Shown here: piece after piece, positions 1-64,000 of the stretch
Layout: the number at the start of each line of letters is the position of its first letter
Position numbering within the stretch: position 1 is the stretch's first letter
Source of the DNA: Candidimonas nitroreducens
GTDB taxonomy: Bacteria > Pseudomonadota > Gammaproteobacteria > Burkholderiales > Burkholderiaceae_B
NCBI RefSeq assembly: GCF_002209565.1
Contig: NZ_NJIH01000002.1
Location: forward strand, 310,001 to 374,000
DNA: 64,000 nt
Direction of reading: 5' to 3'
The notes under the pieces: model-generated
Told to the model about the DNA's origin: nothing
What the model saw: the letters and a program-made list of their open reading frames with translations, nothing else
Databases searched by the model: none
Translations under genes and position numbers: made by a program

Positions 1-325
1 GCTGGATCTTCAGGCGTGCCTGGCGCTGCTGGCGGCGGCTCATGGCGGCCGCCTCGACGCCGTTGACGCGCCGGCTGCCCTCGCTGGGCGCCAGCAGGCC
101 CGCGGCGATGCGGCCCAGCGTGGATTTGCCGCAGCCGGACTCGCCCACCAGGCCCACGACCTCGCCGCGCCCGACCACCAGGTCGACACCGTCCACCGCG
201 TGCGTGACCGCCGGCTCGCGCTGCAGGCGCAGGCCTTGCAGAATGCCGTCGAACAACCCGGGCGCTCTTTCGCCGAAACGATGGCTGATGCCCTTGAGCT
301 CTACCAAGGGCGCGGTCGGATTCAT
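1..325 (-). CDS. Dpp/Opp-type ABC transporter ATPase, second (DppF-like), partial
   Basis: N-terminal 108 residues of a peptide-importer ATPase; the gene continues past the left edge. A Walker A motif (GESGCGKST) lies near residue 62. It is the second of the two ATPases typical of Dpp/Opp importers, which energise the DppB/DppC-like permeases encoded upstream. The start ATG at 325 overlaps the stop of the preceding ATPase gene (ATGA), which indicates translational coupling. No substrate-binding protein gene is visible in the window; it may lie beyond the edge. The substrate (peptide, nickel, glutathione) cannot be told from this part. Confidence 0.88.
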
Positions 326-1308
326 GCCGGCACCTCCTGCCCGATCGGGTGAAAGCACCGCACCGCGTGCCCGTTTCCATGAGGATCCAGGGCGGGCCGC
401 TGTTGCTCGCACTGCACCGTGCGGCGCGTACAGCGTTCGAAGAAAGCGCAGCCCGCGGGCAGGGCCAGCAGGTTGGGCGCCATGCCGGGTATCTGGTTCA
501 GGCGCCTGCCATGCCGGTTGCTGCTGGGCAGACTGTTGAGCAGGCCCAGCGTGTAGGGGTGCAGCGGCCGATCGAGCACGTCGTCGACACCGCCCTGCTC
601 GACGATGCGGCCGGCGTACATGACCGCAATCTCGTCGGCCAGGCCCGCCACCACCGAAAGATCGTGCGTGATCCATATCAGGGAGGTACCGTACTGGCGC
701 GTCAGGTTCTGCACCTCGGACAGTATCTGTCCCTGGATGGTGACGTCCAGCGCGGTGGTGGGCTCGTCGGCGATGATCAGTTCGGGCCGATGCAGCAGCG
801 CAATGGCGATGGCCACGCGCTGGCGCATGCCGCCGGACAACTGGTGCGGGTACGCCATCAGCCTCTCTTCGGGGCTGGAAATACCCATCGCGCCCAGCGT
901 GTCGCGCGCCAGCTCGCGCGCCCGCGCCCTACTGGTGTTGCTGTGCGCCAGCACCGTTTCGATCATTTGCACGTCCACGCGCAGCACCGGGTTCAGCGTC
1001 ATCATCGGATCCTGGAAGATCATGGCGATGCGATTGCCGCGCAGATGCTGCATTTCTTTTTCCCGCAGCCGCAGCAGATCGCGCCCCTTGAACAGGATCT
1101 CGCCGGCGACGATGCGGCCCGGGGGATCGATCAGGCGCATGATGGAAAAGCCGGTCACCGATTTGCCCGAGCCCGATTCGCCCACCAGGCCCAGGATCTT
1201 GCCGCGCTCCAGGCCGAAGGACACCTCGTCGACGGCCGCCACCGCGCCCGCCCTGGTGGAGAAATGGGTGCGCAGGCCGCGCACTTCCAGAAGCTTGTCC
1301 GCGCTCAT
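322..1308 (-). CDS. Dpp/Opp-type ABC transporter ATPase, first (DppD-like)
   Basis: 328-residue cytoplasmic ATPase that hydrolyses ATP to drive uptake through the DppB/C-like permease. It shows Walker A (GESGSGKS, near residue 42), the ABC signature (LSGGMRQR, near 160), Walker B ([12 protein letters not shown]) and the C-terminal oligopeptide-family extension with its cysteine cluster (CAFFERC). The start was placed at [12 protein letters not shown] because that ATG overlaps the stop of the permease gene upstream (ATGA); the frame is open further upstream but there it antisense-shadows the permease. It overlaps the next ATPase gene in the same way. Confidence 0.92.
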
Positions 1309-2219
1309 TTCTGCAGCCTCGGGTTGAAGATGTCCCGCAGGCGATCCCCCACCAGGTTCAGGCTGACGATGGTGACCAGCAGCGCTATGCCCGGATAGAA
1401 GCTGATCCAGTACTGGCCCGACAGCATGTATTGGTAGCCATTGGAAATCAGCAGGCCGAGCGAGGGCTCGGTGACCGGCACGCCTAGGCCCAGGAAGCTC
1501 AGGGTGGCCTCCAGCGTGATGGCGCGCGCCACCTGCAGGGTGCCTATGACGATCAGCGGCGGTAGGCAGTTCGGCAGCATGTGCTTGAGCACGATGCGCC
1601 ACTGCGGTATGCCCAGGCAGCGCGCGGCTTCCACGTATTCCTTCTGGCGCTCGACCAGCGCCTGGCCGCGCGCCGTGCGCGCGTAATAGGCCCATTCCAG
1701 CACCACCAGGGTAAGAATCACATTGCCTACGCTCTTGCCCAGATAAGCCAGGATCATCATGGCCACCAGGATGGAAGGCAGCGACAACAGCAGGTCGACC
1801 AGGCGCATGAGCGCGGCATCGGTCTTGCCGCCGAAGTACGCTGCCACCAGACCGAGCACGGTGCCGATGATGCCGGCCGCCAGCGCCGAGCCCACCCCCA
1901 CCGTCAGGCTGATGCGCAAGCCGTACAGAATCGCCGACAACAGGTCGCGCCCCTGCCCGTCGGTACCCAGCCAGTAGGAAAAAGTGCCGGTGCTGCTTTC
2001 GGTGCCCGGCGCAAGACGCGCGTCCAGGATGCTGATCTGCGTAAGGTCGTAGGGATTCTGCGGCGTGATCCACGGCGCGAGAATCGCGGCGGCGATCAGG
2101 GCCAGGCCCACCACCAGGCCCAGCACGGCGCTTTTGGAGGCGAATAAATCGCCCAGGAACTGGCGCCAGGAAGATTCCAGCTCCATGGGAACGGCGGCCT
2201 TTGCGATGACTGCGCTCAT
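1305..2219 (-). CDS. Dpp/Opp-type ABC transporter permease (DppC-like)
   Basis: 304-residue inner-membrane permease of the binding-protein-dependent transport family. A first membrane segment follows the cytoplasmic N-terminus (residues about 27-47). The cytoplasmic EAA loop (EAARCLGIPQWRIVLKHMLPN), which contacts the ATPases, lies in the second half, and membrane helices follow it. The ATG start overlaps the stop of the DppB-like gene and its own stop overlaps the start of the DppD-like gene, so B, C, D and F form one tightly coupled operon. The substrate is unknown. Confidence 0.92.
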   Translation of the reverse strand: MSAVIAKAAVPMELESSWRQFLGDLFASKSAVLGLVVGLALIAAAILAPWITPQNPYDLTQISILDARLAPGTESSTGTFSYWLGTDGQGRDLLSAILYGLRISLTVGVGSALAAGIIGTVLGLVAAYFGGKTDAALMRLVDLLLSLPSILVAMMILAYLGKSVGNVILTLVVLEWAYYARTARGQALVERQKEYVEAARCLGIPQWRIVLKHMLPNCLPPLIVIGTLQVARAITLEATLSFLGLGVPVTEPSLGLLISNGYQYMLSGQYWISFYPGIALLVTIVSLNLVGDRLRDIFNPRLQK

Positions 2220-3190
2220 GCCGTCTTCTCCAGGCGCACGCGCGGATCCAGCAGGCGGTACAAAATGTCGACCACCAGGTTGACGGTGACGAACAGGCAC
2301 ACGATCACGATCAGGTAGCCGACGATGACCGGCCTGTCCAGGGAATTGATGCTGTCCAGGATCAGCTTGCCCGCGCCCGGCCAGGAAAAGATGCTTTCGG
2401 TCACCACGGCGAAGGCGATGGTCGAACCGAATTCCAGCCCCAGCACGGTCACCAGCGGAATCAGAATATTGCGCAGCACGTGCACGCCGATGATGCGCAA
2501 GGGCGACAGCCCTTTGGCGCGCGCGAATTTGATGTAGTCCAGCGGCAGGGTTTCACGCACCCCCGCGCTGGTCAGGCGGATCACCAGCGAAATCTTGAAC
2601 AGCGACAGGTTCAGGGCCGGCAGCAGCAGGTGCTTCAGGCCGTCCCAGGTCAGGAACGACCACTGCGCCCCGAACAGCTGCACGGTCTGGCCGCGCCCGC
2701 TGGCGGGCAGCCAGCCCAGGCTCACGCTGAACGCCATGATCAGCATCAGGCCCACCCAGAACGTCGGCAGCGAGAAGCCGAGTATGCTGCCCGCCATCAC
2801 CGTCTTGGACAGCGGATGATCGGGCTTCAGGCCCGCCAGCAGGCCGACCGGCAGGCCCAGCACCACGGCGATGACCATGGCCGCCACCGCCAGCTCCAGG
2901 GTCGCCGGCAGGCGCTGCATGATCAATTGGATGGCCGGCTGGTTGTAGACGAAGCTGTTGCCCAGGTCGCCGTGCAGCGCGCCCGCCAGGAACGATAGGT
3001 ACTGGCGCCACAGTGGCAGGTCGAGCCCGAGCTGCGCGATGATGCGTGCCCGGTCGACCTGGTCGACGTCCTGGCCTATCAGGATGTCGACGGGGTTGCC
3101 GATGGCGTGCAGCCCTACGAATACGATCAGCGTCATCAGCAGAATGACGAAAACCGCCTGCACCAGGCGCTTGGCCAGCCAGAGCATCAT
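2216..3190 (-). CDS. Dpp/Opp-type ABC transporter permease (DppB-like)
   Basis: 324-residue inner-membrane permease, partner of the DppC-like subunit. The N-terminal helix (MMLWLAKRLVQAVFVILLM) and the family segment around QDVDQVDRARIIAQLGLDLPLWRQY are typical of DppB/OppB. The EAA-like loop (YIKFARAKGLSPLRIIGVHVLRN) lies near residue 225. It is the first transporter gene after the LysR regulator, 85 bp downstream, and probably shares its transcript. Two consecutive Met codons make the exact start uncertain by one residue. Confidence 0.92.
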   Translation of the reverse strand: MMLWLAKRLVQAVFVILLMTLIVFVGLHAIGNPVDILIGQDVDQVDRARIIAQLGLDLPLWRQYLSFLAGALHGDLGNSFVYNQPAIQLIMQRLPATLELAVAAMVIAVVLGLPVGLLAGLKPDHPLSKTVMAGSILGFSLPTFWVGLMLIMAFSVSLGWLPASGRGQTVQLFGAQWSFLTWDGLKHLLLPALNLSLFKISLVIRLTSAGVRETLPLDYIKFARAKGLSPLRIIGVHVLRNILIPLVTVLGLEFGSTIAFAVVTESIFSWPGAGKLILDSINSLDRPVIVGYLIVIVCLFVTVNLVVDILYRLLDPRVRLEKTA

Positions 3191-3275
3191 CGCGCGGCCT
3201 CCGTCCGAACCGGGCCCGCGGCCTGCGCGCCCCCGGCCACGACACAGTTCATGGGTATCGGTCGCCGCATGGTTT

Positions 3276-4253
3276 TCATGCCTCGGCCACGCTGTAGAGC
3301 GAGCCCATGATCGCCGCCAGGTTCTGCGGATCGTGTTCGACCAGCTTGGGCAGGCGCAGGCGGGCCTGGTCTTTGAGGCAGCCGATCAGGCGCGCCACGT
3401 GCTCGCCGCCCAAGGCGCCTTTGGCGGTGATGACGCCGAACAAATAAGGAATGTGCACGTCGATCGGCCGTATGACGATGTCGTCCATCGAGCCGCCGAG
3501 CGCGCTGACGGGTTCGACGATGGAAATACCCATGCCGTTGCGCACCATCGCCAGCGCATTCAGCGTGGAATTCGTCTCGATGCTGAACGAGGGATGGATT
3601 TCATTCTGCGCCATGGCCTGATCCAGGCGGTGCTTCAGCCTGTAGGGGTTGGCCATGGTGATGATGGGCGAATCGCCTAGCGCGGACAGCGCAACGGTCT
3701 CGTGCCGCGCCAGACGGTGCCCCTTGGGCAGGGCCAGCACACAGGACACCTCGGCCACCCAATGGATATGCGTGCCCTGGCTCTGGATGGGCAGGCTGGC
3801 AATGCCCAGGTCTACGCTTTCGCCGGCGACGCTCTTGACGACTTGTTCCGGCAGCAGGCTTTGCACCCCGAAGCGCCGCGGCAGGTCGGGCCCGGCCTGC
3901 TCGCGCAGTTGCTTCAATGCATGCGGCAACAGGCCGGCAGCCAGCGCCGCGGTGGCGGCGACACGCAGCGGCCGGTGCTCGCCGCGGGCGATTTCTTCCG
4001 AGCGGATGCGGATCTGCTGCAGGCCGCCCAGGGTGCGCCGCACTTCTTCGTAGAACAGCAGGCCTTTTTCCGAGGGCGTGACACAGGGCCGGCTACGGGT
4101 GAACAGCACGTAGCCGATCTCGGTTTCGAGATCCTGGATCAGGCGACTGATGGCGGACTGCGAACGCCCCAGCAGCTGGCCCGCAGCCGTCAGGCTGCCG
4201 GCGGACATCACGGCGGCGAAGGCTTCCAATTGTCGTAGATCCATAGCATCCAT
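3276..4253 (-). CDS. LysR-family transcriptional regulator
   Basis: 325-residue LysR regulator. The N-terminal winged helix-turn-helix (LRQLEAFAAVMSAGSLTAAG through SAISRLIQDLE) is followed by a periplasmic-binding-like effector domain from about residue 95. It lies upstream of the peptide-type transporter and on the same strand, so it may control that operon together with its own gene. A second in-frame ATG at 4244 (MDLRQLEAF) gives the more usual LysR N-terminus and sits better relative to the TATAAT-like box at 4267-4272. The inducer is unknown. Confidence 0.9.
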   Translation of the reverse strand: MDAMDLRQLEAFAAVMSAGSLTAAGQLLGRSQSAISRLIQDLETEIGYVLFTRSRPCVTPSEKGLLFYEEVRRTLGGLQQIRIRSEEIARGEHRPLRVAATAALAAGLLPHALKQLREQAGPDLPRRFGVQSLLPEQVVKSVAGESVDLGIASLPIQSQGTHIHWVAEVSCVLALPKGHRLARHETVALSALGDSPIITMANPYRLKHRLDQAMAQNEIHPSFSIETNSTLNALAMVRNGMGISIVEPVSALGGSMDDIVIRPIDVHIPYLFGVITAKGALGGEHVARLIGCLKDQARLRLPKLVEHDPQNLAAIMGSLYSVAEA

Positions 4254-4599
4254 GCATTTTCTGCAAATTATACTTTCAACTATTTGGTTCTACGATATAT
4301 AAGCTTATTCCTCAAGCCTCTATTCGCCGAAATTAGCGGCAATTAAGGGTTTATCCGGACAAGATTAGCCGCGGGCAAGCAACACGGCCGGCCGCCGGCA
4401 ACGCGCCTCGACGCTGCTGCCCGCCGCATGCTGTTTCTTGAAGATTGAAAAATATCGCGCCCCGCCCCTTGCGGGCGAAACCGCTGGCTATCCAAGGCAA
4501 GGGCACAGGCACGGCGGCGCCGCAGCCCTATAGCTGCCCTACCCTCGGCATTCCATCGCGGCACAGCCCGGCCGGACGCGCACCGGGCCGGCCCAGACC
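4254..4599 (-). promoter_or_regulatory. Intergenic region with probable promoter of the LysR-dpp-like operon
   Basis: 346 bp without a convincing gene. The left third is AT-rich and, read on the minus strand, has a perfect TATAAT at 4272-4267, close to the regulator's start; I could not assign a good -35. A 73-codon open frame at 4343-4564 (minus) has no recognisable features and looks like chance. I saw nothing else. Confidence 0.4.
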
Positions 4600-5244
4600 C
4601 TATTGCGGCGCCGAGGCAATGCGCCGCAGCGCCTGCTCGAACACCTCTGGCGGCTGGCCGCCCTGGATCAGGTGCTTGTCGTTGACGATGATGGAAGGCA
4701 CGGAATCGATGCCGGCATCACGGTAGTAGCCCTCGCGCTCGCGCACCTCTTGGGCGTAGGCGTCGGAGGCGAGGATCTCGCGGGCCTGCGCCGCATCCAG
4801 CCCTACCTGGGCCGCCAGGTCGGCCAGCACATCGATGTCGCCCGGGCTGCGGCCCTCGGTGAAATAGGCGCGGAACAAGGCATGCTTGAGTTCACGCTGG
4901 CGCCCCTGCAGGCCGGCCCAGTGCAACAGGCGGTGCGCGTCGAACGTGTTGTAGACGCGCGTGCGCGGCGCGAATTCGAACCCTACCTGGGCGCCGCGCT
5001 GGCGGATGTTCTCGGCGCTGCGCGCGACCTCTTGCGGCGTCCTGCCGTATTTCTGGCCGAGATACTCGACGAAGTCGCGCCCCTCGGCCGGCATCTGCGG
5101 GTTCAGCTCGAAGGGCTGGAAATGCAGATCGACGCCGACCTCGCCGTCCAGCTGCGCCAGCGCCTGTTCCAGCGAGCTGAGCCCGATGGCGCACCACGGG
5201 CACGATACGTCGGAAACGAAATCTATCTTGAGCTTGCCTGCCAT
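4600..5244 (-). CDS. DsbA-family oxidoreductase (FrnE-like)
   Basis: 214-residue thioredoxin-fold protein of the FrnE/2-hydroxychromene-2-carboxylate isomerase group. A CPWC redox motif lies at residues 15-18 (SDVSCPWCAIGLSSLEQAL) and a conserved C-terminal segment around GIDSVPSIIVNDKHLIQGGQPPEVFEQAL. No signal peptide is visible, so it is probably a cytoplasmic disulfide oxidoreductase or isomerase. The start was set at MAGKLKIDF; the frame is open to 5313, but the extra 23 residues do not resemble the family. It is downstream of the MscS-type gene on the same strand, with a 130-bp gap. Confidence 0.85.
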   Translation of the reverse strand: MAGKLKIDFVSDVSCPWCAIGLSSLEQALAQLDGEVGVDLHFQPFELNPQMPAEGRDFVEYLGQKYGRTPQEVARSAENIRQRGAQVGFEFAPRTRVYNTFDAHRLLHWAGLQGRQRELKHALFRAYFTEGRSPGDIDVLADLAAQVGLDAAQAREILASDAYAQEVREREGYYRDAGIDSVPSIIVNDKHLIQGGQPPEVFEQALRRIASAPQ

Positions 5245-5374
5245 ATCAATATCTCGCAATTTGAACGTGCCCGACGCGAGGCTAGGCCCGGCGTCCGCGG
5301 CATCTACATACATCTACCATCCATCCGACCCAGTTTAATCCCTTGCGGCGAGGCCCGCGCGATCGCCGTCCCGG

Positions 5375-7882
5375 TCACTCCGCAACCGAAGCCGATCCCG
5401 GCGCGGCGGCGCTGGTAGGAGGCAGCACCGGGCCTGCGGGCTTGGCCTCGGCCAGCAGCATGGTAGAGGGCGTCGACAGGGGCAGGCCGGCCTCGCGCAG
5501 GCGCCGCAGCACGTCGAACAGCAAATCGCTGCGCACCCCCGAGGCGGCGCGCGGCGACACTACATAGCCGATCAGGTTGAAGACCAGGCCGCCGGCGTCC
5601 AGGCCTTCGAGCAGCACGCTCGGCGCCGGTTCGTCGAGCACCCCGTTGTGTTCGCGCAGCGCGTCGAGCATCAGGCCGCGCGCCCGGTCGGCATCGGTCG
5701 ACAGCGGCATGGGCAGCTTGATGAGCACCCGTCCCAGGGGATTGGCGTGGGTCACATTGCGCACGATCTTGGTGATGAACTCGGAATTGGGCACCACGAC
5801 CGTCGAGCGGTCGCTCATCTGGATTTCGGTGGCCCGCACGTTGATGCGGCGTATGTCGCCCTCTACGCCGCCCAGAGTGACCCAGTCACCCACCTTCACC
5901 GGGCGTTCGGCCAGCAATATCAGGCCCGACACGAAGTTCTGCACCACCGCCTGCAGGCCGAAGCCTATGCCTACCGACAGTGCGCTGGCGATCCAAGCCA
6001 CGCGCTCCAGGCCTATGCCCGCGGCCGACAGCGCCAAAGCCACGATCAGCACGTAGCCGGCATAGCCGAACAGGGTCGCGGCCGAATACTGCATGCCCCG
6101 ATCGAGGCTGGTGGCGGGCAGATAGCGCGCCAGCAGCCAGCGCTGCAGCACCCGGATGCAGGCGAACCCCAGGATCAGAACCAGCGCCGCCAGGAATACC
6201 GAGGTCGGCCGGATCTGCGCCTCGCCTATGGAAATGCCGGTGTACAACTGGTTGAAGCGGCTGATCCACTCCGAGGGCCCTTCGCCGAACGGGATCAAGA
6301 GCAGCATCAAGGTGATCAACACGATGGCCAGGCGCACCAGCCCGGCTGCCAGCACCAGGGCCTGGCAGCGGGCGCGCAGCATGGGGCCGGGATCGGGCCC
6401 GTCGGGCGCGCCGCGCTTGACGGCCGCCAGCAGGCTGGCACAGCCATCCTCCACCAGCACCGACAGCAGATACGCCACGCCGAGCACCGTCACGACCCAC
6501 ACCACCTGCCTGGCCAGGAAGCCGCCGAAGGCCACGTAGCCGGCCACCAGGCACACCGCACTGATCGCCAGGGCCGTCCAGGCGGCGGCCATGAGCGCCG
6601 AAGCCCATATGGGCAGCGCCGGCGCCGGCCCCTTGTCGCTGGTGTCGGCCGTGGCCTGCCGCAGGCGCCGCGCGCGCAGCAGGCCGGCCGCCAATATCGC
6701 CGTGGTCAGCAAGCCGGTGAGGCAATCCAGGAAAACCGTGGTACTGAGACTGGCATTGACCTGCGCGGCCAGGTGCTGCGCCGCCCAGCCCAGCACGATC
6801 ACCACCGACAACAGCAAGGGAAACCTGCGCAGGCCTTGCGCCACGCCGTCCGACAGATGAGGCAGGCGCCAGGAAGGCCGATCGGCAGCCAGCAGGGCCC
6901 GGCCCAGGCCGGCCACCAGGCCGCCGAAACACAGCAGGCCGACCAGCCAGCTCAGCAAGGCGTCCAGGCCATCGGGCAAGGCGGCAGACCAATCGATGCC
7001 GGTGTGCAAGGCCGTGGCGATCAGGCCCGGAACGGCAACCGCCATCACGACCCGCACCACCGCATACAAAGAGCGGCGCAAGCGGCCCGATGGCACGTGC
7101 GTGGTCGAGAAACGCATCAGCGCGCGCCCCGCCAGCACGCGCAGCACCAGCAACAGCGCAACCCCCAGCAGCACCAGCACCCACACCCGAGCCGGCGCGG
7201 CGCGCACATAGCCGGCCAGTTCGTTGCCCAGGGGCACGAAGCGCCGATGGGCATCGCGGGGCCACTCCTGGGCCAGTTCGGCCCAGAACGGCACGCCGAA
7301 GACGGAATCGGTGCGCGCCCCCAGGCGGGCCTGGAACTGCGAACGCCGCAGTGTCTGGATCTGCTCCACGGCCTGGTCGCCTTCGACCGTGATCAGGCGC
7401 GCCAGCTTGAGCTGGGAGTCGAGCGTGCTGCTGCTCTTGCCGAGCTGCGCGCGCTGGGCCGCGACATCGGGCGCCTCTTGGGTGCCGGCCGGCACGGAGC
7501 CCAGCTCGGCCTGCCTGGCCTTGACACTGGTGAGCTGCGGCTCGATCTGGGTGGCGGCCTGCTTGGCCTGGGCCTGGGCGTCCTGCACCGTGGCCCGCAA
7601 TTGCACCAATTGCGCGTCGTCCAGCGGCTGCTTCAGGCTGTTCTGCACCGAGTCCATGCGCGCACGAGCCTCGTCGAGCGTGCGGGCGAAGTCTGCCGGC
7701 GTGGGGGTGCCCTTGGCGGCGCCGGCATTGGCATTGGCATCCGAAACCTGGCCTACGGCCCCGGCCAGTGGCGCCAATGCCAGCACGCAGGCCAACAGGG
7801 CCACGCAAAGCCAGGCCCACAAGGCCGCCAGGCCGGCGCGCGCGCCACCGGGTGCGCGCGTAAGCGTCGCTTTCATGTTCAT
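5375..7882 (-). CDS. Large MscS-family mechanosensitive channel (DUF3772 type)
   Basis: 835-residue inner-membrane channel. It has an N-terminal signal or anchor (WLCVALLACVLALAPLAGAV), a periplasmic coiled-coil-rich segment with Ala/Gln-rich helices (residues about 55-185, DUF3772-like), about ten membrane helices, and then the MscS pore and beta domain (ERVAWIASALSVGIGFGLQ, then LAERPVKVGDWVTLGGVEGDI). Such channels release solutes on hypo-osmotic shock. Length and architecture are of the MscK/YbdG type rather than small MscS. The start is uncertain: ATG codons at 7882 and 7876 are both possible, and an in-frame TTG at 7888 also exists. No clear ribosome-binding site was seen. Confidence 0.88.
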   Translation of the reverse strand: MNMKATLTRAPGGARAGLAALWAWLCVALLACVLALAPLAGAVGQVSDANANAGAAKGTPTPADFARTLDEARARMDSVQNSLKQPLDDAQLVQLRATVQDAQAQAKQAATQIEPQLTSVKARQAELGSVPAGTQEAPDVAAQRAQLGKSSSTLDSQLKLARLITVEGDQAVEQIQTLRRSQFQARLGARTDSVFGVPFWAELAQEWPRDAHRRFVPLGNELAGYVRAAPARVWVLVLLGVALLLVLRVLAGRALMRFSTTHVPSGRLRRSLYAVVRVVMAVAVPGLIATALHTGIDWSAALPDGLDALLSWLVGLLCFGGLVAGLGRALLAADRPSWRLPHLSDGVAQGLRRFPLLLSVVIVLGWAAQHLAAQVNASLSTTVFLDCLTGLLTTAILAAGLLRARRLRQATADTSDKGPAPALPIWASALMAAAWTALAISAVCLVAGYVAFGGFLARQVVWVVTVLGVAYLLSVLVEDGCASLLAAVKRGAPDGPDPGPMLRARCQALVLAAGLVRLAIVLITLMLLLIPFGEGPSEWISRFNQLYTGISIGEAQIRPTSVFLAALVLILGFACIRVLQRWLLARYLPATSLDRGMQYSAATLFGYAGYVLIVALALSAAGIGLERVAWIASALSVGIGFGLQAVVQNFVSGLILLAERPVKVGDWVTLGGVEGDIRRINVRATEIQMSDRSTVVVPNSEFITKIVRNVTHANPLGRVLIKLPMPLSTDADRARGLMLDALREHNGVLDEPAPSVLLEGLDAGGLVFNLIGYVVSPRAASGVRSDLLFDVLRRLREAGLPLSTPSTMLLAEAKPAGPVLPPTSAAAPGSASVAE

Positions 7883-8058
7883 GCTCAAGCGTTGAGGTTG
7901 CCTATTTTATGACGCGCCAGGCGGCCGTGCCGCGTCGCTTACCGATGGATACGGCGCCACGCCTGCAGCGCCTGTTTGGTCTATCTCGCCTACTGCGCCC
8001 GGGCAAGCCCGGGCACACGCCCCGGAAAAGTGCATGAGCCGGTTTGGTGCAATGAAAA

Positions 8059-8075
8059 CGCACCAATAACGTGCA
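8059..8075. promoter_or_regulatory. Candidate NtrC binding site upstream of the ammonium transporter gene
   Basis: CGCACCAATAACGTGCA matches the dyad TGCACCA-N3-TGGTGCA at 11 of 14 defined positions. The overlapping TTGGTGC (8044-8050) and GCACCAA (8060-8066) give further half-sites. It lies about 135 bp upstream of the amt start, a normal distance for a sigma-54 enhancer. I did not find a convincing -24/-12 promoter between this site and the gene. The rest of 7883-8209 holds a good ribosome-binding site (AGGAG before 8210) and no gene. Confidence 0.5.
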
Positions 8076-8209
8076 AACAAACCTTCATCTTCGGTGAACA
8101 ATGAATCAACTGCGTTCAACCATTCGTCAATTTAGCGCTCGTAAAATTCAAGGCCGGACTGCGGCACGAGCGCGCCGCGCATTTATCACAACAAAAAGGA
8201 GCGTGCCGC

Positions 8210-9412
8210 ATGGAGCGCCACATAGACAGCGCCGATGCCCTGTTCATTTTGCTCGGGGCCATCATGATCCTGGCCATGCATGCCGGCTTCGCATTCCTGG
8301 AACTGGGCACGGTGCGCAAGAAAAACCAGGTCAACGCCCTGGTCAAGATTCTCGCCGACTTCGCCATTTCCACCATCGCCTATTTCTTCGTCGGCTATTA
8401 CGTCGCCTATGGCGTGACCTTCTACGCCGATGCGCCGGTGCTGGAAGCACATAGCGGCTTTGCGCTGGTGCGCTTCTTTTTCCTGCTGACGTTTGCCGCC
8501 GCCATCCCGGCGATTATCTCGGGCGGCATGGCCGAGCGCGCCAAGTTCTATCCGCAGCTATGCGCAACCGCGCTGCTGGTCGGCCTGGTGTACCCGTTCT
8601 TCGAGGGCATCGCCTGGAACGGCCACCTGGGCATCCAGGCTTGGCTGCAATCGGCCTTTTCGGCGCCCTTCCACGACTTCGCCGGCTCGGTGGTGGTGCA
8701 CGCCATGGGCGGCTGGATCGCCCTGCCGGCGGTGCTGCTGCTGGGTGCGCGGCGCGGACGCTACTCCAAGAGCGGCGCCATCGCCGCCCACCCACCCTCG
8801 AACATTCCGTTCCTGGCGCTAGGCGCCTGGATTCTGACGGTGGGCTGGTTCGGCTTCAACGTAATGAGCGCGCAGACGCTGGATCGGATGAACGGGCTGG
8901 TGGCCATGAACTCGCTGATGGCCATGGCCGGCGGCACGCTGGCGGCGCTGGCCAGCGGCCGCAACGACCCGGGCTTCATCCACAACGGCCCGCTGGCGGG
9001 GCTGGTGGCCGTATGCGCGGGCTCGGACGTCATGCATCCCCTGGGCGCCCTGGCCACCGGCGCCGTGGCGGGTGCCGTTTTCGTCTGGATGTTCACCCTG
9101 ACCCAGAACAAATGGAAGATCGACGACGTGCTGGGCGTATGGCCGCTGCACGGCCTGTGCGGCACCTGGGGCGGCCTGGCCGCCGGCATCTTCGGCCAGC
9201 GCGCCCTGGGCGGCCTGGGCGGCGTGTCATTCATGTCGCAGCTGGCGGGCACCCTGCTGGGCATCTGCACCGCGCTGATCGGCGGCCTGGTGGTCTACGG
9301 CAGCCTGAAGCGCTTCGTGGGCATCCGCCTGGAGCCCGAACAGGAATTCGAGGGCGCCGACCTGTCGATCCACAAGATATCGTCCACGTCGGACAGGGAA
9401 ACCAGCTGGTAG
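8210..9412 (+). CDS. amtB: Ammonium transporter (Amt/Mep/Rh family)
   Basis: 400-residue inner-membrane ammonium channel with about eleven helices. The signature near the start (HAGFAFLELGTVRKKNQVN), the Asp/His of helix V (HDFAGSVVVHAMGG) and the second pore His (LGVWPLHGLCGTWGG) are present, so the twin-His pore is intact. The C-terminal tail after residue 375 is short and may bind a PII protein, but no glnK lies next to it as is common elsewhere. A ribosome-binding site (AAGGAG) lies 9 bp upstream. Nitrogen control is suggested by the candidate NtrC site at 8059-8075. Confidence 0.95.
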   Translation: MERHIDSADALFILLGAIMILAMHAGFAFLELGTVRKKNQVNALVKILADFAISTIAYFFVGYYVAYGVTFYADAPVLEAHSGFALVRFFFLLTFAAAIPAIISGGMAERAKFYPQLCATALLVGLVYPFFEGIAWNGHLGIQAWLQSAFSAPFHDFAGSVVVHAMGGWIALPAVLLLGARRGRYSKSGAIAAHPPSNIPFLALGAWILTVGWFGFNVMSAQTLDRMNGLVAMNSLMAMAGGTLAALASGRNDPGFIHNGPLAGLVAVCAGSDVMHPLGALATGAVAGAVFVWMFTLTQNKWKIDDVLGVWPLHGLCGTWGGLAAGIFGQRALGGLGGVSFMSQLAGTLLGICTALIGGLVVYGSLKRFVGIRLEPEQEFEGADLSIHKISSTSDRETSW

Positions 9413-9414
9413 GG

Positions 9415-9434
9415 GCCCGCGTCACGGCGCGGGC
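9415..9434. terminator. Stem-loop between convergent genes
   Basis: GCCCGCG (9415-9421) and CGCGGGC (9428-9434) form a perfect 7-bp stem with a 6-nt loop in the 22-bp gap between amtB and the convergent TDT transporter gene. There is no T-tract on either side, so it is a probable but weak bidirectional terminator. Confidence 0.5.
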
Positions 9435-10664
9435 TCACTCGTGCCCCGCCCTGCCCGTCTCGCGGTGCCTGGAGGGCAGCTCATGGCGCGCATGCTGCGC
9501 CACGGCTCCCAGCCCGTGGCGGATGCCGTGCCGGCGCAGCGCGACGCCATTGCGTTCCATCTGCCTGCGCGCAAAAACGCGCCGCCCGACCCAGGTAAGC
9601 AGGCCCACGAAAGTCATGACCCAGGCCACGATCGCCACGAACAGAAAGCCCTCGGCCACAGGCATGAGAAAGCCGAAGCCCATCATCAGATCCATGCGGT
9701 AGGTGCTGGCCGCATACATGCCCAGGGGGAACACGGCCCCCCAGTAGAGCGCGTCGTATTGCACCGGGAAATGCCGGTAGCCGTGGCGCCACAGCTCCAG
9801 TATCACCAGCAGCGGGATCCACCAGGTTCCCGTGGCCCAATAGAAAATGGTGAAGCCTTTGACGAAGGGCAGCAGCGAATCCAGGTACGGCACGTCGGCG
9901 GCGTGCTCGATCATCGAAGCGCCCGTGAGGGCCGAAATGGCCATGGCGCCCATATTGATCCAGTACGGAGGCACCATGTCGCCCGGCGAGAAGCGGAAGA
10001 AGGTGTCGCGATAAAAGATGAGCGAGACCATCCATATGTACAGCATGCCGCCCCACAGCCACAGCGACAGCGCCAGAAAAGCCATCAGCGTACGGTATTC
10101 GACCGGCACGTCGACCACCAGGAACAGACTGAGCGACGAAACCGACTGGGTGGCGACCACCGCCAGCAGCCAGCCGCCGTTGATGCCCTGCTTGAGCTCG
10201 GGCTTGTGCGCCTTGATGATCAGGGCCGTGAACACCGCATAGTTCAGGCAGACCCAGAGCCCCAGGGCCAGCAGCCAGAAGGCCCACGCGACCTTGACAT
10301 TGCCCGCCTGCTCGAGAAACTGGATGCCGAGAATGCTGGAGGCGGCCACCATGGTGAAATAGCCCCAGCCCTGCAGATGATGCGTCAGGTCTTCCAGCAT
10401 GCGCGCCGGGTGGCGCATGATGCGCAATAGCGTCAGGATCCAGAGCACAGCGTACAGCGCCACGTTCAGGTAGAACAGCACCCGCGCGAACAAGGGCGCC
10501 AGCGAGAACGCCGCCGGGCCCAGCATGTGCGCGGCCAGCGAGACGATCCCAGTGGCCATGGTCAGGCCGAAATAGGCCGGGGACATGGAAGCCAGCGTGG
10601 CCCTGCGGGCCCGGCGCCGCCGCAGCCTTGCGGCAGAAGCGCGTGCGAAGAATGGCAGACTCAT
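9435..10664 (-). CDS. TDT-family transporter (TehA/Mae1/SLAC1 fold)
   Basis: 409-residue membrane protein with about ten hydrophobic helices and a basic N-terminus. The first helix (SPAYFGLTMATGIVSLAAHMLG) carries the TGI-type signature of tellurite-resistance/dicarboxylate transporter proteins, and later segments (HHLQGWGYFTMVAASSILG, YWINMGAMAISALTG, FPLGMYAASTYRM) also fit. Members export or import small anions such as malate, sulfite or tellurite-related species; the substrate here is unknown. It lies 26 bp downstream of the AsmA-like gene on the same strand, so the two may be cotranscribed. The C-terminal 40 residues are rich in Arg and His and probably cytoplasmic. Confidence 0.85.
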   Translation of the reverse strand: MSLPFFARASAARLRRRRARRATLASMSPAYFGLTMATGIVSLAAHMLGPAAFSLAPLFARVLFYLNVALYAVLWILTLLRIMRHPARMLEDLTHHLQGWGYFTMVAASSILGIQFLEQAGNVKVAWAFWLLALGLWVCLNYAVFTALIIKAHKPELKQGINGGWLLAVVATQSVSSLSLFLVVDVPVEYRTLMAFLALSLWLWGGMLYIWMVSLIFYRDTFFRFSPGDMVPPYWINMGAMAISALTGASMIEHAADVPYLDSLLPFVKGFTIFYWATGTWWIPLLVILELWRHGYRHFPVQYDALYWGAVFPLGMYAASTYRMDLMMGFGFLMPVAEGFLFVAIVAWVMTFVGLLTWVGRRVFARRQMERNGVALRRHGIRHGLGAVAQHARHELPSRHRETGRAGHE

Positions 10665-10690
10665 GAACGTGGCGGCATGTGGGCAGGCTT

Positions 10691-12787
10691 TCAGTATTCG
10701 ACGACGGGCGGCGCCGGCCGGGTCGGTTGAGCCGGTTTCGGGTGCGCCTCGGGTTCGGGCTTGCGGCCCGGATGGGCCAGCATGGCCTGGCAGTCGCTGG
10801 CCTCGGTGGTGCCCGGGTTCAGCAAGGGCAGCAGCGCCGCGAAAGGCGTAGCCACCACGCCCAGCACCACCGCCGCGCCAGCGCGCAACAGCAGCGGCCC
10901 CTTGTAGACACCCACATCCGGGTGCTTGAAGGTGCCGTGCACGTACAGCGGGGTGCGCAGCGTGAACACGCGCGCCGACTTGTTCTCGGGCTTAACGTCC
11001 AGGTTCAGCACCTCGGTGGCCAGGTTGATCGTGCCGCTCACGTCCACGACGGCGTCACTGGTGTCCAGCCTGAACACCCGCGTACTCATCAGGCCCTTGT
11101 GCACGCTGAAGTCGCTGGCCATGCAGTTGAGTACCACTTGCTGATCGCCGAACAGCTTGTTGATCAAGATATTGGCCACGTTCAGGCCCGCGGTCTCCAG
11201 CAGCAGGCGGCTGATGGTGCCCTTGCTGATGAGCGCGCTCAATTCGCCATTGGCATGGCCCAGCAGCGCGGCAATGGAATTGCCCGTGGCCGCCAGCCGG
11301 GCGTTGCCATGCAGCTCGCCGAAGCTGGCATTCATGCTCTCGGCGCCAGGAAACAGCCGCTTGAGCTTCAGGTGGCGCGCAGAAACCGTGACATCCGCCT
11401 TCAGCGGCTTGCTGCGGCCGTCGGCATGGATCACCGTGGCCAGCGTGCCGCCGGCCACCCCGAAATCCAGCGGATCGAGGCTCAGCACGCGGTCGTCCAG
11501 CACCACATGGGTCTGGATGTGATCCAGCGGCAGCTCTTTGGAGTGAACGATCTTCTGCCCCGAGAACTTGACGTCGGCGTCCATGGTGGCCCAGCTGTCG
11601 GTAGAGATCGGGTCGACCGGCAGCACCTTGCCCGCGGGCTGCCGCACCTTTGCGGCCGGCTGCAATTCCTCGCCTTCGGCATTGTGGACGGCCTGCAGGC
11701 GCTTGGCCTTGCGCGCCGCGGTATCCACCCCCACCAGGGGCCCCAGATCCTTGAATCGCAACAGTGAAGAGCGCAATTCGCCGCTGAGCAGGGGACGCGG
11801 CTTGCGGATCTGGTACTTGAGCGTGCCTTCTATGTCGCTGGCGCCGACCTTGCCGCGGAAGTCGGAATAAGTCCAGGTTTCGTGCCCGGGCTGCAGCGTC
11901 CCGACCAGATGGCCCGAGGTGCTGTAGGCCGGCGTGTTGGGCAGCACTACCCCCAGTATGGGGTACAGATCGGCCATGGTCGCGCCCTGCAGCTTGAACT
12001 GCACGTCCAGCGCGGCGAGGTCTTGCGGGCGGGTCACCGAGCCCTGGGCCTGGATCTGCGTCTCGCCGATTTTCACGCGGGCATCGATGGGAAAGGGCTG
12101 GCCGCCCTGCTGCAGCGACAAGATGCCGCCCGAACTGCCCTGCCCCTCGACCCGCGCGCGGTTGTAGCTGCCGCTGAGCTTCCAGCCCAGGCCATAGCCT
12201 TCGGCAGTCGTCTGCGGCAGGCTGTCTAGGGTGGCCTGCAGGTCGAGCCGGTTGGCGGCGTCGCGCACCTGCACGCCGACGTCCCGCAGCTGCAGCCGGC
12301 GCAGGTCGAAGGCCCAGTCGGATTGCGGCTCGGTGGACGGGTTCTGCGTCAGGCTCCAGTTGACGGTGCCGTCCTGGGCACGCTGCAGCAAGAGCCGGGC
12401 CGAAGCCACCTGCAGGCTGTCGATGCGCGCCACGTGCTCGGGCAGCACCCAGGGGTCGACCACGACGGACACGTCGGCGGCCCGCAGCATGTCTTCGTCG
12501 GCCGGACTCCATTGCGGATTACCCACCGCCAGCCCCTGCGCCCGGATGCGCGGCAGCGGCAGCCAGCCGCGCCAGCCCGGGCGGTCGGCGGGCCAGAACC
12601 AATATACGGACAGATCCTGCATCGACACCGGCCGATGCAGCACGTCGCTGAGCCGCCGGCTCAACGGCTCGCGCAGCAGATTCCAGTTGAAGGCCCAGAC
12701 GACGGCCACGCACAGCACCAAGGCCGCCAGCGGAGCCGCCACCACCCATAATCCGATTTTTGCGTATCTGCGCATCCCTGCTTCCAT
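10691..12787 (-). CDS. AsmA-family protein
   Basis: 698-residue envelope protein with one N-terminal membrane anchor (about residues 10-32, KIGLWVVAAPLAALVLCVAVVW) followed by a large beta-rich periplasmic region. AsmA traits are the N-terminal LSDVLHRPVSMQDLSVYWFWP segment and the C-terminal region around TSDAVVDVSGTINLATEVLNLDVKPE with LYVHGTFKHPDVGV. Relatives act in outer-membrane assembly or inter-membrane lipid transport. The tail after about residue 645 is Pro/Lys-rich. The start could also be MRRYAK at 12775. It is divergent from prfB across a 356-bp gap. Confidence 0.87.
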   Translation of the reverse strand: MEAGMRRYAKIGLWVVAAPLAALVLCVAVVWAFNWNLLREPLSRRLSDVLHRPVSMQDLSVYWFWPADRPGWRGWLPLPRIRAQGLAVGNPQWSPADEDMLRAADVSVVVDPWVLPEHVARIDSLQVASARLLLQRAQDGTVNWSLTQNPSTEPQSDWAFDLRRLQLRDVGVQVRDAANRLDLQATLDSLPQTTAEGYGLGWKLSGSYNRARVEGQGSSGGILSLQQGGQPFPIDARVKIGETQIQAQGSVTRPQDLAALDVQFKLQGATMADLYPILGVVLPNTPAYSTSGHLVGTLQPGHETWTYSDFRGKVGASDIEGTLKYQIRKPRPLLSGELRSSLLRFKDLGPLVGVDTAARKAKRLQAVHNAEGEELQPAAKVRQPAGKVLPVDPISTDSWATMDADVKFSGQKIVHSKELPLDHIQTHVVLDDRVLSLDPLDFGVAGGTLATVIHADGRSKPLKADVTVSARHLKLKRLFPGAESMNASFGELHGNARLAATGNSIAALLGHANGELSALISKGTISRLLLETAGLNVANILINKLFGDQQVVLNCMASDFSVHKGLMSTRVFRLDTSDAVVDVSGTINLATEVLNLDVKPENKSARVFTLRTPLYVHGTFKHPDVGVYKGPLLLRAGAAVVLGVVATPFAALLPLLNPGTTEASDCQAMLAHPGRKPEPEAHPKPAQPTRPAPPVVEY

Positions 12788-13143
12788 GCCTCGCGCCCGC
12801 CAAGGGCCATGTGATCCATTGAATGCTACGTGCGATGGGCAACGATCGTCCGCTTACAAGGTAACACAATGTGAAGCCATTCCCATGGCTAGCCTGCCCG
12901 AAAAGCCCCCGGCCGACGCCGTGGCTGCAGCCCTGCCGAGGCGGGCTCGGCCGCCGCCCTGCGCACAGGCGGCCCACGCGGTAAAATGGCAGGCTGCCCG
13001 GCGCGAAGGCGGGCTGCACCCTCTTCGGCACGGCGCCCCCGAACTTACGGAATATACGAACGAACACATGCGATGCACAGGCATGTATCCATATATATAC
13101 ATGTGTATCGCCAACCCGAATCACCCACCGGAATTTGCAAACC
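12788..13143. promoter_or_regulatory. Divergent intergenic region (asmA-like / prfB) with an inverted repeat
   Basis: 356 bp without a supported gene. The right part is unusually AT-rich for this genome. CATGTAT (13082-13088) and ATACATG (13097-13103) form a 7-bp inverted repeat around an ATAT core, about 40 bp before the prfB start. The core could be a -10 region or an operator. The left part (12788-13000) is GC-rich and I see nothing in it. Confidence 0.35.
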
Positions 13144-14248
13144 ATGGAAGCAGAACGTCAAAATCAACTGGCCGCACGCCTGCAGGACTACCAGGATCGG
13201 CAGCTGGCTCTACGGAGGTATCTTTGACTTCGATGCCAAAGCGGAACGCCTGCAAGTAGTCAACGCCGAGCTGGAAAGCGCCAGCGTCTGGGACAATCCC
13301 ACACACGCCCAGGAACTGGGGCGTGAAAAAAAGAATCTCGACACCGTCGTGCAGACGCTGTCGGAACTGGGCGCCGGCCTGGGCGACGCGCAGGAACTGT
13401 TCGAGCTGGCCGCAGCCGAGGGCGATGACGCCACGCTCGAGTCGCTCGAGCACGACAGCGACGGCTACCAGCAGCGCCTCGAGGCGCTGGAATTCCGCCG
13501 CATGTTCTCCAATCCGGCCGACCCGCTGAACTGCTTCCTGGACATCCAGGCCGGCGCCGGCGGCACCGAGGCCCAGGACTGGGCCTCCATGCTGCTGCGC
13601 CAGTACCTGAAGTATTGCGAACGCAAGGAATTCAAGGCCGAAGTCCTGGAAGAGTCCGAGGGCGAAGTGGCCGGCATCAAGTCGGCCACCATCAAGATCG
13701 AGGGCGAATACGCCTTCGGCTTCCTGCGCACGGAAACCGGCGTGCACCGGCTGGTGCGCAAGAGCCCGTTCGACTCCGCCAACGGGCGGCACACTTCGTT
13801 TGCCAGCGTCTTCGTCTACCCCGAGGTCGACGATTCCATCGAAATCGAGATCAATCCGGCCGACCTGCGCATCGACACCTACCGTGCCAGCGGCGCCGGC
13901 GGCCAGCACATCAACAAGACCGACTCGGCGGTGCGCATCACGCACACGCCCACCGGCATCGTGGTGCAGTGCCAGAACGACCGCTCGCAGCACCGCAACC
14001 GCGCCGAGGCGATGCAGATGCTCAAGTCGCGCCTGTACGAACGCGAACTGCGCGAGCGCATGGCCGCCCAGCAGAAGATGGAAGATGCCAAGACCGACGT
14101 GGCCTGGGGGCACCAGATCCGCTCGTATGTGCTGGATCAAAGCCGTATCAAAGATCTGCGCACCAACGTGGAAACCTCCAATACCCAGAAGGTGCTGGAC
14201 GGCGATCTCGACCCATTCATCCAGGCCAGCCTGAAACAAGGCGTCTGA
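13144..14248 (+). CDS. prfB: Peptide chain release factor 2 (programmed +1 frameshift)
   Basis: Release factor 2 recognises UGA and UAA and hydrolyses peptidyl-tRNA on the ribosome. It is encoded in two frames: 27 codons from 13144 to 13224, then, skipping T13225, 340 codons from 13226 to the stop at 14248, giving 367 residues (E. coli: 365). The codon-recognition motif SPF ([12 protein letters not shown]) and the catalytic GGQ ([11 protein letters not shown]) are present; the residue matching position 246 of E. coli is Ala (YRASGAGGQ), as in most species other than E. coli K-12. It is followed by an SDR gene and lysS, and prfB-lysS linkage is common. Confidence 0.96.
13211..13228 (+). other. 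prfB +1 frameshift (recoding) site
   Basis: TACGGAGGTATCTTTGAC holds all parts of the classic RF2 recoding signal: an internal Shine-Dalgarno (GGAGG) three bases before the slippery codon CTT (13222-13224), an in-frame UGA (13225-13227) and the following C. When RF2 is scarce, the ribosome slips by one base from CTT to TTT and reads GAC onward. This autoregulates RF2 synthesis. Confidence 0.95.
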
Positions 14249-14295
14249 TACGGATTCGCGATCGACAAGACAACGGCGCCGCCCGCGCCGGCCAG

Positions 14296-14323
14296 CCGCA
14301 ACCCGCAATCCGCAACCCGCAAC
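14296..14323 (+). repeat. Four tandem 7-bp repeats before the SDR gene
   Basis: Four consecutive copies of CCGCAAC (the second ends in T) occupy the spacer between prfB and the SDR gene and end directly before the latter's ribosome-binding site (AGGAG at about 14325). A change in copy number would alter the spacer length but no reading frame. Confidence 0.85.
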
Positions 14324-14337
14324 CAGGAGCACCCGCA

Positions 14338-15090
14338 ATGAGCCTTTCCACTTACGCCATAATCACCGGCGCATCGCGCGGCCTGGGCCTTGCGCTGGCC
14401 CAGGGCTTGCTGCAGGCCGGCACCGGCGTCCTGACCCTGGCGCGCAGCCATAATGCCGAACTCGAAGCGCAGGCCGTGCAGGCCGGCGGCAGCTTGCGGC
14501 AGATCCAGGTCGATCTGGCGGACGCAGCCGCGGCACAGCGCTGCGCCGCGCAGCTTGCCGACTGCCTGCCGCGCGACGCGCAGCGCTACCTGCTCATCAA
14601 CAATGCCGGCAGCGTCGACCCCGTGCGCAGCGCCGCGGGCCTGGACGACGCCGCGGCAATCGGCGCGGCGCTCACCCTGAACGTGGCCAGCGTCATGCTG
14701 CTGAGCGCCGCGTTCCTGAGCGCCACCCGCGGGCTCGACGCCCAGCGCCGTGTGGTCAACATCTCGTCAGGCGCCGGCCGCAACCCCGTCCCCGGCTGGG
14801 CGGTGTACTGCGCCACCAAAGCCGCCGTGGATCGCTACACACAGGTCGCCGCCGCCGAAAACCCCGACGCCCGCTTCGCGTCCCTGGCGCCGGGCGTGAT
14901 CGACACCGCCATGCAGGGCCACATACGCGACAGCGACCCGGCCGATTTCCCCGGGCTGGCGCGCTTCGTCGACATGCACGCCGGCGGACAGCTGGCCGCG
15001 CCCGCGGCGGTCGCGGCGAAAATCCTGCGCTACGTGAACCGCGACGATTTCGGCTCGACCATCATCGACGACATACGCAATTACGACTGA
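14338..15090 (+). CDS. Short-chain dehydrogenase/reductase (benzil/sepiapterin reductase-like)
   Basis: 250-residue SDR with a Rossmann fold. It has the cofactor motif TGASRGLG (residues about 10-17), NNAG (near 85), a catalytic Ser in NISSGAG and the YxxxK pair (YCATK, near 160). The Arg in SRG and the overall pattern resemble the YueD/sepiapterin-reductase subgroup, which is usually NADPH-dependent. The substrate is unknown. It lies between prfB and lysS, 8 bp before lysS, and is probably part of that operon. A good ribosome-binding site (AGGAG) precedes the ATG. Confidence 0.88.
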
Positions 15091-15098
15091 TACCTTCC

Positions 15099-16619
15099 AT
15101 GACCGATTCCACACCCACGACCCCTGCCCTCGACGAGAACCACCTGATCGCAGAGCGGCGCGCCAAGCTGGCGCGGCTGCGCGGCCAGGGGCCGGCCTAC
15201 CCCAACGACTTCAAGCCCGACAGCAGCGCGGCCGAACTACGCGCGGCCTATGGCGAACTCGACAAAGAAGCGCTGGATGCCGCCGGCAGGCAGGTTGCCG
15301 TGGCCGGGCGCATGATGCTCAAGCGCGTCATGGGCAAGGCCAGTTTCGCCACGCTGCAGGACGCCTCGGGGCGCATCCAGATCTACCTGGAACGCGGCGC
15401 GCTGGGCGAAGAGGCCTACGCCGAATTCAAGACCTGGGACATCGGCGACATCATCGCCGTACAGGGCAAGGTGTTCAAGACCAACAAGGGAGAACTGTCG
15501 ATACACGCCGGCAGCGCCCGGCTGCTCGCCAAGTCGCTGCGGCCGCTGCCCGACAAGTTCCACGGCGTGGCCGACCAGGAACTGCGCTATCGCCAGCGCT
15601 ACGTCGACCTCATCATGACCGAGGAGACCCGGCGCACCTTCATCGCACGCAGCAAGGCCGTGGGCAGCATCCGCCAGTTCATGCTGGAACACGGCTTCCT
15701 GGAAGTCGAGACGCCGATGCTGCACCCGATACCCGGCGGTGCCAGCGCCAAGCCCTTCGAGACGCACCACAACGCGCTGGACATGGACATGTTCCTGCGC
15801 ATTGCGCCCGAGCTGTACCTGAAGCGCCTGATCGTCGGGGGCTTCGAACGGGTCTTCGAGATCAACCGGAATTTCCGCAACGAAGGCGTCAGCCCGCGCC
15901 ACAACCCTGAATTCACGATGATAGAGTTCTACGCGGCCTACACCGACTACCGCTGGCTGATGGACTACACCGAAGCGCTGATCCGCGCTGCCGCCGTGGC
16001 GGCCTGCGGCACTGCGGTACTCAGCTACCAGGGCCGCGAACTGGATCTGAGCCGCCCTTTCGACCGGCTGACCATCGAGCAGGCCATACTCAAGTACGCC
16101 CCCGCCTATCAGGCCGGGCAACTGCGCGACGCAGCGTTCCTGCGCACGGAACTCGCCAGGCTGGGCGCCGACGTGCAAGGGCCGGTGTTGGCCCGTGCCG
16201 GCCTGGGCGCGCTGCAGCTGGCGCTGTTCGAGGAAACCGCCGAGGCGCTACTGTGGAACCCCACCTACATCATCGACTACCCGGTGGAGGTTTCGCCGCT
16301 GGCTCGCGCCTCGGACGCGCAGGCCGGCATCACGGAACGCTTCGAGCTGTTCGCCACCGGGCGTGAGATCGCCAATGGCTTCTCGGAATTGAACGATCCC
16401 GAAGACCAGGCCGCGCGCTTCCAGGCGCAGGTGCAGGCCAAGGACGCCGGCGACGAAGAGGCCATGTACTACGACGCCGACTACATCCGGGCCCTGGAAT
16501 ACGGCATGCCGCCCACCGGCGGCTGCGGCATCGGCATCGACCGCCTGGTGATGATGCTGACCGACAGCCCCAGCATCCGCGACGTGATTCTGTTTCCGCA
16601 CCTGCGGCGCGAAGATTAG
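15099..16619 (+). CDS. lysS: Lysyl-tRNA synthetase, class II
   Basis: 506-residue class II enzyme that charges tRNA-Lys in the cytoplasm. An OB-fold anticodon-binding domain (residues about 65-165) is followed by the catalytic domain with motif 2 ([23 protein letters not shown]) and motif 3 ([15 protein letters not shown]). The length is normal. The ATG is 8 bp after the SDR stop; the ribosome-binding site is weak, which fits translational coupling. It is convergent with the next gene. Confidence 0.97.
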
Positions 16620-16675
16620 GGCTGGTTCACGCTAAAAGGGATCGCCCCGGCGCGGCCGCCCCGCCGAGGCTTGCC

Positions 16676-17563
16676 TCAGGCCAGCAGCTCCATGGCCTGC
16701 GCCCATTTATAGGCCACGGCCGGCGAGGTCGCGCAAGTGGCCGTGGCGGTCACCACCCGCACGGCCCGTTCCAGCAGCTGGATGTCGGCCTCGTGCTGGC
16801 GCGCCACGTGCGGGTCTTCAAAGAAAATGACGCGCTGGCAGCGGCCTTCCAGCACCAGTTCGGCGATCTGGGCGTCGCCGCCCAGGGGCCCGCTCAAGTA
16901 GGGCTGCACCCAGGGCCGCTCGCGCGGCCAGCCGCGCGACCAGGCCATCGCATTCAGGCGGCCGCTGGTGGTGCCGGTGCCGACACGCGCGGCGAAGCGC
17001 GACAGCAGCTCGAAATGGCTGTCGGCGAAATCGACCATCTGATCCTTGAGCGCATCGTGCGCGATCAACGCCACGGTCTGCGCCGCAAAATCGAAGGCCT
17101 GGCGCGCGGCCTGGCCCGCGCTCAGCCCCAGCCCCGCGTGCAGGCGCTCGACCTCGATCCATTCTACGGCGCCGGCCAGCGTCGAGATGAAGGGCTTGCC
17201 ATGCGTGACGCACTGGCGCTTGAGCGCCAGTGCTTCGGGAAAAATGGAGGACGGATCGACCGGATCGATAAGATAAATGGCGCCGTCCAGGGCCGGCTCG
17301 CCGCCGGGCCGCTGCGGAATATGCGCCACCAGCTTCATCAGGCCGCCGTCGCGCCCGTAGGGATAGCGCAGCAGGCCCCGATAGCCGGCCAGCAGGCCCG
17401 AATGCTCGATCGCGTGATAGGTGCGGCCCACCGCGCGCAGCTCGACGCCCAGTTCGCGGATGGCCGGCCCCGAACGCTCCAGCCATTTGAAAAGCGCCGC
17501 ACCGGGAGATTCGTGGTGCAGGCGGTTGGCAGCCAGGCCGAAACGCAGACGGGGAAAGGTCAT
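16676..17563 (-). CDS. Methylglyoxal synthase-like protein with two MGS-like domains
   Basis: 295 residues, about twice the length of E. coli MgsA (152). Residues 163-290 carry the methylglyoxal synthase signature: AHD (168-170), GTGTTSG (195-201), SGPLGGD (224-230, with the catalytic-type Asp at 230), FFEDP (247-251) and His257. Such enzymes convert dihydroxyacetone phosphate to methylglyoxal and phosphate. Residues 8-140 appear to be a second, degenerate copy: GRTYH (46-50) matches the phosphate-binding loop and IYLIDP (96-101) the FFEDP strand, but the SGPLGGD loop is replaced (YGRDGGL, 69-75). The start at MTFPRLRFG was chosen because the upstream codons do not resemble protein. Whether it is catalytic or regulatory is not known. 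Confidence 0.8.
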   Translation of the reverse strand: MTFPRLRFGLAANRLHHESPGAALFKWLERSGPAIRELGVELRAVGRTYHAIEHSGLLAGYRGLLRYPYGRDGGLMKLVAHIPQRPGGEPALDGAIYLIDPVDPSSIFPEALALKRQCVTHGKPFISTLAGAVEWIEVERLHAGLGLSAGQAARQAFDFAAQTVALIAHDALKDQMVDFADSHFELLSRFAARVGTGTTSGRLNAMAWSRGWPRERPWVQPYLSGPLGGDAQIAELVLEGRCQRVIFFEDPHVARQHEADIQLLERAVRVVTATATCATSPAVAYKWAQAMELLA

Positions 17564-17789
17564 GAACAGGGATCCGTATGGGGTCGGTCGGGAATCGGCT
17601 GGAAAATTCGCCGACTCGGAACAGACCGCAACTATACCGGAGCCCTGAGCGCCGTAGTGAGGCCACGCGCACCGTGTTTGCGGCCGGCCCGCGCTTGAGG
17701 CAGGCTCGGGCTTCAGGCTACCGAGTACGGCGGCACGGGGCTCGAGCGGCCGCCCGGAACGGTGGGCGGCAAGCCTGTGCTCGATCAAC

Positions 17790-17818
17790 AGGCCGGCGGC
17801 AGCGGCTTTTGCCGGCCT
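17790..17818 (-). terminator. Possible stem-loop after iscA
   Basis: AGGCCGGC (17790-17797) and GCCGGCCT (17811-17818) form an 8-bp stem with a 13-nt loop just past the iscA stop. There is no U-tract downstream, so termination is only suggested. The remaining 17564-17789 shows nothing recognisable; it is where hscB-hscA-fdx would start in a canonical isc locus. Confidence 0.3.
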
Positions 17819-17824
17819 CGGTGT

Positions 17825-18148
17825 TTACACCGTAAAGGATTCGCCGCAGCCGCAGGTGGCCTTTTCGTTGGGATTGGAGAACTTGAAGGCTTCGTTCAGG
17901 CCGTCGCGGGTGTAGTCGAGCTGCGTGCCGTCGAGGTAGGCCATGCTGTCTGGGTCGACGTAGACCTTGATGCCGCAAGACTCGAAAATGAGGTCGTTGG
18001 CGGCCGGCTCGTCGACATATTCCAGCTTGTAAGCCATGCCCGAACAGCCCGAGGTGCGTACGCCCAGCCTCAGGCCCACGCCCTTGCCGCGCTTCTCTAG
18101 GTAGCGCCCGATGTGATCGGCCGCGCTCTGCGTCAGAGTAATTGACAT
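17825..18148 (-). CDS. iscA: Iron-sulfur cluster carrier IscA
   Basis: 107-residue A-type carrier that receives and delivers Fe-S clusters or iron. The three conserved cysteines are intact: one in SGCSGM (Cys35) and the pair in CGCGESF near the C-terminus (about residues 99 and 101). Length and sequence are standard for IscA. It starts 6 bp after the iscU stop. It ends the isc gene run here: hscB, hscA and fdx, which follow iscA in E. coli, are not found, and the next gene is the methylglyoxal synthase-like one. Confidence 0.95.
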
Positions 18149-18154
18149 GGAATG

Positions 18155-18538
18155 CTACTCCTGGTGTTTCTCTTGGTAATTGCGCACCGCCGCCCTGATC
18201 GCGTCTTCGGCCAGGATCGAACTGTGGATCTTGGCCGCAGGCAGCGCCAGTTCCGCGGCGATTTGCGTACTGCGTATATTAAGCGCTTCGTCCAGCGTCT
18301 TGCCCTTGACCCACTCGCTTGCCAGCGAGCTGGAGGCGATGGCGGAACCGCCGCCATAGGTCTTGAAGCGGGCATCCTCTATGATACCCGAGGCGCCGAC
18401 CTTGATCTGCAGCCTTATGACATCGCCTTCCGCGGGCGCCCCGACCATGCCCGTACCCACGCTTGCGTCGGCCTGGTCGAAGGTGCCGACATTGCGCGGG
18501 TTTTCGTAGTGATCCAGGACTTTCTGGCTGTAAGCCAT
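18155..18538 (-). CDS. iscU: IscU-like scaffold protein lacking all three ligand cysteines
   Basis: 127 residues, colinear with E. coli IscU (128) without gaps over the conserved part: MAYSQKVLDHYENPRNVG, MVGAPAEGDV, FKTYGGGSAIASSSL, KIHSSILAED. The cluster ligands Cys37, Cys63 and Cys106 are Glu37 (codon GAA), Gly63 (GGC) and Ser106 (AGT); Asp39, Lys103 and His105 remain. The HscA-binding LPPVK (99-103) reads LPAAK. IscU normally assembles 2Fe-2S clusters on these cysteines with sulfur from IscS; this protein cannot do so in the known way. There is no frameshift or stop, and strong family conservation elsewhere suggests a functional, repurposed protein rather than a pseudogene. It lies between iscS (29 bp) and iscA (6 bp). 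Confidence 0.93.
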   Translation of the reverse strand: MAYSQKVLDHYENPRNVGTFDQADASVGTGMVGAPAEGDVIRLQIKVGASGIIEDARFKTYGGGSAIASSSLASEWVKGKTLDEALNIRSTQIAAELALPAAKIHSSILAEDAIRAAVRNYQEKHQE

Positions 18539-18567
18539 GCGTGCTCCGGGTTCGGGCCGGTTTGCCT

Positions 18568-19785
18568 TCAGCGCGCCGCCCATTGATACGTGTTCAGGTC
18601 TATGCCTTCCTGGGCCATTTCCCACAAGGGCGACATATCGCGCAGCTTGCTCACGCGCCTGGTGATGAGTTCGACGGCGTAGTCGATTTCTTGCTGCGTG
18701 GTGAAGCGCCCGATCGTGAAGCGTATGGAGCTGTGCGCCAGTTCGTCGCTGCGGCCCAGCGCGCGCAGCACATAGGAAGGTTCCAGGCTGGCCGAGGTGC
18801 ATGCCGAGCCGCTGGACACCGCCAGCTCTTTGATGGACATGATCAGCGATTCGCCCTCGACGTAATTGAAGCTGACGTTCAGATTGTGCGGCACGCGCTG
18901 CTGCAAGTCGCCGTTGAGATAAACCTCGGGAATGCGCGACAGCCCCGCCCAGAGGCGGTCGCGCAGGCCGCGCATGCGTTCGTTTTCGGCGGCCATTTCG
19001 GCGCGCGCCAGGCGGTAGGCCTCGCCCATGCCGACGATCTGGTGCGTGGGCAGCGTGCCGGAGCGAAAGCCCCGTTCGTGGCCGCCGCCGTGCATCTGGG
19101 CCTCGATGCGCACGCGCGGCTTGCGCCGCACATAGAGGGCGCCTATGCCCTTCGGGCCGTAGGTTTTATGAGCCGAGAACGACATCAGGTCGACCTTCAG
19201 CTGCTGCAGGTCTATGGCTACCTTGCCCGTAGCCTGGGCCGCGTCGACGTGGAAAACAATACCTTTGTCGCGGCAGATTTCGCCCAGCGCGGCGATGTCT
19301 TGCACCACACCGATCTCGTTGTTGACGAACATGACCGAGGCCAGGATGGTGTCGGGGCGCAGCGCCGCCTTGAAGGCGTCGAGATCGAGCAGGCCGTTTT
19401 CCTGCACGTCCAGGTAGGTGAGCTCGAAACCCCGGCGCTCGAGTTCCTTGCAAGTGTCGAGCACGGCCTTGTGCTCGGTGCGCAGCGTAACGATGTGCTT
19501 GCCGCGCCCGGCGTAAAAGCCGGCGGCGCCCTTCAGCGCCAGATTGTCGGATTCCGTGGCGCCCGAAGTCCAGATGATCTCGCGCGGGTCGGCATTGACC
19601 AGGGCAGCCACATCGGCACGGGCTTGTTCCACGGCTTCTTCTGCGTCCCAGCCATAAGAGTGGCTGTTCGAGGCGGGATTGCCGAAGTTTTCATACAGCC
19701 AGGGCACCATTTTCTCGACCACCCGCGGATCGACCGGCGTGGTGGCGGAATAATCGAGATAGATGGGGCACGTGGACTTCGACAT
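18568..19785 (-). CDS. iscS: Cysteine desulfurase IscS
   Basis: 405-residue PLP enzyme that converts cysteine to alanine and passes persulfide sulfur to IscU, TusA and other acceptors. The PLP lysine is in [12 protein letters not shown] (near 206), the sulfur-accepting cysteine in [14 protein letters not shown] (near 328), and the C-terminal tail ends [10 protein letters not shown], close to the segment E. coli IscS uses to hold IscU. All functional residues are present. The start was set at ATG 19785 ([11 protein letters not shown]), one codon after an in-frame TTG. It follows iscR by 21 bp. A TusA-like acceptor is encoded at 34245-34502. Confidence 0.97.
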
Positions 19786-19806
19786 CAAAGGGCTCCGGGA
19801 TAGCGG

Positions 19807-20304
19807 CTATGCAGGCACTGACGTTGCGGGCATGCGGTTGAGGCGGATTTCCGCCTGTGCCTGCGAGGCCTCGCGCAGCAGCCGCATGCGCTGCTGGTCT
19901 ACCAGGTCTTGTAGGGAAACAGAATCGAGATAATCGATCATTTTACGATTTAACGTGGACCATAGCTCGTGCGTCATGCACTTGCCCGAACTGCCGATGC
20001 GCCCGACGTTGCAGTCTTCCTTGCCGCCGCAACTGGTGGCGTCGAGTGGTTCGTCGACCGCGAAGATGATGTCGGCCACGGTGATATTGCGCGCCAGCCT
20101 GGCCAGCGAATAGCCGCCGCCCGGGCCGCGCACGCTTTCGACCAGTTCGTGCCGGCGCAGCTTGCCGAATAACTGCTCTAGATAGGATAGCGAAATGTTT
20201 TCACGTTGGCTGATGGCCGCCAGCGTTACGGGGCCGCTTTGCTGACGCAGCGCCAGATCTATCATTGCCGTTACTGCAAAACGCCCCTTGGTCGTCAAAC
20301 GCAT
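19807..20304 (-). CDS. iscR: Rrf2-family regulator IscR
   Basis: 165-residue Fe-S-sensing regulator that in its 2Fe-2S form represses the isc operon. The winged helix (SLSYLEQLFGKLRR, SVRGPGGGYSLAR) is typical. The ligand region has Cys92, Cys98, Cys109 and His112 (TSCGGKEDC through GKCMTH). E. coli has Cys92-Cys98-Cys104-His107, so five residues (within NVGRIGSSGK) are inserted before the third cysteine, but all four ligands are kept. It is the first gene of the isc run, with a type 1 IscR site upstream. Confidence 0.96.
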   Translation of the reverse strand: MRLTTKGRFAVTAMIDLALRQQSGPVTLAAISQRENISLSYLEQLFGKLRRHELVESVRGPGGGYSLARLARNITVADIIFAVDEPLDATSCGGKEDCNVGRIGSSGKCMTHELWSTLNRKMIDYLDSVSLQDLVDQQRMRLLREASQAQAEIRLNRMPATSVPA

Positions 20305-20360
20305 GATGGTTTCCTTGGTCTAACTCGAAGCCTGCAAGCCATGTGCGGCCGCAAAAAGAA

Positions 20361-20385
20361 ATATCCGAGTAATTGACTCAAGTAT
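20361..20385. promoter_or_regulatory. Type 1 IscR binding site and iscR promoter region
   Basis: The 25 bp from ATATCCGAG to CAAGTAT fit the type 1 IscR consensus (ATASYYGACTRWWWYAGTCRRSTAT) at 21 of 25 positions. It lies 57-81 bp upstream of the iscR start. On the minus strand TATACT (20386-20381) overlaps its edge as a probable -10, so holo-IscR would block transcription. The gap between 20386 and the terminator at 20638 is otherwise featureless. Confidence 0.8.
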
Positions 20386-20637
20386 AGCAAATTCCCGACT
20401 AAATTGCTGGGGATTTATTGTCGGCGGCCCTGCTCGATGCAGCACCAGGGGCCTGCGCATGGCCCACGGCCCTTAACCTGGTTGCCCTTATTGCAAGCCT
20501 GTCCACCTTATTGCTGCCTGCCCACCGCGCCGCGGCATGCCGGGCTCCTGCCCGGCATGGCCACCCCGGCCTGTTTGCCCTACCCGGGCCCGGGCCGCAG
20601 CCGGAGGCCGGGAGCGTGCCCGCCTAGCCCCAATAAC

Positions 20638-20664
20638 AAAAAGCCGCGCATGGCGCGGCTTTTT
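20638..20664 (-). terminator. Rho-independent terminator after the phosphatase gene
   Basis: A perfect 12-bp stem (AAAAAGCCGCGC / GCGCGGCTTTTT) with a 3-nt ATG loop, 20 bp past the stop of the low-molecular-weight phosphatase gene. Runs of T or A on both sides allow function in either direction. Confidence 0.9.
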
Positions 20665-20683
20665 GTGACGGCGGCGGCCTGCT

Positions 20684-21172
20684 TCAGGCAGCCTGGTATT
20701 GAGTGGCGCGCTTGCGGACGAGTTCGAGTACGCCCTGACAGGCGTCTTCGAGGTAATCGAGCACTTTGTTGAAGCCTTCGGGGCCGCCGTAGTACGGATC
20801 GGGAACCGTGGCTTCTTCGAATTCGTTGGCGAAGCGCATGAGCAGCATGAGCTTGTGCTGGTAGACCTTGGGGCACTGCTGCTGCAGCGCCGACAGGTTT
20901 TCCCAGTCCATGGCCAGGATCAGGTCGAATTCGCGGAAATCTTCGGGCGTTACCAGACGGGCGGTGCTGCCGGAGATGTCGTAGCCGCGCTTGCGGGCCG
21001 CAGCCTGAGCGCGCGCGTCGGGGGGTTCGCCGATATGGAAGCTGTGGGTACCAGCAGAGTCCACGCTGACCACATCGGCCAGACCCGCTTCGGCGACCAT
21101 GTGGCGGAACACGCCTTCTGCGCTCGGCGAGCGGCAGATATTACCCATGCAAACGAAAAGTACCTTAGTCAT
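20684..21172 (-). CDS. Low-molecular-weight protein tyrosine phosphatase
   Basis: 162-residue cytoplasmic phosphatase. The P-loop VCMGNICRSPSAEG near the N-terminus holds the nucleophilic Cys and the Arg of C-X5-R, and the general-acid Asp is in VPDPYYGG near residue 130. The start was set at MTKVLFVCMGN; a preceding ATG at 21175 adds one Met. It lies between uvrB and iscR as a single gene with its own terminator. In this class the substrate may be a tyrosine kinase of exopolysaccharide synthesis or a small phosphate ester; no such gene is nearby. Confidence 0.92.
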   Translation of the reverse strand: MTKVLFVCMGNICRSPSAEGVFRHMVAEAGLADVVSVDSAGTHSFHIGEPPDARAQAAARKRGYDISGSTARLVTPEDFREFDLILAMDWENLSALQQQCPKVYQHKLMLLMRFANEFEEATVPDPYYGGPEGFNKVLDYLEDACQGVLELVRKRATQYQAA

Positions 21173-21266
21173 CATAGGTGAAAGTGTGAGGGAAAACCCC
21201 AAATAAGGCAAGGATTTTTTGCAGTGTCACAATCACCTGTAGGGACATTATTGACAAATCGAAAAA

Positions 21267-21281
21267 CTTAATGACATTAAG
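21267..21281. promoter_or_regulatory. Palindrome in an AT-rich promoter region upstream of the phosphatase gene
   Basis: CTTAATG-A-CATTAAG is a perfect 7-bp dyad about 95 bp upstream of the phosphatase start, within an AT-rich island. CGAAAAAC (21260-21267) and GTTTTTCG (21292-21299) form a second, wider dyad around it. This looks like an operator, but the regulator is unknown. The rest of the gap to uvrB (21300-21590) shows no gene. Confidence 0.4.
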
Positions 21282-21650
21282 GTGTTATAAGGTTTTTCGG
21301 GTAATTTCCGGAGCATTCCGCAAGCCATTTCGCGGGCCTGGCCGCAAAGCGCATGCGGCAGTGCAACAAAGCGATGGGCGGCGATCCGTCACCGCTTGCG
21401 GGATCGCGCCGCCGCGCCAGTTTCCGCGCCCGGCCTAGCCCCGCGATTTAGCCGCCGAAGACCAGAATTGCTGCACACTTGCATACACTTATGTTGGTAT
21501 TTGACAACAAATGCAATCGATGAAGCAATGCGATACAGGAGGGAGGCGCGCGGCGATATGCGTCGACCCGCAGGGGCTGGCCGATATGGGTCGACCTGCG
21601 TGGCGTGGCCTGCCCTGCGCGGCCCGGCCCACGAGCCCCGACTTATGCGG

Positions 21651-21692
21651 CTCGACCTGCGTGGCTCGGCCTACGCGGCCCGGCCTGCGCGG
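21651..21692. repeat. Three tandem 14-bp repeats at the 3' end of uvrB
   Basis: CTCGACCTGCGTGG, CTCGGCCTACGCGG and CCCGGCCTGCGCGG stand head to tail and end 4 bp before the uvrB stop codon at 21697. A further similar copy (GTCGACCTGCGTGG) lies at about 21590. No protein-like frame runs through them. Confidence 0.75.
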
Positions 21693-21696
21693 CCCG

Positions 21697-23715
21697 CTAA
21701 TTCATCAAGGCCTGGTCTTTTAGGCGGTTCAATGCATCGCGGGCCGCGGCGGCCTGCTCGAACTCGAGATTGCGGGCGTGATCCATCATGAGTTTTTCCA
21801 GCCGGCGTATTTCCTTGGCCAGGGATTTCTCGTCGCGCAGCACCTCGGCAGGGATGTCCGCCAGCCCGGCATCGGGCGCGGGCGAGGCCATGACGCCGTC
21901 GATCAGCTCGCGCACCGCCTTGCTGACGCCGCGCGCCGTGATGCCGTGCTGCTCGTTGAATTCGAGCTGCTTGTGGCGCCGCCGCGCGGTCTCGTCCAGG
22001 GCTCGCTGCATGGAGTCGGTGACCCGGTCGGCATACAGAATCGCGCGGCCGTTGAGGTTGCGCGCCGCCCGCCCTATCGTCTGGATCAGGCTGCGCTCGG
22101 AACGCAGGAAGCCTTCCTTGTCGGCATCCAGTATGGCCACCAGCGACACTTCGGGGATGTCGAGGCCCTCGCGCAGCAGGTTGATGCCCACCAGCACGTC
22201 GAAGATGCCCAGGCGCAGATCGCGGATGATTTCCACCCGCTCGACCGTGTCGATGTCCGAATGCAAATAGCGCACCTTGACGCCACTCTCGCCCAGATAA
22301 TCGGTAAGGTCTTCGGCCATGCGCTTGGTCAGGGTGGTGACCAGCACCCGCTCGCCAGCCTGCACGCACAGCTTGATCTCGCCCAGCAGGTCGTCGACCT
22401 GGGTCAGCGCCGGGCGCACCTCGACCTCGGGGTCGACCAGCCCGGTGGGCCTGACCACCTGCTCGACGATGTTGTCGGCATGCTCGCGTTCGTAGGTGGC
22501 GGGGGTGGCCGACACGAACACGCACTGGCGCATGCGCCGCTCGAACTCTTCCAGTTGCAGCGGCCGGTTGTCCAGCGCCGACGGCAGGCGAAAACCATAC
22601 TGCACCAGGGTTTCCTTGCGCGAGCGGTCGCCGCGGTACATGCCGCCGAGCTGGCCGATGGTGACGTGGCTCTCGTCGATGAACATCAGCGCGTCGGGCG
22701 GCAGGTAGTCGATGAGCGTCGGCGGCGGCTCGCCCGGCGCCGCGCCCGACAGGTGCCGGGAATAGTTCTCGATACCCTTGCAGAAGCCCAGTTCCTGCAG
22801 CATTTCCAGGTCGAAGCGGGTGCGCTGTTCCAGCCTTTGCGCCTCGACCAGCTTGCCGGCCGCGGTCAGGTGATCCAGGCGTTCGCGCAGCTCCAGCTTG
22901 ATGGTCTCGATGGCGCGCAGCACGGTCTCGCGCGGCGTCACGTAATGGGAACTGGGGAACACCGTGAAGCGCAGCACTTTCTGGCGGATCTTGCCGGTCA
23001 GTGGATCGAACATTTCCAGGGATTCGATCTCGTCGTCGAACAGCGTGATGCGCAGCGCCAGCTCGGCGTGTTCGGCCGGGAACACGTCTATGGTCTCGCC
23101 GCGCGCACGGAAATGGCCGCGCGCGAATTCCACATCGTTGCGCTCGTACTGCATGGCCACCAGCCGCGCCAGCAGTTCCTGGCGGCCTATGGTGTCGCCG
23201 GTGCGCAAGGTCAGCACCATGGCGTGATAGTCGCCGGGGTTGCCGATACCGTAGATGCAGGAGACCGTGCCCACGATCACAGTGTCGCGCCGTTCCAACA
23301 GGCTCTTGGTGGCCGACAGGCGCATCTGCTCGATGTGTTCATTGATGGACGAGTCCTTCTCGATGAACAGGTCGCGCGTGGGCACATAGGCCTCGGGCTG
23401 GTAGTAGTCGTAGTACGAGACGAAATACTCGACCGCATTCTTCGGAAAGAATTCGCGCATTTCGGCGTACAGCTGCGCGGCCAGCGTCTTGTTGGGCGCC
23501 AGGATGATGGCCGGGCGCCCGGTGCGGGCGATGACGTTGGCCATGGTGTAGGTCTTGCCCGAACCGGTCACCCCCAGCAGGGTCTGGAACATGAGGCCGT
23601 CGTCGATGCCCTCGGTCAGCGCGGCAATGGCCGCAGGCTGGTCGCCCGCCGGCGGATACGGCTGGTAGAGCTGGAACGGACTGCCGGGAAACTCGACAAA
23701 ACCAGGAGCTTTCAT
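21697..23715 (-). CDS. uvrB: UvrABC system protein B
   Basis: 672-residue nucleotide excision repair helicase that verifies damage with UvrA and recruits UvrC. It has Walker A ([16 protein letters not shown], near residue 40), the beta-hairpin region ([14 protein letters not shown]), DESH (MFIDESHVT) and motif VI (QTIGRAARN), and ends with the UvrB/UvrC motif ([22 protein letters not shown]). The start at ATG 23715 ([11 protein letters not shown]) fits the family; an in-frame GTG lies at 23727. I saw no CTGT-N8-ACAG SOS box in the 91 bp before it. It is divergent from the aminotransferase gene. Confidence 0.97.
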
Positions 23716-23806
23716 GGCTGGACACACCTAGGGTAAACCCCTTATTATCACACTATTGCCTGTCAATTCACCACTTCCCACACTTCCCCCCAAGATATCC
23801 CCAAAC

Positions 23807-25006
23807 ATGGACTCACTTTTCGCCTCTGTCGAGCTCGCTCCGCGCGACCCCATACTCGGCCTTACTGAACAATATGTGGCCGATAAGCGCGGCAACAAGG
23901 TCAATCTCGGTGTAGGCGTCTATTGTGACGACCAGGGCCGCATTCCCCTGCTGGAAGCCGTGCGCCGCGCCGAAATCAAGCGCGTCGAGGCCGCCGCGGC
24001 CCGCGGCTACCTGCCCATCGACGGCATCGCCGGCTACAACAAGGGCGCGCAAACCCTGCTGCTCGGGCCCGATTCAACCCTGGCGGCCGAAGGCCGCGTG
24101 CTCACCGCCCAGGCGCTGGGCGGCACCGGCGCCCTGAAGATCGGCGCCGACTTCCTCAAGCAACTGCTGCCCGACTCCAAGGTCGCCATCAGCAACCCCA
24201 GCTGGGAAAACCACCGCGCGCTGTTCGAGCGCGCCGGCTTCGAAGTGGTCGCCTACACCTACTACGACGCCGCCACGCACGGCCTGGACTTCGACGGCAT
24301 GCTGGCCTACCTGCGCGGCCTGCCGGCGCGCACCATCGTCGTGCTGCACGCCTGCTGTCACAACCCCACGGGCGTGGATCCCAGCTTCGAGCAATGGCAG
24401 CAGATCGCCCAGGTGTTCCAGGAAAAGCAGCTGGTGCCCTTCATGGACATCGCCTACCAGGGCTTCGGCGCCGGGCTGGAAGAAGACGCCGCGGTGGTGC
24501 GCCTGTTCGCCGGGCTGGGGCTCGACATGCTGATCAGCTCGTCGTTCTCCAAGTCGTTCTCGCTGTATGGCGAGCGCGTCGGCGCGCTGACCATGATCTC
24601 GGGCGACCGCGACGAATCCGCACGCGTGCTCAGCCAGCTCAAGCGCGTCATCCGCACCAACTACTCCAACCCACCCACTCATGGCGGCAGCGTGGTTTCC
24701 ATGGTGCTGAACACGCCCGAACTCTACCAGCTCTGGACGCAAGAACTCGCCGGCATGCGCGATCGCATCCGCAGCATGCGCGACCAACTGGTCGACAAGC
24801 TCAAGGCGCATGGCGTGAAGCAAGACTTCGAATTCGTGCGCAAGCAGCGCGGCATGTTCTCGTATTCGGGCCTCACTTCCGCCCAGGTCGATCGCCTGCG
24901 CGAAGAACATGGCGTATACGCCATAGCCAGCGGCCGCATCTGCGTTGCGGCCCTGAACAGCCGCAACGTCGACTACGTGGCCGAGGCCATCTCCAAGGTG
25001 CTTTAA
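23807..25006 (+). CDS. Aspartate/aromatic amino acid aminotransferase (class I)
   Basis: 399-residue PLP aminotransferase of the AspC/TyrB subgroup, exchanging amino groups between 2-oxoglutarate/glutamate and aspartate or aromatic amino acids. The PLP lysine is in [14 protein letters not shown] (near residue 250); [16 protein letters not shown] and the substrate-binding Arg region (GRICVAAL) are present. The start was set at [16 protein letters not shown]; a longer frame begins at a TTG (23756) but does not match the family. The ribosome-binding site is weak. A strong terminator follows. Confidence 0.95.
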
Positions 25007-25050
25007 GCTTATCCGTGCCGGCAGGCATATGCCGGCAGCGATCGCTGATC

Positions 25051-25081
25051 GGGCGGGCCGGAAACGGCCCGCCCGTTTCTT
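25051..25081 (+). terminator. Rho-independent terminator after the aminotransferase gene
   Basis: A 10-bp perfect stem, GGGCGGGCCG / CGGCCCGCCC, with a GAAA tetraloop followed by GTTTCTTT, 45 bp past the stop codon. Confidence 0.9.
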
Positions 25082-25166
25082 TGGCGGCCGATCGGCCGGC
25101 CACCGGTGCCATATCGATGCCACATTGGCGTCGCACTGGCGCTCCATGAGTACCCGGTCAATTACT

Positions 25167-25199
25167 GATCAATTGCCGATCAATGCCCGATCAGCGCCC
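25167..25199 (+). repeat. Three tandem 11-bp repeats upstream of lexA
   Basis: GATCAATTGCC, GATCAATGCCC and GATCAGCGCCC stand head to tail about 72 bp before the SOS box. The unit is 11 bp, close to one helical turn. The remaining 25082-25166 shows nothing else. Confidence 0.85.
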
Positions 25200-25270
25200 A
25201 GTTGGCGCCCGGCTGGTACTGGCGCCCCACCGGCGCTTGCTTTTTGGCCCCCGATACGACAGAATTCGAA

Positions 25271-25286
25271 CTGTATAAAAATACAG
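25271..25286. promoter_or_regulatory. SOS box (LexA operator) of lexA
   Basis: CTGTATAAAAATACAG fits the LexA consensus CTGT-N8-ACAG with an AT-only core. It ends 18 bp before the lexA start, where bound LexA would block transcription; TATAAA inside it may be the -10. This indicates autoregulation. Confidence 0.92.
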
Positions 25287-25304
25287 GCATATGCCGGGGC
25301 AGCC

Positions 25305-26039
25305 ATGGCCGTAAAACTCACTGCGCGTCAGCAAGAAATTCTCGACCTCATCCGCAACGAAATCGCGCGCACGGGCTTTCCCCCTACCCGGGCCGAAATC
25401 GCCCGGGCACTGGGCTTCAAGTCGGCCAACGCCGCCGAAGACCATCTGCGCGCCCTGGCCCGCAAGGGCGCCATCGAACTCACCGCCAACGCCTCGCGCG
25501 GCATACGCCTCAAAGACGCCCCGGGCGCTGCGGCAGGCCTGGCGGCCGGCGCCGCGGCAGCATCCGTTTCCGCGCCCTCTGCCGCGCCCCTGGCATCGGC
25601 CGCCCGCGCTTCCGTGGCGGGCGCCGCTGCCCTGGCCGAGGGCCTGGCGCAACTGCTGCTGCCCATCGTCGGCCGGGTAGCGGCCGGCAGCCCCATTCTC
25701 GCAACCGAACACATAGAACGCGAAATCGGCGTCGAACCGGCCTTGTTCGACCAGACGCCCGACTACCTGCTGCGGGTGCGTGGCCTCAGCATGCGCGACG
25801 CCGGCATACTCGACGGCGACTTGCTGGCCGTGCGCAAAACCCCAGAGGCGCGCAACGGCCAGATCGTCGTGGCCCGCATCGGCGACGACGTCACGGTCAA
25901 GCGCCTGTCGCGCAGCGGCAAGCGCATCGAGCTGCTGCCCGAAAATCCCGACTTCAAGCCCATAATCGTGGGCCCCGAAGACGACTTTTCACTTGAAGGC
26001 ATCGCGGTCGGGCTGATACGCACCAGCGCCCTGAACTAA
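25305..26039 (+). CDS. lexA: SOS repressor LexA with an extended Ala-rich linker
   Basis: 244 residues; E. coli LexA has 202. The N-terminal DNA-binding domain (1-70, with [22 protein letters not shown]) and the C-terminal S24 peptidase domain are standard. The self-cleavage bond is Ala127-Gly128 (VGRVAAGSP), the catalytic Ser162 (RGLSMRDAG) and Lys199 (VTVKRL). The linker, residues about 73-118, is some 40 residues longer than in E. coli and is made almost entirely of Ala, Gly, Ser, Pro and Leu. The start at [10 protein letters not shown] is supported by the SOS box just upstream. Confidence 0.96.
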
Positions 26040-26121
26040 CATACCGCCGCCCTGGCCACAGGCTCGCAGCGCTCGAATTTCGGGGCGAATTCCTGGCAGG
26101 CACCTGCTTGACCAGAGCTTT

Positions 26122-27177
26122 TCATGCGAGCGCCGCCGCGGGGAAATTCAAGCCGAACTGGGCCGCCAGGCCGCACAGCTCACGATACAGATCCTCGCTT
26201 ATATCCAGGCTGCCGCGGCGGCGGACTTCGCGCTCGAGTTCGGCGCCGCGCGCACCCGGCAGGCGCGCATCGACTCCTCCCTTGCGCCTGTACTGCCCGG
26301 CCCACTGGCTCATATAGGCATCGAAATACCCGCGGCTCAATACGCGCTGGTTGATCAGCAGCATGAAGGCGCCCTGCCTGCCTACCGCACCCTGAATCGC
26401 CACGCCTGTTTCGCTGCGCAGGGCAGCGATGCTGCGCTCCGAAGCCAGCAAGCCCGCGGACAGGCATTCGACCAACATGGCAATACCCATGCCCTTGTGC
26501 CCGGCACTGGGCAGCAAGGCGCCGCCCAATGCGGCGGCGGCCTCGGTGGTGGGTTCGCCGTGGGCATCGAGGGCCCAGCCTTCAGGGATGGGCTCGCCGC
26601 TGCGCGCTCTCAACAATATGTGGCCGCGCGCCGCCACACTGCACGCCATGTCGAACACCAGGGGATCGGCACCGCTTATCGGACAGCCGAACGCAATGGG
26701 ATTGTTCCCCACCGCGGGATGCTCGAAGCCCGGCAGAGCCATCAATGCGGGCGTGCGCTGCGCCACCACAGAAAAATACCCCTGTTCCGCGGCCATCAGC
26801 GCATACAGGCCCAAAGCCCCGAGATGGCCGCATTCCCTGATCAACAGGGCACGCATGTCGCCCGTATCCAGGCCCTGCACGCCCAGGCGCAGGGCCTCGC
26901 TCATGGCCACTTGCCCGAAGGCGCCATCGGCCTCCAGCAGCATGGTGTTGGGCGAGATCGAGTGCGACGAAATCTGCGGATCCGGGTTGACCTCGCCTGA
27001 CCTCAGCTTCTCTACATACGAAGCCAGGCGCGTGACGCCATGAGTCCGCACGCCACGGCTGTCGGTACGCAGCAGAATATGCGCCACGCACGACGCCTGC
27101 GGCGCCGGCGCTCCGGCTCGGCACAGAATACCCTTCACCCAATCGCGCAGCGCCTCGCACTCGACCAGCATGCTCAT
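26122..27177 (-). CDS. Malate/L-lactate/sulfolactate dehydrogenase-family oxidoreductase (Ldh_2)
   Basis: 351-residue NAD(P)-dependent 2-hydroxy acid dehydrogenase of the Ldh/MDH_2 family (which includes ComC, ureidoglycolate and 2,3-diketo-L-gulonate reductases). Conserved are DSRGVRTHGVTRL near residue 43, GHLGALGLYA with the catalytic His, and VGNNPIAFGCP. Its ATG overlaps the stop of the UxaA-family large-subunit gene (ATGA), so it acts in the same pathway. By analogy with sulfolactate loci (comC with suyAB) it could interconvert a 2-oxo and a 2-hydroxy acid. The exact substrate is not determined. Confidence 0.87.
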   Translation of the reverse strand: MSMLVECEALRDWVKGILCRAGAPAPQASCVAHILLRTDSRGVRTHGVTRLASYVEKLRSGEVNPDPQISSHSISPNTMLLEADGAFGQVAMSEALRLGVQGLDTGDMRALLIRECGHLGALGLYALMAAEQGYFSVVAQRTPALMALPGFEHPAVGNNPIAFGCPISGADPLVFDMACSVAARGHILLRARSGEPIPEGWALDAHGEPTTEAAAALGGALLPSAGHKGMGIAMLVECLSAGLLASERSIAALRSETGVAIQGAVGRQGAFMLLINQRVLSRGYFDAYMSQWAGQYRRKGGVDARLPGARGAELEREVRRRGSLDISEDLYRELCGLAAQFGLNFPAAALA

Positions 27178-28361
27178 GACGGGCCCGCGCCGCACTGATG
27201 CAGAAAACCCAGCTCCAGCCGCGAGATCGAGATTTCCGTGTCGCCCAGTACTTCGCTTTTCGTGGCCCTGCCATTGGCCACCTTGATCATCAGGCCGCGC
27301 AGTGCGACGGCAGCCTCGGCCAGATCCAGCCCGTCGGTCAGGACGGCGCTGACGTCCAGATCCAGGTTGTCTGCGAACAGTTCCGCGGTTTGCGGGTTGC
27401 CCGTTACTTTTATGGTCGGCGACAGCGCGTGTCCCACGGGATTGCCCACGCCGGTATTGAAAATGATCAGGTGGGCGCCGCCGGCGGCAAGCGCCGTTAT
27501 GTTTTCCACCCCCGGCGCAGGGGCGTCCATGAAGACCAGCCCCTTGCGGCTGGGCCTGACGCCGTATCCCACGACTTCGCGCAGCGCCGAGGTTCCACCT
27601 TTCCTGATGGCGCCCAGCGATTTTTCCTCTGGCGTGCTCAGGCCTCCGGCAATGTTGTCCTCGCCCAAAGGCCACAGCTGGATTCCCTGGAAGCGGGAAA
27701 GCGCCTCGAGACGGGCGACCGCGGCAAGCAGGCTGCGCTGGACTTCCGCCGAGTCGGCACGCTGCCCCAGCAGGTGTTCTGCGCCCACGATTTCATCCGT
27801 TTCGGACAGGACGACCGTGCCCCCTTCCTCGACCAGCCAGTCCGACACATGGCCCGTCACTACGTTGGCCGTAAGTCCGGAAGTGGCGTCCGAAGCGCCG
27901 CACTCGACGCCCAGCACCAAATCGGCCAGCGGGAATTCCCGGCGCTGCGCTTCCGTGGCCGTCAACACCAGATCCAGAGCCATGCGCACGCCCTTTTCCA
28001 CCGCCCGTACAGTGCCGCCGCTACCCTGCACATCCAGCCAGCATACCGGCCGCCCCGAGCCGGCGATGCGGACCGCCATGCGCTGCGTGGTCTTGGGCTC
28101 CAGGCCAACCACCAAAGCGGCCGCCACATTCGGATGAGAACCGTAGCCGGCCAGCACCCGGTCGTGCTGCTCCAGGTCGGCGCCGAACTGGCCACGTCCA
28201 TATGCCACACAGACGGGCACCGTTCCCGCGACCTGCGCACAGATCCTGCGCACCACCGGATTCACATTGTCCATCGCGGCAATCACCACGACGTGATTGC
28301 GGATACCCACCGTGCCATCGGGCCGCGCATATCCCAGAAAAGTACCGCCGCTGGCAGTCAT
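27174..28361 (-). CDS. UxaA/SuyB-family lyase, large subunit
   Basis: 395-residue large subunit of a two-component lyase of the altronate/galactarate dehydratase and (2R)-sulfolactate sulfo-lyase family. It begins with the family's GYARPDGTVGIRNHVVVIAAMDNVN and keeps GVECGASDATSGLTAN, EDNIAGGLSTPEEKSLGAI and the C-terminal GLVFMDAPAPGVENITALAAGG. It is a dehydratase or sulfo-lyase with the small subunit encoded just upstream (ATGA overlap). The split-subunit form and the adjacent Ldh-family gene resemble suyAB-comC, but altronate-type acids are equally possible. Confidence 0.85.
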   Translation of the reverse strand: MTASGGTFLGYARPDGTVGIRNHVVVIAAMDNVNPVVRRICAQVAGTVPVCVAYGRGQFGADLEQHDRVLAGYGSHPNVAAALVVGLEPKTTQRMAVRIAGSGRPVCWLDVQGSGGTVRAVEKGVRMALDLVLTATEAQRREFPLADLVLGVECGASDATSGLTANVVTGHVSDWLVEEGGTVVLSETDEIVGAEHLLGQRADSAEVQRSLLAAVARLEALSRFQGIQLWPLGEDNIAGGLSTPEEKSLGAIRKGGTSALREVVGYGVRPSRKGLVFMDAPAPGVENITALAAGGAHLIIFNTGVGNPVGHALSPTIKVTGNPQTAELFADNLDLDVSAVLTDGLDLAEAAVALRGLMIKVANGRATKSEVLGDTEISISRLELGFLHQCGAGPS

Positions 28362-28642
28362 GACCTGTCCCCCCGTCCACGCATGCTTTCTATGTTCTGC
28401 ACGTGTACGTGGCGCCCGGCCTCGATGGCTTCGGTGCTCAGGCCTATGCACACCCCGTATTTCCTGATGGGCTGGGCCGGCCCGATGGCGCTCAGGGCAA
28501 ATTTGTGGCCGGCAGGTATGTCCTGCTTCAGACGCACACTCTCGGCCAGGCCGGAGCCGCTCAGAATGCTGCCGGCCGGCAGGTCGGCCAGCGCCACGCC
28601 CACGTTGTCGGTCTTGTCCAGTATCAGGAATTGCCGCGTCAT
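28358..28642 (-). CDS. UxaA/SuyA-family lyase, small subunit (SAF domain)
   Basis: 94 residues, a stand-alone SAF domain: KTDNVGVALADLPAG near the N-terminus, IPAGHKFALSAIG in the middle and HVHVQNIES at the end. In fused family members this domain forms the N-terminus of the dehydratase; as a separate protein it pairs with the large subunit, as SuyA does with SuyB. The start at MTRQFLILD has a ribosome-binding site (GGAG, 8-base spacing) and lies 13 bp after the receptor gene's stop. An upstream ATG at 28669 would overlap that gene. Confidence 0.85.
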   Translation of the reverse strand: MTRQFLILDKTDNVGVALADLPAGSILSGSGLAESVRLKQDIPAGHKFALSAIGPAQPIRKYGVCIGLSTEAIEAGRHVHVQNIESMRGRGDRS

Positions 28643-28655
28643 CACGAATTCTCCA

Positions 28656-29645
28656 CTATTGGTGTCCATGGCCCGACTCGGTCTTGGCGAGGCGTGCCAT
28701 GGCATGGCCATAATATTTAAGCTGGCTTTTCAATTCGGCCTCGTAGGCCGCTGCCCCCATCACGGGCTTTTCAATACCCAGGCGCTCGAGCTTCTTGCGG
28801 ATATCGGGGTCTTGCACCACCGCCTTCAGGTCGGCTTCCAGCTGGCGGCGGCGAGCCTGCGGCCAGGAACTCGGCGCAAAGAAACCATAGGAAATCTCGG
28901 GGATCTTCTCCCGCAAAGGGACATACGAAGTAATGGCGGGCACGCCCGGCAACAGGCTGGAACTTTGGGAGCCCAGGACGGCAAGCGCGCGCACGCCTCC
29001 GTTTGCGATCAAGGACGATACCGCCGGCAGGCCTGCCGTCCCGTATGCGACGCTTTGCGAAAGCACCGCCATCACGACTCCTGGCGCTCCTTTGTACGGT
29101 ACGGCCAAGAACGCGCCGCCGGCTTCGCCCGCCACCGCGGACAGGGCCAGATGCATGGGCGTGCCGACTCCGGGAACACCGATCCCGATTGCCGGGCTGC
29201 GGTGCAGGCTGCGCAGGAATGCCGCCGAGGACGCCCATTCGCCTCCCGCCTTGGCAAACAATACGGAGGCCACCGTACCCACCTGCAGCAAAGGCTGCAG
29301 GTCATGCATGGGCCTATAGTAAGGATCCTTGATCAAGAATGGGGCAATCGTTATTTCCTGGTTACCGCTGGCCAGGATGCTCGGCTCGCTGGAAGAGGAA
29401 TTGATCACGGCTCTTGCCGCAATGGTTCCCGAAGCACCCGGCTTGTTCTCCACGACCACGGAACAATCGCAACGTTTGGCCAGTCCCTGCGCAACGATGC
29501 GCGCCATGGCATCGACCCCGCCGCCGGCAGGCAGCGACACCACCACGCGCAGCGCCGGTGCCGCGGCCGCACAGGCAGCCGCGAGCAAGGCCATCGTCCC
29601 CATCAGAATCCCCGCGCACCATCGGGCCCGGCTTGTATCACGCAT
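28656..29645 (-). CDS. Bug-family (TctC-type) solute-binding receptor, second
   Basis: 329-residue periplasmic receptor of the tripartite tricarboxylate transporter/Bug family. Signal peptide (residues 1-30, MGTMALLAAACAAAAPA), then the Bug beta-strand (LRVVVSLPAGGGVDAMARIVAQ), VVENKPGASGTIAARAV and VPYKGAPGVV. The start at ATG 29645 has a strong ribosome-binding site (AAGGAGG); an ATG at 29660 overlaps the upstream stop and is less likely. No TctA/TctB membrane genes are present, which is common for Bug receptors. It probably binds the carboxylic acid degraded by the neighbouring enzymes. Confidence 0.9.
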   Translation of the reverse strand: MRDTSRARWCAGILMGTMALLAAACAAAAPALRVVVSLPAGGGVDAMARIVAQGLAKRCDCSVVVENKPGASGTIAARAVINSSSSEPSILASGNQEITIAPFLIKDPYYRPMHDLQPLLQVGTVASVLFAKAGGEWASSAAFLRSLHRSPAIGIGVPGVGTPMHLALSAVAGEAGGAFLAVPYKGAPGVVMAVLSQSVAYGTAGLPAVSSLIANGGVRALAVLGSQSSSLLPGVPAITSYVPLREKIPEISYGFFAPSSWPQARRRQLEADLKAVVQDPDIRKKLERLGIEKPVMGAAAYEAELKSQLKYYGHAMARLAKTESGHGHQ

Positions 29646-29656
29646 ATGCTCCTCCT

Positions 29657-30634
29657 TCATTTTTCGATAAGGCGGGCTGCCTTGCTGTAATAGTCCCGCT
29701 CGCGTCCCAGCTGGGCAGCGAACTGCGCTGAATCGAGATAGCGCGCCTCCAGCCCGGCCTGGCGCAGCTTATCGCGCACGCTTGCGGACGCTGCGGCCTG
29801 CGCCAGCGCGCGCTTGAGCTTGTCGCTCGCCTCTTGGGGCAGGCCGCGAGGCGCGAACCACCCGAACCACACCACGGGCACGCCCTCGGCCGCCCCGCCA
29901 AATGCCTCTGCGGCATCCGGGACGCGCGGCAACAGAGGCGAGCGCAGACTGTCGAGCACCGCCAGAGGTTCGATCTTTTTCGCCTCTATCTGCGGCAGCA
30001 CCGTGCCCAGCGCAACCGCGACCAGATCCACCTGGCCGCCGAGCACGTCCGTCACCGCCCTGCCTCCGCCGTTGTACGGGACATGGAAGAGCTTCAGGCC
30101 GTCCGCGTGCAGCAGGCTCTCCATGACAAGATGCATCGGCGTCAGGACGCCGGGCGTGGCGTAACTTATCTTGCCCGGATTGCGGCGCGCAATATCGGCC
30201 CATTGGCTCATGCTGCGGTTCCGACCCGCCCTGGCCGCCAGAACAATGGGAGAAACCGAAGTTTGCGCCAACGGAACCAGGTCTTTGCGCGCACGCTCGG
30301 AGACTTGTGGAGACATCATGGCCGCAAGCGAAATTTCCGAACTCGCCGACAGCAGGGTGTAGCCGTCGGGCGCGGCGCGCAAGGCCGCCATCGTGCCGAT
30401 GATGCCGCTGGCCCCCGGTCGATTTTCCACGACCAAGCTGACGTGCAGCTCTTGCTCCAGCGCATGCGCCAGGATGCGCGTGGCAATGTCGGCAGTGCCT
30501 CCCGCTGCGTACGACACAATTACAGTAATTGGGCGTTGCGGATAGCCGCCGCTTCCGGCGGCAGGCGCAGGCGTCGCGCACACGGCCAGCAGCACGGCCG
30601 CGCACCAGGTTCGAATCCAGCGTAGAGGGGTCAT
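29657..30634 (-). CDS. Bug-family (TctC-type) solute-binding receptor, first
   Basis: 325-residue periplasmic receptor with a signal peptide ending near PAPAAG (residue about 25). Bug traits are YPQRPITVIVSYAAGGTADIATRILA, VVENRPGASGIIGTMAALRAAPDGYTLL and FHVPYNGGGRAVTDVLGGQVDL. It stands in tandem with a second, clearly different receptor; the pair may give two substrate ranges or derive from an old duplication. The start was chosen at MTPLRWIRTW for its signal peptide, although the frame continues upstream. It is 59 bp after the NTF2-like gene. Confidence 0.9.
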   Translation of the reverse strand: MTPLRWIRTWCAAVLLAVCATPAPAAGSGGYPQRPITVIVSYAAGGTADIATRILAHALEQELHVSLVVENRPGASGIIGTMAALRAAPDGYTLLSASSEISLAAMMSPQVSERARKDLVPLAQTSVSPIVLAARAGRNRSMSQWADIARRNPGKISYATPGVLTPMHLVMESLLHADGLKLFHVPYNGGGRAVTDVLGGQVDLVAVALGTVLPQIEAKKIEPLAVLDSLRSPLLPRVPDAAEAFGGAAEGVPVVWFGWFAPRGLPQEASDKLKRALAQAAASASVRDKLRQAGLEARYLDSAQFAAQLGRERDYYSKAARLIEK

Positions 30635-30693
30635 GTCATTTCCGTTTGCGAGAGCGAGTACAAGCGCCGCCGATCCGCTTTTCTTCAGGGCGG

Positions 30694-31113
30694 TCACGCG
30701 CCTGCGTCGAACACAGGCTGCACGACTCTGCGCAAAATCCGCCACTGGCCGCCTTCTTGCACCCAGTCGTCCCGATACTCGGCGACGGTCTCGGGGGGGC
30801 GATACGGCAGTGGAACCGATACGGCGCGGCCCGCGGTCTCTCCGAGCTTGCGGAACACCATGACATACGTCGTGGAAGCGACGCCCCGCTCCGTGCGCTC
30901 TACCAGGCAGGATCCGATCACATGGCGGGTCAGACGCTCGACGGGCCTGGCCAGCAGGCTGCGCAGGATTGCTGCACGCGTACGGATTTCCTCGCCGGGG
31001 CGCGCCAGAAAAGCGTCATCGGCAAAGACGAGGCTCGCTTCCTCGTAGCGCTGCTGATCCGTCATAACCGCAAGCCTGTGAATCTGCCGCGCGACTTCCG
31101 ACTGCTCTTCCAT
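30694..31113 (-). CDS. NTF2-like/SnoaL-type small protein
   Basis: 139 residues with the pattern of the nuclear transport factor 2-like fold: an N-terminal helix (VARQIHRLAVMTDQQRYEEASLVFADDA), a beta-strand region and a C-terminal WVQEGGQWRILRRVVQPVF. Relatives include small subunits of ring-hydroxylating dioxygenases and stand-alone isomerase-like proteins. It is the first gene of the cluster, divergent from the LysR regulator, and may act on the substrate before the lyase and dehydrogenase. The function is not established. Confidence 0.7.
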   Translation of the reverse strand: MEEQSEVARQIHRLAVMTDQQRYEEASLVFADDAFLARPGEEIRTRAAILRSLLARPVERLTRHVIGSCLVERTERGVASTTYVMVFRKLGETAGRAVSVPLPYRPPETVAEYRDDWVQEGGQWRILRRVVQPVFDAGA

Positions 31114-31209
31114 GTCCTCGATTCCTGTGCATGCGCCGCCTGCCGGCGACGCGGAAAATTCAGGAATAAATATATCTAATATAAAAATCGTCGTGACATA
31201 GAATATCTA

Positions 31210-31219
31210 TCTCATGAGA
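31210..31219. promoter_or_regulatory. Palindrome in the divergent promoter region of the catabolic cluster
   Basis: TCTCATGAGA is a perfect 10-bp palindrome midway between the divergent NTF2-like and LysR genes, next to an AT-rich stretch (31170-31210) likely to hold the cluster promoter. LysR regulators bind such short dyads; assignment to this regulator is inferred. Confidence 0.35.
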
Positions 31220-31256
31220 CAGTTTTTCGTGAGACGGTTTTTTGAGCCGGGCATGA

Positions 31257-31300
31257 CGAGCCCGATATGAGCCCGATGTGAGCCTGATGTGAGCCTGATA
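31257..31300 (+). repeat. Four tandem 11-bp repeats running into the LysR start codon
   Basis: Four copies of TGAGCCYGATR (the first begins with C) stand head to tail; the last base of the fourth is the A of the regulator's ATG at 31300. The ribosome-binding region of the gene therefore consists of repeat sequence, and no good Shine-Dalgarno is present. Confidence 0.9.
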
Positions 31301-32202
31301 TGAATAAACGCCGCCTGCCGCCATTGAATGCCGTACGGGCCTTCGAGTCGGCTGCCAGAAATCTCAGCTTCGCCAAGGCGGCCGACGAATTGCACGTGAC
31401 CCAATCAGCCATCAGCCAGCAGGTGAAGCTGCTCGAGACATGGCTGGGAAATCACTTGTTCGTGCGGCTGAACAATGGGCTGGCGCTGACCGACAAGGGC
31501 CGGCATTACCTGCCGCAGCTCAAGCAGGCGCTGGACATCATCAACGACGCCACCGAAAGCCTGCACGATCAATGGCGCGGCGTCACCTTGACGCTGAGCG
31601 TGCTGCCCAACTTCGCCATGCACTGGCTGTTGCCCAGGCTGGCGGAATTCAGCGCCGCACATTCGTGGATAGACTTGCGGATCACTGCCGCGGCGCTGCC
31701 CCTGGATCAGCTGTACGAAACCTGCGATCTCGCCATACGCCCGTACGAGCGCGACGCGCTGCACAGGTTCGACTGGATCTGCTCGGCGCAAATGATGCCG
31801 GTGATGACGCAGGCGTTCGCGCGCGCTCACGGCATTTCAGCGCCCCGCCATCTAGTCCGGGCTCCACGCCTGCATATCAGTCATTCTCCCGAAGACTGGC
31901 AGCGCTGGCTCGCCCCTCTAGGCATCCAGGACACGGCCGCCGACAAGGGCACCGTGTTCGACTCCCATGCCGTAGCGCTCGAAGCGACCTGCCTCGGACT
32001 CGGCGCCATGATGGGTCAGGTTCCATTCGTCAATAAAATGATCGAGTCGGGGCGCCTGGTCGCGCCGTTCCCCACTGCCGTGGATGCGAATCGCTCGTGG
32101 TATCTGGTTTCGCCTCGCGGCGACCTCTCGCCCAAAGCGGCCGCGTTCCGGGACTGGATATTGCGAACCGTCCAGGCCGAAGCACCCGATGGCGCTTCCT
32201 GA
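31300..32202 (+). CDS. LysR-family regulator, GcvA type
   Basis: 300-residue LysR regulator. The N-terminal helix-turn-helix (LNAVRAFESAARNLSFAKAADELHVTQSAISQQVKLLE) is typical of the GcvA/AmpR group; the effector domain starts near residue 90 and contains DLAIRPY. It is divergent from the NTF2-Bug-lyase-dehydrogenase cluster and is its likely activator. Translation starts directly at the end of an 11-bp repeat array. Confidence 0.9.
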   Translation: MNKRRLPPLNAVRAFESAARNLSFAKAADELHVTQSAISQQVKLLETWLGNHLFVRLNNGLALTDKGRHYLPQLKQALDIINDATESLHDQWRGVTLTLSVLPNFAMHWLLPRLAEFSAAHSWIDLRITAAALPLDQLYETCDLAIRPYERDALHRFDWICSAQMMPVMTQAFARAHGISAPRHLVRAPRLHISHSPEDWQRWLAPLGIQDTAADKGTVFDSHAVALEATCLGLGAMMGQVPFVNKMIESGRLVAPFPTAVDANRSWYLVSPRGDLSPKAAAFRDWILRTVQAEAPDGAS

Positions 32203-32286
32203 TCGCTGCGCGCAAGCCGGCGCACCTTTGCGACCATGCCCGGGTTTGCGGGTTTCCGACCAGGCGATTGGTTTGGGTCGGCCTGA

Positions 32287-33060
32287 TCAGAACCTGGATG
32301 AAGCTTGCGGCATGTCTGCAAGCTGAGCGAGAAAACGCTCGTCCTCGCGCGACAGCAAGCCTTGCGACCGGGCCTGCGCGACCAGATCGGGACGGCGGCT
32401 CAGGGTCAGCCGCAGCGACTGCCGGCGACGCCACAGGGCGATATGGGCGTGATGGCCGGACAGCAGCTCCGGCGGCACCGCCTCGCCCTCGTAGACCTCG
32501 GGGCGCGTGTAATGCGGGCTGTCCAGCAGGCCGCTGAGAGCGAGGTTGAAAGAGTCTTGCACCGCCGACTCGGCGTCGTGCAGCGCTCCGGGCAGCAGGC
32601 GCACCGCCGCGTCGATAATGGCCAGCGCGGGAATCTCGCCGCCCGACAGCACGAAATCGCCCATCGACACCTCTTCGGTGACGCAGCGGTCGATGAAGCG
32701 CTGATCCACGCCTTCGTAGCGCCCGCAAACCAGGGTGGCGCCGCCCTCTTGCAACAGACGCTGCGCCATGGCCTGGTCGAAGCGCCTGCCGGTCGGGCTC
32801 ATCAGCATGACCGCCCCTTGCGCGCCGCGCTGCGCCTGGGCGTCGTGCACGGCCTGCTCCAGCGGGCCGGCCATCATCACCATGCCCGGGCCGCCGCCAT
32901 ACGGACGGTCGTCCACGGTACGGTGCACGTCCCGCGCATAGGCGCGCGGGTTCCACAGCACCAGTTCCCATAGGCCCTGCTTGTGCGCACGGCCGGTAAT
33001 GCCCAGGTCGCGCACCGTGTGGAACATATCGGGAAACAGCGTCACGATGTCGAAGCGCAT
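32287..33060 (-). CDS. trmD: tRNA (guanine-N1)-methyltransferase TrmD
   Basis: 257-residue SPOUT methyltransferase that makes m1G37 in tRNAs with G36 and so prevents +1 frameshifts. It has [13 protein letters not shown] at the start, RPYGGGPGM, and the knot region [14 protein letters not shown] with [20 protein letters not shown]. The start ATG at 33060 fits the family. It is the third gene of rpsP-rimM-trmD. rplS, which follows trmD in E. coli, is absent; the convergent LysR gene ends 84 bp away. Confidence 0.96.
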
Positions 33061-33109
33061 GGCATAGCCCTGAGGGGCAGATAGAAAAACAATGAAGCGC
33101 GGCCGGGGC

Positions 33110-33733
33110 TTAGAAATCCAGCGGCCAGTCGCTGTCGATGCGCCGGGAGGCCAAGTCGACGGCCCGGATGTGCGCCGCCACGAAGGGCACCAGCACTTCC
33201 TTGGGGCGCCCCTTGGCGTCGAGCAGCGGCACCGGCGTATCTTGCGCATCCAGCCCGGCGCACGCCACGCGCAGCACGGCATGAGCGCCATTGTCGGCGA
33301 CGTCCTGCACCAGGCCTATCAAGGCATTGCTGCCGTCTTCGGCGGCGCCGTACAGCCTGCAGCCGATCAAATCGACCCAGTAGTATTCGTCGGTTTCGGG
33401 CGCCGGGAATTCGCTGCGCGGCACCCACACCGTGTAGCCCTTGTAGGACTCGGCCGCGCCACGATCGGGCGACAAATCCAGCTGGGCGACCACGGCGGCA
33501 CCCTGCGTGCGGCTGGCCTGCACGCGCGCGCGGCGCGCATACGGCAAAGCGCCCGCACCCCCATGGACGGGAACGGGCGCTTTCAGCCACCAGCAGCCGG
33601 TACCGAGCAGCACATCGGCCTGTGCCGAGTGCGGCTGAACCTTGACCCAGCCGCGTATGCCGTACGCCGCAACGATACGCCCGAGCTCTACCAGGTCGGG
33701 CGGCGCAGCGGCGGCATCAGTTTCATCAGGCAT
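33110..33733 (-). CDS. rimM: Ribosome maturation factor RimM
   Basis: 207-residue factor for 30S head maturation, binding S19. The N-terminal domain begins [21 protein letters not shown]; the PRC-barrel domain contains [13 protein letters not shown] and ends with [17 protein letters not shown]. The length is a little over the usual about 175 because of an insert around residues 60-75 ([20 protein letters not shown]). The start was set at MPDETDAAA. It lies between rpsP and trmD. Confidence 0.94.
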
Positions 33734-33812
33734 GAGCCACGACACTAAGCGCCATGGGCCACGCACTGCAAGGCGCCGCGGCTTATATACCGGCAGGCGC
33801 TGCGGGCCATGC

Positions 33813-34067
33813 TCAGGCAGCGGCCTTGGCGGAGAATTCCTTCACCAGGCGAGCCACGGCCGGCGACACTTGCGCGCCCTGGCCGGCCCAGTATTCGACG
33901 CGATCCAGCGCCAGACGCAGGTTTTCCTGGCCTTCGCCGCCGACGGGGTTGTAGAAACCCACGCGCTCGATGAAGCGGCCATCGCGACGGTTACGCGAAT
34001 CGGCTGCCACGACATTGTAAAACGGACGCTTCTTCGAGCCGCCACGGGCAAGACGAATCACAACCAT
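33813..34067 (-). CDS. rpsP: 30S ribosomal protein S16
   Basis: 84-residue small-subunit protein with the standard sequence ([41 protein letters not shown]). It is first in the rpsP-rimM-trmD operon. The C-terminus ([13 protein letters not shown]) is normal. Confidence 0.97.
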
Positions 34068-34244
34068 GGGTAATCCTTTGAAAATTATGCGAAAAACGTA
34101 AGATTCTAGCACTTCGAGGCTAGATCGGCAAACATTCGGCCGGCATAAAAAAATGCACAGCGCGAAAACACAACAATCGAATGCGACATCGCGCCTGCGC
34201 GATAAACCGCAGCGGCGCGCTTGGCGCTCGACTGCATGCCCGTA

Positions 34245-34502
34245 TCAGCGGCGCGCCAGGAAATGCACCGAGGCATCCCCGGATTCGATCTGGCGCAGCA
34301 GCGGGTTTCCGGTCTGCCTGGAAAAGGCCTGGAAATCGCGCACTGCGTGAGGGTCGGTAGTGATCACCTTGAGCACCTGGCCGCTGCTCAATTGCGCCAA
34401 GGCCTTCTTGGCGCGCAGGATGGGCAAGGGGCATTTCAGGCCCGAAGCATCCACCTCGAGATCGGCGACGGGCGGAGAACTGGTATCGGTAGTGTCGTTC
34501 AT
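34245..34502 (-). CDS. TusA-family sulfurtransferase
   Basis: 85-residue sulfur carrier. The CPxP motif is at residue 24 (ASGLKCPLPILRAKKAL), with the usual GQVLKVITTDPHAVRDF strand and a C-terminal hydrophobic strand. TusA accepts persulfide from IscS for tRNA thiolation and molybdenum-cofactor synthesis, so it could be one outlet for the intact IscS in this genome. It lies 86 bp downstream of alaS on the same strand. The start was set at MNDTTDTSS. Confidence 0.9.
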   Translation of the reverse strand: MNDTTDTSSPPVADLEVDASGLKCPLPILRAKKALAQLSSGQVLKVITTDPHAVRDFQAFSRQTGNPLLRQIESGDASVHFLARR

Positions 34503-34588
34503 GATTACAGCCCTGCTATGCCAGGCCGCCCAGGCAACCGGCAAGCTTCAGGGGCAAAGCACATAGTCGGAGCGAACGCCTTTGCACG

Positions 34589-37207
34589 TCAGGCCAGGCG
34601 TTCGCGCACCCAGGGTTCGACGCCCGACATCGCCGCGGGCAGCGCGGCCACATCGGTGCCGCCGCCCATGGCCATGTCCGGCCGGCCGCCGCCCTTGCCT
34701 CCCAGATGCGCGGCGACGCTGCCCACCAGCTCACCGGCCTTGATCTTGGAGACCAGGTCGGCGGTCACGCCCGCCACCAGGCTGATTTTGCCTTCGGCCT
34801 CGGTGGCCAGCAGGATCACGCCGGATTTCACGCGGCCCTTCAGGTCGTCGACGATGCCGCGCAAGGCCTTGGGATCAGTCCCCTTCAATTGCGCCACCAG
34901 CAGCCTGGCCCCGCCCAGCTCTATGGCCTGGTCGAGCAGGTCGGAACTGGCCTGCGATGCCAGCTTGTGCTTGGCTTGTTCCAGGTCATGCTCGGCCGCC
35001 TTGAGCTGCCCTTGCAGCTGGCCGATGCGCTCGGTGAGTTCGGCCGGCTGCGACTTCAGCATGCCGGCGGCGCGCTGCAGGGTGGCGGCAGTCTGCTGCG
35101 CCCAGGCCAGGGCATTGTCGCCGGTGATGGCTTCGACGCGGCGCACGCCCGCGGCCACGCCGCCCTCGGAAAGAATCTTGAACAGGCCGATGTCGCCGCT
35201 GCGCTGCACGTGCGTGCCACCACACAGTTCGCGCGAGAAGCCGATGTCCAGCACGCGCACCGTGTCGCCGTATTTCTCGCCGAACAGCGCCATGGCGCCG
35301 CCCTTGACCGCGTCGTCGTAGGCCATGACCTGCGTCACGACCGGTTCGTTCTTCAGCACCTCGGCATTGACGATGCGCTCGACCTCGGCGACCTGCTCGG
35401 CCGACATAGGCGCGTCGTGGGCGAAGTCGAAGCGGGTCTTGTCGGCATCGACCAGCGAGCCGCGCTGCTGCACATGGCCGCCCAGCACCTGGCGCAGGGC
35501 CTTGTGCATGAGGTGCGTGGCCGAGTGATTGCGCATGGTGCGCGCGCGGCGCCGGCCGTCGACCTGCGCCTCGAGCGCGTCGCCCACGGACAAAGTGCCG
35601 CTGGCCAGCCGGCCGTGATGGCCGAACACCCCGCTTTGGATCTTCTGCGTGTCGGACACGTCGAAATGCGCGTCCGCGCCCTGCAGCACGCCGGTATCGC
35701 CCACCTGGCCGCCCGATTCCGCATAAAACGGCGTGGCATCCAGCACCACCACCGCCTGCTGGCCGGCCTGCACCGAATCGACCGCCGTGCCATCCACGTA
35801 CAGGGCCGTAACCGTACCGCGGCCGCTAAGATGTTCATAGCCGTCGAAGCGGGTCTGGGCGCCGTGGTAGCTGAGGCCTTCGGCGGCCTTGAACTTGCCC
35901 GCGGCGCGCGCCTGGTCGCGCTGGCGCGTCATGGCCTGCTCGAAGCCTTCGAGGTCGACTTCGACCTCGCGCTCGCGGCAGATGTCGGCGGTCAGGTCGA
36001 CCGGGAAGCCGTAGGTGTCGTACAGGGTGAACAGCGTATGGCCGTCCAGCGTGCCCTGCGCGGGAACGTCGGCCAGCGCGGCGTCGAGGATGCGCATGCC
36101 GTTTTCCAGGGTTTCACTGAAGCGCTCTTCTTCCTGGCGCAGCACCTGCTCGACGCGTTCCTGCTTGGCGGCCAGCTCGGGATAAGCCTGGCCCATCTGC
36201 TCCACCAGGTCGCCCACCAGCTTGTGGAAGAACGGCTGGGTCTGCCCCAGCTTGTAGCCATGGCGCAGCGCGCGGCGCACAATGCGGCGCAACACATAAC
36301 CGCGCCCCTCGTTGCTGGGAATGACCCCGTCGACCACCAGGAAGCTGCAGGCGCGGATGTGATCGGCGATCACCTTGAGCGAATTGTTCTGCAGGTCGGT
36401 CGTGCCGGTTTCGCGCGCCGCCGCCTTGATGAGCGCCTGGAACAGATCGATCTCGTAATTGGAGTGCACGTGCTGCAGCACCGCGGCGATGCGCTCCAGG
36501 CCCATGCCCGTGTCGACACAGGGTTTGGGCAGGCTGGGCATATTGCCCTCGGCATCGCGCTCGAACTGCATGAACACCAGGTTCCAGATCTCGATGTAGC
36601 GGTCGCCGTCTTCCTCGGGCGAGCCCGGCGGGCCGCCCCAGATCTCGGGGCCGTGGTCGTAGAAGATTTCCGAACACGGGCCGCAGGGGCCGGTGTCGGC
36701 CATCTGCCAGAAGTTGTCGGACGCATAGCGCGCGCCCTTGTTGTCGCCGATGCGCACGATGCGTTCGGCCGGCACGCCGATTTCCTTGGCCCAAATGTCG
36801 TAGGCCTCGTCGTCTTCCTGATAGACCGTGACCCACAACTTTTCGGCCGGCAGCATGTACACCGTGGTCAGCAGCTCCCAAGCATTGCGTATGGCCTCGC
36901 GCTTGAAATAATCGCCGAAGCTGAAATTGCCCAGCATCTCGAAGAAAGTGTGGTGGCGCGCGGTGTAGCCGACATTTTCCAGATCGTTGTGCTTGCCGCC
37001 GGCGCGCACGCAGCGCTGCGACGTGGTGGCCCGCTTGTAGGGGCGCGTCTCCTTGCCAGTGAACACATCCTTGAATTGCACCATGCCCGCGTTGGTGAAC
37101 AGCAGGGTCGGGTCGTTGGCCGGCACCAGCGGCGAGGACGGCACGATCTGGTGGCCCTTGGACTCGAAGAACGATAGGAATTTCTGGCGGATTTCGGAGG
37201 TTTTCAT
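34589..37207 (-). CDS. alaS: Alanyl-tRNA synthetase
   Basis: 872-residue class II enzyme charging tRNA-Ala. The catalytic domain begins with [20 protein letters not shown] and includes [25 protein letters not shown]; the editing domain shows [11 protein letters not shown] (near 560) and [13 protein letters not shown] (near 660); the C-terminal oligomerisation and C-Ala domain is complete. The length is normal. The start Met (MKTSEIRQK) is clear. A long structured leader region lies upstream. Confidence 0.97.
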
Positions 37208-37392
37208 TAACAGAAAAACGCTGACTTGATGGGTAATCGTCGATTATAGAGGGTGCGACAAAAAAAAAGCCAAAACAACGCCGCCAACAACACGGCGGCC
37301 CGTCCCATACCCCCGACACCCAATATCCCACACCCCATACACATTCTGCCCGTCCATACCCCACTCCGCCCGTCTACGAAACGAGCGGAGAG

Positions 37393-37448
37393 AATGGGGT
37401 GCCTCCCGGAGGTGAGTGGGTTATCGAACCGCAGGGAGGTACCCCGTT
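37393..37448. repeat. Long inverted repeat in the 370-bp region between pilV and alaS
   Basis: AATGGGGTGCCTCCC (37393-37407) and GGGAGGTACCCCGTT (37434-37448) pair at 13 of 15 positions (G-U allowed), and the 26-nt loop contains a second small hairpin (GGTT-ATCG-AACC). On the minus strand it lies 186-241 bp upstream of alaS and 129 bp after pilV. It has no T-tract, so it may be an RNA leader structure or a protein site. The rest of 37208-37576 has no supported gene; a run of seven A (minus-strand T) lies near 37466. Confidence 0.6.
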
Positions 37449-37576
37449 CTAGGCCGCGTCTAAAAAAACCCGACCGCCGACGAACCAAGACCACCTGCCC
37501 GACATGCGGCTTCGCTACCCTGGCCCCGACACTTTGGCCTCGGCACCCTGGCCCGGGCTCCCGGGCCTTCGATACC

Positions 37577-38731
37577 CTATTCCACGCATAGGTAACCCGT
37601 AGTACGGCCGCTGGGCGCAGGCTGGTTGCCGCTGTCGGAGACCTGCACCATGGCGAAACCACCCGGACAAGAACAGGCATCCGTCATGGGATTGGCAGTC
37701 GACACCCCATTGGAATTGCGGCAGCCATACAAGGTATTGAGCGAAAAACCGCCGCCCGAGCCGCCTATGCGATGCCAGGAACCCGAACGGCACACCAGCA
37801 GGCCGCCATAGTATTCGCGCGCCACCGCGCCCGCCTGGCTACAAACAGTATCGGCGCTTTCCTGCGCCTCGATAGTCAAATAGTCGCGCACCCGCAGCGA
37901 GCCGCGCGTCTCGAGATTGCCGGCCACACTGGCCTGCCCCTGGAAATCGGGGTCGCGCGCATCCCCCACCCGCAGATAAGCCAGATGCGCCAGATTGGCG
38001 GCGGTCACCGCCATGGCCAGCGTGCCCGCCGGCAGGGGCTGCATATCGGCTGCCGGCGGATTGTCATAGCCGAAGGCCGAACCCAGGATCTGCCCGGCAT
38101 TGCGAGCCTGCACCGCGCCGCCCCAGCCCTGCGCCCCCAGCAGCCAATGCGCCAGCATATGCTCGTCCACCCCGCCACGGCGCAGCAGCGGACGGTCGCT
38201 GTAGACCAAAGCCTCGATGCGGCAGTCGCCGGCGTCGGGACACGCTGTGCCGCTGCGCAATATGCGCAGCGATACCGGCATGCCCAGCGGCCCAAGCTCG
38301 GGAAAGCCCCGTGACAACAGCCCGTCGGCCCGCAATTCGGCCAGCCGCGGCGCCGCCCAATCGACATAGCCCCGATCGGCCAGCGCCGCCGGGTCAGTGG
38401 CGCTGGCCAACGTGCCGTCGTAACGCTCTATATAAGCCTGCGCCGCCTGGCGCACCGTCAGCATCCAGCCCGCCAGGCTTTGGGCGGCCGCCGCGTCCAG
38501 CGCCAGGGCCAGCGCGTGCGTGCCCCACACGGCCAACAATAGCGCCAGCACGGCGGCCAGCATCAGCTCCAGCAACACATAGCCGCGCTGGCGCCATGCA
38601 TGCGGCTTGCATGGCGTGGCCCGCGCGCGCGCCCCGCGCGACCGGGGCACACCGCGCTGCCCCGGCGCATCGAAGCCGCGCGACGATGGCCGCCGCCCGG
38701 GCAGCATGGGCGGCGTTGAACGCCTCGTCAT
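37577..38731 (-). CDS. pilV: Thin-pilus minor pilin/tip adhesin PilV
   Basis: 384-residue prepilin-like protein related to R64 PilV. After a long basic leader of 49 residues comes the class IV cleavage site (QRG-YVLLELM) with Glu at +5 and a membrane helix (LAAVLALLLAVWGTHALALAL). The globular region contains the PilV segment GDARDPDFQGQASVAGNLETRGSLRV and a Cys-rich C-terminus (CRNSNGVSTANPMTDACSC, then GYLCVE). In R64 the C-terminal part is exchanged by a shufflon; here I saw no repeated recombination sites and no rci recombinase. The start overlaps the pilS stop (ATGA). Confidence 0.85.
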   Translation of the reverse strand: MTRRSTPPMLPGRRPSSRGFDAPGQRGVPRSRGARARATPCKPHAWRQRGYVLLELMLAAVLALLLAVWGTHALALALDAAAAQSLAGWMLTVRQAAQAYIERYDGTLASATDPAALADRGYVDWAAPRLAELRADGLLSRGFPELGPLGMPVSLRILRSGTACPDAGDCRIEALVYSDRPLLRRGGVDEHMLAHWLLGAQGWGGAVQARNAGQILGSAFGYDNPPAADMQPLPAGTLAMAVTAANLAHLAYLRVGDARDPDFQGQASVAGNLETRGSLRVRDYLTIEAQESADTVCSQAGAVAREYYGGLLVCRSGSWHRIGGSGGGFSLNTLYGCRNSNGVSTANPMTDACSCPGGFAMVQVSDSGNQPAPSGRTTGYLCVE

Positions 38732-39393
38732 CCCGCCACGAACACAAAGGTATTGACGTCTCCCTTGGCGCAGTGCGATTGCGCCGCCATCGCGCTGTAG
38801 GCCACGGTGTCGTCCTTGATCGTCACCGCGGCCTGCCCGCCCGCGGCAATGCTCATGTCTTCCGAGACACGCTGCATCACCGAAGCGATGCCCGGGCAGG
38901 CGGCATGGTTGACATTGGTCAGAGTCAGGGAAAAAGCGGCGCCCGCCTCGACCGGTTCGACCGTGACCTCGCCGTCGCTGCCCAGACCGTGCATCACCTT
39001 GACGTTGGCATCGGCACCGCTGATCGACAGCACGCCCGAATCACGCAGCAGGCTGGCGAGGTTCGAGGTCTGTATGGACTCGTACGGCAAGGCGGTGCCG
39101 GGCGCGGCGTTGACCCGGGCCTGCGCGATGAAGCGCGCCAGCTCTTCGCCCACCCGCGGCACCTTGTTCTCTACCACATAGCTGCCTATGGCCGGTATGC
39201 CGATAATGGCCAGTAACAGCACGATGGCGGTGACGATGGAAACCTCGACCAATGAGAAGCCGCGCTGGCCGCGGTAGCCGTGTCTCGCAACCCGGCCATG
39301 GCCGCAGCCGCGGCGGCGCGCAACACCAGTGTCCGTTGCGCCGGCGGCGCTGCCGCGGGCCTGCGGCCGCATGAAAATATCGTTGATGGACAT
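38728..39393 (-). CDS. pilS: Type IV major pilin PilS (R64/Tcp-like)
   Basis: 221-residue prepilin. The leader is unusually long, 44 residues of Gly/Arg-rich sequence, followed by the cleavage site RG-FSLVEVSIVT (Glu at +5) and the N-terminal helix IVLLLAIIGIPAIGSYVV. The two cysteines HAACPG and SHCAKGD probably form the C-terminal disulfide loop. It is the structural subunit of the thin pilus. A strong ribosome-binding site (AAGGAG) precedes the ATG at 39393. There is a 65-bp gap after pilR, and the stop overlaps pilV. Confidence 0.88.
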   Translation of the reverse strand: MSINDIFMRPQARGSAAGATDTGVARRRGCGHGRVARHGYRGQRGFSLVEVSIVTAIVLLLAIIGIPAIGSYVVENKVPRVGEELARFIAQARVNAAPGTALPYESIQTSNLASLLRDSGVLSISGADANVKVMHGLGSDGEVTVEPVEAGAAFSLTLTNVNHAACPGIASVMQRVSEDMSIAAGGQAAVTIKDDTVAYSAMAAQSHCAKGDVNTFVFVAG

Positions 39394-39458
39394 GAGCAGT
39401 CTCCTTGGGGTTGTGTGCCCGGACAGATCCGGGCGGCGGGTGAACAGTCGGCCTCTCG

Positions 39459-40589
39459 CTACTGGCTTGCGTAGAAGAACGTCAGGGATCGGCGCAGCTC
39501 GTCGATGACCGCGTAGTGCCACAGGCCCAGCCCCAGCAGGCCGGCCACGCAGGCCAGCAGCAGCGACCAGCGCAGCACCGCCGCCTGGCGCGCCACTGAA
39601 ACCAGAATGCGCGACATCAGGCGTTCGCGGGCGGCGAGCAGGCCCTGCTCCAGTCCGCGCGCCAACGCCATATCGGCCAGAAACCAGTACAGCTCGCGAT
39701 CCAGCAGGCCCGTGTCCAATGTGGCGGCGCCGGTCACGCCGGCGTCGATGCGGCCCAGCATGGCGTCGATGTGCCACGCGGCCCACGGCCCGGCGCAAGC
39801 CTTTTGCATGTCGAGCGCCGCGGCAAGACGCATCGATCCGGCTCCCGGCCGCTCGAGAATGGCGCCCAGCACCGCCAGAAACCGGACGGCGTGGAAATGC
39901 CGATAGAGGCGCCACGGCCCATGGCGATCCAGCGCCATGCGCAGCCTGCCGGTAAGATTCGGCAGAGACCACAACACCAGGCCCAGCGAGCCCGCCAGCC
40001 CCGCCGCCACAGCCGGCCAATACACCAGCACCCACGCCGAGAATTCGAACAAGCGCCGGGTCAGCACGCCCAGATATTCATCGGGCACGGCCAGGAAAGT
40101 CTGGCGCAGGCGCGGCGCGGTATAGGCCGGCACCGCCAGCACCAGGCCCGCCAGCAACAGCACGGCGACGAACGCCGGCCAAAGCGCGGCAACCAGAAGC
40201 TCGCGGGCGCGGCCCACCAGGCGCGCCACCTGGCCCAGATCCTGCAAGGTGCGCGCCAAAGTCTCGTTGCCTTGCGACTGGGCCGCAGCGATCAAGCCCA
40301 GTTCCAGGGCCGGCAGGCTGCCCGTCCATGTATGCAGCAGGCTGCCGCCGCTGTCCTGATAAGCCTGCGCCCAGCGCCGCGCAAGGCGGCCGCGCAACGT
40401 TGCGCCGCCGTAGCGCGCAGCGTCGGCGAGAAAAATACCGTGTAGAGTGCGCCGCCCCAGCTCGCCGTACATGAGCGCCGCCAGATATTCGTAATAGTCG
40501 GCGCGCCGGTTGCCGAACAGCAGGCCATCGCAGACAATGGCCAGGCGCAAAGCCGCGGCGCGCAAACTTCCGGTGGCGGGCGCGGTCAT
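39459..40589 (-). CDS. pilR: Thin-pilus inner-membrane platform protein PilR (GspF family)
   Basis: 376-residue inner-membrane protein of the type II secretion F family with two related halves. The membrane segments are AALWPAFVAVLLLAGLVLAVPAYTA (near residue 130), WPAVAAGLAGSLGLVLWSLP (near 215) and RWSLLLACVAGLLGLGLWHYAVI at the C-terminus. It anchors pilus assembly and couples to the PilQ ATPase. Its ATG overlaps the pilQ stop. Confidence 0.87.
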   Translation of the reverse strand: MTAPATGSLRAAALRLAIVCDGLLFGNRRADYYEYLAALMYGELGRRTLHGIFLADAARYGGATLRGRLARRWAQAYQDSGGSLLHTWTGSLPALELGLIAAAQSQGNETLARTLQDLGQVARLVGRARELLVAALWPAFVAVLLLAGLVLAVPAYTAPRLRQTFLAVPDEYLGVLTRRLFEFSAWVLVYWPAVAAGLAGSLGLVLWSLPNLTGRLRMALDRHGPWRLYRHFHAVRFLAVLGAILERPGAGSMRLAAALDMQKACAGPWAAWHIDAMLGRIDAGVTGAATLDTGLLDRELYWFLADMALARGLEQGLLAARERLMSRILVSVARQAAVLRWSLLLACVAGLLGLGLWHYAVIDELRRSLTFFYASQ

Positions 40590-42403
40590 GCCACCACCCT
40601 CAAGCCCGTGTCCTCGCGCAGACTCAACAGCTGCTCGCGAATTTCGAAAGACTGGAAGCGGGCCTCGATCTCGCGCGGATCGATCTGCCCGTCCATGGCC
40701 TTGCGCATGGCGTTGTCCATGGCGCTGCGCCAGGCGGCATCGCCTGCGCCCTGCGCGCCATGGCGCCCGCCATGGCGTCGCAACAGGCCGGCATCCGGCG
40801 CCGCCGTGCCGCGGCGCACATACTCCAGGAAGCCCGGCACCAGCTCGGGCTCGAGATATTCGGCCGCCACGGTGCGGCCATCGCAGCCACTGAGTTCCGG
40901 CACCTGGCGGTTGCGGCAGCGTGGGCAGCCCTGCGGGTTGCGTATGCGCAGCGCGGCCGGGTCACAGTCGTACAGGCGCCGTAGACGCTCCAGCCAAGGG
41001 CGCCAGGCGGCACCGTCGCGCTGCCGGCCATCCAGCCCCGGCGCACCGGCCAGCAAGCGGCTCGCCGGCCAGGCGCAATGCGGACACAGCCGCGGCAGCA
41101 AGGCCTGATACACCACCAGCTTGAGTATGCCCGGCGTGGCCAGGAAGTCGCGCGGGATACCGACGGCCTCCGAGGCCAGGCGCTCGCAGGCCAGCCACGC
41201 CGAGGGCGCATGCACGGTGGTGTACAGGCTCACGCCGGAGCCCGCGAGATCCACGAAGGCGCGGCCGGACTCGGGATCGCGGATCTCGCCCAGCAGCACA
41301 TCGTTCATCGCCGCACGCTTCAGCGCCCTGAGCTTGGCGGCGTACATGCCTTCGCCCGCCTGCTTGCCGGTATCGCGGGCCACAGTGTTCTGTATGGCGC
41401 CGGGAATCAGGTATTCGACCGGGTCTTCGATGGTGATGATCTTGCGATGCGGGGGGATGTTCGACACCAGGCATGCCAGCGTCGTGGATTTGCCCGAGCC
41501 AACCGTACCGGCGAAAACGATGGTGCCGCCTTCGCAACACATGGCGCGCTCCATGGCGGCTACCTGCCCGGGCAGGTAGCCGAGGCGCTCCAGGCCATGC
41601 CGCGATGCGAGACTGTCGCGCTCCAGCAGGCGCAAGCAGACGCTGGGGCCTTGGTCGGCCGCCAGCGATGCCCAGCGCAGCACCACGGGGCGGCCGTCGA
41701 CGTGGCGGCACAAGCGCCCCTGCTGTTCGACCTGCGGATCGAACACCACGCCATTGCCTCCCTGGATATCCATCCACGCCACGGCCAGCATGTCGGCCAG
41801 GGTGCGCGTGGGCAGGCGGCGAAAACGCTCGGGTTCGACATAGCGTCCGGCGATGGTGAACCTGACCTCGGATTCCGCACGGCTCCAATGCACGTTCAGG
41901 TGGATGTCGCTGGCGCGATGGCGCACGCCCCACTCGACGATTTCCTGGAAGACGCTGGCCAGGGCGGTACGAGCCCGTTCGGAACCCGCCCCGCTCTCGC
42001 GCAGCCCCGCCTGGCGCGGCTCGACTTTATCCGGCGCGTGCGCACGCGGATCGAACTGGCCACGCGCCACCGACAGCAGCAAGGACGCGTCCAAGGCATA
42101 GCGCTGCGGTGTCGCCAATGTATAGCCCTGCGCCCGGACGCGCCGGGCCAGCTCATCGGCCAGATCGCTGCCTACATGCTCGGGCAAGGCAAAGATCGCC
42201 ACGCAGCCATCGTCGAGCTGGGCCGGACACATGCGGCCGGCCAGAGCCTCGACCCGCAGCTCGGCGGCCACGGATCGCAAGCCTCCGGCCACGGCACGGC
42301 GCAAAGCCTCGGGGTCGCGCACACCGAGCGCGCTGGAGGCATCGAAACGCAAAGCCGGCGCGGGCGGCCCGGATGAAATCAAGCGCCTGGATCGCGCAAA
42401 CAT
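40586..42403 (-). CDS. pilQ: Thin-pilus assembly ATPase PilQ
   Basis: 605-residue secretion ATPase of the GspE/PilB superfamily. It has Walker A (GTVGSGKST, 299-307), the Asp box (ITIEDPVEY), Walker B (DVLLGEIRD, 368-376), the His box (TVHA, 396-399) and zinc-type cysteines CPHC (440-443) and CPRC. It powers pilin polymerisation at the inner membrane. It starts 1 bp after the pilP stop and ends in an ATGA overlap with pilR. Confidence 0.9.
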   Translation of the reverse strand: MFARSRRLISSGPPAPALRFDASSALGVRDPEALRRAVAGGLRSVAAELRVEALAGRMCPAQLDDGCVAIFALPEHVGSDLADELARRVRAQGYTLATPQRYALDASLLLSVARGQFDPRAHAPDKVEPRQAGLRESGAGSERARTALASVFQEIVEWGVRHRASDIHLNVHWSRAESEVRFTIAGRYVEPERFRRLPTRTLADMLAVAWMDIQGGNGVVFDPQVEQQGRLCRHVDGRPVVLRWASLAADQGPSVCLRLLERDSLASRHGLERLGYLPGQVAAMERAMCCEGGTIVFAGTVGSGKSTTLACLVSNIPPHRKIITIEDPVEYLIPGAIQNTVARDTGKQAGEGMYAAKLRALKRAAMNDVLLGEIRDPESGRAFVDLAGSGVSLYTTVHAPSAWLACERLASEAVGIPRDFLATPGILKLVVYQALLPRLCPHCAWPASRLLAGAPGLDGRQRDGAAWRPWLERLRRLYDCDPAALRIRNPQGCPRCRNRQVPELSGCDGRTVAAEYLEPELVPGFLEYVRRGTAAPDAGLLRRHGGRHGAQGAGDAAWRSAMDNAMRKAMDGQIDPREIEARFQSFEIREQLLSLREDTGLRVVA

Positions 42404-42404
42404 C

Positions 42405-43073
42405 TCAGCCTCCCGCCCACTGCGATGGATGCAGGCACAGCGTGTGCGCCTCGCCGCGGCGTTCCAGATGCACGCAAGAGCCCGTGATGCCGTGCAGGCG
42501 ATACACCCGCGGCCCGGCCTTCTCCCCCAGGGGCAGTGCCTGGCCGCGCAGGTATACCTGTGGACGCGCCCCGACCCGCACCTCGGCCAGCAGTTTCTTG
42601 CCTACGCCATAAATGGCAATCAGCTTCAGCGCTTCCCCGCCCGGCCCCGCGCTGGCGGACACCATATCGGGATAGCGATGATTGCGCGCACGGGCCCGCG
42701 CCAGCTCCAGCGCTTCGCGGGTCTCGAGATGCATCAATTCACGCACCGACATCTGTTCGGCCGCCAGCAGGCCATCATCGATCTGGTACCTGGGTGCCGC
42801 GGCATGCGGCGACGCTCCCTCCTTCGGCAGGTCTTGGTGCGTGGCACGCGGCCGATCATGCGGCGGGCTCGTCGGCGCTTCGGCCGGCTCTTGCGCCGGC
42901 ATCCCCGGCACCGCTCGCGCCTGCGGCGCCTGGCGGCGATCCAGCGCGTCCGCCGGCCGTGGCAGCCCCGCCAGGGCCGCCACCGCCAGCAGCGTCCCGG
43001 GAACGCGGCGCCACGCCGCCCATCGGATTCCCGGGCAAAGACCGTGCTTCTTCGTTGGGATACTGGATTTCAT
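42405..43073 (-). CDS. pilP: Thin-pilus assembly protein PilP
   Basis: 222-residue protein with an N-terminal signal peptide (GTLLAVAALAGLPRPADA), a Pro/Ala-rich linker and a C-terminal PilP-like domain (LKLIAIYGVGKKLLAEVRV, then RVYRLHGITGSCVHLERRG). In R64 PilP is a periplasmic or inner-membrane assembly factor. The start at ATG 43073 has a good ribosome-binding site (GGAG, 6-base spacing). The first 218 bp lie inside the 3' end of the pilO frame, in a different frame. Confidence 0.78.
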   Translation of the reverse strand: MKSSIPTKKHGLCPGIRWAAWRRVPGTLLAVAALAGLPRPADALDRRQAPQARAVPGMPAQEPAEAPTSPPHDRPRATHQDLPKEGASPHAAAPRYQIDDGLLAAEQMSVRELMHLETREALELARARARNHRYPDMVSASAGPGGEALKLIAIYGVGKKLLAEVRVGARPQVYLRGQALPLGEKAGPRVYRLHGITGSCVHLERRGEAHTLCLHPSQWAGG

Positions 43074-44355
43074 ACAAATCTCCAATCATCGACAAATGCA
43101 GGCCGCTGCTTTTCAGGCCAGGCCGCGCAGCCTCGCGTACGGACAGCGCAACCTTGCGCCAGGCCATGGCCTGCGTATGGGGCAGCAACAGGCCGGCGGA
43201 ACGCAACGGGGCGCGAACTTCCACCGGACGCAACACATAGGCCGGCAAACCCGCCGGCCTGCGCAGCGGCCGCCCCCGGGCATCGTGCGGCGCCGTCACC
43301 TGCAGCCCACGGCTCTTGCCCAGCTGCAGGCTGGCAAACGCGGGCAGAACGGCCTGCAGCGCGCTGAGCAGGTGGCGTTCGTTGTAGGCCGGGCTATGCA
43401 GCGCGTGCTCGTGCAGCGGCAGCGCCGCATGAGCCACACGCCAGTCGGCACGGGCCTGCTCCATGGACGGAAAGCCCAGGCGCCAATGCCGCGGCGCGGC
43501 GGCCAGCAGCCCGGCATTGCTGGCCTGCGGGTCGCGCCGCTCGTAGCGTGCCGTGCACTGCCAGGCGCCGGGCCGCGCCTCGCATGCGGCCTGCGACAAG
43601 CGCCACCCCGCCAGGCTGACGGGCAAGGCATACAGCACCGCCAATACCGCCTGGGTGCCGCGCACCCCATGCAGCACGTGCTTGCGCTGCACCTTGCGCA
43701 GCGCGGCTCGCCACGCCTGCACGGCGTCGATGCCGGCCCCCGCCTGCGCCGGCCTGGGCGGACGCAGCGCCTGCCAGGCGCGCGGCAGCAGCATGGCCAG
43801 CAGCGCCACCAGCAGCAGCCATTGCGCAGGGCGCGGCAACAGGCGCCGCCAGTGTGCCGCCACCGCCACCAGGCGCGTCTGCAAGGTGCTGGCCGCCTCT
43901 ATCTGCGCCAGATCCGGCGCTGTGTAGCCTGCGGCGCCGGGCAGCACCACCAGGCGGGGATAGGCCTGTCTCAGTTCGTCCATGGCAGCCGCGGCGTGTT
44001 CGCACGACTCGAACAGCCTGTCGGTGCGCATCACTACCGCGCCGTCATGCACAGCCACCAGCCAATGGCGCCCGGGCGCAAGCTCCAGCAGCAGCGCAAA
44101 CGTGCCGGCGCCGAACAGCAGCGCCAGATTCTGGGCGGCCGAATGAATCGGCCGCGGCTCTTCCGCGGCTCGCATCCGCAGCCGCGCCATGCCGGCCGCA
44201 GCGGCGCCATCGCCCGCCACCACCACATGCGTCGCCCTGGCGCGCCGCGCCCTGCGATGCGCCTCGCGCACGGCCCGGCCGGGAATCAGCGGCTGCCACT
44301 CCAGGCCGAAGGCCAGGGACGAAGTCGCGCCGGGAAGTATCAGTACGCTGTCCAA
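42856..44355 (-). CDS. pilO: Thin-pilus assembly protein PilO (PilO2 type)
   Basis: 499-residue protein. It has an N-terminal actin-like or cytoplasmic part (residues 1-160, SSLAFGLEWQPLIPG near the start), a membrane helix (WLLLVALLAMLLPRAWQ, near 185), a second one (AVLAVLYALPVSLAGWRL, near 245) and a periplasmic region. The start is a TTG at 44355, 10 bp after the pilN stop with GAGG upstream; the next in-frame Met is over 50 residues in. The last 70 or so residues are Gly/Ala-rich, overlap pilP in another frame and are probably an unstructured tail. Confidence 0.8.
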   Translation of the reverse strand: MDSVLILPGATSSLAFGLEWQPLIPGRAVREAHRRARRARATHVVVAGDGAAAAGMARLRMRAAEEPRPIHSAAQNLALLFGAGTFALLLELAPGRHWLVAVHDGAVVMRTDRLFESCEHAAAAMDELRQAYPRLVVLPGAAGYTAPDLAQIEAASTLQTRLVAVAAHWRRLLPRPAQWLLLVALLAMLLPRAWQALRPPRPAQAGAGIDAVQAWRAALRKVQRKHVLHGVRGTQAVLAVLYALPVSLAGWRLSQAACEARPGAWQCTARYERRDPQASNAGLLAAAPRHWRLGFPSMEQARADWRVAHAALPLHEHALHSPAYNERHLLSALQAVLPAFASLQLGKSRGLQVTAPHDARGRPLRRPAGLPAYVLRPVEVRAPLRSAGLLLPHTQAMAWRKVALSVREAARPGLKSSGLHLSMIGDLYEIQYPNEEARSLPGNPMGGVAPRSRDAAGGGGPGGAATAGGRAGSPPGAAGASGAGDAGARAGRSADEPAA

Positions 44356-44365
44356 GAGCCGCCCC

Positions 44366-45982
44366 TCAATAGCCTTCTTCGACCTGCGCGGTGATCAGCA
44401 CCACCGTCGTCAGGCGCTGGCTGGAAGCGCGGTCACTGCCGCCCAGCAACATGGGCAGGCCCGGGTTGAGCCTGCGGGCTTCGGTTTGATCCTGCTTGCG
44501 GTCGAACCCCGACACCAGCAGCGGCTGGCCGGGCAGCAGCATCAGCTGCTGCACCGTACCGTTGCCGTCTATGGTGATCTGCTGCAGCTGCAGCGGGTTG
44601 CTCCTGTCGCCGAAAGTGACGGACTTCAGCGGCTGCGCCACGGTGTTGTCATAGGCCAGCGACAACAGAATGCGCCCGTCGTCCTGCGCGTCGGGAACCA
44701 GGGTAAGCAGCGAGCCCACCGTGACATCCTTCTGGCTGACCGACACGGAAGGCAGCGCCATGCCGGCCTCGCTGCCCAGCGCCGTGGTCTGCACCCGGTC
44801 TATGTAGGAAAACGTGGTTCTGACCGCATGCGTGACAGGACGGCGGTTCAAGGTCAGGACGGGCACGCTGCTGCGGCGCAGTACCTTGCCGGCCTGCCCC
44901 AAGGCCTTGATGATGGCTTCCGACCCCTTGAACGAGCCGGTATTCAGGCCCACCGCCAGGCTGCCGCCATCGACCAGGCCCTGGCCCGGCACGGCCAGGG
45001 CCGCCGCGGCGCTGGCGCTGGAAAAAACCAGATTCCAATCCAGGCCCGCCTGCGCCTCGTCCTGCAGCGCCAGGGTGATTTCCTCGAAGACCAGGCGCAC
45101 CCGCCGCGTCAGCGCACGGTTCTCATGATCGAGATACAAGGCAATGCGGCGCAAGACCTCGAGCGTGTCGGTTACCACTACCGAGGCGCTGGCGCCCGGC
45201 TCGGCGACCACCGTGCCGGCGCGCGACAGGAAAGGCTCCAGGCGAGCCCGCACCACCGCCAGCAGATCCTGCTTGCCGCCCGAGAGGCTGGTGCGCGAAG
45301 TGCTGGCGAAGCCTTCCGTGTCGGCACTGCCGCTCAGGCCCAGCGAGGCTTCGGCGCGCGCATCCAGGGTCAGCGCGCGCACGTTGAAGACGCGGGTTTC
45401 GGTACGGTAGAACTCGATGCGGCCCTGCGCATAGCGCCACGCGACCCCCAGCTGCGCGGCAATGCGGTCGAGTATCTGCGTCAGCGGCTGCCGCCCGCCG
45501 GCAAGCACAATACGCTGCGGAGCAGCCTGCGCCTCGCCGCCGGTGCCGCCGGCCAGCCGGGGCGCGAAGCGCTGTGCGGGCAGCAGGCATTCGGGGCTGA
45601 CATGCACGGGGATGGATGTGGCCGCGGTAATGCGCTGCGCCATGGCGGGCAGATCCTGGGCGGCTTCGGCGAACAGCAAGGTGGTATTGACATTGGCGCG
45701 CAGCGCCAACGGCAGGCTCAGTTCGCGCGCCAGCGGCCGCGGCCGGCCGGCCAGCCAGGGCCGCGCCACCTCTTGCGCACGGCGGCGTGCAGACGGGTCG
45801 CGCAGCCCGCGCGCGAATGTATCGTGGCGCGCCTGCAGCGTCGTCTGTGCCTCGGCCGACTCCTGGCCCAGGCGCCGCATTTTATCGGCCAGGGTGCAGG
45901 AGCCCAGCAGCGCACAAACCGCCGCCCAAGCCAGGCAGCGCAATACGCCGAAGCCGGTGCTCGGGCTCGGGCTCGAAGTCAT
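44366..45982 (-). CDS. pilN: Thin-pilus outer-membrane secretin lipoprotein PilN
   Basis: 538-residue secretin. The lipoprotein signal ends in LLGSC (lipobox; Cys near residue 28). N-terminal domains follow, and the C-terminal secretin domain contains VRLVFEEITLALQDEAQAGLDWNLVF, VPVLTLNRRPVTHAV and SVSQKDVTVGSLLTLVPDAQDD. It forms the outer-membrane channel for the pilus. The ATG at 45982 overlaps the pilL stop (ATGA). Confidence 0.9.
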   Translation of the reverse strand: MTSSPSPSTGFGVLRCLAWAAVCALLGSCTLADKMRRLGQESAEAQTTLQARHDTFARGLRDPSARRRAQEVARPWLAGRPRPLARELSLPLALRANVNTTLLFAEAAQDLPAMAQRITAATSIPVHVSPECLLPAQRFAPRLAGGTGGEAQAAPQRIVLAGGRQPLTQILDRIAAQLGVAWRYAQGRIEFYRTETRVFNVRALTLDARAEASLGLSGSADTEGFASTSRTSLSGGKQDLLAVVRARLEPFLSRAGTVVAEPGASASVVVTDTLEVLRRIALYLDHENRALTRRVRLVFEEITLALQDEAQAGLDWNLVFSSASAAAALAVPGQGLVDGGSLAVGLNTGSFKGSEAIIKALGQAGKVLRRSSVPVLTLNRRPVTHAVRTTFSYIDRVQTTALGSEAGMALPSVSVSQKDVTVGSLLTLVPDAQDDGRILLSLAYDNTVAQPLKSVTFGDRSNPLQLQQITIDGNGTVQQLMLLPGQPLLVSGFDRKQDQTEARRLNPGLPMLLGGSDRASSQRLTTVVLITAQVEEGY

Positions 45983-47166
45983 GACACCCTCGCCGGATCG
46001 ACGCTGCGGTCGCAGGCCTGCGCATAAGGTACGATGCGCAGCACCTTGTTGGAATAAAAGCATGGTTGCAGCGGCTTTTCGGACAGCTCGGTGGCGGCGA
46101 CCAGGTCTTGCACCGAGCGCTTAAAGCCCGAGTCGAAGCGGGCCGACCCGGTGATGGGTATGTCGGCATCCACCGCCCAGTGCTCGGCTTCGAAAGTCCA
46201 GCCCGCCGCGCGCGCCCAACGCGACAAGGCCAGCCTGAGGTTGCCGTCTCGCGGCCCGACCTCGTAGCTGGGGGCGATGGGGCTGGCCAGGGCCACCGGC
46301 GCCGGCCTCGCGGCCGGCCCGGGCAGCGGCTTGGGCAGCGGCTTGGCATGCGTACTGTCTACGATCGCTGAAGAAGCACCGGCGAGCGCCGCAAGCTTGG
46401 GCTTGGCAGAAGCCGTTGCCGCCAGAACAGGGGCTCCTGCAGTAGTGGCCATCGCGGCAGGTACCGCCACGACCGAACCAGTAGTCGCTGCTGCGGCTCC
46501 GCGTCTTACCATCGATGCGCCGGGCCGCCCGCTGTCGGCAGCCGGCGGCGCTACGGCAGGCTCAGTGCGGGAAGCGGTCGGCGCCAGTGCTGCCGCAGCC
46601 CCGCCGCGGGAACCGGCAGCCGCCGATGTTGCGGAAGACCCAGTGCCTGAACCCGTCGGCACCGGTGTCGCGGAAAACCCAGTGCCTGAACCCGTCGGCG
46701 CCGGTGTCGCGGAAAACCCAGTACCTGAACCCGCCAGCGCCAGTGTTGCGGCCGGGCCGCCCGCAGCGGCCCGCGCCGACGCTGCCGTGGAAGCGCCGCC
46801 ATCGGTGCGCTCGACCACGCTGCGCAGGGCGCCGCCGCGCAGCACCAACCTGGGCCAGACACCGTCGAGCACCACATAGGGGCCCACTCGCCGATAGTCG
46901 AGAGGCAGATCGCCCTGCCGCCCGCTGCGGAATATGGCCGGAAGCGCCTGCTGCGGCGCAAACTGCAGCCAGGTCTGGCGCCCGTCGTCGAAGACCTGCA
47001 GCGGCGCCACGGCGCGGTCGCCCGACAGGCGCCAGCGGAAGTCGTATTGCTGCTCGGCCGCCGCAAGCGTCGGCCCCGAATGACCCGGCAGCCAGCCCCA
47101 GTCGGGCATCGAGGAGCACGAACACAGCAGGCCGGCAAGACCGGCGGCAAGCAGGATTCTGGACAT
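45979..47166 (-). CDS. pilL: Thin-pilus lipoprotein PilL with TcpQ-like C-terminus
   Basis: 395-residue lipoprotein. The signal peptide ends in a lipobox (LLCSCSSM, Cys near 15). The N-terminal domain (residues about 40-115) is followed by a long low-complexity Ala/Gly/Ser/Thr/Pro linker with three 13-residue repeats (GSGTGFSATPVPT type). The C-terminal domain (SYEVGPRDGNLRLALSRWARAAGWTFEAEHWAVDADIPITGSARF) is TcpQ/PilL-like and probably docks on the secretin. It is the first gene of the pil run, with about 200 bp of promoter region upstream. Confidence 0.85.
   Translation of the reverse strand: MSRILLAAGLAGLLCSCSSMPDWGWLPGHSGPTLAAAEQQYDFRWRLSGDRAVAPLQVFDDGRQTWLQFAPQQALPAIFRSGRQGDLPLDYRRVGPYVVLDGVWPRLVLRGGALRSVVERTDGGASTAASARAAAGGPAATLALAGSGTGFSATPAPTGSGTGFSATPVPTGSGTGSSATSAAAGSRGGAAAALAPTASRTEPAVAPPAADSGRPGASMVRRGAAAATTGSVVAVPAAMATTAGAPVLAATASAKPKLAALAGASSAIVDSTHAKPLPKPLPGPAARPAPVALASPIAPSYEVGPRDGNLRLALSRWARAAGWTFEAEHWAVDADIPITGSARFDSGFKRSVQDLVAATELSEKPLQPCFYSNKVLRIVPYAQACDRSVDPARVS
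46625..46741. repeat. pilL: Three 39-bp tandem repeats within pilL
   Basis: Units at 46625-46663, 46664-46702 and 46703-46741 are about 90 percent identical and encode 13 residues each in the linker of PilL. The repeat is a multiple of three, so copy-number change would lengthen or shorten the linker without a frameshift. Confidence 0.92.
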
Positions 47167-47366
47167 GGCCGCACCCGGGAAAAGCCACGCAACATCGCGT
47201 GGCCCCATCTTGCCGAGGCCCGAACAGCGGCGCCATGCCGAAATCTACGCAAGGACGCTTTTGTCGGATGCGCGGCGGGCCGCGCCGCGATGCGCCGCAA
47301 GGCCTGCCCAGGCCCTGCACCCTTGGCGTAGGGATCCCTCGACGCAGGCTTGCCCATCGGACGAAA

Positions 47367-47400
47367 AAGCCCCGGCGGCCGATATTGGCCGCCGGGGCTT
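47367..47400 (-). terminator. Rho-independent terminator after the gentisate dioxygenase gene
   Basis: A 14-bp perfect stem, AAGCCCCGGCGGCC / GGCCGCCGGGGCTT, with a 6-nt loop; on the minus strand it is followed by a run of T (TTTTT). It is 30 bp past the stop. The stretch 47167-47366 towards pilL shows no gene and should hold the pil promoter. Confidence 0.92.
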
Positions 47401-47429
47401 ATACCGAGCCCCCTGAAGGCAAGAAAACC

Positions 47430-48566
47430 TCAAGCCTGGGCGTCCACCTGGCTGCGGTAGGTGTGCACGGCTTCGTAGATCGGCGTATCGCTGAAGCGGA
47501 ACAGATCCAGCGAGGCCTGGCCGGCGTCGCATTGCGCGCTGAACGCCTGCCACGAAGGCACGACGAACATATCGCCGCGGCGCACCGCCCACTGCTTGTC
47601 GCCCACGGTGACAGTGCCCTGGCCATCGAATACCTGGAACACCGATGAGCCGACCTCTTTCTTGGCCAGCGTCCGGGCGCCCGAGCCCACACGGTGCATT
47701 TCGCAGCGTATGGTGGAAAGCACGTCGCGTCCGTTGGTGGGGTTGGCGTAGCGCACCGCTGCGTGGCCGGGGCTGAGGGTGGCCGGGTAGCCTTCGCGTT
47801 CGAGCGCAAGCTGTTCGTTCAAGGCGCGGTCGGTATCGACCCAGCGATAAGCCAGCAAGGGGGTCGTGTGCTGCGCTTGCGTCTGGGCCAGGGGCAGCAG
47901 GCCGGGATGCGCCCACAGGCGTTCCGAGCGGGAATACTCGGGAGTACCGGTTTCCTGCGCGTCGAGCCGATCGCGCCCATGCTCGAAGAACTGCGATTCC
48001 GTATAGTACGAAAAGGGTATGTCGAGCCCATCTATCCAGGCCATGGGTTCGCTGGCCGCATTGCGGTGCGCATGCCAATTCCAGCCGCCTTGCGGCAGGA
48101 AGTCGCCGCGCGACATGCGTACCGAATCGCCGTTGACGATGGTCCACACCCCCTCGCCTTCTACGACGAAGCGGAAGGCATGCTGCGTGTGGCGGTGTTC
48201 GGGCGCGTCTTCGCCGGGCATCAGGTACTGGATCGCCGCCCACAAAGTGGGCGTGGCAAAGGGACGGCCGCCCAGGGCCGGATTGGCCAGCGCGATGGCC
48301 CGCCGCTCGCCGCCGCGGCCCACGGGCACGATGCGGCCGGCCTCTGCGGCCAGCTTCACGAGATTTTCCCAGCGCCAGAGGTGCGCGGCCGCCTTGCTGT
48401 TGGGCTGCGCGGGCATCAAATCGCCGATTTGCGTCCACAGAGGAACCAGCATTTCCTGCTCGAAGCCGCGATACAGATGTTCCAGGGCCGGGGTGGGTTC
48501 AGGCTGCCCCGGCGCCGCGACGGCGCTCAAGCGGACGGGAGTGGGTATGGCTTCCGAGATAGTCAT
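47430..48566 (-). CDS. Gentisate 1,2-dioxygenase
   Basis: 378-residue bicupin iron dioxygenase that opens the gentisate ring to maleylpyruvate. The metal-binding motif of the first cupin is PEHRHTQHAFRFVVEGEG (His124, His126), followed by GDFLPQGGWNWHAHRN; the second cupin contains GSSVFQVFDGQGTVTVGDKQW. The start was set at MTISEAIPTP. It stands alone: no maleylpyruvate isomerase or fumarylpyruvate hydrolase is next to it. It is divergent from a MarR regulator, which probably controls it. Confidence 0.93.
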   Translation of the reverse strand: MTISEAIPTPVRLSAVAAPGQPEPTPALEHLYRGFEQEMLVPLWTQIGDLMPAQPNSKAAAHLWRWENLVKLAAEAGRIVPVGRGGERRAIALANPALGGRPFATPTLWAAIQYLMPGEDAPEHRHTQHAFRFVVEGEGVWTIVNGDSVRMSRGDFLPQGGWNWHAHRNAASEPMAWIDGLDIPFSYYTESQFFEHGRDRLDAQETGTPEYSRSERLWAHPGLLPLAQTQAQHTTPLLAYRWVDTDRALNEQLALEREGYPATLSPGHAAVRYANPTNGRDVLSTIRCEMHRVGSGARTLAKKEVGSSVFQVFDGQGTVTVGDKQWAVRRGDMFVVPSWQAFSAQCDAGQASLDLFRFSDTPIYEAVHTYRSQVDAQA

Positions 48567-48640
48567 GGCAGTTTCGCAAAAAAGACAAAAGAGGCGGCAG
48601 CAAAGGATCGCGATACCACCGCAGATGAGCCGCAATATTA

Positions 48641-48682
48641 ATAAGTGTACTTATAATAAGTATAGTTTTATTATTGAGCCAA
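48641..48682 (-). promoter_or_regulatory. Promoter and operator of the gentisate dioxygenase gene
   Basis: On the minus strand TTGGCT (48682-48677) and TATTAT (48658-48653) are separated by 18 bp. The dyad ATAAGT-GT-ACTTAT (48641-48654) overlaps the -10, and a further ATAAGT half-site lies at 48656-48661. This is a typical MarR operator arrangement; the divergent MarR protein is the likely ligand. Confidence 0.6.
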
Positions 48683-48852
48683 AATACTAGGGCAAACCCC
48701 AATAGATTAGGATTGAGGCCGCAAGATCAACGTACAAGCCGCGAGACACGCGCAGCGGGACGCGGCAACCGTGGCTTGCCCGGAACGAGCGACGGCAATT
48801 CCGACGTTCAATATTAAAAGTCCGAAATCCATCAGGTCATGCAGAGGAAACG

Positions 48853-49341
48853 ATGAGCCACCTTCCCATAGATCTCGAAAATTATCCCGGGTATCACATA
48901 CGCCGGCTGCAACAGATCGCGGTGGCGGTATTTCTGGAAGAAACCGAGGAATGGGGAGTCACGCCCGTACAATACGGCGCCCTTTCGGCCGTGTCCCGCA
49001 ATCCCGACATAGGGCAACGGACGCTGGCGCGCCTGATCGGACTGGACACGTCCACAATCGGCAGCGTCGTCGACAGGCTGGAAGCCCGGGAATTGATGGC
49101 GCGCAAAAGCAGCCCGACAGACCGGCGAACCTGGCTGCTCAGCGTCACGCCCCAAGGCCGCAAGCTATTGAAAAATGCCGAGCCCTGCGTCCTGCGCGCG
49201 CAGCAACGCATGCTCGATCCTCTGCCGCAGGACAAGCGCCAGCTATTCATGGAAATGCTGGCATTCCTGACCACGGAAAATGACAAGCTGGCGCGTTCGC
49301 CCAGTGCGACGCCCACAGCGCGGCCCAGGAAAAAGGCATAG
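48853..49341 (+). CDS. MarR-family regulator
   Basis: 162-residue winged-helix regulator: VTPVQYGALSAVSRNPDIGQRTLARLIGLDTSTIGSVVDRLEARELMARKSSPTDRRTWLLSVTPQG is the MarR DNA-binding core, with the DRR wing. The C-terminal tail is basic (ARPRKKA). It is divergent from gentisate dioxygenase; aromatic acids are usual inducers of such proteins. A ribosome-binding site (GAGGAAA) precedes the ATG. Confidence 0.92.
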   Translation: MSHLPIDLENYPGYHIRRLQQIAVAVFLEETEEWGVTPVQYGALSAVSRNPDIGQRTLARLIGLDTSTIGSVVDRLEARELMARKSSPTDRRTWLLSVTPQGRKLLKNAEPCVLRAQQRMLDPLPQDKRQLFMEMLAFLTTENDKLARSPSATPTARPRKKA

Positions 49342-49344
49342 GAA

Positions 49345-49379
49345 AAAGCCGGCCGCCCAAATGGGAGTCAGCCGGCTTT
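49345..49379 (+). terminator. Stem-loop terminator after marR
   Basis: AAAGCCGGC (49345-49353) and GCCGGCTTT (49371-49379) form a 9-bp stem with an inner CCC/GGG pairing, 4 bp past the marR stop. The T-run is short but adequate. Confidence 0.75.
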
Positions 49380-49520
49380 CGATGTCATTCCAATTCCAGA
49401 TCAAGCATGCACGTTGTCAACTCGGCATGCCGTGCCAGGCGCACAGTCGACTTTCGATGCTCGATACCGCCCGGCGGCAGCGGCGTGGCCGATGCCACTG
49501 CCGCCGCGGCAGGCGAGCGC

Positions 49521-50900
49521 CTAGCGCTTGCTTGCCAGCCGGTTGGCCTCGGTGCCGGCCGAGCCCAGCGCGGTGACGGCCGGATCCTGGCCATTGAGCG
49601 CGCGCTCTAGATGAGAGCGGAACATGGCCTTGATCTGCGGATAATTGGCCACCTTGAAGCCGCGCTCGGTGCTGGTGGGCTTCTTGGCGTATTCATCCAC
49701 CAGCGACTGCCAGCTGCCCAGGTTCTTGTAATAGCTGGACGGCGTAGCCTCGTAGGCCTGGGCGGTTACCGGCAGGAAGCCGGTGTTCTGATACCAAGTG
49801 GCACCATTGTCCGGCTGGGCCAGCCAGCCCAGCAGTTCCGCGGTGGCCTTGTTCTCGGCCGCCGGATGCTTGTCGATGGCCCACAGGGCCGAGCCGGCCA
49901 CGAAGGCATCGCCCGGATGCTGGGTGGCCTCCGGGTAATACGGCAGCCCCGAAACACCGAAGTCCAGCCCGCGCGCATCGCGGAACTGGCCGATATTGCT
50001 GGAACTGGACGTCAGCACCGCGCATTCGCGATCGGCAAAGCGCTGGGTCGGATTGCCCCTGGACAGGGGTTTTACCATCAGCTCGTTGCGCGCCCAGGTG
50101 ACCATCATGGACAAGTGGCGGATATACAGCAGATCCAGCGGGAAGCGCGGCGCGCCGGCCGAGGATTCGATCTTCACCTTCTTGCCGTGGACATAATGGT
50201 AGCGGGCCTTGGTCGAGGCCTTGACGGCCAGGCCGTTGTCGTCGGTCAGGTACAGCTGGTTATTGACGGCGGCCAGGTTCTCGAGGTTGATCGAGACGGG
50301 CTGGTCGGTGATATATGGGCACTTGCGCGAGCCGTGATTGGCCAGTTGCACGAGCTGCCCCTGCAGGCCTATCCAGGTACGTTGCGGCGTGGCCGGGCTC
50401 AGCCCGGCGGTCTTGAAGGCGCCGACGTTGTAGTACATGACCGGAATATCGACCATGTACGGGAACGCGAGCAGGCGGCCGCGGCTGTCGCGCATGAACG
50501 CGTGCTCGGGCGCCAGGAACCACTTGGCGTTTTTGATGGGGTACTTGGCCAGCAGCTGGTACAGGGGCAGGATGTAGCTGCGCTGGGCCAGCTCGTCCGG
50601 AGCGTGATTGTCGTCGAGCTGCACCAGGTTGGGCGAGCTCTTGCCGTGCGCGGTGACGGCCAGCGCGGATTCCAGCGCCTCGTTGTTGTCGTAGGACTTG
50701 AGCGCCACATGCACCGCGTCCTGCTTGCGGTTGAACTGGCCGACCAGCTTCTCGAACACCTGCCGGTTGTGGGGATTGAGGCTATACCAAACTTCGATGT
50801 TGGTGGCCGCATTGGCGCCGGCGGCGCAGGACAAAGCGGCGGTGCCCAGCACAGCCGCGGCCAGGCGGGCTGCCGTGCCGGAAAACAGGTATGTCTTCAT
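49521..50900 (-). CDS. Extracellular solute-binding protein, family 1 (UgpB-like)
   Basis: 459-residue periplasmic binding protein. A signal peptide (residues 1-32, LSCAAGANAA) is followed by IEVWYSLNPHNRQVFEKLVGQFNRKQ; PYMVDIPVMYYNV and GVSGLPYYPEATQHPGDAFVAGSALWAI resemble the glycerol-3-phosphate/sugar receptors of the UgpB type. No permease or ATPase genes are nearby. It starts 8 bp after the dadA stop, so it is cotranscribed with the D-amino acid dehydrogenase gene; the ligand may be related to that reaction, but this is inference. Confidence 0.85.
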   Translation of the reverse strand: MKTYLFSGTAARLAAAVLGTAALSCAAGANAATNIEVWYSLNPHNRQVFEKLVGQFNRKQDAVHVALKSYDNNEALESALAVTAHGKSSPNLVQLDDNHAPDELAQRSYILPLYQLLAKYPIKNAKWFLAPEHAFMRDSRGRLLAFPYMVDIPVMYYNVGAFKTAGLSPATPQRTWIGLQGQLVQLANHGSRKCPYITDQPVSINLENLAAVNNQLYLTDDNGLAVKASTKARYHYVHGKKVKIESSAGAPRFPLDLLYIRHLSMMVTWARNELMVKPLSRGNPTQRFADRECAVLTSSSSNIGQFRDARGLDFGVSGLPYYPEATQHPGDAFVAGSALWAIDKHPAAENKATAELLGWLAQPDNGATWYQNTGFLPVTAQAYEATPSSYYKNLGSWQSLVDEYAKKPTSTERGFKVANYPQIKAMFRSHLERALNGQDPAVTALGSAGTEANRLASKR

Positions 50901-50908
50901 AGAGTTGT

Positions 50909-52162
50909 TCAACCCAGGAAAGGAAACTCGGGCTCGGGACGCCTGCCCGATATCAGGTCGGCCAGGGCACGCCCCGAGCCCACGCCCATGGTCCATCCGA
51001 GCGTGCCGTGCCCGGTGTTCAGATAGAGGTTGGAAATGCGTGTTCTGCCTACGAGCGGGACGTTGGAAGGGGTGGTCGGACGCAGGCCCGACCAGAACCG
51101 AACATTATCAAAATCGAGTGCGCTTGGAAACAGGCGGCGAGCCAGTGTAACCATATTATCGCAACGGATTGTATTCAGGGCGCGCCCATAGCCAGAGAGT
51201 TCGGCCGTGCCGGCCATGCGTATTTGGTTACCGATGCGGGAATAGACCATTTTATGCTCGCTGTCGGTCAGGCTGACCGTGGGCGCCGCGCCGTGATCCA
51301 GGATGTCGAAAGTGGCGGAATAGCCCTTGGCCGGATACACACTGCAGGCCACGCCCAGGGGCGCGACCAGCTGCGGGGTGTAACTGCCCAGCGCCGCCAC
51401 GAACGCGTCGGCCTCCAGGCTGCGGTAGAGGCCTTGCGGGTCGATCAGCTCCACCGCGCGGATCCGCCCTTTTTCGGCCAGCAGGCGGGTGGCCCGGGTC
51501 GAGAACAGGAACTCCACGCCCTGTTGCATGGCGCGGCGCGCCAGTTCGGTCGTGAACAGATAGACGTCGCCCGTCTCGTCCTCGGAGGTGTAGTCGCCGC
51601 CGACGATATGTTCGCGCGACCCGGCCAGGGCGGGTTCGATGCGCAGTATTTCGTCGGCGCTGACGATGCGGCGGTCGACCCCGAAATCGCGCATCAGGTC
51701 GGCGGCCTGCTGCGAGGCCTCGAACAGCCGCGGATCGCGGTAGAAGTTCAGGATGCCGCATTCCAGGTGCTTGTAGTCGATGTCCAGGTCGGCGCGCATG
51801 GCCTGCAGGGTACGGCGGCTGTATTCGGACAGCCGCACCATGGCCCGTATGTTCGGCGCCAGGCGCGCCGGCAGGCACTCGCGCAGGAAGGCCAGCCCCC
51901 AGCGCCATTGGCGCCAGTCGAGCTGCGGCCGGAACACCAGCGGCGCGTCTTTCTGGAACAGCCACTTCAGCACTTTGAGCGGCGCGTGCGGATTGGCCCA
52001 GGGCTCGGCGAAGGACACCGCGATCTGGCAGCCGTTGGCGCGGCTGGTTTCCTGTGCCGGCCCGGCCTGGCGGTCGACCACCACCACTTCATGGCCCGCC
52101 TGGCGCAGCCACCAGGCCGTGGCCGTACCGATAATGCCGCTGCCCAATACCGCTACTTTCAT
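50909..52162 (-). CDS. dadA: D-amino acid dehydrogenase small subunit DadA
   Basis: 417-residue FAD-dependent membrane-associated enzyme that oxidises D-amino acids, chiefly D-alanine, to 2-oxo acids and ammonia. The dinucleotide motif GSGIIG (residues 7-12) lies in MKVAVLGSGIIGTATAWWL; the C-terminal FAD motif is FWSGLRPTTPSNVPLVGRT with GTLGWTMGVGSGRALADL. No alanine racemase (dadX) is adjacent. The start at ATG 52162 has a G-rich ribosome-binding region. A stem-loop lies directly upstream. Confidence 0.93.
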   Translation of the reverse strand: MKVAVLGSGIIGTATAWWLRQAGHEVVVVDRQAGPAQETSRANGCQIAVSFAEPWANPHAPLKVLKWLFQKDAPLVFRPQLDWRQWRWGLAFLRECLPARLAPNIRAMVRLSEYSRRTLQAMRADLDIDYKHLECGILNFYRDPRLFEASQQAADLMRDFGVDRRIVSADEILRIEPALAGSREHIVGGDYTSEDETGDVYLFTTELARRAMQQGVEFLFSTRATRLLAEKGRIRAVELIDPQGLYRSLEADAFVAALGSYTPQLVAPLGVACSVYPAKGYSATFDILDHGAAPTVSLTDSEHKMVYSRIGNQIRMAGTAELSGYGRALNTIRCDNMVTLARRLFPSALDFDNVRFWSGLRPTTPSNVPLVGRTRISNLYLNTGHGTLGWTMGVGSGRALADLISGRRPEPEFPFLG

Positions 52163-52173
52163 ACGTGCCCCCA

Positions 52174-52192
52174 GCGCCCGCCGATCGGGCGC
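52174..52192 (-). promoter_or_regulatory. Stem-loop just upstream of dadA
   Basis: GCGCCCG (52174-52180) and CGGGCGC (52186-52192) form a perfect 7-bp stem with a 5-nt loop, ending 12 bases before the dadA start codon. It may affect ribosome access. No T-tract follows. Confidence 0.4.
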
Positions 52193-52324
52193 GCGCGTCG
52201 GTGTGAGTAACGAAGCCCCTGCGCCAAGCAAGCGCCGCAACCGCCCACCCGGCGCAACACGGCGGCCAGCCGGCTGCGGCCTCGCGGCGGCGCAGGGCGC
52301 CACGCAGTTTTCATCGCGGCAAGC

Positions 52325-53359
52325 TTAAACCAGATCGGCCTGGGACGTGAACGCGTCGGCGTAGAATTCTTCCGCCGGCAGGCCATTGAGGTGGGTGAAG
52401 TCCTTGCGCGCGCTGTCGACCATGATGGGCGCGCCGCAGGCATAGACCTGGTAGCCGGACAGATCCGGGATGTCCTGCAGCACGGCCTGGTGCACGAAGC
52501 CGGCACGGCCGTTCCAGCCGTCCTCGGGCTGCGCGTCGGAGATCACCGGCACATAGCGGAAGCCCGGCAGCGTGCGCGCCCATTCCTCGGCCCTGGCATG
52601 CATGTACAGGTCGGCGGGCCGGCGCCCGCCCCAGTACAGCACCGCCGGACGCTTGACATCCTGCTGCGCCATGCGTTCGATGATGGCCTTGATGGGCGCG
52701 AAACCCGTGCCGCTGGCCAGGAACACGATGGGCTTGTCGCTGTCCTCGCGCAGGAAGAAGGAGCCGAAAGGCCCTTCCACGCGCTGGATCTCGCGCAGCT
52801 TCATCTGCGTGGCGCCGGCGCCGAACACATGGTCGGTGAAAGCCCCGCCGGGCATGTGGCGGATGTGCAGTTCGACGCGGTTGTTTTCCGACGGCGGCGA
52901 AGCCATGGAATAGCTGCGCCGGCGGCCATCCTTGAGTATGAATTCCAGGTACTGGCCGGCGTAGTAGCGGAACGGGTCGGCCGAGGGCAGCTGCAGCTGC
53001 ACGATCATGACGTCGGCGGCGGCCTTGTCCAGCTCCATGACGCGCGAAGGCATCTTGCGTATCTGGATATCGCTGGCCATGCGGATCTCGTGCGCCTCGA
53101 TGACCAGATCCGTGGTGGGCCGGGCCTGACAGAACAAGGTATAGCCGGCCTCGAGGTCTTCGGGCGGCAGGATCTGGGCGGGATGCGGGCCTGCTTCGTA
53201 GCTGCCCTGCACCACGCGGCCCCTGCAGGTGGCACACGCGCCGTTGTGGCAGCTGTAGGGCAGGACGATGCCTGCCGCCAGGGCGGCATCGAGCACGGTC
53301 TGGCCGGGCTCGACGGTGAACTCATGCTGACTGGGTTGAACGGTGACCTTGAAGCTCAT
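52325..53359 (-). CDS. Ferredoxin-NAD(P)H reductase (2Fe-2S plus FAD, AscD/CDP-6-deoxyhexose reductase type)
   Basis: 344-residue electron-transfer protein. The N-terminal plant-type 2Fe-2S ferredoxin domain (residues 1-90) has the cysteines CHNGACATC and a fourth in LFCQARP; next come the FAD domain (RSYSMASPP) and the NAD(P) domain (IVFLASGTGFAPIKAIIE, then VYACGAPIMV). Such reductases pass electrons from NAD(P)H to oxygenases or dehydratases; the partner is not identified. It is an Fe-S protein and so depends on cluster assembly. Confidence 0.9.
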   Translation of the reverse strand: MSFKVTVQPSQHEFTVEPGQTVLDAALAAGIVLPYSCHNGACATCRGRVVQGSYEAGPHPAQILPPEDLEAGYTLFCQARPTTDLVIEAHEIRMASDIQIRKMPSRVMELDKAAADVMIVQLQLPSADPFRYYAGQYLEFILKDGRRRSYSMASPPSENNRVELHIRHMPGGAFTDHVFGAGATQMKLREIQRVEGPFGSFFLREDSDKPIVFLASGTGFAPIKAIIERMAQQDVKRPAVLYWGGRRPADLYMHARAEEWARTLPGFRYVPVISDAQPEDGWNGRAGFVHQAVLQDIPDLSGYQVYACGAPIMVDSARKDFTHLNGLPAEEFYADAFTSQADLV

Positions 53360-53538
53360 GGGATTTTAGCAACCAAAAGTAGTGCAATCGGATAGGGATC
53401 TGGAGCCCGGCTGCCGCCGCGGCAGGAACCGCGGCGAGCCTCATGCGGAGCCGCCGTCGAAGCCCGCGGGCGACACGCGAACCAAACATGCGGATCTGGC
53501 GCATTGTATGCCCTGCGCCGCCCGGTGCATGCCCATGG

Positions 53539-55860
53539 CTACTCAGTGGCCTGGGTATCGGGCGGCACCAGCACCGGCTGCTTGACCTTGACGGCCAGCA
53601 AGCGGCCCTTGCGCGCACGCTTGCCGATATAGTCGGCAAGCTCGTCCAGCCCCAGCACCACCACCGTCTGGCGCGCTCGATAGACGCCGCGCGCGCCCAG
53701 GCCGCCGGATCCCACCGCCAGCCATTGCGCCAGCGCGTCGGCGGCGTCCAGGCCCATGAGTATGGTGCCGCGCCCGCCTCCGGACAATTGCTTGACCTCG
53801 GCAAAGTCCACCAGCAGCAGCTTGCCCTTCTTGCTGTACAGCGCCAGGTACCGGTCGTCCGGGCCGATGGCCAGGGGCCGCAGCAGGGTCTCGCCCTTGG
53901 CCAGGGTAACGAACTGCTTGCCGGCACGCTGGCGCGTCGCCATGTCGCCCAGCCTGGTGGCGAAGCCGTAGCCGGCGCTAGTGGCCAGCATGTAGCGGTC
54001 GGCATCCGGCCCCGCGATCATGTGCACGATGCGCGCGCCGGGTTCCGTATCGACCATGGCGGTAACCGGCTGGCCGTCGCCGCGCGCCGAGGGCAGGCCG
54101 GCCACCGGCACGGTGTACACGCGGCCGCTGGAAGACAGGGCGATCAGGTTGTCGACGCTGCGGCATTCCAGGGCGCCGTACAGCGCGTCGCCGGCCTTGA
54201 ACGAGAACTGGGCGGGATCGTGCCCATGGCCCTGGCGCGAGCGCAGCCAGCCCTTCTGCGACACGATCACCGTCACCGGCTCGTCGACCACGCGGGTTTC
54301 CATCACCGCGCGCTCGGCCGTCTCGATCAGGGTGCGGCGCTCGTCGCCGTATTGCTTGGCGTCGGCCTCGATCTCCTTGATCATCAGGCGCTTGAGCGCG
54401 GCGGGGCTGTCCAGCAGTTCCTGCAGCCGGCCGCGCTCTTCTTCTTTCTCGGCCAACTCTTTCTCGATGCGGATGCCCTCGAGCCTGGCCAGCTGGCGCA
54501 GGCGCATTTCCAGGATGTCCTCGGCCTGGCGCTCGCTCAAGTCGAAGCGCTGCATCAGCGCGGCGCGCGGCTCGTCGGACTCGCGTATGGTCTGGATGAC
54601 CTCGTCGACGTTCAGGTACACCACCATGCGCCCCTGCAGCACATGGATGCGGTCTATGACCTTGTCGAGCCGGTAGCGGGTGCGGCGCGTAACCGTATTG
54701 GTGCGGAATTCCAGCCACTGCTCGAGCACCTGGCGCAGCCCGCGCTGGCCGGGCCGGCCGTCGTTGCCTATGCACACCAGGTTGATGGAAACGCTGGATT
54801 CCATGCTGGTCTGGGTCAGCAGCATGTTGACGAACTCGTCGCGGTCGACCTTGCTGGTCTTGGGCTCGAACACCAGCCGCACCGCCGCCTGCTTGCCCGA
54901 TTCGTCGCGCACCGCGTCCAGCAGCGCCAGCACCAGTGCCTTGGTCTGCTGCTGCTCGACGCTCAGGCTTTTCTTGCCCGCCTTCACCTTGGGGTTGCTG
55001 AGGTCTTCGATCTCTTCCAGGATCTTCTGCGCCGAAGTGCCGGGCGGCAGTTCGTCGACCACCAGCTGCCACTGGCCGCGCGCCAGTTCCTCGAACTGCC
55101 AGCGCGCCCGCGCCTTGATCGAGCCGCGGCCGCTGGCGTAGATCTGCGCGATGTCCTCGGGCGCCGAAATGATCTGGCCGCCGCCGGCGAAATCCGGGCC
55201 GGGCACCAGCGCGTACAGATCATCGTCGCTCAGCCTGGGGGTCTTCAGCAAGGCCACGCAGGCCTGCGCCACCTCGCGCAGATTGTGCGAAGGGATCTCG
55301 GTGGCCATGCCCACGGCGATGCCCGAGGCGCCGTTGAGCAGCATCACCGGCAAGCGGGCCGGCAGCAGCACCGGCTCGCTCTGGCTGCCGTCGTAGTTGG
55401 GGGCGAAGTCGACCGTGCCCTCGTTCAGTTCGTCGAGCAGCACGCGCGCGAACTGCGTCAGGCGCGCCTCGGTATAGCGCATGGCGGCAGCGTTGTCGCC
55501 GTCGCGCGAGCCGAAATTGCCGTGGCCGTCGACCAGCGGATAGCGCAGGGTGAAGTCCTGCGCCATGCGCACCATGGCGTCGTAGGCTGCCTGGTCGCCA
55601 TGCGGGTGGTACTTGCCCAGCACGTCGCCCACCACGCGCGCCGACTTGACCGGCTTGGAGCCGGGGCCCAGCCCCATGTCCTGCATGGCGTACAGGATGC
55701 GGCGCTGCACCGGTTTCTGGCCGTCGGCGATCTCGGGCAGCGCGCGGCCGCGCACCACCGAGATGGCGTAGTCGAGATAGGCCTGCTCGGCATAATTGGC
55801 GAGCAGTATGTGTTCCCCGTTATGGCCCTGATCAAACAGGCCTGCTTGTGTACTGTCCAT
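53539..55860 (-). CDS. parC: DNA topoisomerase IV subunit A
   Basis: 773-residue type IIA topoisomerase subunit that decatenates chromosomes. The N-terminal GHDHG-like region ([20 protein letters not shown]), the catalytic Tyr in [13 protein letters not shown] (near residue 125), the coiled-coil and tower domains and a short C-terminal beta-propeller part are present. The length is ParC-like, shorter than GyrA, and the GyrA box QRRGGKG is absent. It is downstream of parE, 205 bp away; a repeat array separates them. Confidence 0.95.
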
Positions 55861-55881
55861 ATGTCTTTTTTCTATCGCTAT

Positions 55882-55960
55882 CTGCTATCTGCTTCCGCAG
55901 CTGTCTGCTTCCGCTGCTGTCTGCTTCTGTTTACTGGCTGTTTACTGACTGTTTACCGGC
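55882..55960 (-). repeat. Composite tandem repeat array between parE and parC
   Basis: Three 16-bp units (CTGCTATCTGCTTCCG, CAGCTGTCTGCTTCCG, CTGCTGTCTGCTTCTG; 55882-55929) are followed by three 11-bp units (TGTTTACTGGC, TGTTTACTGAC, TGTTTACCGGC; 55928-55960). The array occupies most of the 5' leader of parC, 22 bp from its start codon. Confidence 0.9.
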
Positions 55961-56065
55961 TTGCCGGCGTCCCGCCGCCCGGACTCCAAAGGCGGCCGCC
56001 TGGAATGCGCCGGCCACCGCCGCGTGGCACCCGCGCCCGCGCAGGCGCCGCCGCCCCGCCCGGCC

Positions 56066-58027
56066 TCATACATCGACATCGGCCAGGTTGCCCTTTTCTT
56101 CCAGCCAGGAACGGCGCTGCGCCGACTCGCCCTTGCCCATCAGCATGTCGAACATGTCCAAGGTAGCCTGCACGCCCAGGTCGCCATAGCCTACCGGCAG
56201 CAAGCGGCGCGTGTCGGGGTTCATGGTGGTTTCCCAGAGCTGCTCGGGGCTCATTTCGCCCAGGCCCTTGAAGCGGCTGATGCTCCAGGCGCCCTCGCGC
56301 ACGCCTTCCTTGCGCAGCTTGTCTTCGGTGGCGTCGAGTTCGCCCTGATCCAGGCAGTACAGCTTGCGCGCCGGCCGCTTGCCGGCCGCCGGCACGTCCA
56401 CGCGGAACAGCGGCGGCCGTGCCACGTATACGTGGCCAGCCTCGACCAGCCTGGGGAAGTGGCGCAGGAACAGGGTCAGCAGCAGCACCTGGATGTGCGA
56501 GCCGTCGACATCGGCGTCCGACAAAATGCACACCTTGCCGTAGCGCAGCCCGGACAGATCGGCCTGGTCGTCCATGCCGTGCGGATCGACGCCGATGGCC
56601 ACCGAGATGTCGTGGATTTCGTTATTGGCGAACAGGCGGTCGCGGTCGACTTCCCAGGAATTCAGCACTTTGCCGCGCAGCGGCAGCACCGCCTGGAATT
56701 CCTTGTCGCGCCCCATCTTGGCCGAACCGCCGGCCGAATCACCTTCGACCAGGAACACTTCGGTACGATCCACGTCGCTGGATTCGCAGTCGGTGAGCTT
56801 GCCCGGCAGCACCGCCACGCCCGAACTCTTGCGCTTCTCGACTTTCTGCGCCGAACGCGCGCGCGCCTGAGCCTGGCGTATGGCGCTGTCGGCCAGCTTC
56901 TTGCCGTACTCGACATTGGCGTGCAGCCACAGATCCAGCGCGTTTCTGACGAAGCCGCCCACCAGCCGCACCACGTCGCGGCTGTTCAGGCGTTCTTTGA
57001 TCTGGCCCTGGAACTGCGGGTCGAGCACCTTGGCCGAGAGCACGAAGCTGGCCCGCGCGAACACATCGTCGGGCAGCAGCTTCACGCCCTTGGGGATCAG
57101 GCCGTGCAGCTCGGCAAACGATTTCACCGCGCCGTACAGCCCTTCACGCAGCCCGGCCTCGTGCGTGCCGCCGGCCGTGGTGGGGATCAGGTTCACGTAC
57201 GATTCGCGCACCACCGCGCCTTCGGCCGTCCAGGCCACGACCCACTGCGCGCCCTCGCCTTCGGCAAAGCTTTCGTGGTCGGCCGGGGCGTACTGCTGCC
57301 CTTCGAAGGGCGGGACAATGGTCTCGGCGCCCTGCAGCGCCTCGTCCAGATAGCCGCGCAGGCCGCGCTCGTACTGCCACTCGCGGGTTTCGCCGCTTTT
57401 CTCGCTGGTCAGCACCACCTTGATGCCGCTCAGCAGCACTGCCTTGCTGCGCAGCACGTGCACCAGTTCGCCCATGGGTATGGCGGCGCTGTCGAAGTAG
57501 CGCGGATCGGGCCAGACCCGCACCCGCGTGCCCGTCTTGCGCCGCCCTACCGGCTCTTGCTCGGCCAGGGGCTCGGCCACCTCGCCGCCCGCGAACACGA
57601 TGCGGTGCGCCGCGCCGTCGCGCCACACGGTGACCTCCAGGCGCTTGGACAGCGCGTTGGTCACCGACACGCCCACACCGTGCAGGCCGCCCGAGAAGGC
57701 ATAGGCGCCGCCGTCCTTCTTGTCGAACTTGCCGCCGGCATGCAGCCGGGTGAACACCAGCTCTACCACCGGCGCCTGCTCTTCGGGATGCAGGCCCACG
57801 GGGATGCCGCGCCCGTCGTCTTCCACCGAGACGCTGCCGTCGCCGTGCAAGGTGACACGGATCTGCGTGCCGAAACCGGCCAGCGCCTCGTCGGCCGCGT
57901 TGTCGATCACCTCTTGCAGGATGTGCATGGGGCTTTCCGTGCGGGTGTACATGCCCGGGCGCTGGCGCACGGGCTCCAGCCCCTTCAGGACGCGAATCGA
58001 TGCTTCGTCGTAGCGTGGTGTAGCCAT
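56066..58027 (-). CDS. parE: DNA topoisomerase IV subunit B
   Basis: 653-residue GHKL ATPase and TOPRIM subunit. It has RPGMYTRTESPMHILQEVIDNAADEALAGFG, the ATP lid (DDGRGIPVG, and GLHGVGVSVTNAL), TOPRIM (TEVFLVEGDSAGGSAKMGRDKEFQAVLPLRGKVLN, then DADVDGSHI) and the C-terminal GLGEMSPEQLWETTM. The length and sequence are standard. It is first of the parE-parC pair and divergent from trxA. Confidence 0.96.
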   Translation of the reverse strand: MATPRYDEASIRVLKGLEPVRQRPGMYTRTESPMHILQEVIDNAADEALAGFGTQIRVTLHGDGSVSVEDDGRGIPVGLHPEEQAPVVELVFTRLHAGGKFDKKDGGAYAFSGGLHGVGVSVTNALSKRLEVTVWRDGAAHRIVFAGGEVAEPLAEQEPVGRRKTGTRVRVWPDPRYFDSAAIPMGELVHVLRSKAVLLSGIKVVLTSEKSGETREWQYERGLRGYLDEALQGAETIVPPFEGQQYAPADHESFAEGEGAQWVVAWTAEGAVVRESYVNLIPTTAGGTHEAGLREGLYGAVKSFAELHGLIPKGVKLLPDDVFARASFVLSAKVLDPQFQGQIKERLNSRDVVRLVGGFVRNALDLWLHANVEYGKKLADSAIRQAQARARSAQKVEKRKSSGVAVLPGKLTDCESSDVDRTEVFLVEGDSAGGSAKMGRDKEFQAVLPLRGKVLNSWEVDRDRLFANNEIHDISVAIGVDPHGMDDQADLSGLRYGKVCILSDADVDGSHIQVLLLTLFLRHFPRLVEAGHVYVARPPLFRVDVPAAGKRPARKLYCLDQGELDATEDKLRKEGVREGAWSISRFKGLGEMSPEQLWETTMNPDTRRLLPVGYGDLGVQATLDMFDMLMGKGESAQRRSWLEEKGNLADVDV

Positions 58028-58303
58028 TTATCTCCGTCGTGCAGCAGGACAAAAACCCCTATTTTAAGGATCAAGCGGGCAAAGGCGCATTCGGGCCCTC
58101 CCGGCCGAGGCGCGGCAGGCTCCGCTGCGGGGGGGCCGCGCCGGCCCGCCGCACGCCGCCGGCACCCGTCGCGCCGGCGCCTATCGGCCCGATTGAAACA
58201 TTCAATGCCGCCCGCGCCCCGTTCCTGTATGCGCGTGGCAGCCGACAATGGTATGCTTGTAGGCATTCAGCAACAATTAAACAGACAGCCGCGCCCCGAT
58301 CCA

Positions 58304-58333
58304 TTGTGCTGCGCCGGCCTCTTCCCGTATAGT
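58304..58333 (+). promoter_or_regulatory. Probable sigma-70 promoter of trxA
   Basis: TTGTGC (58304-58309) and TATAGT (58328-58333) are separated by 18 bp, about 40 bp before the trxA start. The rest of the parE-trxA gap (58028-58303) is GC-rich with no recognisable gene. Confidence 0.45.
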
Positions 58334-58373
58334 TTTCCCCATACCCCGGGCTACTTTTCTCATTCTTCCCATC

Positions 58374-58700
58374 ATGAGCGAATCTATCAAACACGTGAGC
58401 GACGCCAGCTTCGATGCGGACGTCCTCAAGTCAGACCTTCCCGTACTCGTCGATTACTGGGCCGCATGGTGCGGGCCCTGCAAAATGATCGCCCCGCTGC
58501 TAGAAAGCGCGGCGCAGGAATACCAAGGGCGCGTCACCATCGCCAAGCTCGACGTCGACGCCAACCCCGAAACGGCGGCCAAGTTCGGCATCCGCGGCAT
58601 TCCCACCCTGATGCTGTTCAAGAACGGCAAGGCCGCGGCCACCAAGGTCGGCGCCCTGTCCAAGTCGCAGCTCGACGCTTTCCTCGACGAATCCCTGTAG
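58374..58700 (+). CDS. trxA: Thioredoxin 1
   Basis: 108-residue cytoplasmic thiol reductant. It has the active site WCGPC (Cys33 and Cys36) and the cis-Pro loop [14 protein letters not shown]. The length and sequence are standard. It is followed by rho, as in many proteobacteria; a stem-loop separates the two. Confidence 0.97.
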
Positions 58701-58720
58701 TACACTTCCCCCTTTTTCGC

Positions 58721-58741
58721 GCGAGCCCATTCTGGGCTCGC
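58721..58741 (+). terminator. Stem-loop between trxA and rho
   Basis: GCGAGCCCA / TGGGCTCGC is a perfect 9-bp stem with a TTC loop, 20 bp past trxA and 40 bp before rho. There is no T-tract after it, so it may be a weak terminator or part of the rho leader, which is often attenuated by Rho itself. Confidence 0.45.
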
Positions 58742-58781
58742 CACCATCACCCGCTTTCAACCTCCCCCCTCTTCTTCTCTC

Positions 58782-60038
58782 ATGCACCTCAACGAACTCA
58801 AAGCGCAGCACGTTTCGCAACTGCTGGAAATGGCTGCGGCCCTGGACATCGACAACGCGAGCCGCCTGCGCAAACAAGAACTGATGTTCGCCATCATGAA
58901 GCGGCGCGCCAAGCAGGGCGAGCAGATCTTCGGCGACGGCGTGCTCGAGGTGCTGCCCGACGGCTTCGGTTTCCTGCGCTCGCCCGACACTTCCTATCTG
59001 GCCAGCACCGACGACATCTACATCTCGCCCTCGCAGATCCGCCGCTTCAACCTGCACACGGGCGACTCGATCGAAGGCGAGGTGCGCACCCCCAAGGATG
59101 GCGAACGCTACTTCGCGCTGGTCAAGGTCGACAAGGTCAACGGCATGCAGCCCGAGGCGATCAAGCATCGCATCATGTTCGAGAACCTGACGCCGCTGCA
59201 TCCCAACCAGCCCATGGTGCTGGAGCGCGACATCAAAAGCGAAGAAAACGTCACCGGCCGCATCCTCGACATCTTCGCGCCCATCGGCAAAGGCCAGCGC
59301 GCGCTCATCGTGGCCAGCCCCAAGTCGGGCAAGACCGTCATCACCCAGCACATCGCCCACGCCATCACCACCAACTACCCCGACGCCGTACTGATCGTGC
59401 TACTGGTGGACGAACGTCCCGAAGAAGTCACCGAAATGCAGCGCACCGTGCGCGGCGAGGTGGTGGCCTCGACCTTCGACGAGCCGGCCACGCGCCACGT
59501 GCAAGTGGCCGAAATGGTCATCGAAAAGGCCAAGCGCCTGGTCGAGCTCAAGAAAGACGTAGTGATCCTGCTCGACTCCATCACACGCCTGGCGCGCGCC
59601 TACAACACCGTGGTGCCTGCCTCGGGCAAGGTGCTTACCGGCGGCGTCGACGCCAACGCCCTGCAGCGCCCCAAGCGCTTCTTCGGCGCCGCGCGCAACC
59701 TCGAAGAAGGCGGCTCGCTCACCATCATCGGCACCGCGCTCATCGAGACCGGCAGCCGCATGGACGAAGTCATCTACGAAGAATTCAAGGGCACCGGCAA
59801 CTCCGAGCTGCACCTGGAACGCCGCCTGGCGGAAAAGCGCGTCTACCCCGCCATCAATCTGAACAAGTCGGGTACGCGCCGCGAAGAACTGCTCATCAAG
59901 CCCGAGCTGCTGCAAAAAATCTGGGTGCTGCGCAAATTCATACACGACATGGACGAAGTCGAAGCCATGGAATTCATACTCGACAAGATCCGCGCCACCA
60001 AAACCAACGCTGAATTTTTCGACATGATGAAGAGATGA
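58782..60038 (+). CDS. rho: Transcription termination factor Rho
   Basis: 418-residue hexameric RNA helicase. The N-terminal RNA-binding OB fold contains [30 protein letters not shown]. In the ATPase domain are Walker A ([13 protein letters not shown]. coli has APPKAGKT), Walker B ([18 protein letters not shown]) and the R-loop and Q-loop regions ([18 protein letters not shown]). The length is standard. It may be autoregulated. Confidence 0.97.
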
Positions 60039-60088
60039 CGCGGACGGCTCGCGCCGCTGCCGAACTCTTCTTCCGGCTGCGTCCGGAA

Positions 60089-60116
60089 GCCGGCGCTGCC
60101 GCGCGCCGGCCTTTAT
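60089..60116 (+). terminator. Stem-loop terminator after rho
   Basis: GCCGGCGC (60089-60096) and GCGCCGGC (60103-60110) form an 8-bp stem with a TGCCGC loop, followed by CTTTAT, 50 bp after the rho stop. Confidence 0.65.
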
Positions 60117-60165
60117 CCATCCGGGCCCGCCGGCGGTTGGGCCCCCAATACAGGAGTCCCCCCCG

Positions 60166-61509
60166 ATGTCCCTGCCCACGCGTGGCCAATTTCTCGAATA
60201 TCTGCTAGAGCGCGACCCCCACCAGCCCGAATTCATGCAGGCGGTGGGCGAGGTTACGCAAAGTCTGTGGCCTTTCCTCGAGCGCAATCCGGAATACGCG
60301 CGCCAAGGCCTGCTGTATCGTATCGCCGAGCCCGAGCGCGTAGTGCAATTCCGCGTGGCCTGGGTCGACGACCAGAACCGCGTGCAGATCAATCGTGGCT
60401 TTCGCGTGCAGCACAGCTCGGCCATCGGCCCGTATAAGGGCGGGATGCGCTTTCACCCCACGGTGAACCTGTCCATACTCAAATTCCTGGCCTTCGAACA
60501 GACCTTCAAAAATGCCCTGACCACACTACCCATGGGCGGCGGCAAGGGCGGTTCCGACTTCGACCCCAAGGACAAGTCCGACGCCGAAGTCATGCGTTTC
60601 TGCCAGGCCCTGATGATCGAGCTGCACCGCCATCTGGGGCCGGACACCGACGTGCCGGCGGGCGACATGGGCGTGGGCGGTCGTGAAGTCGGTTTCATGG
60701 CCGGCATGATGAAAAAGCTGACGAATTCCTCGGCATCGGTATTCACCGGCAAGGGCCTGTCCTTCGGCGGCAGCCTGCTGCGCCCCGAGGCCACGGGCTA
60801 TGGCACGGTTTATTTCGTTCAAGAGATGCTGCGCCGCCGCGATCTATCCCTGGAAGGCATGACGGTCTCGGTATCGGGATCCGGCAACGTCGCGCAATAC
60901 GCCATCGAGAAATGCCTGCAGCTGGGCGCCAAGGTCGTCACGGTTTCCGACTCGCAGGGCGTGGCCGTTGATCCGGCCGGCTTCGACCAGGAAAAACTGG
61001 CCGCGCTGATCAGCCTGAAAAACGAACAGCGCGGGCGCGTGCAGGACTATGCGGAGCAATTCGGCCTGCAATACGAGGTCGGCAAACGCCCCTGGCACGT
61101 GCCGGTGGACATCGCCCTGCCCTGCGCCACCCAGAACGAACTGGATCTGCAGGACGCCCGCACCCTGATCTCCAACGGCGTGCGCTGCGTGGCCGAGGGC
61201 GCCAATATGCCCACCAGCCAGGACGCCGCCGAGGCCTTCGTCGAGGCGAACATTCTGTACGCCCCGGGCAAGGCCAGCAATGCCGGCGGGGTGGCGGTAT
61301 CGGGGCTGGAAATGACGCAGAACTCGCAGCGCCTGCACTGGAGCCGCGAAGAGGTCGACCGCACGCTGCACACCATCATGTGCGACATCCACGAAAACTG
61401 CGTGCGCCATGGCCTGCAGGACAACGGCTACGTGAACTACGTGGACGGCGCCAACATCGCCGGCTTCGTCAAAGTGGCCGACGCCATGCTGCAGCAAGGT
61501 CTGTATTGA
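60166..61509 (+). CDS. gdhA: NADP-specific glutamate dehydrogenase
   Basis: 447-residue enzyme that makes glutamate from 2-oxoglutarate and ammonium. It has KGGMRFHPTVNLSILKFLAFEQTFKNALTTLPMGGGKGG with the catalytic lysines, PAGDMGVGGREVGFM, and the Rossmann motif SGSGNVAQY. The length (E. coli 447) and motifs indicate the NADPH, biosynthetic type. Together with amtB it covers ammonium uptake and assimilation. A strong ribosome-binding site (AGGAG) precedes the ATG. Confidence 0.96.
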   Translation: MSLPTRGQFLEYLLERDPHQPEFMQAVGEVTQSLWPFLERNPEYARQGLLYRIAEPERVVQFRVAWVDDQNRVQINRGFRVQHSSAIGPYKGGMRFHPTVNLSILKFLAFEQTFKNALTTLPMGGGKGGSDFDPKDKSDAEVMRFCQALMIELHRHLGPDTDVPAGDMGVGGREVGFMAGMMKKLTNSSASVFTGKGLSFGGSLLRPEATGYGTVYFVQEMLRRRDLSLEGMTVSVSGSGNVAQYAIEKCLQLGAKVVTVSDSQGVAVDPAGFDQEKLAALISLKNEQRGRVQDYAEQFGLQYEVGKRPWHVPVDIALPCATQNELDLQDARTLISNGVRCVAEGANMPTSQDAAEAFVEANILYAPGKASNAGGVAVSGLEMTQNSQRLHWSREEVDRTLHTIMCDIHENCVRHGLQDNGYVNYVDGANIAGFVKVADAMLQQGLY

Positions 61510-61519
61510 TCTTTGCGGG

Positions 61520-61543
61520 CGGCCCGCGGGATCCCCCGGGCCG
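61520..61543. terminator. Stem-loop between gdhA and the convergent yhdP-like gene
   Basis: CGGCCCG (61520-61526) and CGGGCCG (61537-61543) pair; the loop itself contains the palindrome GGGATCCC. It lies in the 37-bp gap between convergent genes and has no T-tract. Confidence 0.45.
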
Positions 61544-61546
61544 AGC

Positions 61547-64000
61547 CTAACGAGGGGCCGCCGCAGGGGCGGCCCCGTTCTTTTTCGCAGCCTCTGTTCC
61601 TGCGGCTCCATTTGCCGCGGCGCCCTGCCCCACGGCCCCCTGAGCCGCCGCGCCCTTGGCTGCGCCCGCGTCCCCGGCCCCCGCGGCTTGCGGGCTTCCT
61701 GCGCCCTCGCCCGGGCTGCCGGCCTTCTTGCCGGAGGCCGCGGTGCTGGCGGAGATTTCCTCGACTTTCGGGTCGTCCCAGTCGCCCGCCACCCGGTATT
61801 GCACGGTCATGGCCTTGGACAGCGGCGCGCGCAGCAGCCATTGCGTCAGGAAGGCGCCCACGCCGATGATGGGGTTGACCGCGATGCCGGCCGCGATGGC
61901 CGCGCCGCTGACGTCCAGGTTCGGCACCACCACCGCCCGCAGATCCAGCTTCTCGGTGTCCAGGTCGGTGCTGCCGCCGATCACGATGGTGCCGGCCGGC
62001 CCGGTGACCCGGTAGTTGTCGGTCGACATCACGCCCTTGTTTATGGCCACCGTGCCGCGCAGATTGTCGAAAGGAAAGCCGTCCTTGAGCAGGCTGCCGA
62101 AGCTGAAATTCAGCGTCGCCAGGCGGCGCACCGACTGCAGCGAAAGCAGCTCCAGCAAACGCGCCGACTTGGAATTGAGATTGCTGAAGCGGCCCTTTTC
62201 CAGGCTGAATTCCAGTTTGCCGTTCAGGTCGGACTTGCGATATCGCCAGGGCAGGTTGAACCATTGCAGCCGGCCCTTGACCGTGCCGCGGCCGCCGCTC
62301 ATGGTGTTTTTCAAGCCCATCTGCTCCAGATAGGCGCCCATGTCGGTGGTGTCGAGCTGCGCATCCACTGTCAGGCCCCGATCCGGCCCCTGCAGGCGCC
62401 AGCTGCCCGAGCCTCGCAGCTGGGTCGCGGCGCCGTCCAGGCTAAGCTTTTCCAGCCGCCAGAGCCTGCCGCGCGACTCGCTGACGCCGACCAGCGACAG
62501 CCGCCCCATATCGCGGCCGTAGAGACTGAAACGCTCGGCCTGCAGGTTTACACCGGGGATGTCCAGGTGATCGTCCAGGTTGAACGTATCGCCGGCCTGC
62601 TCCGAGGCGGGCTGCCGCGCATCGCCCTGCTGCGCGCCGGCCGGCTCATCCCCCTGCTTGCTGCCCAGCGCCAGGCGGGAAAACTTGGCGTCGACTTGCC
62701 CGTCTATCCGGCCCTGCGCCTCGCGCCAGAATATGGTGCCGGCCGTGTCGGTCGAGCGGATTTCCGCACGCCACTGCATGGGCGCCGGACGGCGCGCGCT
62801 GAAGCTGGCCTGCTTCAGCTCCAGGCCGCGCAGGCGCAGCGTGGCGGCGCGCAGATCCAGGCGCTGCAAATCGGGCAGTACCGGCGGCCCCTTGCGCGCG
62901 GGGGTATGCGGCAAGGGCGTCGAGAACTCATCCACGACGTCCTCCCAGGCGCCCGAGTCGATCTGCGGATAGTCCATCGCCACGGCCAGGCCCTGGGCCG
63001 GCACCTGCGGCTTGAGCCCGACACCGAGCGCTCCGGCCCGGAAATAAGCCGGGATCTTGTGCCCAGGCACGTGCAGCAGCCGCAGCGTGACACTGGCGCC
63101 CAGGCTGGCCGTCAGCTGCATTTCCTTGCCCCCGGCCGCGGCCGCCCAGTCCACGCGCAGCGGCAGGCTGGCCGCGGCCGCCTTGGCCAGCGGCGCGGGC
63201 AGATCCAGCGCCAGGCCTTGCAATGTCGAATCGGCGGTTATTTTCATGGGCTTGCCATGCGCGGACTGGATCAGCGCCTCGTAGGCGAACTTGCCGCGCA
63301 AGCGCTTCATGCCCTGCAGGCCCACATACTGCGTCAGGGCCGCAGCCGTGGCATGGCCGCGCAGCCTCAGCCCCTTCTGGCCGGTGCCCAAGCCGCCCGT
63401 CACGGTCACGGGCCCACCCAGGAAGTCGGCCCGCAGGCCGTCGGCGCTCATCCCCGTATCGGAAAAATCGAGCGCACCCGTGACGTGTTCGAAATCGGGC
63501 ATGTCCGGCATCAGCGACAAAGAGCTGCCGTCGAACTGTATCTGCCCCTGCACTGTCGTGTCTTCGCTGTTGCGCAAGGGAATGTCGAAGCGGATGGGGA
63601 CTTGCCAGTTGCCCTGCGCACGCGCCTCGTCGAAATCGCCCCCCAGCAAACCGCCCAGCGGCGTGTTGCCCAGCAAGGACAGAAAGGCGGGCGCCGGCGC
63701 CTGGCTGCGGCCCTCTATCTGCAGCACCGAATTGTGCTCGAGGCTGGCGATGCGCGCCTTCAGGCCGCTGAGAGTGATTTGCTGGCCCGCGGCCGGGCGC
63801 ATGGTGGCGCTGTCGGCATTGAGCCGCAAATCGACCCGGTGCAGGGAAACCGTGCCGCGCATGTCTTCCAGGCGCGGCCAGCCCAGCGTCTTGCCTTGCG
63901 CCGGCAGGTAATCGATGATGCCGCCCTGGTAGCGGCCCGCGATACTGAAGTCGCCGCTGTCCGGGTTGTCGCCGAAGGGGAAATACTCCATGTCGCCGCG
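61547..64000 (-). CDS. YhdP/AsmA-like envelope protein, C-terminal part
   Basis: 818 codons of a large protein whose N-terminus is past the right edge. The AsmA-like C-terminal pattern FSFGSLLKDGFPFDNLRGTVAINKGVMSTDNYRVTGPAGTIVIGGSTDLDTEKLDLRAVVVPNLDVSGA followed by a hydrophobic NPIIGVGAFLTQWLL is typical of YhdP (TIGR02099). YhdP relatives are thought to carry phospholipids to the outer membrane. The final 60 residues are a Gly/Ala-rich tail with GAAAQGAVGQGAAANGAAG-type repeats, absent from the family core. The true start is not in the window. Confidence 0.87.
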   Translation of the reverse strand, partial: RGDMEYFPFGDNPDSGDFSIAGRYQGGIIDYLPAQGKTLGWPRLEDMRGTVSLHRVDLRLNADSATMRPAAGQQITLSGLKARIASLEHNSVLQIEGRSQAPAPAFLSLLGNTPLGGLLGGDFDEARAQGNWQVPIRFDIPLRNSEDTTVQGQIQFDGSSLSLMPDMPDFEHVTGALDFSDTGMSADGLRADFLGGPVTVTGGLGTGQKGLRLRGHATAAALTQYVGLQGMKRLRGKFAYEALIQSAHGKPMKITADSTLQGLALDLPAPLAKAAAASLPLRVDWAAAAGGKEMQLTASLGASVTLRLLHVPGHKIPAYFRAGALGVGLKPQVPAQGLAVAMDYPQIDSGAWEDVVDEFSTPLPHTPARKGPPVLPDLQRLDLRAATLRLRGLELKQASFSARRPAPMQWRAEIRSTDTAGTIFWREAQGRIDGQVDAKFSRLALGSKQGDEPAGAQQGDARQPASEQAGDTFNLDDHLDIPGVNLQAERFSLYGRDMGRLSLVGVSESRGRLWRLEKLSLDGAATQLRGSGSWRLQGPDRGLTVDAQLDTTDMGAYLEQMGLKNTMSGGRGTVKGRLQWFNLPWRYRKSDLNGKLEFSLEKGRFSNLNSKSARLLELLSLQSVRRLATLNFSFGSLLKDGFPFDNLRGTVAINKGVMSTDNYRVTGPAGTIVIGGSTDLDTEKLDLRAVVVPNLDVSGAAIAAGIAVNPIIGVGAFLTQWLLRAPLSKAMTVQYRVAGDWDDPKVEEISASTAASGKKAGSPGEGAGSPQAAGAGDAGAAKGAAAQGAVGQGAAANGAAGTEAAKKNGAAPAAAPR

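Follow-up and report, generated by a model that had tools for sequence, protein, structure and literature searches.

IscU without its cluster-ligand cysteines in a reduced isc operon of Candidimonas nitroreducens, an advanced case of Cys37 loss among SUF-bearing relatives

The isc operon of Candidimonas nitroreducens encodes an IscU homologue, here called IscU-star (gene iscU-star), that has lost all three cluster-ligand cysteines in an intact reading frame, and it is understood as an advanced case of a recurrent loss of Cys37 that marks every IscU-bearing genome searched in the family with SUF and without a match to HscB and CyaY. Judging by the sequences compared, IscU-star would with moderate probability be a former scaffold, kept as a non-catalytic partner of IscS that modulates the sharing of IscS sulfur after SUF took over. 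The window referred to below is the whole stretch of 64,000 nucleotides that was analysed; the gene and its altered sites lie in it as follows.

18155 to 18538, minus strand: iscU-star, an iscU without the three ligand cysteines, 127 amino acids plus stop (open reading frame, Pfam, alignment, AlphaFold2/Foldseek).
18428 to 18430, minus strand: codon 37, GAA, Glu replacing Cys (codon reading).
18350 to 18352, minus strand: codon 63, GGC, Gly replacing Cys (codon reading).
18221 to 18223, minus strand: codon 106, AGT, Ser replacing Cys (codon reading).
18230 to 18244, minus strand: former HscA-binding motif, residues 99-103, LPAAK replacing LPPVK (alignment).

The cysteine replacements are real. 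As an earlier sequence-only reading had claimed, Glu, Gly and Ser stand in the places of Cys37, Cys63 and Cys106, and the three codons are read in an intact frame with iscS on one side and iscA on the other. The alignment to E. coli IscU gives 90/127 identities with no internal gap, so that the gapless alignment claimed in that reading holds up to the last residues; 71% identity to PDB entries 3lvl_A and 2l4x agrees with this figure. Asp39, Lys103 and His105 are retained, again as claimed. The Pfam NifU_N profile matches residues 2-126 with 158.9 bits (cut-off 22), and the NCBIfam equivalog profile TIGR01999 scores 189.7 bits, just below its cut-off of 192.4. AlphaFold2, with 29 relatives in the alignment, predicts the IscU fold at a pLDDT of 95.7, and Foldseek places the model at a TM of 0.95 to E. 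coli IscU 3lvl_A and at 0.91-0.97 (by query length) to the 13 best PDB matches, all of them chains of human ISCU or E. coli IscU. IscU-star is thus IscU by fold, place and similarity, but it does not carry the ligands by which an IscU is defined. In Candidimonas humi DSM 25336, the sister genome and the one relative placed in the same genus, codon 37 reads GGC (Gly) next to TGC at 63 and TGT at 106, and the three changes in IscU-star are therefore separate and layered. The circumstance imagined as contrary to the earlier reading, of close relatives keeping the cysteines with this strain alone altered, is not what was found: C. humi also lacks Cys37, and the frames are intact.

The operon around iscU-star is reduced to the order iscR-iscS-iscU-star-iscA, and its parts, together with neighbouring features of the window, are these.

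18568 to 19788, minus strand: iscS, cysteine desulfurase, with the Cys328 loop and the C-terminal helix retained (profile match, alignment).
17825 to 18148, minus strand: iscA, cysteines retained (profile match, cysteine check).
19807 to 20304, minus strand: iscR, cluster ligands (Cys-Cys-Cys-His set) retained (profile match, ligand check).
20361 to 20385, minus strand: IscR type-1-like site upstream of iscR, 21/25 matches (consensus comparison).
17789 to 17824, no strand: junction, the place of hscB-hscA-fdx in the intact operons of relatives, all three absent here (operon comparison).
16676 to 17788, minus strand: methylglyoxal-synthase-like gene, which comes after fdx where the operon is intact in some relatives, L063 for instance (operon comparison).
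34245 to 34544, minus strand: tusA-like gene in the same window; TusA competes for IscS in E. coli (family match).

Where the operon is intact in relatives, hscB, hscA and fdx come after iscA, and some of these operons continue with the methylglyoxal-synthase-like gene; in the window that gene directly adjoins iscA. The NCBIfam match of the methylglyoxal-synthase-like protein spans residues 236-357 only, its N-terminal part being without family match. The partners IscS, IscA and IscR have kept their own cysteines, in agreement with the earlier description. Measured against the consensus, an IscR type-1-like site precedes iscR with 20-24 of 25 matches in all 33 HscB-negative genomes (those without HscB match, introduced below) and with 19-24 of 25 in 26/27 HscB-positive genomes read, shuffled controls giving mostly 14-16 and 21 once; the reduced operon may therefore still respond, in iscS and iscU-star, to Fe-S status.

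The rest of the genome offers another Fe-S system, as the earlier reading had suggested it might. The genome search located on another contig a SUF operon of an Rrf2 regulator, sufB, sufC, sufD, sufS, sufU and a SufT-like protein, its SufU scoring 157.9 bits on TIGR01994 (cut-off 92.5). The alternative idea in that reading, of a paralogue standing beside a normal IscU, found no backing: a second normal IscU was rejected as a candidate, SufU being the only other NifU_N protein found. HscB, CyaY and IscX gave no match in the genome search, HscA none at E 1e-200, and fdx was not found beside iscA; neither these absences nor the recurrence of Cys37 loss in the family, described next, had been noticed in the earlier reading. 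The absence of IscX is uninformative because many HscB-positive genomes are also without it.

The search covered 150 genomes, of which 91 (the window's own included) belong to its family, and IscU was taken from 88; left out of the IscU table were G022 and G064 (75% and 82% complete, with a SufU-range match only) and G051 (66% complete, with an IscU fragment at a contig end). NCBI taxonomy places the genus Candidimonas in the Alcaligenaceae. The window genome and 32 relatives, 33 of the 88, carry SUF without a match to HscB or CyaY, and Cys37 is lost in 33/33 of them. The other 55 have HscB; all three cysteines are present in 54, the remaining copy (G012) being frameshifted. With relatedness ignored, the association of Cys37 loss with HscB state has a Fisher p of 1e-24 (33/33 vs 0/54), and the 87 genomes read include no intermediate, neither an HscB-negative genome with Cys37 nor an HscB-positive one without it. 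The frameshift of G012 (iscU at L049:4990-5380) lies beside codon 37, whose TGC is itself present, and is perhaps an assembly error; that operon has HscB, HscA and Fdx, its genome has CyaY and no SUF match, and G012 was excluded from the conserved-position counts. G013 is HscB-positive yet without CyaY match.

Throughout the HscB-negative set (33/33) iscR, iscS, iscU and iscA are grouped, no HscB, HscA or Fdx match occurs in the stretch taken, and the iscU frames are intact and full length (126-149 amino acids). Cys63 is kept in 27/33 and Cys106 in 30/33; complete loss of the ligand cysteines is confined to the window and G038, and G046 lacks Cys37 and Cys106 in a frame of full length. The question raised earlier, whether relatives share the replacements, is thus answered for the loss of Cys37, which is common to all, the identity of the new residue varying (Glu 8, Leu 7, Gln 6, Thr 4, Ser 3, Asn 2, Gly 1, Ala 1, Asp 1). 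Eight HscB-positive genomes (G029, G061, G017, G041, G035, G018, G066 and G090; loci L063-L067 and L199-L201) are also SUF- and CyaY-positive and keep all ligands in IscU; SUF alone therefore does not accompany Cys37 loss, and these eight apparently represent a stage before ISC reduction. In a check of named genomes, 78 of the best 80 of 548 candidate loci had all ligands, 74 of those with HscB adjoining; the two without Cys37, from Candidimonas humi and Pollutimonas subterranea (taken as G001 and G086), had no HscB in the locus. Twenty genomes chosen from other families (17 SUF-positive and HscB-negative, 3 without NifU_N match) gave only 27-51-bit matches in 16 cases, spanning about residues 2-96, the range given by SufU, and none in four, so that in this sample the Cys37-less form of IscU was seen only in the window's family. 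The other four of the 78 loci with all ligands (L109, L120, L123, L132), on contigs of metagenome-assembled genomes, carry an IscU with no IscS, IscA or HscB match nearby.

Independent losses were counted on a midpoint-rooted UvrB tree of 55 genomes that includes 32 of the 33 HscB-negative ones, the missing one (G071) being added to its genus's event only in the comparison of IscU, IscS and IscA changes. If loss is irreversible, the tree yields 12 HscB-negative groups, or at least 7 and at least 5 with nodes below 80 and below 95 collapsed; the counts would be lower if an entire isc locus had been re-acquired in place. For four events the separating nodes stand at 100%: G086 beside G029 and G061, G054 beside G017, G033 beside G041, and Candidimonas. 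Of the 88 IscU positions that HscB-positive genomes conserve, none but Cys37 is altered in all members of all events, a pattern with a chance of 7e-13 for 12 events and 7e-6 for four, positions being treated as equally mutable; the next most changed conserved positions reach 8/12 events in IscU, 10/12 in IscS (N306) and 8/12 in IscA. In the young case G086, only A34K, A36T, C37D and D39E are changed among the 88.

The surface facing IscS appears somewhat better kept. The IscS contacts of IscU listed in PMC2854127 (Tyr3, Tyr11, Gly38, Val40, Lys42, Lys59-Gly64 and Lys103) are retained modestly more than other conserved positions in the HscB-negative genomes (0.84 for 10 contacts vs 0.69 for 73 positions; permutation p 0.022), and by sequence comparison IscU-star keeps all of them but two, with Gly at Cys63 and Arg at Lys42. 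No change in 33/33 is seen at twelve positions (Tyr3, Pro14, Gly18, Gly33, Gly38, Ile53, Phe58, Gly62, Ile67, Ala68, Gly79 and Leu97); Tyr3 and Gly38 are thus retained throughout, and Lys103 in 31/33, G038, likewise devoid of ligand cysteines, having lost Lys103 too. The loop residues 34, 36, 37, 39 and 41 drift in these genomes, with Asp39 kept in 7/33; His105 persists in 30/33. Where at least 31 of the 32 other HscB-negative IscUs agree (15 positions), the window itself never departs from them; where at least 29 agree (22 positions), it departs once, at Cys106. IscS, for its part, has an unchanged active site and TusA residue Trp45 in 33/33, keeps the CyaY/IscX-related Arg112 and Arg116 in 12/33 and 21/33, and often changes at IscU-facing residues (K379 kept in 7/33, A316 in 6/33). 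E. coli IscS needs its C-terminal tail for IscU binding; this tail is retained in the window and short or altered in 10/33 HscB-negative genomes (L050, L052, L054, L057, L058, L060, L071, L196, L197 and L198). From the eroded tails and the IscU-facing changes it follows that the interface of IscS with IscU-star may weaken in distant relatives.

Selection was gauged with our own codon likelihood script on 11 genomes, the background being HscB-positive tips plus internal branches. On the window branch, omega of IscU is 0.217 and a value of 1 is rejected (2dlnL 11.2); this is about 9-fold higher than the 0.025 of the background branches. Omega is 0.131 for C. humi with its stem and 0.115 for three other HscB-negative tips; IscS, IscA and IscR stay at 0.02-0.13 throughout. 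Six small HscB-negative clades give IscU omegas of 0.018-0.177, each rejecting 1 (the lowest value with saturated synonymous sites), and two HscB-positive control clades give 0.034 and 0.078. The relaxation of IscU-star is real, as seen in the 9-fold rise, the loss of Cys63, Cys106 and LPPVK, and the change of Lys42 to Arg; with omega raised and still below 1, constraint is therefore relaxed but not gone. The earlier claim that the rest of the protein is conserved as in functional IscU must be tempered by that rise, and stands insofar as omega remains far below 1. Neither mark of a pseudogene, a broken frame or an omega near 1, is seen in iscU-star. In a neutral simulation with substitutions only, the chance that the frame stays free of stops is 17%, about 5% and 0.6-0.8% at 0.175, 0.35 and 1 substitution per site, respectively; dS is near or above 1 for many pairs of genomes.

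Taken as a mechanism, the retention of IscU-star beside IscS would have begun with sufBCDSU-sufT, which stands beside ISC in many Alcaligenaceae-type genomes, was probably acquired, and may in practice have taken over cluster building in several lineages, Candidimonas among them. The genes hscB, hscA, fdx and cyaY would have gone together with Cys37 of IscU, leaving iscR-iscS-iscU-star-iscA. With its predicted fold and most IscS-facing residues kept, IscU-star could hardly hold a cluster and most likely still docks on IscS, where it would modulate the sharing of sulfur among acceptors, e.g., TusA for tRNA thiolation. In E. coli, TusA is a competitor of IscU for IscS and is displaced from it by IscU (PMC2854127, PMC11302665 and PMC11446229), and IscU lowers TusA-stimulated IscS activity (PMC11302665); TusA-family matches occur in 17/17 genomes tested, the window's included. 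Cys37 is exposed and the proposed first sulfur acceptor, according to PMC2854127 and PMC9769115. Without Cys37, IscS would no longer load sulfur onto a scaffold that has become a dead end, with neither chaperones nor ferredoxin left to empty it, and this residue may have been removed because a sulfur-accepting scaffold that cannot be emptied is a burden. A role as cluster-free regulator or partner of IscS, one of those put forward in the sequence-only reading, appears the best of the remaining functions to propose. More tentatively, IscU-star may represent a distinct functional class, a cluster-free gate of IscS, selection having eliminated Cys37 on about a dozen separate occasions when SUF-bearing lineages lost their chaperones, ferredoxin and frataxin; it might then reveal a hidden, cluster-independent function of IscU that in the window needs no cysteine at all.

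Weighed against these proposals, iscU might have become functionless after SUF takeover and be drifting slowly, persisting since deletions between iscS and iscA are costly. The raised omega on the HscB-negative branches tested would fit such a relic, as would the want of three cysteines and LPPVK in the window and the erosion of IscS tail and interface in distant relatives; the 33 full-length frames are hard to square with it, the neutral chance of no stop being below 1% at 1 substitution per site and dS about 1 or above for many pairs, and so are the omegas of the six HscB-negative clades and the 12 invariant positions. The earlier argument that simple decay is not enough is therefore upheld by frames and omega alike, and we regard the relic as rather doubtful overall; it is most plausible in the window's own lineage, where the absence of a stop counts for little on so short a branch (17%). 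Less likely again, the relatives' protein could take the IscS persulfide on Cys63 or Cys106 and pass it on, the window being a later loss. Retention of Cys106, His105 and Cys63 in most HscB-negative genomes speaks for this relay, and sulfur still reaches E. coli IscU when any one of its cysteines is missing (PMC2854127), but the window and G038 lack all three cysteines and G046 lacks two in full-length frames; what all of them have retained can therefore not be cysteine chemistry.

That Glu37, Asp39 and His105 serve as new ligands in a working scaffold or an iron donor is very improbable. Glu37 occurs in 8/33 HscB-negative genomes, and IscU-star still has Asp39 and His105; nine residue types at position 37 and the rarity of Asp39 (only 7/33) go against new ligands, as do the missing matches to HscB, HscA and CyaY and the presence of SUF, and the iron donor of the earlier reading is not borne out. 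A sequencing or assembly artefact, finally, is hardly credible even for a species with a single assembly that was judged without reads: the frame is intact, the codons differ by 1-3 bases each, omega is below 1, and the sister species and 31 further genomes lack Cys37 as well. The layered changes, with C. humi lacking Cys37, make a sequencing error very unlikely, in line with the earlier judgement.

Compared with known systems, IscU-star is closest to the ISC scaffold IscU (TIGR01999, PDB 3lvl), which it resembles in predicted fold, length, position between iscS and iscA, most IscS contacts and Asp39/Lys103/His105; it differs in having no cluster cysteines, a changed LPPVK, a genome that gave no match to HscA, HscB, CyaY and IscX, and an iscA without adjoining fdx. 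SufU, the SUF sulfur transfer protein (TIGR01994), is a distant fold relative, from which IscU-star is set apart by its score (49.6 bits vs a cut-off of 92.5) and its place in an isc rather than a suf operon. Pseudoenzymes lose catalytic residues and keep fold and partner binding under selection; unlike them, IscU-star descends from a scaffold and not an enzyme, and the same first residue was lost in several lineages. The truncated ISC of Mycobacterium tuberculosis, as described in PMC10848736, is alike in that SUF is the full system and an ISC-type cysteine desulfurase is kept, but its ISC operon is iscS alone, whereas here iscR, iscU-star and iscA are kept as well. The literature searched, by title and start of abstract and with most subscription journals outside its reach, yielded no description of a Cys37-less IscU or of the loss pattern.

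Lastly, the family has importance in offering stages in the replacement of essential machinery: genomes without SUF, genomes with both systems complete, and genomes with a reduced ISC. The known role of IscU is that of a cluster scaffold, from which whatever else it does to IscS is difficult to disentangle. The HscB-negative bacteria have separated these roles repeatedly, the scaffold chemistry being gone and the protein kept, and their lineages make testable a cluster-independent job of IscU, why Cys37 goes first and why the HscA motif outlives HscA. LPPVK is the HscA site of IscU; LPPVK or LPPIK is retained in 22/33 HscB-negative genomes, and from its persistence without HscA and HscB matches it follows that the motif may have another role.
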